A stretch of DNA of 28,750 nt from a virus, in IMG/VR virus record IMGVR_UViG_3300006927_000048, positions 1-28,750 of that record, one strand, 5' to 3'. Shown one piece after another: positions 1-28,750 of this stretch. The notes beneath the pieces are model-generated. The model saw nothing but the letters and a program-made list of their open reading frames with translations. It was not told the origin of the DNA and did not search any database. How positions within the stretch are numbered: position 1 is the first letter of the stretch; every line of letters begins with the position of its first letter. Made by a program: the position numbers and the translations under genes.

Positions 1-19
1 AGGGTTACAGGGCAATAAT

Positions 20-1561
20 TTGATATGGAGAGAGGGAAGAATAATACCTCAACCCCCTCAGACTATCCCCCTATCAAAAAATAGCTCGTGTTTGACTGGG
101 GAGAATGATAACCCCTCCACAATTATTTTAGACAAAACGACTTCTGAGAAAACAAGAATTAACAAAACGACTTCTGAGAAAAGTACTCCTGGTAAAACAT
201 TATCAAAAGGTTTGCCTAAACCCGTTTCTAATAATTTAAGAAAACCTACTCCCGGCAACAATGGCTCTGGTAGAAAGAACAAAACAAAGTCAGATAAATC
301 TCTATCATCAAAAGCCCCCACCGTGGCAAAGAGACAGGTTGAGGAACGGGACGTACAGATCACCCCCGTCTTCATGAAGTTAAAGCAGGCATCCGGGTCA
401 AGGATTGTCCTTTCTCGTGGTGGGGCGGGTAGCAGTAAGTCTCATAGTGTATACCAGCTGATGGTTGAGCGGCTGTTTGGCGTTGGACCGAGAAAGATAT
501 TAATACTGAGAAAAACCCTGCCGTCATTAAGGGCATCGGTAAAGCCGAAGATAGACGAGATCCTTCACTCCTATAAACTGGATCGGTATGTGAAAGAGGA
601 AAAGGTGGAGATGAATTATCGTTATGGTCGTAATCTTCTCCACTTTGGTTCTTTATTTGCCGACCCTGAGAGAATTAAATCAACAGAGTGGAATGATATT
701 TTATTAGAGGAGGCTACGGAGTTTGATCATGCCGACTATAAGCAGCTGTTGTTGAGATTAAGGGCATCGGTCCCCAGAGGGGGTACTCGTAATCAGATAC
801 ATCTTGCTTTTAATCCCATCAATGAGATACACTGGATCAAGACCGAGCTGCTTGATAAACAGACCGGTGATCTGGCTGAGATCATATCCACGTATAAGGA
901 CAATCCGTATCTCGATAAGGATTATGTTGATTATGTCGAGGGGCTGGCGGCTCAGGATCCCAACTTCCACCGGATCTATACCCTTGGTGAGTGGGGCTCG
1001 CTGGAGAATATTATTTACCGCAAATGGGATGTGGTTGACAAAGTGCCCGAGGAGGTTAGGGCAGGTATAGGGGAAATATATGCCGTTGACTTTGGCTTCT
1101 CTTCCCCGACCTGTGTGGCGAGGATCTGGGCTGACCCGACGATCATGGAGGCGTGGCTTGAGATTGTATTGTATAAACCGGGTTACACCAACCGGGATCT
1201 TATCGATAAGGTGTTGGATAAAAAGATCCCGACAGAGAACCGGAAGAGATATCCCATATATGCAGACACACAGGAGCCCGCCCGTATAAAGGAGATCAAC
1301 GACAACGGTTTTAAATGTCTGCCATCGGATAAATCGGTCAGTGATGGGATTGATTACTGCAAGCGGTGGAAGCTTCATATCCTTGACAACAGCCCCGATG
1401 GGGTAAAGGAGATCAGCGGTTATTCCTACAGGGAGGATAGTAATGGTCACGTTCTGGAGGAGCCGGTGAAGTTCAATGATCACTTCTGTGATACCTTTAG
1501 ATATGGTCTCTATACCAAGTACGGCAAAAAGGGGGCGAGACCCCAGATCAGGACGATGTGA
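20..1561 (+). CDS. terL: Terminase large subunit, PBSX/phage terminase_3 type (5' end uncertain)
   Basis: ATP-driven DNA packaging motor and headful nuclease that docks on the portal. Conserved similarity begins near residue 113 (ITPVF). Walker A is GGAGSSKS at residues 134-141; Walker B is LLEEATEF near 230. The C-terminal RNase H-like nuclease has the expected acidic residues D357 (YAVDFGF), D416 (YADTQEP) and D491 (HFCDTFRYG). The first about 112 residues are a Lys/Ser/Thr-rich low-complexity extension not typical of the family. The frame is open to the window edge and the first start in view is TTG at 20; the first in-frame ATG is at 374, immediately before the ATPase domain. The true start may be upstream of the window, TTG-20, or ATG-374. 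The C-terminal two thirds are secure. Confidence 0.93.
   Translation: MIWREGRIIPQPPQTIPLSKNSSCLTGENDNPSTIILDKTTSEKTRINKTTSEKSTPGKTLSKGLPKPVSNNLRKPTPGNNGSGRKNKTKSDKSLSSKAPTVAKRQVEERDVQITPVFMKLKQASGSRIVLSRGGAGSSKSHSVYQLMVERLFGVGPRKILILRKTLPSLRASVKPKIDEILHSYKLDRYVKEEKVEMNYRYGRNLLHFGSLFADPERIKSTEWNDILLEEATEFDHADYKQLLLRLRASVPRGGTRNQIHLAFNPINEIHWIKTELLDKQTGDLAEIISTYKDNPYLDKDYVDYVEGLAAQDPNFHRIYTLGEWGSLENIIYRKWDVVDKVPEEVRAGIGEIYAVDFGFSSPTCVARIWADPTIMEAWLEIVLYKPGYTNRDLIDKVLDKKIPTENRKRYPIYADTQEPARIKEINDNGFKCLPSDKSVSDGIDYCKRWKLHILDNSPDGVKEISGYSYREDSNGHVLEEPVKFNDHFCDTFRYGLYTKYGKKGARPQIRTM
132..182 (+). repeat. Direct repeat, 21-bp units on a 30-bp period, in terminase N-terminal extension
   Basis: Positions 132-152 and 162-182 are identical 21-mers 30 bp apart, so they encode KTTSEK twice in frame. 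They lie in the low-complexity extension of the terminase reading frame. The in-frame period means copy-number change would preserve the frame. Confidence 0.85.
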
Positions 1562-1562
1562 T

Positions 1563-1793
1563 ATGCCGACTAATAAGTATAATGTACCGGAAAGATTATG
1601 GTGTTTGATGCAGATAGTTTTTGGATCTATGGACAATCCAAAAATAATTTCATATAAAAAATTGGAGAGATTGGCAAAACTTCCCATTAAGTTTTTTAAT
1701 CCGGATACCAAAGAAGTTTATGAATGGATAGAGACAACAGGAAATAAAGATTTAATACCACTCAATAATTGGAACATGGTTATGAGTAATTAA
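1563..1793 (+). CDS. Small hypothetical protein (76 aa)
   Basis: Not recognised. The ATG at 1563 follows the terminase stop at 1559-1561 by one base, so translation is probably coupled; the frame is open further upstream but those starts lie inside terminase. The product starts MPTNKYNVPERLW and has a W/F/K-rich body with no Cys pairs, signal peptide or membrane segment. The 27-nt gap after it holds the SD motif of the next gene. Probably real because spacing is tight and no other frame is used here. Confidence 0.7.
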   Translation: MPTNKYNVPERLWCLMQIVFGSMDNPKIISYKKLERLAKLPIKFFNPDTKEVYEWIETTGNKDLIPLNNWNMVMSN

Positions 1794-1820
1794 ATTTTAA
1801 AAATTGGAGGGCAAACAATA

Positions 1821-2078
1821 ATGAGTTGTGACCGGAGATGTTTCGACCTTGAAGATATTAATTATGGATGTGAGGATTGTCCTCCCACTTGTCTTGGGAG
1901 AGATAATGGTCAGCATAGATTTTTGTTTGTGTGCGAGATGTGTAAGGGAGAAAAAAGTTTAAAGGAGATGAATATTGTGAGTGATGAACTTAGACCAGTA
2001 TCTTTTTACGATCCAAATCTTTTTAAGTACAAAGAAGTATGCAACGAGTGTCATAAAGAATGTTTTAATAATCAGTAA
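1821..2078 (+). CDS. Small cysteine-pair (zinc-finger-like) protein, 85 aa
   Basis: Function unknown. Cysteine pairs are visible as CEDCPPTC near residues 17-24, CEMC at 38-41 and CNEC at 74-77, with a further Cys near the end, an arrangement typical of structural zinc binding. The start follows GGAGGGCAAA at 1806-1815 with a 5-nt spacer. It is the first of many small Cys-pair proteins in this window. Zinc binding is inferred from spacing only; no catalytic motif is seen. Confidence 0.75.
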   Translation: MSCDRRCFDLEDINYGCEDCPPTCLGRDNGQHRFLFVCEMCKGEKSLKEMNIVSDELRPVSFYDPNLFKYKEVCNECHKECFNNQ

Positions 2079-2081
2079 GAA

Positions 2082-2411
2082 ATGAATGAACAACAGAAAC
2101 TCAGATACAACCAGATAAAGAAAAAGGAAAGGGAAAGAAAAAGAATAGAGGGGATATGTGTTTGGTGCTCTCGTCCTGCATTGTACCCTTATTTGCATTG
2201 TGAAAAACATTTGGCAAGTCATCAGGTGTCAGTCAATAAGCACCAAACACCTGAAGAGAAATGTAGATACATATTTGAATCTAGGAGGAAACTGAGGACA
2301 GAAGGCAGATGTACAAACTGTACCAGACTGCTCGATGAGGATGCCGATATTAAAGATAATGGAGAGATGTATATTACTTGTATCAACTGCCGCGGTAAAA
2401 ATTCTGTCTGA
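2082..2411 (+). CDS. Small basic protein with two CxxC zinc-finger-like segments, 109 aa
   Basis: Function unknown. A charged Lys/Arg/Glu-rich N-terminus (about residues 1-24) precedes CVWC plus a later Cys/His cluster (HCEKH), and a second ribbon formed by CTNC and CINC near the C-terminus. The layout resembles phage HNH-adjacent or DNA-binding zinc proteins, but no HNH histidine/asparagine motif is convincing. It begins 3 nt after the preceding stop and ends 5 nt before the phosphoesterase start, so it belongs to the same transcription unit. Confidence 0.75.
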   Translation: MNEQQKLRYNQIKKKERERKRIEGICVWCSRPALYPYLHCEKHLASHQVSVNKHQTPEEKCRYIFESRRKLRTEGRCTNCTRLLDEDADIKDNGEMYITCINCRGKNSV

Positions 2412-2416
2412 TCATT

Positions 2417-3316
2417 TTGAAACTTATAACAAGAGAAGTACCGCTGAATTTTAACTTGTGGATTTTTGGAGATCGTCATTGTGGTAACCCATTTGCTTAT
2501 AAGAAAGGGTGGGGGAAGTTAGCAAAGAGAATGAACAGCCCTCACCGTGGGGTGGACCATAATATTGGGATTGATGTTGGGGATGTAACCGAGTCTGTTT
2601 CCATGAGGGACATTAAGAGGTTCTCACCGGCACATCTATCCAAGATACTCAAGGATAATGATATTGGTCCGGTGGCGGGGATGTGTCTGTACGAGGCTGA
2701 GGAGTACATCAGAGAAGCAAGAAAGATTGGGGCTGAGAAATACATATGTATCTTGAACGGTAACCATCCTAAACATATGTGGCCTTATTTCCAGTCCACC
2801 CAGTACGTATGTAGGGAGTTGAAAATCCCCTATGGTACTTGGAGCGCAAAGGTAACTTTTGTTACCAAGTCGGGTAGGCAGCTGTTTAAAGTTTTTGCAA
2901 CTCACGGGAAGAGGACGATAAGTTCAACAGCCGATGACCCCGCAAGAAGAAAAACAAATATGGAGCTGATCCTGAAAAGGTTGTTAAAGGAAAAACATGG
3001 TGACTGTATTATCAAGGCTCAAGGACATTGCCACAAGATTTTGATTCATGAGCCGACCCATGCATTATACTTATCAGACAATGGAAAAGAAATTACTCAG
3101 CACTATTCACAGCCCCATGACTTAACTGGTAGGAGCTATATACACCCTGACCATTGTTGGTATATTTCGGGAGGAAGTTTTGTGAAGATGTATGATCTGG
3201 AGATAGAGGGGGATAGCTATAGCGAGGAGGCGGGGTACGATCCAACCGAACTTGGTTGTGTCTGTATGGCGGTAAGGAGAGGTAAACCCGTTTCAGCTGA
3301 GAAGATCATACTATGA
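2417..3316 (+). CDS. Calcineurin-like metallophosphoesterase
   Basis: Predicted two-metal phosphoesterase; substrate unknown. The metal-ligand motifs occur in order: GDRHCG (D19, H21), GDVTE (D56), GNHPKH (N116, H117), ATHGKR (H163) and GHCHK (H204, H206), matching the family's D-x-H...GD...GNH...H...GHxH series. The TTG start at 2417 is needed because the first in-frame ATG would delete the first motif. At 299 aa it is normal length. It overlaps the next gene by ATGA at 3313. Such enzymes in phage late regions may act on nucleic acid or nucleotides; that role is inference. Confidence 0.85.
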   Translation: MKLITREVPLNFNLWIFGDRHCGNPFAYKKGWGKLAKRMNSPHRGVDHNIGIDVGDVTESVSMRDIKRFSPAHLSKILKDNDIGPVAGMCLYEAEEYIREARKIGAEKYICILNGNHPKHMWPYFQSTQYVCRELKIPYGTWSAKVTFVTKSGRQLFKVFATHGKRTISSTADDPARRKTNMELILKRLLKEKHGDCIIKAQGHCHKILIHEPTHALYLSDNGKEITQHYSQPHDLTGRSYIHPDHCWYISGGSFVKMYDLEIEGDSYSEEAGYDPTELGCVCMAVRRGKPVSAEKIIL

Positions 3317-3717
3317 TTAAAAAGGAGATTGATACTTATGGTTGTCCTGTTGGGTTTGTTAAGATTGGACCTTTTGATTATGAGATCAGGTGGGTGGATT
3401 TTAAATATTATTTAACCCATATGTCATCTGGCCAATGTGAGTTTGATTTAAAAATACTATGGGTTGTGCATGATATGGGTAAGTGGATGATGCTTGATAC
3501 TCTCTATCATGAAATCAATCATGCTGTTGAACATACATTTGGAATGAAAGTTGATAGGGAAGAAAAAGATGATGAGAAACAAAGGGCATATAGATCGGAA
3601 GAACAGCATGTAACGGTTATTTCCACTGGGACTGTTGGATGGAGGAGAGATAATTCAGAATTAAGAAATTGGGAAAATAGTTTATATGAGCAAGCGTTCA
3701 CAAAGACAGATAGCTGA
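3313..3717 (+). CDS. HExxH zinc-metallopeptidase-like protein (134 aa)
   Basis: Carries LYHEINHAVEH with HEINH at residues 66-70, the zincin motif, following a predicted beta-rich N-terminus that starts with a VKIGPFDYEIRWVDF segment. The pattern resembles short phage proteins of the ImmA/IrrE or SprT-like group, where the helix with HExxH is preceded by a LDTLxHE stretch. The start overlaps the phosphoesterase stop (ATGA), and the C-terminus overlaps the next gene by 32 nt. Proteolytic activity and target are not shown by sequence; a structural or DNA-associated role is possible. Confidence 0.75.
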   Translation: MIKKEIDTYGCPVGFVKIGPFDYEIRWVDFKYYLTHMSSGQCEFDLKILWVVHDMGKWMMLDTLYHEINHAVEHTFGMKVDREEKDDEKQRAYRSEEQHVTVISTGTVGWRRDNSELRNWENSLYEQAFTKTDS

Positions 3718-3970
3718 AGAGTGTGATAGGATTAAGAAACTCCTGCTGGAGAAGAATATTAAGTATGGCAATTCAGCCCTTGAGCCCTTGAGGATATTTT
3801 CAAAAGCAGATCCGGTACAGCAGTTAAGTGATAGGATTGATGACAAGTTAAGTAGAATAAAAAATTCTGGGTTTAGTGGAGATGATGAGAACACCGTGGA
3901 TGATCTGATAGGGTATCTTATACTATTGAATATAGGATTGAGTGAGGCGACGGGGGGATCAATCAAGTGA
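3686..3970 (+). CDS. DUF1599 / nucleotide-modification-associated domain 1-like protein (94 aa)
   Basis: Almost the entire protein matches my recollection of the DUF1599 family: LLLEKNIKYGNSALEPLRIF (about 18-37), DPVQQLSDRIDDKLSRI and VDDLIGYLILLNI near the C-terminus. These small all-helical proteins occur in phages and are thought to accompany nucleotide or DNA modification functions; the biochemical activity is not established. It overlaps the preceding gene by 32 nt and the following GTG start by 4 nt, indicating coupled translation. Confidence 0.78.
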   Translation: MSKRSQRQIAEECDRIKKLLLEKNIKYGNSALEPLRIFSKADPVQQLSDRIDDKLSRIKNSGFSGDDENTVDDLIGYLILLNIGLSEATGGSIK

Positions 3971-4191
3971 TCGAGTTTACCATATTTAGTTTACCGGATG
4001 AGGAGTATGAATATAACTGCGCCAAGAATGGGAGTAAATATTTATCAGCATTGCAGGATTTTGATAATTGGATTAATATCGAACTTGACCACAATAAAGA
4101 TTTAACAAGTGAAGAGTATTTGGCAATTGAAAAATGTAGGGCTAAGTTACTAGCACTTTGTGAGGAGAAGGATTTTCCGATTTGGGAATAA
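3967..4191 (+). CDS. Small acidic hypothetical protein (74 aa)
   Basis: Not recognised. The GTG start overlaps the previous stop (GTGA), and the gene ends 25 nt before the next ATG. The product is acidic and probably helical, with two cysteines and no signal or membrane segment. Conserved operonic packing is the main support for coding. Confidence 0.65.
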   Translation: MIEFTIFSLPDEEYEYNCAKNGSKYLSALQDFDNWINIELDHNKDLTSEEYLAIEKCRAKLLALCEEKDFPIWE

Positions 4192-4216
4192 GTAATAAAC
4201 TAGGGAGGGCAAAAAT

Positions 4217-4423
4217 ATGAAACGAAGAGATTTTATAAAGAAAATACCGTTGTTGGGAGTGACTTCATTTTTTGGTTATAAGGAAGTAATGAAAAAGCCG
4301 GTAGAAAAATTTGATGAAGAGAAAGCCGATGAGTATGTGGGAGACTCTTTACAGAAAGAACATGTGACAAACATACTCAGAGATATTCATTATCTGAAAC
4401 AAAAAGTGGGGGTGTCTATATGA
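4217..4423 (+). CDS. Tiny protein with twin-arginine-like N-terminus (68 aa)
   Basis: N-terminus is MKRRDFIKKIPLLGVTSFFG, close to the Tat consensus (RRxFLK) followed by a short hydrophobic stretch of about 12 residues. No clear AxA cleavage site follows; the remainder is charged and helical. It starts after GGAGGGCAAA (4204-4213) and its stop overlaps the next ATG. Tat export of a phage morphogenesis-operon protein would be unusual, so membrane anchoring or a chance motif remain possible. Confidence 0.7.
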   Translation: MKRRDFIKKIPLLGVTSFFGYKEVMKKPVEKFDEEKADEYVGDSLQKEHVTNILRDIHYLKQKVGVSI

Positions 4424-4668
4424 CAACTAAAAAGAAAGTTATGTTTACTATCTCCCGTTGCTATGACTGTCCTAACTGTTCCAAGGAGAGGCAGTATTGT
4501 AGCAAGTATGAACTGAATCTGACGTGGCACGATATGACCCAAGAGTATATACCTGAAGATTGCAAGGAGCCTGATGCTTTTATAAAAAAGGATCTGCCAT
4601 CAAAACAAAAATGGAATCTTACTACATCGACTGGAGAAATGATTAACTCTGTGGAGCAAAGCAGATGA
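4420..4668 (+). CDS. Small cysteine-rich protein (82 aa)
   Basis: Function unknown. N-terminal half carries CYDCPNC (about 14-20) and CSKY near 27, followed by one more Cys (EDCKEP). This looks like a small zinc or Fe-S type cluster, though ligand identity cannot be told. ATGA overlap with the preceding gene and with the following one (4665) supports co-translation. Confidence 0.72.
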   Translation: MTTKKKVMFTISRCYDCPNCSKERQYCSKYELNLTWHDMTQEYIPEDCKEPDAFIKKDLPSKQKWNLTTSTGEMINSVEQSR

Positions 4669-4856
4669 ATCTAACTATTAATGCTGGTGTTAAAGTTTTA
4701 TGGCGTAATAAAGAATATATTACTGGTAATAGAAGGTGTGGGCAGGTTGAATTATATAGAGATAGTAAGTTTGTAAGAGTGGTATCAATAAAGAGTGTTA
4801 TAAAAAGAGAACCATTGAATATAGATATGTGGGATATTTTAGGAGCTGGGATATAA
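4665..4856 (+). CDS. Small basic hypothetical protein (63 aa)
   Basis: Not recognised. Beta-rich and basic (KVLWRNKEYITGNRRCGQ), resembling small SH3-like folds in general composition only. It overlaps the previous stop (ATGA) and ends directly before the portal ATG. No motif gives a function. Confidence 0.65.
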   Translation: MNLTINAGVKVLWRNKEYITGNRRCGQVELYRDSKFVRVVSIKSVIKREPLNIDMWDILGAGI

Positions 4857-6272
4857 ATGAACTTAATGGAATCACAATTTGAGAATGTAGAGAAGAAGTC
4901 TGCCCGTGAGGATATACTGGCGGATATGAATATCAGTAAGACCAAGATACCATTTATCATTAACCCAATGCAGAGGGGTAAGGACATACCCCAGCCAGAT
5001 AACCCCAAGCTTCAAGTGCAGGCATATGTGGATTGGGTCTATGTTTGTGTGAGTAGAAATTCTTCGGCAGTTGCCAATGCCCCATTGAGATTATTTGTTG
5101 CCAAGAAAGTACCGGGACGTAAACTTCAGGTTCCTACGAGAGCAGTGACGAAGGAGAAAAGAGATCGCCTGGAATCATTTGCTCATCTACAACCGTGGCT
5201 TTCAAAAGCAGTAGAGGTTGAGGAAGTGGTTGATCACCCGTTCCTTTTACTCATGCAGAATGTGAATGCTTTTATTAATCGGTTTGACTTGTGGGAACTG
5301 ACCCAAATTTATCTTGAGCTAACAGGGGATGCTTTTTGGTACATCGCTGATGATCCAACTTTGAAGATTCCTAGACAGATATGGGTACTGCCAAGTCAGA
5401 ACATGAAGATTGTTACAGATGATAAAACATTTGTTGGTGGGTATGTCTATGATATGGGGACGATCAAGATTCCGTTTGATATCCACGAGATCGTTCACTT
5501 TAAATTTGGATCTCCAACGAGTATGTTTTATGGCTATAGTCCTCTGGTTGCGGTCAGGAAAACATTTGTTATTGATCAGCAGGGGCAGGCATTTGAGGAA
5601 GCCTTGTTGAAGAACAATGCCGCGCCGGAAGGTGTACTGAGTACCGAACAGGAACTTGATGAGGAGGAGTTTGAAAGGATCAGGAAATTATGGAAGGCTC
5701 GGTATAGTGGGTTTGGTCGTCAGGGCAAAACCGTTGTCCTCTCATCCGGATTAAAGTATGAGAAGATAGCTTTCAGTCCCAAGGAGTTGGCATTTGAAAA
5801 GGGGAAGAAGTACAACAGGGAGATGATTGCTGCTGCCTTCGGTGTACCAATGAGCAAGATAGTTACCGAGAATGTTAACAAGGCGAATGCAGAGGCTGGT
5901 GAGAGACAATGGATTAAGGATACCATTGAGCCGAGGTTGACAAGGATCGAGGAGAAACTGAATGAGCAGGTGATACCTCGATATGATGAAAATCTGTTTG
6001 TTGCCTACGATGATCTGTTGCCTGAAGATACAGAACTGAAGATAAAGCAGAGAGAATCCCGATTGAAATATTTCTACTCCAGTATTAATCAGGAGAGAAA
6101 AAAGGATGGACTGGACGATGTTTCATGGGGTGACTTGCCACTTGGACAGGGTTTATGGTTGCCGGTCGGTACTGCTCCTCCCGAACAGGATGAAAATGTT
6201 ACTGCCGCGATTGCCCAACGTATTTACCAAAAGATTCAGGAGATACAGGGAAAGAAATCAGCAGGGTATTAA
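4857..6272 (+). CDS. Portal protein, HK97/phage_portal family
   Basis: Forms the dodecameric ring at the capsid vertex through which terminase pumps DNA. Family hallmarks in order: VYVCVSRNSSAVANAPLRLF (wing/crown entry, about 60-80), LLMQNVNAFINRFDLWELTQ, GDAFWYIADD, QIWVLPSQNMKIV, IVHFKFGSP...GYSPLVAVR, KNNAAPEGVL, then the stem/clip region with AFGVPMSKI. At 471 aa it is of usual length. The ATG at 4857 directly follows the TAA of the upstream gene and has GGAG about 12 nt upstream; a second ATG at 4866 is possible. Separated from terminase by about 3.3 kb of small genes, more than usual. Confidence 0.95.
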   Translation: MNLMESQFENVEKKSAREDILADMNISKTKIPFIINPMQRGKDIPQPDNPKLQVQAYVDWVYVCVSRNSSAVANAPLRLFVAKKVPGRKLQVPTRAVTKEKRDRLESFAHLQPWLSKAVEVEEVVDHPFLLLMQNVNAFINRFDLWELTQIYLELTGDAFWYIADDPTLKIPRQIWVLPSQNMKIVTDDKTFVGGYVYDMGTIKIPFDIHEIVHFKFGSPTSMFYGYSPLVAVRKTFVIDQQGQAFEEALLKNNAAPEGVLSTEQELDEEEFERIRKLWKARYSGFGRQGKTVVLSSGLKYEKIAFSPKELAFEKGKKYNREMIAAAFGVPMSKIVTENVNKANAEAGERQWIKDTIEPRLTRIEEKLNEQVIPRYDENLFVAYDDLLPEDTELKIKQRESRLKYFYSSINQERKKDGLDDVSWGDLPLGQGLWLPVGTAPPEQDENVTAAIAQRIYQKIQEIQGKKSAGY

Positions 6273-6276
6273 TAAT

Positions 6277-6456
6277 ATGGAAACTGTTCAAACAAATATA
6301 GATAAAAAATATAGAACTCAGAAATATGTCTGTACTGAGTGTGGTAGGGAAATGTTTGGTGATGAGGACTATGGATTGGTTAACGGCAGAATACATTGTA
6401 TGGATTGCTATCGAATGATGTGTATCTTGATTTACGGCAAGGTATATAATTGTTAA
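6277..6456 (+). CDS. Small zinc-ribbon protein (59 aa)
   Basis: CTEC and CMDC about 20 residues apart form a plausible zinc ribbon (YVCTECGREMFGDEDY...HCMDCYRM). The ATG at 6277 is the first in-frame start after the portal stop; the frame is open further upstream but only as an overlap with portal. Function unknown. Confidence 0.68.
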   Translation: METVQTNIDKKYRTQKYVCTECGREMFGDEDYGLVNGRIHCMDCYRMMCILIYGKVYNC

Positions 6457-6485
6457 ACATAAATTAAAAAGGAGGACAAAAAATT

Positions 6486-6752
6486 ATGGCAAAAGATGAA
6501 ACGAAAGCAAAACCTAAAGTCAGTGACATCGATAAAATAATTTGTGGAGTGGTCAAAGTCGCCAAGAAAACAAAAGTCATTGATAAAGATATTGTGACAG
6601 TGATGGTTCCGATCAAGTTAACTATATTGGATCGCAAGGCTATTGCAAAGGCTGTGAAGGAAGTTGTCACTACACGACAGGTAATGGTCATCGGGAATGC
6701 CTCCTCTCTGGCTGTCGGCACGATTCGGAATCCTTTAACGAAGGCATATTGA
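6486..6752 (+). CDS. Hypothetical basic protein (88 aa)
   Basis: Not recognised. Preceded by GGAGGACAAA at 6471-6480. Lys-rich N-terminus (about 1-12) then a Val/Ile-rich alternating pattern suggesting a compact alpha/beta domain, with VMVIGNASSLAVGTIRNP near the end. No Cys pairs, unlike its neighbours. Position between portal and MuF suggests a head or assembly accessory, which is inference. Confidence 0.68.
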   Translation: MAKDETKAKPKVSDIDKIICGVVKVAKKTKVIDKDIVTVMVPIKLTILDRKAIAKAVKEVVTTRQVMVIGNASSLAVGTIRNPLTKAY

Positions 6753-6753
6753 T

Positions 6754-6951
6754 TTGGACAAGAATGTTGAGGAGATACAAAAAGAGAAATCGATGGATGG
6801 ACCATTCATCTTCAGGGTTGGTAATAAATGTGAATTAAAAAACTGTGGTTGTAAGACTCTTGACAATGCTAACTTTGATGAGATAGTCACACCATGTCAT
6901 GATAAGTGTGACTGCTATATGATAAGGGATGAGTTGTTTATTCCAGAGTAA
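6754..6951 (+). CDS. Small cysteine-rich protein (65 aa, TTG start)
   Basis: Six cysteines in the second half: CELKNCGC, then CHDKCDC, arranged as two close clusters likely to bind metal or form a small knot. TTG at 6754 lies one base after the previous stop; an in-frame ATG at 6794 would give a 52-residue form that keeps all cysteines. Function unknown. Confidence 0.62.
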   Translation: MDKNVEEIQKEKSMDGPFIFRVGNKCELKNCGCKTLDNANFDEIVTPCHDKCDCYMIRDELFIPE

Positions 6952-6955
6952 ACCA

Positions 6956-6976
6956 ATAGGAGGGCAAACCTATGGC
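6956..6976 (+). promoter_or_regulatory. Extended ribosome-binding motif, copy A of a 21-bp repeat
   Basis: Contains AGGAGGGCAAACC followed by the ATG of the coiled-coil gene. The same 21 bases recur exactly at 11446-11466. The SD core GGAGG sits 8 nt before the ATG. Confidence 0.75.
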
Positions 6977-7226
6977 AATAGAAAAATTTTATAAAGAAGT
7001 TCAGAAAGAAGATGAAGTATTTGAAAGAGAAAAAGTTCATAAGTATATGACTGAGTATGGAAGAGCTTTAGATTTGGTATGGGAAACTTCTATACTTGCG
7101 ATATTTGAAGATATTCATGAGTTAAAAAGGCAAGTGAAAAAACAACAGAAAGAAAATCTTAAATTAATAAATGCTTTGAAGTTGAGAGGGATTATCGAAG
7201 AATACTATGAGGATATTAAAGAGTAA
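6972..7226 (+). CDS. Small coiled-coil protein (84 aa)
   Basis: Highly charged and helical, with heptad-like spacing from about residue 38 (ILAIFEDIHELKRQVKKQQK) consistent with a coiled coil. Strong SD upstream. It ends directly at the MuF ATG (7227). Position next to MuF would suit a small chaperone or scaffold helper, but nothing in the sequence proves this. Its C-terminal helix echoes that of the tiny 4217 gene product, which also has an IHxLKxxV stretch. Confidence 0.72.
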   Translation: MAIEKFYKEVQKEDEVFEREKVHKYMTEYGRALDLVWETSILAIFEDIHELKRQVKKQQKENLKLINALKLRGIIEEYYEDIKE

Positions 7227-10200
7227 ATGAATCTTCAAACACAACAGCTGAATACCATTCAATACGATCTAGCGGGACTTCTGGCTATGGATCTGTGCCT
7301 TGATATTCTTCTGAAAGAGAATGAGAAGCTATCTCGTAGGGAGCAGATCAGATGGTGGATGGATTTCTTTAAAGCTAATATCGGAAATGCTGAAAAGTTT
7401 CGGAAAGTATTATCGAAGATGTTTCTTGATATGGGTAAGCAGATGTTGGGGAGGATGAAAAAGAGATTTGTATACGGAGATGCTAAAGGCACTTCGTATG
7501 AGGTAATGGTAACAAAAGATCAGTTTGATAATTGGATGTTCAGCAACAGGGAGTGGACGAAAAGATTAAGAGAGGAAGGTCAAGAGTTCATGAAGGAAGT
7601 CACTGCTGAGAACGGTGCTCGGACTATGGCTCAACTTCAGACCATAGTTGGAGGTGAGCAGGCAGAGTTTATTGGTTCTTTCGCTATAGATAACCCATTG
7701 ATGACCCAGTTCGTTGCAGAGAACAGTATCAAGCTTGCCAATAGCGTAATGAACTCAGCTGAGGAAAGAATTAGGAATGCTCTTGCGGTAGGGGTAGAGA
7801 ATGGAGAGAGTATTACTCAGTTAAGAAATCGGGTGAAGGACCAGTTTGAAAATATGTCAGATGTTAAGGCTCGGCAGATTGCGAGAACTGAAACTACACG
7901 GGCAGCAAATGAGGGAGCCATAGAGGCATACAAACAGAGCGGGGTTGTAACAGGTAAAGAATGGGTCACCGCACTTGACGAAAGGGTTTGTTTTCCTGCT
8001 GGTACAAGAGTACAGACAAAGAATAGTTCTGTTCCTATTCAGGATATTGAAGTTGGGGACAAAGTACTTACTCATAAAGATCGTTATAGAAAAGTAATAG
8101 GTTTAAAGAGAAGTAATTTTGTTGGGAAGTTTGTGAGAATTAATTTGGGGAATTCTCGTAGAGGTAAAGGATTAACTTGTACAGCAAATCATCCCATACT
8201 TGTTAATGGAGAATGGAAGAGAGCAGATAAAATTAAGCAGGGAGATAAGATAGTTTATATAGCTCATCCTTGCAGAGAGTGTAATACTTTAATTCCTATT
8301 GATAAAAAATATTGTTCTTATTCTTGTAATGCTCAGAATTCAAATAAAGTTAGATGGTCTGATCCAAAACAGAAAGAAAAACTTGCTGAGGATAATCGAA
8401 AATATAAGAAAACAAAAAAGATGAGAAAGGCTTTTGATATAAAATGGGAAGATGAAAAATTTCAGCAAGATTTCAAAGATAAGATTTCAAAGACGAACAA
8501 AGAAGTTTATAAAAAAGGTTCCCCTTCATGGAAGATGAAAGTGAAGCAGAATAGGGAACTTGCAAAGCAACCTGATTGGGGATGGAAAAATAAAGAAAGA
8601 CATGATGCTGCTTTAAAAATTGCTTTTATTAATAGAGGAAAAAATCATTTAGGCAATTCTTATCTTGAGAAAAAGGTCAGGTGGTTTTTGGAAAAGGAAA
8701 GCATAAATTTTGAACCTCAAAAATATTATAATAATGGTAAGAGGAGATTTTGGGTTGACTTTTTTCTTCCTGATTACAATATCATAATTGAGGCTGATGG
8801 TGATTATTTCCATACAGATATTAGTACTAGAAAAAGAGATAGAGAATTAAGTCAGGTTTTTACAGGACAGATATTACATTTTAAACAGAATGATATTATA
8901 AATAATTTTTCATCGTGCGCAATTAGATTAGAGGAAGCTATTGAACAACAGAGTTGCTTTATTGATATAGAAGTCAAGTCAGTAAAGAAATGGAAGGTGA
9001 GAAGGACTCAGCCGGTATATAATCTTGAGGTTGAGGAGGATCATAGTTATACGGCAAACAAGATTGTTGTTCACAATTGTCAATTCTGTCGTAAGATGGA
9101 TGGTAAGGTTTTTCCTCTTGATAACCCTTTTGCAAAAGAGGGCAGTACCGTTACTGGTGATCGAGGAGGTAAACTATCGATGGACTATGGTAATGTAAAT
9201 GGTCCTCCGATTCATCCATCGTGTAGGTGTACTTTGGTTCCGATGGTTGATACAGCATTGTTGGATGATATAGTTCCCTCTGGATCTGTTCCGATAGATC
9301 CTACAGCTGATTATAAAGAGCCGATGAAGATTTTTGAAACAAGGCTCAAGAAGGCAAAAGGCATAAGTGCTGCAGAAAGAAGAATATTAATAGAACAATA
9401 TAAACAAGCCGATAATGAATTGCAGCAGATTGTTGCCAGAGGACCGATTCCGAAAGGGGTTAAGAGAGATTTGCCTGATAGCAAAAATTCTTATTATCAC
9501 CCACAGGAAAAAGTTACTCATATGTCTCGCGTAACTGCAGACAGAACTTCAACACATGAGTATGGACATTTTCTTGATAATATGTTTTCTAAAAAACCAA
9601 ATAATTTTTTTGGTACCTCCCGATCAGCATGGTTTTCTAAAACAGGAGATTTTGGAAAAGAGATAAGGAAATTAAGCAAGGAGATAGTTAAAGAGACTAA
9701 AAAGGATTTAAAAAAGTGGAAGATATATAGTCAAAATAGATTAAAACAATTAAATAAAATGTCGGATACAAAATTGAGAGATACTCTTGTGAAGATGTCC
9801 GGACAAAATGCTTTCTATGATCCTGATGCGATAAGGGTTATTGGGGAATATATAAAAGTTTTTGGAGATAAGTTTGATGATACTACGAGAAAAGGAATTA
9901 AGAAATTTATTGTCAATACCGAATATGAGGGCAGGGTAGCTATCAGAGATTTGCAAAGGAATCTTGGGATAAATGATCGTTCTGCAAAAGATATTATTTC
10001 AGCTTTATCAAAAGGTGGTCAGTCTTCTGGGCATAGTATTGAATATTGGGCTACTACTCCTTATCAAGAACCAGAAATTTTTACTCAACTTATGAGTTTA
10101 ACAATAAATAATCGGGCTGAATACAATATACTTAAAAAACGATTCCCAAAATTGGTGAAGGGGTTTGAGGATAAAATAAAAGAAGCAAGAGTGATGGTAA

Positions 10201-11039
10201 ATAAACCGATCCGAGGTGGTCAAACAGGGGTCACTGCTCCGAAACCAACTCCTTCAACAGTACTTCCCACTTCAGATATATCTCAACTTACAAGCAATGT
10301 TTCTGTTGCAGAAAATTGGGGGAAGAAAAACGCTGATGAGATTTTTAATTTAGGAAATGCTGGCAATATAGAATTTCCAGAAACTGTGACAGGTAGGGCA
10401 AAATTATTAACGGAAGCAGCAGAGGATGTTGCAGTAATGGCAGAAAAGAAAATGTTATATAAAGAATTTTCTGAGGAAGCTATTAAATCTTTTAAAAGTT
10501 GGAGTAGTGCCAGTGGTCAAGGATTGGAAACTATAGGACAAAGTCCCATTATGTCAACGGCTATGAGTTATGCAAAGACAGGTAAATTTACTTATTCAAG
10601 CGATATGGGCGTTGTAGGAATGATGTCAAATGGATCAGCAGATCAATTACTTACTATGATTAATGCTTCAAGAAAAGTAACAGATGAAGTTTTAGAATTA
10701 TCTCATATAGCAGCAAGTGTTCAAAGGGAATGGTTAAAGAAACAGGGGGTAAAAGAATTTAAAGTATTTCGTGGAATGAATTCTATGAAAGCTGATGATA
10801 TAGCTACAATGAAGAAAACTAAACAAATAAAAGAAATGAATGGGACTTATTGGTCGACTGATGTAAACCATGCAGGTAGGTATGCTGTGGGGGATAGTCA
10901 TATACTTGTTGAAGCAACAATACCTATTGATGATGTGATGTGGTTTTATGGGGGACTTTCTACATTAGGACCAGAGTCGGGACTTGTTTCTACTGGAACA
11001 AAATTTAGAAAAATAAAAGTGTTGAGGGCATCTAAATGA
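7227..11039 (+). CDS. MuF (SPP1 gp7-like) minor head protein with intein, HExxH domain and ADP-ribosyltransferase-like domain
   Basis: Minor head morphogenesis protein, 1270 aa before splicing and 907 after. The N-terminal MuF domain shows ARQIARTETTRAANEGAIEA at about 215-234 and continues after an intein: DERV (to 254), intein 255-617, then CQFCRKMDGKVF (from 618) and HPSCRCTL (C666, C668), the usual Cys pairs. A second module carries STHEYGHFLDNM (HEYGH 777-781) with a candidate third ligand in YQEPEIF, a zincin-like layout. The C-terminus (about 1080-1270) resembles an R-S-E ADP-ribosyltransferase: VFRGM (R1182), YWSTD (S1210, T1211) and PESG (E1250) before a TGTKF strand. The usual second Glu of ExE appears as Gly, so activity is doubtful. 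Such MuF fusions are known as phage toxin or polyvalent virion-carried proteins. Stop overlaps the next ATG. Confidence 0.9.
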   Translation: MNLQTQQLNTIQYDLAGLLAMDLCLDILLKENEKLSRREQIRWWMDFFKANIGNAEKFRKVLSKMFLDMGKQMLGRMKKRFVYGDAKGTSYEVMVTKDQFDNWMFSNREWTKRLREEGQEFMKEVTAENGARTMAQLQTIVGGEQAEFIGSFAIDNPLMTQFVAENSIKLANSVMNSAEERIRNALAVGVENGESITQLRNRVKDQFENMSDVKARQIARTETTRAANEGAIEAYKQSGVVTGKEWVTALDERVCFPAGTRVQTKNSSVPIQDIEVGDKVLTHKDRYRKVIGLKRSNFVGKFVRINLGNSRRGKGLTCTANHPILVNGEWKRADKIKQGDKIVYIAHPCRECNTLIPIDKKYCSYSCNAQNSNKVRWSDPKQKEKLAEDNRKYKKTKKMRKAFDIKWEDEKFQQDFKDKISKTNKEVYKKGSPSWKMKVKQNRELAKQPDWGWKNKERHDAALKIAFINRGKNHLGNSYLEKKVRWFLEKESINFEPQKYYNNGKRRFWVDFFLPDYNIIIEADGDYFHTDISTRKRDRELSQVFTGQILHFKQNDIINNFSSCAIRLEEAIEQQSCFIDIEVKSVKKWKVRRTQPVYNLEVEEDHSYTANKIVVHNCQFCRKMDGKVFPLDNPFAKEGSTVTGDRGGKLSMDYGNVNGPPIHPSCRCTLVPMVDTALLDDIVPSGSVPIDPTADYKEPMKIFETRLKKAKGISAAERRILIEQYKQADNELQQIVARGPIPKGVKRDLPDSKNSYYHPQEKVTHMSRVTADRTSTHEYGHFLDNMFSKKPNNFFGTSRSAWFSKTGDFGKEIRKLSKEIVKETKKDLKKWKIYSQNRLKQLNKMSDTKLRDTLVKMSGQNAFYDPDAIRVIGEYIKVFGDKFDDTTRKGIKKFIVNTEYEGRVAIRDLQRNLGINDRSAKDIISALSKGGQSSGHSIEYWATTPYQEPEIFTQLMSLTINNRAEYNILKKRFPKLVKGFEDKIKEARVMVNKPIRGGQTGVTAPKPTPSTVLPTSDISQLTSNVSVAENWGKKNADEIFNLGNAGNIEFPETVTGRAKLLTEAAEDVAVMAEKKMLYKEFSEEAIKSFKSWSSASGQGLETIGQSPIMSTAMSYAKTGKFTYSSDMGVVGMMSNGSADQLLTMINASRKVTDEVLELSHIAASVQREWLKKQGVKEFKVFRGMNSMKADDIATMKKTKQIKEMNGTYWSTDVNHAGRYAVGDSHILVEATIPIDDVMWFYGGLSTLGPESGLVSTGTKFRKIKVLRASK
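7989..9077 (+). mobile_element. Intein (363 aa) with Vsr/EDxHD-like homing endonuclease, inserted in MuF
   Basis: Protein-splicing element. Block A starts at C255 (CFPAGTRVQT), block B is TANH (T319, H322), and blocks F/G are YNLEVEEDHSYTANKIVVHN ending His-Asn with Cys618 as the +1 nucleophile. Removal joins DERV to CQFCRKMDG, restoring an uninterrupted MuF motif, so boundaries are well supported. Between the Hint halves lie a Cys cluster (CREC...CSYSC, from 349), a basic helical segment with a WSDPKQKEKL stretch reminiscent of NUMOD3-type DNA-binding modules, and a nuclease core: D511 (WVDFFLPDYN), E522 and H529 (IIEADGDYFH). This resembles the Vsr/DUF559 fold and the EDxHD homing endonucleases rather than LAGLIDADG or HNH. 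All splicing residues are present, so it looks active. Confidence 0.92.
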
Positions 11040-11242
11040 CAGTTAAAAATAGACGAGCTATTTTTGTGAATGGTGGTATGGCAGAATTAGCCTGTGATCA
11101 TTGTAGACGTTTGAGTAAAAAAAATTGGAATAAGTGTAAGGCTTTTCCTGAAGGGATACCTCAAGATATTTTATCTGGAAGTATTGTTCATACGTTTCCT
11201 ATTAAGGGGGATCATGGATTACAATTTTCTTTTATTAGTTAA
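11036..11242 (+). CDS. Small CxxC protein coupled to MuF (68 aa)
   Basis: Contains CDHCRR, a further Cys, and KAFPEGIPQDILSGSIVHT followed by GDHGLQF. I recall the pattern C-x-AFPxGIPxxI...H...GDxG as recurrent in small phage proteins near MuF or ADP-ribosyltransferase genes; no function is established to my knowledge. The ATG overlaps the MuF stop, so its translation is tied to the MuF/ART product. A partner or immunity role for the ART-like domain is a hypothesis only. Confidence 0.75.
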   Translation: MTVKNRRAIFVNGGMAELACDHCRRLSKKNWNKCKAFPEGIPQDILSGSIVHTFPIKGDHGLQFSFIS

Positions 11243-11257
11243 TGGAGGGCAAAAGCA

Positions 11258-11449
11258 ATGGGTGAAATAATTTATGATGAAAGTTTGGATCAACTTCTCA
11301 GAATATATAGAAGGCAGTTTGGTGACATCCCAACACTTATTGGTTCTGGTCTGACCACCCAGCAGTTAAGAGATAAACTTGACAAGGCTTTCTTGACCTT
11401 CACCCCGATGGATATTGATAATGATGTGCCAAAAAATGCTGTGATATAG
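11258..11449 (+). CDS. Small hypothetical protein (63 aa)
   Basis: Not recognised. SD GGAGGGCAAA at 11244-11253, 4 nt before ATG. Predicted helical N-terminus (DESLDQLLRIYRRQFG) and a PTLIGSGLTTQQLRDKLDKA segment. No Cys. Its stop codon lies inside the SD repeat of the next gene. Confidence 0.68.
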   Translation: MGEIIYDESLDQLLRIYRRQFGDIPTLIGSGLTTQQLRDKLDKAFLTFTPMDIDNDVPKNAVI

Positions 11450-11466
11450 GAGGGCAAACCTATGGC
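11446..11466 (+). promoter_or_regulatory. Extended ribosome-binding motif, copy B of a 21-bp repeat
   Basis: Identical over 21 bases to 6956-6976, including the SD, the CAAACCT spacer and ATGGC. The stop TAG of the preceding gene (11447-11449) is embedded in it. It decides the start of the unlisted small gene at 11462. Confidence 0.75.
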
Positions 11467-11641
11467 TGGTGGTGGTGAGATAAAAGTTACGCTAGATATC
11501 GAGTCAATAGTTAAGGTGGATTGTTTTACAACTGATTGTATTTTTCAGGTTAAGGGTCCGGTGTGCCAGTGTAATTTAAAAAATATAAAAATAGATAATG
11601 GTGAATGTGAAAATTATACCCCATGTGAGAAACCGGAATGA
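11462..11641 (+). CDS. Small cysteine-rich protein (59 aa)
   Basis: Starts at the ATG fixed by the strong SD repeat. Reads MAGGGEIKVTLDIESIVKVD, then CFTTDC, CQC and two further Cys (GEC, TPC). Six cysteines in 59 residues suggest metal binding or a disulfide knot; function unknown. The stop overlaps the ATG of the next gene (ATGA). Confidence 0.7.
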   Translation: MAGGGEIKVTLDIESIVKVDCFTTDCIFQVKGPVCQCNLKNIKIDNGECENYTPCEKPE

Positions 11642-11793
11642 ATAGTCAAGAGAACAATAATATATATGAAATGTCTAAAAGGCTTGGGGAATATTTTGTT
11701 GAAGCTTTAAAAAAAGTAGAAATAGTAACGTGTCCCGAATGCAAACATTCTAAGGTTAAAAAAATAAATGAGCCAGCGGAAACGAGGAGATAA
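11638..11793 (+). CDS. Small CxxC protein (51 aa)
   Basis: Begins MNSQENNNIYEMSKRLGEYF and has one CPEC pair near residue 32 with a following His. ATGA overlap with the upstream gene, and its last 26 nt overlap the next gene. A very short product, supported by coupling and by the recurrent CxxC theme. Confidence 0.55.
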   Translation: MNSQENNNIYEMSKRLGEYFVEALKKVEIVTCPECKHSKVKKINEPAETRR

Positions 11794-12109
11794 AGACCGA
11801 CGAGATGGCAAACCATATCTTCCGAGAAATAGTTGGAAGAATGAGCATAGTAAACCACCGAAAAAGAAATGCAAGAACAAACCATTTGTTATAGAGGAGA
11901 GGATAACAAACTTCGATGAGATTGATCCTGACGATTGGTTCATAACGCTGTTTGATAGAAGTGATAAGTGGAAAAGGAGTTATCAAAAGTATAGAAGAAT
12001 TGAAGATGCTACAAAGGGGTTGTTATACCTCCGAAAGAATAGAAGCACTTATTTTAATATCAGACTTGAATACAGGATAGTCGATACAAGGGAGAAAGCA
12101 GCAGCGTGA
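11768..12109 (+). CDS. Basic hypothetical protein (113 aa)
   Basis: Not recognised. Very basic N-terminal third (RKRGDKDRRDGKPY and KPPKKKCKNK), then an acidic FDEIDPDDWFITLFDRSD segment and a mixed C-terminus. The basic tail would suit nucleic-acid or capsid-interior contact, by composition only. Stop overlaps the next GTG start. Confidence 0.68.
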   Translation: MSQRKRGDKDRRDGKPYLPRNSWKNEHSKPPKKKCKNKPFVIEERITNFDEIDPDDWFITLFDRSDKWKRSYQKYRRIEDATKGLLYLRKNRSTYFNIRLEYRIVDTREKAAA

Positions 12110-12393
12110 GAGATATAAATTGTTTCTTCTGTTATAACTATCGAATTGTATATAAAAGGGGTAAGGGGCAGGTGCTTTGTGCTGCTGGGAACAAAGCAAG
12201 GCTTAGTTTGAATAATAGGCTTGTCTATTGTCCTGATTATTTTATTGAATGCAACAGTTGTGGTAAGGAAGTTGAAGAGGATGATTTTACGGCAATGACT
12301 GGATCTCCAAGAGCAGGGATATACCATAATAAATGTTTTGACGAAGTAAATAGAAAATTTAACGAGAAACATGGATATATAAGTAGAGGATAG
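12106..12393 (+). CDS. Cysteine-pair protein with zinc-ribbon segment (95 aa, GTG start)
   Basis: CFFC at about 6-9, further Cys in the middle (VLCAAG, VYCPDY) and CNSCGKEVEEDDF from about 49, ending in a YHNKCFDE motif like many zinc ribbons or LIM-type halves. Starts at GTG overlapping the upstream stop in a GCAGCGTGA context that recurs at the next small gene. Function unknown. Confidence 0.72.
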   Translation: MRDINCFFCYNYRIVYKRGKGQVLCAAGNKARLSLNNRLVYCPDYFIECNSCGKEVEEDDFTAMTGSPRAGIYHNKCFDEVNRKFNEKHGYISRG

Positions 12394-12397
12394 CAGC

Positions 12398-12517
12398 GTG
12401 ATATTCGTAGCGAATGAACAATGCCCCATAGGTTTATGTGGGTTTATATATAAACTGAAGTTTCACTCAGAACATAACAGGAAATGTTTACAGTGTGGAT
12501 ATACATTTAGTAAATGA
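12398..12517 (+). CDS. Micro-gene: 39-aa zinc-ribbon peptide (GTG start)
   Basis: Reads VIFVANEQCPIGLCGFIYKL with CPIGLC, then CLQCGYTFSK before the stop, a compact CxxxxC...CxxC ribbon with the CGYTF ending common in zinc ribbons. The GTG lies in the same GCAGCGTGA context as the start at 12106. It fills the only coding-capable space between neighbours. Short length makes it tentative. Confidence 0.55.
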   Translation: MIFVANEQCPIGLCGFIYKLKFHSEHNRKCLQCGYTFSK

Positions 12518-12543
12518 TAATATAGCAGAGGAGATACAATGAC

Positions 12544-14481
12544 ATGAAAATAAAAAATAAGTTATTTTGCATATCTGAAGTGAAGGCGGTCAATGATGAG
12601 GAGAGGAGCATTGAGGCGTGGGGGAGCAAGCCTACTTTGGATCGAGACGGTGAAATTATTGCTACGAATGCTTGGACAAATTTAAAAGATTTTAAAAAGA
12701 AAAATCCTGTCCTGATGTTGTCCCATGATTATAGATCACTGCCGGTTGGTAGGGTGGTGTCTATTAAGGCAAGACCAGAAGGGTTGTGGTTCAAGGCTAT
12801 CTTTGCTGAGACTGCTAGAGGGGAAGAAGTTTTCCAGTTGTACAAGCAGGGAATTATGCGAGCATTCTCCGTAGGGTTTATTCCGAAAGCCTTTGACGAT
12901 CGGGAGAAAAAGGATGAGAAGGGGAATCCTATAAAATATCGTCTATTTAAAAAAGCAGAATTACTGGAGATAAGTTGTGTGAGTATCCCGGCGTGTCCTG
13001 ATGCCTTGATCGCTGAGATAGGGGAAGGAAATATTAAAGAGAAATGTATTGTTGATACTGTGGTAGATATCCTTCAGGAGAAGAAAGTGGACCTTGTGAT
13101 AAATCATGCATTCGAAACTGATATTGGGAAACGTTGTGGTGGTTGTGATTCGGAGGAGTGTGCTTGTGATGGTTTTGGGAAAGATGTTGATCCCGATAGA
13201 AAAGATGTTGTTGATGAGGATACTCAGGATGACGATCTGGAACTGGAACTTTGTGATTGTGAAGATGAGAATTGTAACTGTAAAGACAAAGAACCAGATG
13301 GAGAGAAAACAGTGATACCTTTTAAGTCATACGGAATTGCCCCAGTGGAGGAAGTGTGGAATGGTCCTGCTGTGATGAGAGCATCTGATGTTGATATGCT
13401 CAAATCAATAACCACTTGGTTCGATGGAAAGAAAGAATCTGATGATCTGACCAAAGGAGATTTTAAACTCCCCCATCATAGACCCAGTGATAAGAAGGCT
13501 GTATGGAGAGGAGTGGTCGCAGCAATGGGGGCACTGCTTGGGGCTCGTGGCGGGGTGGCAATACCCAATAATGAGAAGAGAGGTGTTTACGATCACCTTG
13601 TTGGACACTATGGAGAGTTTGATGCAGAACCTCCAGAGTTTAAAGAATACAATGATGCTGATATGAAGCTATTGGAATTTGAACTTTGCAGTACTGTTAC
13701 TCATGATGACATTGATTTTATGGTTACCGAATATAAAGAAGAGGAGGACGAGGGAAAAGTTATTTGTATGTGCAATATATGTGGTGGAGAATTTGAATCG
13801 GAGGAGGGTGAACAGACAGTTTGTAATAAATGTTTTGATGATGAGGATATTGATATTGCTTGTTGTGAAAAATGTAAGCAGTGGTTTGAGATAGATGAGG
13901 ATGGGGAGGATAATACTATTTGTGATACTTGTTATGAAGAAGGTCCAATCGAACCTGATAAATCTTATCTCTGCCGATGTGCTGATTGTGAAAAAGAATT
14001 TGAAACCAAAGAATTCAAAGAGACCTGTTCTTCATGTACTACAAAAAGGGATTTGATTAAGAGGAATCCAATCCTTGCCGGTCTTTCTGATGGTAGTCTT
14101 GTGGCTATAAGTAAAGAGGATTTGGACAATCTTAATAAACGGGTTGAGGAATGGGAGGCAGAGGAGAAAGATGGCAGAGTTTTATCTGGAAAGAATCGGA
14201 CGATAGTAACAAACACTTTATCAACATTGACAACTGCTGTAGAGGCTCTATCCATTTTATTGGATGCCAGTGAGCCGAGGTCGCCGGATGGTGGTAAGGG
14301 AGTGGATGATCAAACTTACGATTTGGATTTTTCTTCTGACGATGATGTATCGCTAGAAGATGTGCAGGAAATTTTATCAGACAAGACTTTTTTGGCAGAT
14401 ATAATGAAGGATGTCAAGATTGCTAGAGGGTCTGATATTATTAGGAATAAAAAAGATATAATATCTGGAAAGGTATTGTAA
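12544..14481 (+). CDS. Prohead maturation protease (HK97 type) with long cysteine/zinc-ribbon C-terminal extension
   Basis: Residues 1-160 form an HK97-family (U35/S78) protease: GEIIATNAW, catalytic H61 in MLSHDYRSLPVG, S109 in MRAFSVGF, and LEISCVSIPA (E142). It cleaves the capsid delta domain and itself during maturation. At 645 aa it is about three times the core length. The extension holds an acidic Cys-rich stretch (about 198-250: CGGCDSEECAC, CDCEDENCNC), a recognised phage segment from about 300 (DLTKGDFKLPHH, AVWRGVVAAMGALLGARGG, YDHLVGHY, EPPEF), three zinc-ribbon-like units at 408-498 (CNIC/CNKC, CEKC/CDTC, CADC/CSSC), and an acidic helical tail that could act as scaffold. GAGGAG lies upstream of the ATG. 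Confidence 0.9.
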   Translation: MKIKNKLFCISEVKAVNDEERSIEAWGSKPTLDRDGEIIATNAWTNLKDFKKKNPVLMLSHDYRSLPVGRVVSIKARPEGLWFKAIFAETARGEEVFQLYKQGIMRAFSVGFIPKAFDDREKKDEKGNPIKYRLFKKAELLEISCVSIPACPDALIAEIGEGNIKEKCIVDTVVDILQEKKVDLVINHAFETDIGKRCGGCDSEECACDGFGKDVDPDRKDVVDEDTQDDDLELELCDCEDENCNCKDKEPDGEKTVIPFKSYGIAPVEEVWNGPAVMRASDVDMLKSITTWFDGKKESDDLTKGDFKLPHHRPSDKKAVWRGVVAAMGALLGARGGVAIPNNEKRGVYDHLVGHYGEFDAEPPEFKEYNDADMKLLEFELCSTVTHDDIDFMVTEYKEEEDEGKVICMCNICGGEFESEEGEQTVCNKCFDDEDIDIACCEKCKQWFEIDEDGEDNTICDTCYEEGPIEPDKSYLCRCADCEKEFETKEFKETCSSCTTKRDLIKRNPILAGLSDGSLVAISKEDLDNLNKRVEEWEAEEKDGRVLSGKNRTIVTNTLSTLTTAVEALSILLDASEPRSPDGGKGVDDQTYDLDFSSDDDVSLEDVQEILSDKTFLADIMKDVKIARGSDIIRNKKDIISGKVL

Positions 14482-14493
14482 TTTTTTAAAAGC

Positions 14494-14609
14494 AAATATT
14501 GTGTGTATCTGCGGAACCGTTTATTAGCTTCATGCGAACGAGGGTAGGGCAAGAATACGACATCAGTATTGCTATCAATGGTGAGGGTAAAAATAAAAAC
14601 ACAATATTT
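14494..14609 (+). promoter_or_regulatory. Structured leader upstream of major capsid gene
   Basis: The 149-nt gap before the capsid gene has an 11-nt inverted repeat (AAATATTGTGT at 14494-14504 against ACACAATATTT at 14599-14609). Inside the enclosed region is a small hairpin, AATAC 14554-14558 with GTATT 14566-14570. This could hold the capsid SD (AGGAGG, 14616-14621) just outside a closed domain, or be an RNA-processing site. No convincing sigma-70 promoter pair is seen. Function is inference. Confidence 0.35.
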
Positions 14610-14630
14610 TGATAGGAGGTATAGCGAAAG

Positions 14631-15926
14631 ATGAGTACAAAAATAACGAAAGAGAAATTTAAAGAGATGTGTGGTGACCTGATCAAAGATCAGATTACTG
14701 AGGCTATCACCGCGGCAAGGGAAGATGATAAGGTTGCACTTGAGTCACTTGTTGAAGAGAAATACGCTGCGTACAGTGAAGAGCTTGACAAGACATGGGA
14801 TGAGAAGGTGAAGGCTATTGCGGGGGATGAAACCCATCTCAAAGATGAGGGCAAGGATCCCAAGGGTGGTTTTGTTAATTTTGCCGATTTTGCCCACAGT
14901 ACTTTCAAGGCTGGACGGAGTGGAACTGATTGGGATGAGAAACTTGTGGCTTATGATGCAATGCTGAAAGCTGCCGGTACTCCCAGCATGACTGAAGGTG
15001 ATGGAGCAAGTGGTGGATTCCTCGTGCCGGAAGAGTTCAGGAATGAACTGTTGAAGGTAGCGGTGGAGAATTCCAACATCCTGCAGTCTGCCATGATTAT
15101 TCCTATGGCAACCAATTCCGTTAAGATACCTACTGTTTCTGGTTTTGATAGAAGTGGTGGAACGGTTCATGGAGGTGTTCAGTTTAAATGGCTGAACGAG
15201 GAAGCACAGAAAACCGGGACGAAACCTAAGTTGGGCAACGTGGAATTGAATCTGAAAAAGGTAGCGGGGCTTACCTATGTATCTGATGAGCTGATGGAAG
15301 ATTCTCCGATTTCCATTCAACCTCTGATCACAAGTATGTTTTCGGACGCTCTGACCTATGAACTCGACTGGGTTCTTCTGAATGGAACTGGTGCTGGACA
15401 GCCTCTTGGTATCATCAATGCTCCGTGTTTGATTTCGGTTGCAGCAGAAGGTGGACAGGGCGCAGATACGATTCTGTTTGAGAATATCGTCAAGATGTTT
15501 GCTCGCCTTTCTAATAAGAGGAAGGGAGTATGGTATGCAAATGATGATACTTTTAAACAGCTTGCCACAATGAGTCTTGCTGTTGGTACTGGTGGGTCTA
15601 TCGCCTATATGCCTGCAGGTGGTTTAAGTGGGAAACCGTTTGATACCCTTATGGGCAAACCCATCGTCTATACTGAGCATTGCCGCACACTTGGCGATCT
15701 TGGTGATATTTACTTTACTGATTTTTCACAATACCTTGTGGGTCAGAAAAGTGGCAATGGAGCGGGTATGCAGTTCGCATCTAGTATGCACTTGAAATTT
15801 GATTACGATCAGACCGCTTTCCGTTTTGTTTTCCGGATCGATGGTCAGCCTTGGTGGAAATCAGCACTCACCACTCGGTATGCTACAGATACCCTGTCAC
15901 CGTTTGTCGGATTGGCAGCAAGGTAA
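14631..15926 (+). CDS. Major capsid protein, HK97 fold
   Basis: Main shell protein. The N-terminal delta-like region (about 1-110) is helical and charged, acting as internal scaffold. The mature part probably begins near residue 118-130, where GASGGFLVPEEFRNELLKV marks the HK97 N-arm. Other hallmarks are VKIPTVSG, FKWLNEEAQKTGTKPKLGNV (E-loop), KVAGLTYVSDELMEDS, LLNGTGAGQPLGII and a C-terminal FRIDGQPWWKSALTTRYATDTLSPFVGL. At 431 aa the length is typical. AGGAGG lies upstream. It follows the protease gene, the classic order. Confidence 0.95.
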   Translation: MSTKITKEKFKEMCGDLIKDQITEAITAAREDDKVALESLVEEKYAAYSEELDKTWDEKVKAIAGDETHLKDEGKDPKGGFVNFADFAHSTFKAGRSGTDWDEKLVAYDAMLKAAGTPSMTEGDGASGGFLVPEEFRNELLKVAVENSNILQSAMIIPMATNSVKIPTVSGFDRSGGTVHGGVQFKWLNEEAQKTGTKPKLGNVELNLKKVAGLTYVSDELMEDSPISIQPLITSMFSDALTYELDWVLLNGTGAGQPLGIINAPCLISVAAEGGQGADTILFENIVKMFARLSNKRKGVWYANDDTFKQLATMSLAVGTGGSIAYMPAGGLSGKPFDTLMGKPIVYTEHCRTLGDLGDIYFTDFSQYLVGQKSGNGAGMQFASSMHLKFDYDQTAFRFVFRIDGQPWWKSALTTRYATDTLSPFVGLAAR

Positions 15927-15941
15927 TAAGTGCTCTTGACT

Positions 15942-15998
15942 GGGGGTGATATAGGTGGTAGAGGTTTGGTTTAGCTCCTTTCTGCTACCGTCTCCCCC
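15942..15998 (+). promoter_or_regulatory. Hairpin downstream of capsid gene
   Basis: Nested inverted repeats in the 128-nt gap: GGGGG 15942-15946 with CCCCC 15994-15998, enclosing GGTAG 15957-15961 with CTACC 15985-15989 and AGG/CCT pairing inside. No U-run follows at once, so it looks more like an mRNA 3'-end stabiliser or processing site than an intrinsic terminator. Confidence 0.4.
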
Positions 15999-16054
15999 TG
16001 AAGGGCTTTACACATAAATTTAAATAATTTTTTTGAATAGGAGGTAAGTATAAA

Positions 16055-16543
16055 ATGAGTAAACAGTTGATAGATATTACCAAAATCGTTACTGCATTCG
16101 GTCCTGTCGATGTTGATAGTGTTCCGACTGAGGATTGGGTTTCTCTGAAGAATGCGGATCGGATAACAATTGTCCTTATGGCTGGCGTTCTTGCTGGTGG
16201 GGCAGGCTCTGCTGTCACTCTGTTGCAGGCAACTACGGTAGCTGGAGGTAGTTCAAAGGCACTTGCTTTTGATACTGTATACCAGAAGGAAGGAACTTTA
16301 ACCACAAGTTCTACGCTGGCCAAGACGGATGTTACTTCGGACACTTTTACGATGGGTACTTCTGCAAGTATCTATGTGATCGAGATCAATGCAAGCCAGT
16401 TGGATATTGCTAATGGTTTTGATTGTATTCGGGTTGATGTTGCCGCAAGTGCTGGATCGAATGCTTTCATCGTTAGCGGTCTGTATGTACTTGGCGGATT
16501 CCGGTACAACAGCGGTATTGCTGTTGAAGCAGTGACCGATTAA
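16055..16543 (+). CDS. Probable capsid decoration or minor structural protein (162 aa)
   Basis: Beta-rich, Ala/Gly/Thr/Ser/Val-rich composition and position right after the capsid gene suggest a head accessory protein. Visible features are a VSLKNADRITIVLMAGVLAGGAG stretch and a repeating pattern of short strands; IRVDVAASAGSNAFIVSGLY near the end resembles phage structural beta-sandwich proteins. No enzymatic motif. Strong AGGAGG SD. Specific family is not recognised. Confidence 0.65.
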   Translation: MSKQLIDITKIVTAFGPVDVDSVPTEDWVSLKNADRITIVLMAGVLAGGAGSAVTLLQATTVAGGSSKALAFDTVYQKEGTLTTSSTLAKTDVTSDTFTMGTSASIYVIEINASQLDIANGFDCIRVDVAASAGSNAFIVSGLYVLGGFRYNSGIAVEAVTD

Positions 16544-16552
16544 TTTTTAACA

Positions 16553-16583
16553 AAAGGATTTAAAAGGAGGGCAATTCATTATG
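16553..16583 (+). promoter_or_regulatory. Translation-initiation region, copy A of a 31-bp direct repeat
   Basis: Exact 31-base match to 25779-25809. It contains TTTAAAAGGAGGGCAATTC and the start ATG. The second copy precedes the tail chaperone gene over 9 kb away, while the coding sequences after the ATG are unrelated. Confidence 0.8.
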
Positions 16584-17018
16584 AAGATAATACTCGATAT
16601 GGAGTGGATGGGTAATCCAAAAGGGAAACATCTTGATCTTAATACCAAGCAGGCTTTATTGATGATTGATCGTGGCACTGCTCATGTGGATCCTGAGGAG
16701 AAATCATATAGCGAGGAAATAAAAAAAGGGGGACTGAAAATTGTTTTTGATGAAGAGTGGTTGGGAGATCCAAAGGGCACAGAGTTGTGTATAGTGGAAT
16801 GGCAAGCACGAAAGATGATCGAGCGGGGTGTTGCCCATGAGGTGAGTGAAAAGAAACAGAAAAAAGTCACCAAGAAAAAATCAACAAAAAAGAAGGGGGC
16901 AAAAAAGATGACAAAGAAAAAATCAGCAAAAACAAAACCATCTGTATCCGGCATCAAACGAAGGGGCTTGGAGTTTCCAAAAAAAGATAAGATGGTAGCG
17001 GGATCAAAGAACAAGTAA
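16581..17018 (+). CDS. Duplicated-domain protein with Lys-rich tail (145 aa)
   Basis: Two copies of a roughly 36-residue domain: residues 1-36 (KIILDMEWMGNPKGKHLDL...RGTAHV) and 52-88 (KIVFDEEWLGDPKGTELCI...RGVAHE). Each has the pattern K-I-h-x-D-x-E-W-h-G-x-P-K-G and a helix ending in (D/E)RG-x-AH. Similar single copies occur in short phage head proteins as I recall, without known function. The C-terminal 50 residues are mostly Lys/Ser/Thr (KKKSTKKKGAKK), suited to binding DNA or an acidic surface. SD is the 31-bp repeat. Confidence 0.75.
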   Translation: MKIILDMEWMGNPKGKHLDLNTKQALLMIDRGTAHVDPEEKSYSEEIKKGGLKIVFDEEWLGDPKGTELCIVEWQARKMIERGVAHEVSEKKQKKVTKKKSTKKKGAKKMTKKKSAKTKPSVSGIKRRGLEFPKKDKMVAGSKNK

Positions 17019-17053
17019 GAGTTTAAGTGGTGTTCTTTGTATCTCCTTCGTCC

Positions 17054-17091
17054 GTGACATGCCCTCCTCGTGGGAGTGCAGAGGGCATCAC
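17054..17091 (+). terminator. Strong stem-loop between 16581 gene and 17131 gene (possible terminator or processing site)
   Basis: ATGCCCTC 17059-17066 pairs with GAGGGCAT 17081-17088, extended by GTG/CAC across a 2-nt bulge, with a small inner CTC/GAG hairpin. A T-run (17105-17109) comes 13 nt later, too far for a classic intrinsic terminator, so partial termination or mRNA protection are alternatives. Confidence 0.45.
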
Positions 17092-17130
17092 TTAATTAAT
17101 AATATTTTTGGTAAGGAGGTAAAAAATAAG

Positions 17131-17922
17131 ATGACAAGATTAAATAAAATAGCCATATTTCTCGTGGTATTAATACTTTCATACACAGTTTCCATATTTG
17201 CCTATGGTATTAGTGCTCGATGGACAAATGGCACGCAGGAATTTTACGAAAAGAGTACTGGTGAAACTGTTGCTGTGATGGCTCCGGACCAGTTCTTTGA
17301 TTTATATCAACCAGGGACTACAGTTCGAGGGGTTACCGATACTTATGCATTACAGGCAACCAACAGTGGTCTGGCTAAGTATAATGCTGATGGATTGGTT
17401 CTTACAACCGGAGCATCTGATAATAATGATGTTCAGGCTGCGTTAAGTGCAAAGTGGCAACCTAGTCTATGGGCGACGATGGAATTTGAGGTCGCCGGTA
17501 GTGATGCTTCTGGAACTGCTTGGTGTATAGGATTTAGTGATGCGCAGGCAGAATCTGCGGGTAATATTGCTGTTACCAAAAACGGAACAACTACTACAAC
17601 GAATGCGACCGATGGGGCTTTCTTTTTCACAGACTCCGAAATGACAACCGATACTATTAATAGTATTACGGTTAAAGATGGAACTGATGGAACGGAAACA
17701 ACTGGGGCTGCATGGGCTGCGGATACTTTACGGACTTATCGGATTGAGATGCATGATGATGGTAAAGTAAAGTTCTATGCGGCAAATTCCTTATTGGCAA
17801 CAAACGCAGCAGCTTCGATGACAGGGGCTGATAAATTGATTCCTTACATAGGAGTTAAGACAAACGGAACTGTAGCATCGAAGATAACCCTTACTTATCT
17901 AAAAGTCTGGCAACGTCGATAA
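17131..17922 (+). CDS. Beta-rich structural-type protein with N-terminal signal peptide or membrane anchor (263 aa)
   Basis: ATG at 17131 follows AAGGAGG; the frame is open upstream but those codons overlap the hairpin. Residues 1-6 are basic, 7-25 hydrophobic (IAIFLVVLILSYTVSIFAY) and GISA follows, a Sec-type signal or anchor. The mature part is Thr/Ala/Gly/Asp-rich and reads like a lectin-type jelly roll: KWQPSLWATMEFEVAGSD, WCIGFSDA, DGAFFFTDSEM, RTYRIEMHDDGKVKFY and a closing KITLTYLKVWQ. Such domains occur in phage capsid or tail surface proteins, but a signal peptide there is unexpected. It may instead be exported to the host envelope. Followed by a terminator. Confidence 0.78.
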   Translation: MTRLNKIAIFLVVLILSYTVSIFAYGISARWTNGTQEFYEKSTGETVAVMAPDQFFDLYQPGTTVRGVTDTYALQATNSGLAKYNADGLVLTTGASDNNDVQAALSAKWQPSLWATMEFEVAGSDASGTAWCIGFSDAQAESAGNIAVTKNGTTTTTNATDGAFFFTDSEMTTDTINSITVKDGTDGTETTGAAWAADTLRTYRIEMHDDGKVKFYAANSLLATNAAASMTGADKLIPYIGVKTNGTVASKITLTYLKVWQRR

Positions 17923-17924
17923 CT

Positions 17925-17963
17925 AATCGGGGGAAGTCCTTTCCTGATTCCCCCTGATTTTTT
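17925..17963 (+). terminator. Intrinsic (rho-independent) terminator
   Basis: AATCGGGGGAA (17925-17935) pairs with TTCCCCC (17948-17954) and GATT (17956-17959) with one bulged T, followed by TTTTTT (17958-17963). It lies 3 nt after the stop of the 17131 gene and ends the head transcription segment. Confidence 0.8.
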
Positions 17964-17974
17964 GAAAGGTGGCA

Positions 17975-18076
17975 ATGAAGGAACTATCGCTTTTCTCAGG
18001 AGCTGGTGGGGGGCTTTTAGGAACTAAATACTTTTCAGGATGGGAAACTTTAGGACCGGGAGCGAGCATAAATTGA
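17975..18076 (+). pseudogene. N-terminal fragment of a C5-cytosine DNA methyltransferase (33 aa)
   Basis: Reads MKELSLFSGAGGGLLGTKYF then SGWETLG and a stop at 18074. LSLFSGAGG is motif I (SAM binding) of C5-cytosine methyltransferases, at the expected N-terminal place, with the usual downstream GW-x-T-x-G. All other motifs (PCQ, ENV, TRD) are absent, and no continuation is seen in other frames before the connector gene. It has its own SD (AAAGGTGG). Best read as a truncated remnant; expression of a short peptide cannot be excluded. Confidence 0.6.
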
Positions 18077-18104
18077 CAATATATAATTAATTTAGGACAC
18101 AGTA

Positions 18105-19127
18105 ATGTTATATAGATACGGAAGTAGAAATAGAGGGGATAGTGATGATCAACTTGCATTGACTATACCAAGCTTAATGAGGGTTCTTAATACTGCACCA
18201 ACAGTTGAGCCTGTCAGTCTGTCTGAGATGAAACAGTATCTGAGATTGGATAGTGTTGATGTTGAAGCTGATCTTCTTGTGGATCAGTCTATAGCACCAG
18301 CATCTTATGGCATAGGAACAGCTAACGGGACCGCTGTTGACAGACAAGGCTATGGAACTCTCTTTACATTCAACGTTGGAACAGTTGAGGCTACCACCAC
18401 AGTTGATGTTCATATAGAGGAGTCCGATGACAATGCTACATGGAATGATTTTACTGGTGGAGCTTTTACACAGGTAACCGCTGCTAATGATAATGATATC
18501 TATACAAAAGAATACGATGGTGTAAAGCAATATGTCAGAGCCGTTTATGTAGTGGCGAATGACTCTGGTATATTCTCAGTAAGCGTTACAAGGGATGCTG
18601 CTGAGAGTGCAGATGATGACCTTGTCACAGCTTTAATAACTGCCGCACGGGAGCAGGTGGAGAAAAAAACACGAAGGGCTTTGATTACACAGACATGGAA
18701 TGTATATCTTGAAGATTTCCCCGGCACTGATTTTTTTGAACTACCGTTTGGAAAGCTTCAGTCCGTTACTTCTATTATTTATACTGATACTAATAACGAT
18801 GACACTACTATGACAGTGACAACAGATTATCTTGTAGATACGAGTAGAACATTAGGAAGAATTGTGCTGCCACCGGATAGTGCATGGCCTACTGATTCTC
18901 TTTACCCTGTAAATGCAATTAATGTAGAGTTTGTTGCTGGATATGGGGATGCTGGAACAAACGTACCTGAGCCAATACGAACCGTGATCAAGAGACTGGT
19001 TTCTTACTGGTACGAGAATAGGGGTGACTGGAACACGGATGAAGGGGCATTGAAAGCATCCAATGCTGAAGATGCCGAAAAGGATATCATGAGACCTCTT
19101 CAGAAATATACGATTATTTGGTTATAG
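18105..19127 (+). CDS. Head-tail adaptor (gp6/phiE125 gp8-like) with inserted beta domain, 340 aa
   Basis: Connector protein that binds the portal ring. Adaptor signatures flank an insertion: PVSLSEMKQYLRLDSVDVEADLLV (about 37-60) and DDDLVTALITAAREQVEKKTRRALITQTWNVYL (about 169-201), then the loop LQSVTSIIYTDTNN and the terminal VPEPIRTVIKRLVSYWYENR helix. Between them about 105 residues form a beta-sandwich-like segment (TVDVHIEESDDNATWNDFTG, KQYVRAVYVV), as seen in phage decoration proteins. Normal family members are about 180-230 aa. It starts 29 nt after the methyltransferase remnant. No strong SD is visible at the ATG. Confidence 0.85.
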   Translation: MLYRYGSRNRGDSDDQLALTIPSLMRVLNTAPTVEPVSLSEMKQYLRLDSVDVEADLLVDQSIAPASYGIGTANGTAVDRQGYGTLFTFNVGTVEATTTVDVHIEESDDNATWNDFTGGAFTQVTAANDNDIYTKEYDGVKQYVRAVYVVANDSGIFSVSVTRDAAESADDDLVTALITAAREQVEKKTRRALITQTWNVYLEDFPGTDFFELPFGKLQSVTSIIYTDTNNDDTTMTVTTDYLVDTSRTLGRIVLPPDSAWPTDSLYPVNAINVEFVAGYGDAGTNVPEPIRTVIKRLVSYWYENRGDWNTDEGALKASNAEDAEKDIMRPLQKYTIIWL

Positions 19128-19130
19128 AAG

Positions 19131-19448
19131 ATGAGTATAGGAAACCTTAGAAAAAGAATACAGATACAGGCTCCCACAAAGGCGAGAACGGAGACAGGTT
19201 CTATATCAGAGACATTTAGTACGGTTGCTACTGTATGGGGTGAGATAAAAGTCCCTAATGGAAAAGAGAGAGTGGTTGCCGATCAACTACAGGCCGAGAT
19301 TTCTCATAAGATAACTATCAGATATAGAACCGATGTAAAGGAGTGGTGGCAGTTGAAATATGGTGGTCGAATTTTTCAGATAAAATATATTATCAACCCT
19401 AAAGAGTGGAACAGGAAGCTTCAGTGTTTTTGTAAGGAGATCAGATAG
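19131..19448 (+). CDS. Head closure / head-tail joining protein (phage_H_T_join family)
   Basis: 105 aa, the usual length. Typical start MSIGNLRKRIQIQAPTKART, the TVWGEIKVPNGKE segment, and ITIRYRTDVKEWWQLKYGGRIFQIKYIINPKEWNRKL, which matches the small beta-barrel of SPP1 gp16-type stoppers. It closes the DNA exit channel and provides the tail docking surface. Start 3 nt after the adaptor stop; it abuts the next gene. Confidence 0.9.
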   Translation: MSIGNLRKRIQIQAPTKARTETGSISETFSTVATVWGEIKVPNGKERVVADQLQAEISHKITIRYRTDVKEWWQLKYGGRIFQIKYIINPKEWNRKLQCFCKEIR

Positions 19449-19970
19449 ATGACAGTTAAAAAACGAGTTGTATGGAAGCCACAGAAACTTGATCCACTTA
19501 CTAACTCGTTACAAGAGGGTCTTGTAGCTATCGGGATGCAGATGTCTGGTGATATAAAGAAAAGTATGTCACGATCAAGAACGGATCGGGATAAACCAAG
19601 ATCAAAAAAGAAAAATGAGAAGGGACCAATTACCTATGCAAGTGCCGTAGGTCAGCCACCCAAACCGATAGAAAGTCGGTTGATGAACAGTATCTCTGTG
19701 AATTGGACTGGTAGCAGTAAAGCAAGAGGGACTACAGAAGGAAAAGGTGATATAAGTGATGGAGTGGGGAAACCTGATGGCGGGAAAATAAAAAATGGAA
19801 AGAAGTTCAAGGTAGTGGTTGGGACAAATGTTCAGTATGCCCCATATCTTGAGTTTGGTACGAGATATATTAAACCAAGGCCATTCATGAGACCGGGATT
19901 CGAACTGCACAAAAAAGCTATAGAGAGAAAACTGGCAAAGTTTGGAAAGAAAGGATTGGTGAAGATATAA
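19449..19970 (+). CDS. HK97 gp10-like head-tail/tail completion protein
   Basis: 173 aa. C-terminal signature YAPYLEFGTRYIKPRPFMRPG is diagnostic of the HK97 gp10 family, preceded by VVVGTNVQ. The N-terminal part contains the amphipathic helix and a basic KPRSKKKNEKG loop longer than in small family members. Lies in the conserved order adaptor, stopper, gp10, terminator. Acts at the neck between head and tail. Confidence 0.9.
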   Translation: MTVKKRVVWKPQKLDPLTNSLQEGLVAIGMQMSGDIKKSMSRSRTDRDKPRSKKKNEKGPITYASAVGQPPKPIESRLMNSISVNWTGSSKARGTTEGKGDISDGVGKPDGGKIKNGKKFKVVVGTNVQYAPYLEFGTRYIKPRPFMRPGFELHKKAIERKLAKFGKKGLVKI

Positions 19971-19971
19971 T

Positions 19972-20370
19972 ATGCAGGAATTATTTACAGCAGTATATTC
20001 TAAATTCACAGCCGATTCCACTTTGTTTAATAGTGTCGACGGGAGGATGTATAATACTGAAGCAGAGAAAGGTCTGCAAGATGATTATATAGTCTTCTCC
20101 CTGCCGAGCGGGGTTCCTGAGTACTGGTTTAATGACGAGCAGGTTGACGATATTATAATTCAGTTTAATATCTTTTCCATAAAGAATGCAGATACGGATA
20201 TACAAACTATTTTTACAAATTTAAAAAATGTTTATAACAATACAACTTTGACTGTAAGTGGATATACATTCTTCAAAATGGAATTAATTTTTTATCAGCT
20301 TACTCGACCACCACTTGAGAATACTTATCAATACACAGTTCAGTATCTGGTGCAAATGGAAAAGAATTAA
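19972..20370 (+). CDS. Tail terminator / DUF3168-like protein (132 aa)
   Basis: Caps the tail tube and joins it to the neck. Family-like features are the N-terminal LFTAVYSKFTADSTLFNSVDGRMY helix-loop, YIVFSLPSG, a central VDDIIIQFNIFS strand, and a terminal YQYTVQYLVQM strand. Length and gene order (directly after gp10) support the call more than any single motif. Confidence 0.8.
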   Translation: MQELFTAVYSKFTADSTLFNSVDGRMYNTEAEKGLQDDYIVFSLPSGVPEYWFNDEQVDDIIIQFNIFSIKNADTDIQTIFTNLKNVYNNTTLTVSGYTFFKMELIFYQLTRPPLENTYQYTVQYLVQMEKN

Positions 20371-20392
20371 GGAGGGGGCAGAACCAAAAACT

Positions 20393-21163
20393 ATGTACCA
20401 ATTTTTTAGTTGTATAAGCAATGGACAAAAAAGAATATGGTATTTTGATGCCAAGATAAGAAAAGAAATAATCTCTAAAAATTCTGCTCTAGGAACTTTG
20501 GGAACAGACAGCCATTCCAGTATTGCAGATTATTTCAATCTTAATGAGGACCGAACAAATAAATATAAGTATAATCCACTAAGCAAAGAATTTAAGATCA
20601 ATCAATTAAATGTAAAAGATGATTCTGAAGCTGTTGAAAGACAATGCAGAAAATTAAATTTTTCTCTTATGATACCAGAATTAAAAATCAAGAAGATTAT
20701 TGATCCGTTAAAAATTAAAAGAAAATTAAAAACAGTCTCAAACAATGAAAAGGAACTATTACTACAATGGGCTTCTATTAGGAATTTTGCCAAGGCTTCC
20801 GTCAAGAATTCTATTAATACTATTGTTAGATATCATGTCGGGGATTCTATTTGGATAGCAATTAGAGAGTCTGTTGGTAATTCTGTTAGAGAATCTGTTG
20901 AGGCTTCCGTTAAGGAGTCTGTTGGGGAGTCTGTTGGGGAGTCTGTTGGGGAGTCTGTTGGTGATTCTGTCAGGGGTTATGTATCATCATTTTTCGTATT
21001 AAAGAATTGGAAATATATTAAGCATGGAGAAGGAGAAAATCCCTTTCAACCTTGTATTGATCTTTGGGAATCTGGACTTGTGCCTTCATTTGATGGAAGA
21101 AAATGGAGATTACATACGGGCAAAGATGCAAAGATAATTTATATTTGGGAACCAGAAAATTAA
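20393..21163 (+). CDS. Tetrapeptide-repeat (S-V-x-x) protein, 256 aa
   Basis: Function unknown. The N-terminal half is a mixed domain (YQFFSCISNGQKRIWYFDAK). Residues about 135-194 are 15 tandem four-residue units of the form x-S-V-x, perfect in the middle (ESVG four times). The conserved C-terminus reads PFQPCIDLWESGLVPSFDGR then KWRLHTGKDAK. I recall similar SV-repeat proteins ending in the same W-x-GLVPSFDG motif in phages and mobile elements, with no assigned role. The ATG at 20393 is about 18 nt downstream of an AGGAGGGGG SD, a long spacing with no better start in between. First gene of the AT-rich island. Confidence 0.75.
   Translation: MYQFFSCISNGQKRIWYFDAKIRKEIISKNSALGTLGTDSHSSIADYFNLNEDRTNKYKYNPLSKEFKINQLNVKDDSEAVERQCRKLNFSLMIPELKIKKIIDPLKIKRKLKTVSNNEKELLLQWASIRNFAKASVKNSINTIVRYHVGDSIWIAIRESVGNSVRESVEASVKESVGESVGESVGESVGDSVRGYVSSFFVLKNWKYIKHGEGENPFQPCIDLWESGLVPSFDGRKWRLHTGKDAKIIYIWEPEN
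20795..20974 (+). repeat. 12-bp tandem repeat array (15 units) encoding S-V-x-x
   Basis: Fifteen 12-base units, degenerate at the left and nearly perfect from 20915: three exact copies of GAGTCTGTTGGG (20915-20926, 20927-20938, 20939-20950) and a fourth with one change. The unit length keeps the reading frame, so slippage would alter repeat number without disrupting the gene. Confidence 0.9.
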
Positions 21164-21169
21164 ACAAGA

Positions 21170-21198
21170 AAAGCTCATAAATCGTTTCTAAGAGCTTT
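21170..21198 (+). terminator. Weak stem-loop after repeat-protein gene
   Basis: AAAGCTC 21170-21176 pairs with GAGCTTT 21192-21198, within a 129-nt gap that otherwise holds only AT-rich sequence and a second 5-bp repeat (AATCG/CGATT, 21238-21256). A short AT-rich run follows, but the stem is A/T-heavy, so termination is uncertain. Confidence 0.35.
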
Positions 21199-21292
21199 AA
21201 ATTTTAAACTAATAGGATATAACCTTTTTGAGAAGATAATCGATTGGAGAGCGATTTAAGCAAGCAGGATCCTAAATTTAAGGAGGGCAATG

Positions 21293-21532
21293 ATGGTAGA
21301 TTCAAAGGTGATAAGAAAAAAAGTAACTGAATTAAATCTCGATATTAAAAATCGAGTAAAGAAATTTGAAATAGAGACGGGATGCTATGTTGACTTTATT
21401 AATGTTGATCATTTGGATGCATCGGAATTTGACGAGGAAGATCCATATATTTTAAAAGAGGTATCATCTCACATAGTATTAGATTTTAATAATACAGAGA
21501 TTGAGGAAGTTTCTACAGAGGAAGGAGATTAA
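21293..21532 (+). CDS. Small acidic hypothetical protein (79 aa)
   Basis: Not recognised. Basic helical start (DSKVIRKKVTELNLDIKNRVKKFEIETG) followed by a strongly acidic C-terminus. Two ATGs, 21290 and 21293, follow GGAGGGCAA (21282-21290); 21293 gives the better SD spacing (6 nt). No motif. Ends 3 nt before the next gene. Confidence 0.68.
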   Translation: MVDSKVIRKKVTELNLDIKNRVKKFEIETGCYVDFINVDHLDASEFDEEDPYILKEVSSHIVLDFNNTEIEEVSTEEGD

Positions 21533-21535
21533 TTT

Positions 21536-22039
21536 ATGAGAGCAACTGCAATAGAGTTTATGAGACGTTTCGTTGAGGAACATCTTAAAGGAAAAAAGAA
21601 TTTAAATGTTTTGGTGCTCAGTAAGGACTCTGAGGATCATAAAGAATTAGTTGAATTTTGTGGGCATACTTATCATTCCTCCCGAGCAGTGGAAGGGGAA
21701 GGGATACCAGTTGATGATAGTTCTTTCGATATAGTTGCGACAAGTTCTTTTTTCTATTCAACCAATAATCCAAATGTTGCCATTGCCCGTATTAACAGAC
21801 TTTTGAAGGATGAGGGATTGTTGTGTATTGTTACTCCTTCTACTGGATCTAAAATAAAAACATTTACTGTTGAATCTCTGAGTAAGTTGGTGGGCAAAGA
21901 ATTGGATATTTTATCTTGTGAACTTCCGAAGTATGGGGAGGGTCTAACAATATGGAATGATATAATGTGTGTTGCCATGAAGATCGATAAGAAAAAGAAG
22001 AAAAAGAAGAAAAATTCATCGGATGAGTTGGATGGTTGA
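21536..22039 (+). CDS. Degenerate methyltransferase-fold protein with poly-Lys C-terminus (167 aa)
   Basis: The middle matches a class I methyltransferase core: VDDSSFDIVATSSFFY (post-motif II to IV), then IARINRLLKDEGLLCIVTPS (motif V/VI region, the usual MLKPGG-like turn). The SAM-binding motif I expected near residues 24-32 (NVLVLSKDSED) lacks the GxGxG glycines, so catalysis is doubtful. Eight consecutive lysines lie near the C-terminus. The stop overlaps the following gene by 17 nt. Part of a methyl/glycosyl cassette. Confidence 0.65.
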   Translation: MRATAIEFMRRFVEEHLKGKKNLNVLVLSKDSEDHKELVEFCGHTYHSSRAVEGEGIPVDDSSFDIVATSSFFYSTNNPNVAIARINRLLKDEGLLCIVTPSTGSKIKTFTVESLSKLVGKELDILSCELPKYGEGLTIWNDIMCVAMKIDKKKKKKKKNSSDELDG

Positions 22040-22724
22040 ATGTGTTGTATATACTGCACTGACAGATAAATATTTTTTGAATAGTTTTTATCCGTCAAAG
22101 GATATTGACTACGTTGCATATATGGAAAATGGAACAGAGCTTAAATCTCCCTGGCAGAAAAAGAAATTAGAAAGGAAAGGGCATCCGAAAGTTGATACAG
22201 CCAGATATAAAATGCTCCCACATAAATACTTTAATTGTGAGTACAGTGTCTGGTTGGACAGCATGATCGTTCCAAAGAGAGGACCATTGCTTGAGGCTGT
22301 TAAACATATTTTAAAAAATGGCGATATTGCCTTTTGGATGCACCCAGTCAGACGGTGTATTTATGAAGAATCACTTGCGATAGTTGAAAATAAGAAATAT
22401 AAAAATAATATAGAAATAATTTACGATCAGATAAATAGGTATGCAGAGGAAGGGATGCCGAGGGACTTTGGAATATTTGCTGGTGGTATTGTTATTAGGA
22501 GACATACTAAAGAGATAAATGAATTTGGAGAATACTGGTATGATGAATATTTAAAGGGAAGTAAGAATGATCAACTGAGTTTAGCATATACAGCATGGAA
22601 GACTCAATTACCTGTAGTGAGGGTAAATCGGGGGATAGTTCATCAGAATGATTTTTTTCATTATGTGGGAGGAAAGATTATAGTTAAGAATGGGGAAACA
22701 TGGTGGGTTGGAAGAGAACAATAA
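22023..22724 (+). CDS. DUF616-like (TOD1/MUCI70) glycosyltransferase-like protein
   Basis: VVYTALTDKYFLNSFYPSKD near the start, SPWQ, and ARYKMLPHKYFNCEYSVWLD with SMIVPKRGP are the DUF616 hallmarks, where a YxxSxWLD segment supplies the acidic residue of the GT-A-like site. IAFWMHPVRRCIYEE and a late NDQLSLAYTAWK also fit. 233 aa. An alternative start is ATG 22032; both overlap the preceding gene. Probably transfers a sugar to a phage or host surface molecule; donor and acceptor unknown. Confidence 0.72.
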   Translation: MSWMVECVVYTALTDKYFLNSFYPSKDIDYVAYMENGTELKSPWQKKKLERKGHPKVDTARYKMLPHKYFNCEYSVWLDSMIVPKRGPLLEAVKHILKNGDIAFWMHPVRRCIYEESLAIVENKKYKNNIEIIYDQINRYAEEGMPRDFGIFAGGIVIRRHTKEINEFGEYWYDEYLKGSKNDQLSLAYTAWKTQLPVVRVNRGIVHQNDFFHYVGGKIIVKNGETWWVGREQ

Positions 22725-22743
22725 ACTAGGGAGGGTAAATATA

Positions 22744-23223
22744 ATGAGTATTGAAAATCCTGTAAAATTAAATTTGGGATGTGGATACAGAAAAAAAGAA
22801 GACTTCGTTAATATTGATTATAACCCTAAGTGTGATCCAGATGTTCAATTAGACATTGTTTCTTTTGGGTTGAATATGTGGGAAGATAACTCTGTTGATG
22901 AAGTAAGGGCATGGGATTTTCTTGAACACGTTCCACTTGGCAAAACAATATTCGTCATCGAGGAAATTTTTAGAGTGCTGAGGCATGACGGAAAGTTTGA
23001 ACACTTCACTCCTAGTACAGATGGTAGGGGGGCTTTTCAAGATCCAACTCATTTGAGTTTTTGGAATATTAACAGTTGGATTTACTATACTGATGATGAG
23101 CATAGAAAGCTGTATGGAATTAAAGCAAAGTTTAAAGGATTTAGGGAAGACTTGGTTACGGACAAAGCAAATAAAATTATACATACTCACGGAGTATTTT
23201 TTGCAGTAAAGGAATCTAAATGA
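22744..23223 (+). CDS. SAM-dependent methyltransferase, class I (159 aa)
   Basis: Motif I is complete: VKLNLGCGYRKKEDFVNIDY (residues 7-26). Then come DVQLDIVS, DEVRAWDFLEHVP (motif IV-like) and EEIFRVLRHDGKFEHFTPS (LKPGG-like turn). The FQDPTH...FW segment resembles methyltransferases in polysaccharide clusters. The start at 22744 is set by GGAGGGTAAA (22730-22739); upstream in-frame codons overlap the DUF616 gene. Substrate likely a sugar or small molecule rather than DNA, by context. Confidence 0.82.
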   Translation: MSIENPVKLNLGCGYRKKEDFVNIDYNPKCDPDVQLDIVSFGLNMWEDNSVDEVRAWDFLEHVPLGKTIFVIEEIFRVLRHDGKFEHFTPSTDGRGAFQDPTHLSFWNINSWIYYTDDEHRKLYGIKAKFKGFREDLVTDKANKIIHTHGVFFAVKESK

Positions 23224-23927
23224 TCCCAGTACTTTATACCACATGGAATAGGTTGGATTATACAAAGCAGACTTTACCTGTTCTACTTGAGACTACTCAT
23301 GATGGTGAAATTATTATTATCGATAATGGTTCAATGGATGGTACGGATGCATTTCTTTATAAATTTAGGAGTCATAGAAAAATAAAAAAGATTATTTTTA
23401 ATAATGAGAATAAGGGAATTGGTGGGGCTATGAATCAGTTCCTAGAATTGACAAAGGATAATGAATTTATTGCGAAGGTTGATGATGATACTATAGTCCC
23501 GACTAACTGGTTAAATGATTTACTTGATCCTTTAATTGGTCTTGATCGAGATGCTGTACAGGCTAATCATTATTTCTTTATACAGGGTATTTATAATTGG
23601 GAACATCTTAAAAGGGAGAAAGGATTTATTAAGTTTGGTCTAAATCATTTTGTTCCAATTCTAATTGGGGCTAGTGGCACGGTGTTTAAAAGGAATATAT
23701 TTGATGTTCCTATTGAGTATGAAACACACTCTTTATTTGGCTGGAGTCAATATCAATCAATAATAAAGAAAGGAAAACTAAAAACAGGATTATATGATGG
23801 AGTATGGATTGAGCTTCTGGATATGAAGGGGGTTAATGCTTGGGATGAAACTTCAGGACATATGTCATATAGAAAATTAACTGGAAGATTCATAGAGAGG
23901 GCAGACTATTATGAAGCAAGAGGATAG
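23220..23927 (+). CDS. GT2-family glycosyltransferase (GT-A fold)
   Basis: 235 aa. N-terminal IPVLYTTWNRLDYTKQTLPV, IIIIDNGSMDGT, NENKGIGGAMNQ and the metal-binding AKVDDDTIVP (D88-D90) form the GT-A nucleotide-sugar site. The remainder (LIGASGTVFKR, ETHSLFGWSQ) matches the acceptor half of GT2 enzymes. No membrane segment, so cytoplasmic. ATGA overlap with the methyltransferase and a 17-nt overlap with the next gene indicate coupled expression. Acceptor unknown. Confidence 0.87.
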   Translation: MIPVLYTTWNRLDYTKQTLPVLLETTHDGEIIIIDNGSMDGTDAFLYKFRSHRKIKKIIFNNENKGIGGAMNQFLELTKDNEFIAKVDDDTIVPTNWLNDLLDPLIGLDRDAVQANHYFFIQGIYNWEHLKREKGFIKFGLNHFVPILIGASGTVFKRNIFDVPIEYETHSLFGWSQYQSIIKKGKLKTGLYDGVWIELLDMKGVNAWDETSGHMSYRKLTGRFIERADYYEARG

Positions 23928-25290
23928 AAAGGTATCAATAATTATACCAGTAATTAGAAAAGAAAATGTAAAAAAGTTAGTAGATACAATTTATGCTAAC
24001 GCTGGAATACCAAAAGAGAATATTTCTGTATATGCTGAAGCGGATGAGGAGAGAATTGGTTGTCCGAAAATGATAAAGACTATGACAGACAAAGTAATAG
24101 AGATGCATAATCATCCATATATATGTTTTCTTGGTGATGACACTTTGCCGGAAAAAAATTTTTTAAAAATAGCATTTGAGTCTATGGAAATGTTTGATGC
24201 GAATTGGGGATTGGTTGGACTAAATGATAATTATGATGAGGTTGATGGAAACCTTAATGCAACTCATTGGATAGCACATAGAAGGTTGTTGCCATTTCTC
24301 GATGATGAGTTTTTTCATACTGGGTATGTTCATTCTTTTTGTGATAATGAGTTGACTGATAGGTGTAAAGAAATAGGTAGGTATATATTTGCGCCTGATG
24401 CAAAAGTTAAACACATTAATCCTATAGTTGATAAAACTGTTCCTTGGGATGATGATTACAAGTGGGCATATTCTCCTGCTAATTCTGCAAGGGATAATGC
24501 TCTGTACATCCAGAGAAAAAATAATAGAAATAGAATATCAGAAGATTTTAAATTGGGAATTGCTTTCCCTATTACAGATGAAAAAGTGCATACATCTTTT
24601 TTCATAAGTTACATTACAATGGAAAAACCAGAGGAATATACTTTACTTATCCCAAAGTGGCCGGGACAGATTGATGCGATTAGGGATAACCTTGTAGAAC
24701 AGGCTTTAATTGAAGGCGTGACTCATATGATTATGATGGATACTGATCAGATTTATCCTGTTGATACAATTATAAAACTTTTGAAGAACAGGGATAAGGA
24801 TGTGGTGGCCGTGCCTGTTCATAGAAGGTATCCGCCGTATGATCCAATAGTATTAAAACATAATCCAAAATCTGATAGGTATTGGCACATTCCTGATAAA
24901 GAGGTTTATAGTGGAGAGTTGATTGAGGCTGATGCAATAGGAACTGGTTGTATGATGTTCGATACCAGATGCTTTATGGATACTCCAAGACCGTGGTTTA
25001 AGATCGATGGGAAAAGAGATGGGACACACATTGGTGAAGATGTGTTCTTTTGCAGGAACATGAAAAAAGCCGGAAAGAGAATATGGGTGGATACTTCCAT
25101 TGAAATTGGTCACATAGCACAGATGGAAGTGGCTAGACCATTGTATGAATTGTATAAGCGGTATAGAAAGTTCGGGTGGGTGAAGCCACCTGATTTAAAT
25201 AAAAGGGAAAATCTTGAACCCGCATCACTGGGCATTGTCGAGGAGGCTGAGGTTGGTCAGGATAATGTAGAAGTTGTGAATGATTCATAA
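23911..25290 (+). CDS. Tandem glycosyltransferase (two GT-A domains), 459 aa
   Basis: First domain (about 1-215): VSIIIPVIRKENVKKLVDTI, ISVYAEADEERIG, and CFLGDDTLPEKNF (D76, D77). Second domain (about 220-430): a Rossmann-type start around TLLIPKWPGQIDAIRDNLVE, MMDTDQIYPVDTI with DTD at 277-279, and IGTGCMMFDTRCF then GEDVFFCRNMKKAG, the typical acceptor-side GEDxxF motif. A disordered acidic tail follows. Either the two domains act in sequence or one is non-catalytic. Ends 20 nt before the tail tube gene. Confidence 0.85.
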   Translation: MKQEDRKVSIIIPVIRKENVKKLVDTIYANAGIPKENISVYAEADEERIGCPKMIKTMTDKVIEMHNHPYICFLGDDTLPEKNFLKIAFESMEMFDANWGLVGLNDNYDEVDGNLNATHWIAHRRLLPFLDDEFFHTGYVHSFCDNELTDRCKEIGRYIFAPDAKVKHINPIVDKTVPWDDDYKWAYSPANSARDNALYIQRKNNRNRISEDFKLGIAFPITDEKVHTSFFISYITMEKPEEYTLLIPKWPGQIDAIRDNLVEQALIEGVTHMIMMDTDQIYPVDTIIKLLKNRDKDVVAVPVHRRYPPYDPIVLKHNPKSDRYWHIPDKEVYSGELIEADAIGTGCMMFDTRCFMDTPRPWFKIDGKRDGTHIGEDVFFCRNMKKAGKRIWVDTSIEIGHIAQMEVARPLYELYKRYRKFGWVKPPDLNKRENLEPASLGIVEEAEVGQDNVEVVNDS

Positions 25291-25310
25291 TGAAAAGGAG
25301 AATATAAATT

Positions 25311-25763
25311 ATGGGAAAAAAAATTGGAAAGGATTGTCAGGTATCTGTTGGTGCAAATAAAGTTGTCGGTATGGGAACATGGACGATGGATGGTATTACA
25401 GCCGATCAGATGGAAGCAACGGAATTCAATGATGATTGGAAAAGTTTTGAGTTTGGAGCGAAGGATGGTGGTACGGTAACATTTAGTGGTCTGTTTGATC
25501 CAGAAGATGCTACAGGGCAGGATCTGCTAATGAGGGCTAATATGGATAATACTGATATCACAAGCCTGAGACTGTACACAGATGACACAAGTTACTTTGA
25601 GCCGTGTCAGACAACTCAGTGGTGGTCAGGAACTTCAACTACCGGAGAGGCAACTGTCTATAGCTGGGTGAATATTACTTCGGTAAATATTGGCGCAGAT
25701 AAAGCAGCATTGATGACTATTGATTTTACAGCCAAGGTGAGTGGTTTACTCGTACATGTGTAA
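25311..25763 (+). CDS. Major tail (tube) protein
   Basis: 150 aa, beta-rich, of the compact siphovirus tube type: MGKKIGKDCQVSVGANKVVG start, MEATEFNDDWKSFEFGAKDGG (the domain where tube proteins carry T/EFDD...), VTFSGLFDPEDATGQDLLM, and a terminal ALMTIDFTAKVSGLL strand. Position immediately before the G/GT chaperone pair and tape measure gene is the canonical tail gene order. AAGGAG SD at 25295-25300. Confidence 0.9.
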   Translation: MGKKIGKDCQVSVGANKVVGMGTWTMDGITADQMEATEFNDDWKSFEFGAKDGGTVTFSGLFDPEDATGQDLLMRANMDNTDITSLRLYTDDTSYFEPCQTTQWWSGTSTTGEATVYSWVNITSVNIGADKAALMTIDFTAKVSGLLVHV

Positions 25764-25778
25764 ACCCAAGAATTAATC

Positions 25779-25809
25779 AAAGGATTTAAAAGGAGGGCAA
25801 TTCATTATG
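25779..25809 (+). promoter_or_regulatory. Translation-initiation region, copy B of a 31-bp direct repeat
   Basis: Exact 31-base copy of 16553-16583, ending with the ATG of the tail chaperone. It sets high SD strength (GGAGG, spacing about 11 nt to the ATG). Confidence 0.8.
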
Positions 25810-26277
25810 TCTGATGAAAAAGAAAATAATGAGATTGATGAAAATGAAGATGTTGAAATCATGAACGAAGCGGATATGCCGAAAGATAACGAGTTTGATT
25901 TTGATGAACTCAACCCTGGAATGTGGTTCGATTATGGGGAGTCTGGTATGCGTGTTTGTCTCAGGACATGTCCTATAGAGGAAATCAGGGAGGTTGAAAA
26001 AGTAACCACCAAGAAGAAGCGTATTTTCAAAGGTGAGCATATGCACATAATCGAAACGGTTGATGAAGACCAACAGTCTGTTTTGATTTGGGATTATACT
26101 ATTATCGATTGGGAAAAGTGTTTGGATAAGAGCAGAAAAGATATTCCATGCACACGACAATTCAAAGTTCAAATGATGAATAAGTCGATCAAGTTTGCGG
26201 CTTTCTATGCTCAGAGTATGAAAGAATTGAATAAGAGACTTATGGGTGGGGACGACGAAGAAATAAAAAACTTGTAG
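25807..26277 (+). CDS. Tail assembly chaperone, short form (lambda G-like)
   Basis: 156 aa zero-frame product. Acidic N-terminus (about 1-40) then FDELNPGMWFDYGESGMRVCL and a helical C-terminus ending GDDEEIKNL. Chaperones of this class coat the tape measure protein before tube assembly. Family assignment rests on position between tail tube and tape measure genes and on the frameshift at its 3' end, more than on residue motifs. Produced in excess over the frameshifted form. Confidence 0.85.
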   Translation: MSDEKENNEIDENEDVEIMNEADMPKDNEFDFDELNPGMWFDYGESGMRVCLRTCPIEEIREVEKVTTKKKRIFKGEHMHIIETVDEDQQSVLIWDYTIIDWEKCLDKSRKDIPCTRQFKVQMMNKSIKFAAFYAQSMKELNKRLMGGDDEEIKNL

Positions 26278-26600
26278 AGTTCGCAGAGTGGTGTGTGCAA
26301 CCAGAGACCAACTGCGAACAGTGCAGGAAATATTACGAGAAAATAAAAAAGGATAAACCGGATTGTTCTCTCTGTATTCCAAAAGTGCTTCCACAGAATG
26401 AGGAGGCGGCAAGAATATTCCCCTATATTATGGGGCAGTTTAAAACAACTGGTATGGGGGATATTCTAGGGTTGGATTTGGTAGCGGTAAAGATTTTCAT
26501 GGATTGGCTCAAGGTTGATAAGGGAAAGCAGATGAAATGTTTTAATTTGTGCAACAGGGCTTTTATGGAAATAAAACATTACTTGATTTCTAAGGGATAA
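25807..26600 (+). CDS. Tail assembly chaperone, -1 frameshift form (lambda GT-like), about 264 aa
   Basis: Ribosomes slipping -1 at 26265-26271 read through the short-form stop into the frame ending at 26600. The junction reads EEIKK then LVEFAEWCVQPETNCEQCRK. The added T-like part has CEQC, CSLC and CFNLC cysteine pairs and helices such as DLVAVKIFMDWLKVD. In lambda-like phages the T part recruits the tail tube protein to the chaperone-coated tape measure. The second frame alone has only a GTG at 26295 and no SD, which argues for frameshifting rather than a separate gene. Confidence 0.85.
26265..26319 (+). promoter_or_regulatory. Programmed -1 ribosomal frameshift signal
   Basis: Slippery heptamer A AAA AAC at 26265-26271 in correct phase (zero-frame codons ATA AAA AAC). 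After 7 nt, GTTCGCAG (26279-26286) pairs perfectly with CTGCGAAC (26312-26319), continued by TGGT (26289-26292) with ACCA (26307-26310). The zero-frame stop TAG is at 26275-26277. Spacer length and stem are as expected for a stimulatory structure. Confidence 0.92.
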
Positions 26601-26605
26601 TTTTA

Positions 26606-28750
26606 ATGGCGGCAAAGCTAGGAACTGTATTTGTAGAAATAGACATCGACGGTAAGAAGTACAAAACTGCGTTGAAGCAGGCTGAGGACCAGACTAAAAA
26701 ATCAGCTTCTAAAATGCAGAAGTCTTTTATGGATGTCCGCCGTGTTGGTACTCAGGCTGCAAAGGCAGTTGGTGCAACCTTTGTGCTTGCTGCAGGGGTT
26801 GCCGTCGCCGCTTCCATTCGTATTGGTGCTTCATTTGAAAAGAGTATGGCACAGGTTCGTGGTGTCATGCGAGCTACTGAAAAAGAATTTCAAATGTTAA
26901 CCAATGTTGCAAAAGAGATGGGAAGGACTACAGAATTTACAGCTTCACAAGCAGCAAAGGCTTTGGGCTTCTTGGGTATGGCAGGGTTTAGAGCAAAACA
27001 GGCTATTGTAGCACTTCCGGGAGTTTTAGATTTAGCAACAGCGGGGGTTTTAGATTTAGGAACTGCTGCTGATATTGCTTCTAATATATTAAGTGCTTTT
27101 CAACTTCCTGTTAAAGAATTGGGAAGGGTGAATGATGTTCTTGTTGCTACTGCCACAAGAGCAAATACAAGCGTGTTACAGATGGGAGAGGCATTTAAAT
27201 TTGCAGCACCAACGGCTAAAGCTCTTGGATTTAGTATTGAAGAAACTGCAGCTTTTATTGGTCTTTTGGGTAATGCCGGTGTACAAGGAAGTTTGGCTGG
27301 TACTAACTTAGCATTTATTATGGGCAAAGCAGCAAAGAGTGGTAAAGGACTTGTCGAGACTTTAAAGGAACTTGTAGATTCAGAAGCCCCAGAAGTGATG
27401 AAACTATTTGGAGATAGATCAAGTAAGGCTGCGTTGATATTAAGAAAACAGTTATCTACATATGAAAATTTTGTAAGAATACTAAAAAATGCAAAAGGTG
27501 AAGCAAAAGAATTAGCCGATATTATGAGAGATACTTTGCAGGGATCTTTTGATGAACTCAAGTCTACTCTTGAAGGCAAAGCTATTGATTTCATGGATAG
27601 GTATGGGAAAGAGGTTCGATTTGTTGTGGACTGGTTAATATTACTGGTTAGACAACTTAATTTTGCAACTGAAGCATTAGGAGAAAATGATACTGCTGTT
27701 GTTAGTATTACAAAAGTGAGTAACGATTTTGTTGATTCATTAAAAAATATTTCTAAGTTTTTTGGAATGTTATTGAAAGGTATTTTAGGGGTAAAGCTGG
27801 CGTTTAAAACTCTTACATTTGTTGTAGTGGAATTTGTGAGGGAAGTATTTGGTTTATTAAAATTTATATTGATGCCACTTGATTCTATTCTTAATCGGTT
27901 GGTTCAATTAGGAAAGATAGATTCAAATCCATTGGAAGGAATACAGAAAGCTTTAGAAGGTACTTCTGCTGAACTTACTATTTCTATGAATGAGACTGCG
28001 GAGGAAATTATTAACATAAATAAAGCTTTGATTGAAACAGGAATACTTATTGATGGTTTGAATCAAAAAGAGTTTGGTGTAATACGTTCTAGGGATACAG
28101 GTGCTGGAGGTGCCGGAGTGGATACTTCTATTTTGGGTGGAGGTGCTCCTTCGATACCGGGACTTGGAGAAACAGATCCAAAGAAAATAGCAGAAAAAGA
28201 AAAAGAACGGAGCAAGGAATCGGACGCATGGGTGAAATTTAATATTGAAACGGTGCAGCGAACGAAGATGAAAGTCCCAAAATTATTTGAGCCGGAAGCG
28301 TCGACAATAGATTTGTTTAAAGGGAAAACGGACTTCAAACTTGATCAGGGCATTTTATCCACATTGCTAGGGGCTGGATTAAATAAGGGGAAATTAGAAT
28401 TTCCTGAACAACAAGTGACCGACATTATTAAGAAGGGGCCGGAGCCGGAACAGAAAAAGAAGAAGGATGGTGGAGCGGGAGATTTCCTTTCCAAGTTTGG
28501 GGGAATATTTGAAAAGCTTGGTGAGATAATGGGACTTAGTGCTGGGAAAGTATTGGGGAAAGAAACTGGTGAGGCACTGAAGAAGGGTGGAGCAGCTGGG
28601 AAATTTGAAGGTTTGCTACAAGGAGCTCAGGTTCTACAGGGGGCATTTCAGGGTGGAGTCCAAGGGGGAGGAGCAGGAGTCGTTTCAGGTGGTATTAGTG
28701 GTGCTATGAGTGGTGTGGGTCTCGCAAGCGGTTTAGGAGTTGAAAGTCCA
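26606..28750 (+). CDS. Tail tape measure protein (3' truncated by window edge)
   Basis: Open from ATG 26606 to the last base (715 codons, no stop). It sets tail length and carries DNA-ejection functions. Start MAAKLGTVFVEIDIDGKKYK is the usual tape measure opening, followed by a coiled-coil-prone Lys/Gln stretch and a hydrophobic segment VGATFVLAAGVAVAASIRIG (about residues 55-75). The TMP core domain (PhageMin_Tail) spans about 75-260: ASFEKSMAQVRGVMRATEKE, TEFTASQAAKALGFLGMAG, TAADIASNILSAFQL, and TNLAFIMGKAAKSGKG. More hydrophobic helices appear near 385-430. Near the edge is a Gly-rich region (GGVQGGGAG). Starts 6 nt after the chaperone stop. Confidence 0.93.
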   Translation, partial: MAAKLGTVFVEIDIDGKKYKTALKQAEDQTKKSASKMQKSFMDVRRVGTQAAKAVGATFVLAAGVAVAASIRIGASFEKSMAQVRGVMRATEKEFQMLTNVAKEMGRTTEFTASQAAKALGFLGMAGFRAKQAIVALPGVLDLATAGVLDLGTAADIASNILSAFQLPVKELGRVNDVLVATATRANTSVLQMGEAFKFAAPTAKALGFSIEETAAFIGLLGNAGVQGSLAGTNLAFIMGKAAKSGKGLVETLKELVDSEAPEVMKLFGDRSSKAALILRKQLSTYENFVRILKNAKGEAKELADIMRDTLQGSFDELKSTLEGKAIDFMDRYGKEVRFVVDWLILLVRQLNFATEALGENDTAVVSITKVSNDFVDSLKNISKFFGMLLKGILGVKLAFKTLTFVVVEFVREVFGLLKFILMPLDSILNRLVQLGKIDSNPLEGIQKALEGTSAELTISMNETAEEIININKALIETGILIDGLNQKEFGVIRSRDTGAGGAGVDTSILGGGAPSIPGLGETDPKKIAEKEKERSKESDAWVKFNIETVQRTKMKVPKLFEPEASTIDLFKGKTDFKLDQGILSTLLGAGLNKGKLEFPEQQVTDIIKKGPEPEQKKKKDGGAGDFLSKFGGIFEKLGEIMGLSAGKVLGKETGEALKKGGAAGKFEGLLQGAQVLQGAFQGGVQGGGAGVVSGGISGAMSGVGLASGLGVESP

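Follow-up and report, generated by a model that had tools for sequence, protein, structure and literature searches.

Tandem-repeat proteins whose units have been homogenised are already known as a general kind. TALE repeats are 33-35 residues long, fold as two helices and carry a diresidue that specifies a base; the pentapeptide repeat has a five-residue period and forms a beta-helix. The array that we describe here, a run of four-residue SVxx units in a phage protein, resembles both. Like TALE-type proteins, it consists of near-identical repeats that differ at few positions, and like pentapeptide-repeat proteins it has a short, strict period in which one hydrophobic position is fixed. It departs from the former in its four-residue unit and in the lack of any PDB sequence or fold match for the protein, and from the latter in its period of four, its helical prediction and the lack of a Pfam match. 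The main text of two tandem-repeat surveys mentions neither tetrapeptide repeats nor DUFs (PMC5472282; PMC11417379), and in one of them 95.6% of the protein tandem repeats catalogued belong to no known family (PMC11417379).

Two further groups are also similar. DUF6745 (PF20530) proteins have an SV[WGR][DA] array set between N- and C-terminal domains, as the present family does, but both of those domains differ. Members of phrog_8332 (Clavibacter phage CN1A gp10, Propionibacterium phage E6 gp39) share the order of N-terminal domain, period-4 array and C-terminal segment. Their N-terminal domain is akin to one of the two types found in the family (YKLxRPDG), whereas that of the protein studied here is unrelated to it except in the linker; their units are AA[RWL][DNG] rather than SVxx, and the GLVPSFDG C-terminal domain of the family was not seen in them. 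Our protein belongs to neither group: it has no Pfam match above the cut-off, and the phrog_8332 profile is absent from its PHROG matches. A literature search returned no description of the family, of its two mixed positions or of the sharing of such arrays across unrelated proteins; SVWDSV and DUF6745 gave no match, and AAWDAA appeared only in unrelated genetics work. The analysis establishes a previously undescribed family of proteins, nearly all of them from uncultivated phages, and connects it with the four-residue arrays of unrelated proteins (DUF6745, phrog_8332) as parts of a broader class.

The array gene and its protein

The window, that is, the whole stretch of DNA analysed, is a virus record of 28,750 bases. 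Its array gene and the surrounding features are collected in the table.

Table. Features of the array gene and its neighbours in the window.
Feature	Coordinates	Strand	Evidence
Tail terminator gene, directly upstream of the array gene	19972..20370	+	phrog_176, E 2.9e-5
Whole array gene, 256 aa	20393..21163	+	ORF and translation; ATG start aligned with MCxFFS starts of relatives
N-terminal alpha/beta domain, aa 1-126 (MYQFFS...DSHSSIADYF...)	20393..20770	+	Alignments; AF2 pLDDT mostly >90
Decayed, helix-predicted array start, about six units	20795..20869	+	Sequence; AF2 helices
Nine perfect SVxx units, 12-bp period, consensus TCTGTTGGGGAG	20870..20977	+	TRF; shuffles; lag-4 autocorrelation
Conserved C-terminal domain, aa 196-256 (YVSSFF..WKYIKHGEGENPFQPCIDLWESGLVPSFDGRKWRLHTGKDAKIIYIWEPEN)	20978..21160	+	>100 IMG/VR loci; invariant columns; AF2
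Remaining cargo block: 80-aa ORF, methyltransferase-like ORFs (assigned by weak match or by eye), glycosyltransferases	21290..25290	+	phrog_26101, E 1.9e-21; phrog_841, E 2.3e-7
Major tail protein, where tail genes resume	25311..25763	+	phrog_158, E 7.3e-6

An AAGGAGG precedes the start codon at 20369-20375, at a long spacing of 17 nt. The N-terminal domain ends in a conserved linker, IDPL...NEKELLLQW, which is also present in relatives whose N-terminal domain is unrelated. The stretch at 20795-20974 is in frame with the gene and translates as ASVKNSINTIVRYHVGDSIWIAIRESVGNSVRESVEASVKESVGESVGESVGESVGDSVR, fifteen tetrads, just as the sequence-only reading had placed and counted them. The repeat is real: TRF reports a period of 12 with 8.7 copies (score 110), and residue identity within the protein is 25 at lag 4 versus 0-3 at lags 1-3 and 5-7. 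The longest SVxx run in 20,000 residue shuffles was 3, reached once, against 9 in the protein itself. The near-perfect copies that had been described as central do exist, but they are the C-terminal ones, the first six units being decayed. The distinctive tail PFQPCIDLWESGLVPSFDG, also pointed out at that stage, is present and belongs to the conserved C-terminal domain. The protein was rightly called unassigned, as it has no family match at a meaningful level: searches of Pfam and NCBIfam gave none, and those of PHROG and PDB gave weak matches only (best E 0.02 and 0.04, respectively). At position 2 (20393-20401, MYQFFS) the protein has a Tyr where relatives of the MCxFFS type have a nearly invariant Cys; to judge from the alignment, this copy may have lost Cys2, if that residue matters.

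AF2 modelling of the window protein from a 38-sequence alignment gave a pLDDT of 89 and a pTM of 0.84. The N-terminal domain is predicted to be mixed alpha/beta and the C-terminal domain to comprise one helix and three strands; the array region is modelled as helices at 117-148, 151-177 and 179-200, with a pLDDT over the array of 75-94. AF2 did not resolve the array of a phage DUF6745 protein that has 32 clean units (pLDDT about 30). Fold searches with both models gave no match at E <= 0.001. Val, Ser and Gly are poor helix formers, and this, together with the low pLDDT, makes a helix insecure for clean arrays. Structure prediction had been proposed as a check on the suggestion that the array forms a regular helix or a solenoid. 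Of these two the helix fares better, and the solenoid is unsupported. A helix is the best supported reading for the window protein, on the strength of the model, and is not settled for clean arrays.

A phage family and its shared array

Three viral scans identified far more than 100 loci with relatives; many of these overlap or lie on one and the same contig. The family counts over 60 distinct proteins, of which nearly all stem from uncultivated phages, and the array and the C-terminal motif occur together in 75 distinct ORF fragments. The family consensus had no match in 50,697 GenBank phages and 72,556 PLSDB plasmids, and bacterial and archaeal genomes added only two members (L078 and L079). 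All members share the C-terminal domain, with the core LW..GLVPSFDG..WRLH (GLVPSFDGxxWRLH) and the invariant columns Y, LW, G, P, G and W.L, which the window protein also has. All likewise have a linker of the form NPF...T..I.LLK.W before the array. An in-frame SVxx array lies between linker and C-terminal domain, nine perfect units long in the window protein; across the family it ranges from 4 to 26 units, mostly 11-26. The N-terminal domains fall into two unrelated groups that share only the linker. In profile comparison, the variants MCxFFS and MCxAFSC of one group score 98.9% with each other and the variants YKLxRPDG and LYKVL of the other 98.2%. Homology of the C-terminal domain to DUF6745 was rejected by the same kind of comparison (0.4%), and weak tape-measure PHROG matches (E 0.001-0.02) were judged compositional.

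One phage (L117) has two genes, one from each N-domain group, and tandem paralogues occur elsewhere, three in L041 and in L090 and two in L031. Some relatives (L076, L103) have an ordinary, non-repetitive segment at the array site, implying that the array corresponds to this normal segment in repetitive form.

Similar arrays occur in other proteins. DUF6745 proteins of phages and bacteria carry SV[WGR][DA] arrays of up to 70 units; the bacterial hosts include Mycobacterium parascrofulaceum, Xenococcus PCC 7305 and Alistipes sp. dk3624 (a complete genome), and further cases come from MAGs, Chloroflexi and others. In Mycobacterium DUF6745 is rare, with 2 of 118 genomes over the cut-off. Cyanobacterial DUF6745 proteins have QLxS tetrads or non-repetitive, helical-looking segments. 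In cultured phages of Clavibacter and Propionibacterium, phrog_8332 proteins combine a related N-terminal domain with Ala-rich AA[RWL][DNG] tetrads; L043, of the YKLxRPDG type, matches this profile at E 3.4e-8. In several Propionibacterium phages the phrog_8332 gene lies just upstream of RecE/RecT. One phage DUF6745 gene (L192, about 10856-11347, minus strand) has GFGPGFGR repeats in another frame before the SVxx array resumes, which looks like a putative frameshift inside the array.

Copying and reshuffling of the units

Over 106 arrays (1,179 units), the third residue is chiefly W (440), G (333) or R (325) and the fourth D (536) or A (432). K, E, M, V, L, S and T are rare at these positions, though one base away. 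The same few residues prevail whichever silent codons an array uses, and in unrelated proteins as well. In arrays with at least six units, the units deviate from their array's consensus in 0-3% of cases at bases 1-6 and 12 and in 5-10% at bases 8-10, against 47% at base 7 and 35% at base 11. In the window's short, partly decayed array, represented in this comparison by the record L001, several positions per unit vary. The pattern shown by these data is a conserved Ser-Val with two positions per unit that remain mixed, chiefly between W, G and R at one and D and A at the other; we infer that selection maintains the mixture.

Silent sites point to copying of whole units. The Ser-Val hexamers are at least 95% identical within 63 of 76 arrays, and codon choice differs between arrays, the frequent TCGGTC arrays partly reflecting the scan pattern used to find loci. 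Gly is encoded by GGG in 98% of array units versus 26% in the remainder of the same ORFs, and the free third-position A of TCA-Ser arrays is almost unchanged. Arg within an array is AGG or CGG, and none of the 65 arrays with two or more such codons contains both (log10 P = -35.1 for independent draws). Because the two codons are synonymous and never mixed, this shows that each residue variant had a single origin and then spread by copying, which argues against recurrent or targeted mutation. The codon signature, units copied with the amino-acid mixture kept, makes the role of a variable phage array testable, and laboratory systems are ready at hand in the cultured Propionibacterium phages with Ala-type arrays and the Alistipes isolates with reshuffled ones. 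In L117, the genes at 5320-6159 and 8159-8938, whose N-terminal domains are unrelated, have arrays that share unusual TCTGTG Ser-Val codons; these codons suggest that array units may have been exchanged between the two.

We also compared arrays between close relatives. L019 and L020 have 18 and 14 units, with identical flanks within the ORF (402/402 and 201/201 bp; 603/603 together). In one phage DUF6745 protein the array numbers 32 units in L141 and L190 but 28 in L189, and 2136/2137 bp upstream are identical. L027 and L029 differ in one unit, GD to GA. In Alistipes, L085/L177 and L137 are identical at 2999/3000 upstream and 2985/3000 downstream positions and have 52 units each, in which shared blocks are rearranged; the L137 array has unit types (RD, MD, SIRA) missing from the other. 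Many near-clonal pairs have identical arrays, the window's included: it shares one array with L001 (12,183/12,183 bp) and L002 (one mismatch in 7,645).

Comparison of repeat number across relatives thus gave a divided answer, with differences in some pairs that have near-identical flanks and identity in many near-clonal ones. The sequence-only reading had predicted that unit number can change by slippage without loss of frame. Frame-preserving change is borne out among relatives, which differ by whole 12-bp units; in 40 of 48 proteins the distance between the linker Trp and the Tyr that follows the array equals 1 mod 4, and a few arrays tolerate slips of one or two residues. The window's own lineage does not show the predicted length variation, the three near-clonal records being alike. 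Slippage as the sole process is not supported either: the Alistipes arrays hold 52 units and yet are reshuffled. In addition, 32 of the 37 arrays tested have a statistically random order of units, whereas plain slippage should leave local order. Local slippage can therefore be only part of the explanation, and units have probably also undergone unequal recombination or conversion. The equal count of 52 in two strongly differing arrays may hint at a length constraint. Array sequence is found at each end of several IMG/VR contigs (L131/L144, L146/L166, L149/L162, L135/L152), the pattern that a circular genome would give if its assembly had broken within the array.

Proposed role, alternatives and genomic setting

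We propose, with moderate confidence, that the protein consists of two end domains and a helical array of copied 12-bp units that acts as an adjustable arm, encoded in accessory phage cargo. A helical segment joining two conserved end domains would have become a tandem array. As the data show, whole units are copied by unequal recombination or slippage, so that silent sites become uniform, the frame is preserved and the number and order of units change; selection would keep Ser-Val together with the W/G/R and D/A mixture. Arm length and side-chain pattern could then tune the spacing or binding of the end domains, with recombination adjusting both length and surface, and the product would serve as an adjustable helical spacer or binding surface. 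Support for a helix comes from the related segments of L076 and L103, which lack a repeat, from those of cyanobacterial DUF6745 proteins, which look helical, and from the AA[RWL][DNG] tetrads of cultured-phage homologues of one N-domain type.

The array might instead be a neutral, low-complexity linker in which unit number and residues drift, the composition need only be compatible with a helix and the mixture at the two positions is just tolerated. The wide range of array lengths, the few out-of-step arrays and the retention of both end domains in relatives with a degenerate array or none (L076, L094, L103) speak for drift; against it, W, G, R and D, A dominate regardless of silent codons and host protein, and whole-unit copying under drift should homogenise the two mixed bases like the others. 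We consider it unlikely, though with an appreciable chance of being right. Modular recognition of the TALE kind, with two variable residues per unit reading part of a target and reshuffling changing that target, would fit the constant scaffold, the random-looking order, the reshuffling by recombination and the nucleic-acid genes (RecE/RecT, SSB, RuvC) that adjoin some relatives. Four residues are, however, too short for an autonomous TALE-type helical repeat, searches with the window protein matched neither a DNA-binding family nor a fold, and neighbourhoods are not conserved, making this reading improbable. A broader version, that the arrays are a recognition or tuning code of about three by two residues per unit, rewritten by recombination of 12-bp units, is a similarly long shot; if true, the code serves unrelated phage and bacterial proteins.

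A beta-solenoid like that of pentapeptide-repeat proteins is quite improbable: the strict short period, the beta-branched Val in each unit and the failure of AF2 to resolve a clean array would suit it, but the period is 4 and not 5, AF2 predicts helices for the window protein and homologous segments are Ala-rich tetrads in cultured phages and QLxS or non-repetitive, helical-looking stretches in cyanobacteria. Assembly deserves more care: the arrays, which exceed short read lengths, were for the most part assembled from short-read metagenomes, and many contigs stop within one, so that some array differences may be errors. It is nevertheless very improbable that artefacts explain the differences between near-identical genomes: in the Alistipes pair, one member (dk3624) is represented by a complete genome and the other by an IMG genome record, not by a metagenome bin, their arrays share blocks yet hold different unit types, and unit types differ systematically between phages. 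Least credible of all is hypermutation targeted to bases 7 and 11 by a diversity-generating retroelement or similar system. Variation is indeed concentrated at two of twelve bases, but random mutation of base 7 would mix AGG with CGG, and a search of 24 relative records, one of which (L001) carries the window's gene, gave no reverse transcriptase (RVT_1). On these grounds, and because TCA codons stay unchanged, we rejected a retroelement or adenine-targeted mutagenesis as the source of the variation.

The adjustable-arm proposal places the gene in accessory cargo. In the window, it opens the cargo block that lies between tail terminator and tail protein, in agreement with the earlier suggestion that it heads an accessory island. 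This position and the unconserved neighbours among relatives fit an accessory role; a search of the relatives' loci for a conserved operon partner found none, with only SSB recurring, in five loci. Elsewhere in the window, a short AAGAAAAAG repeat at 21989-22014 encodes the lysine-rich tail of the methyltransferase-like ORF at 21536-22039. The MuF-type minor head protein (7227-11039) has an apparent intein with an HNH-type endonuclease; the putative intein block starts with CFPAGTRVQTKN and ends with VVHNC, with head-morphogenesis profiles flanking it on both sides and the endonuclease matches inside.
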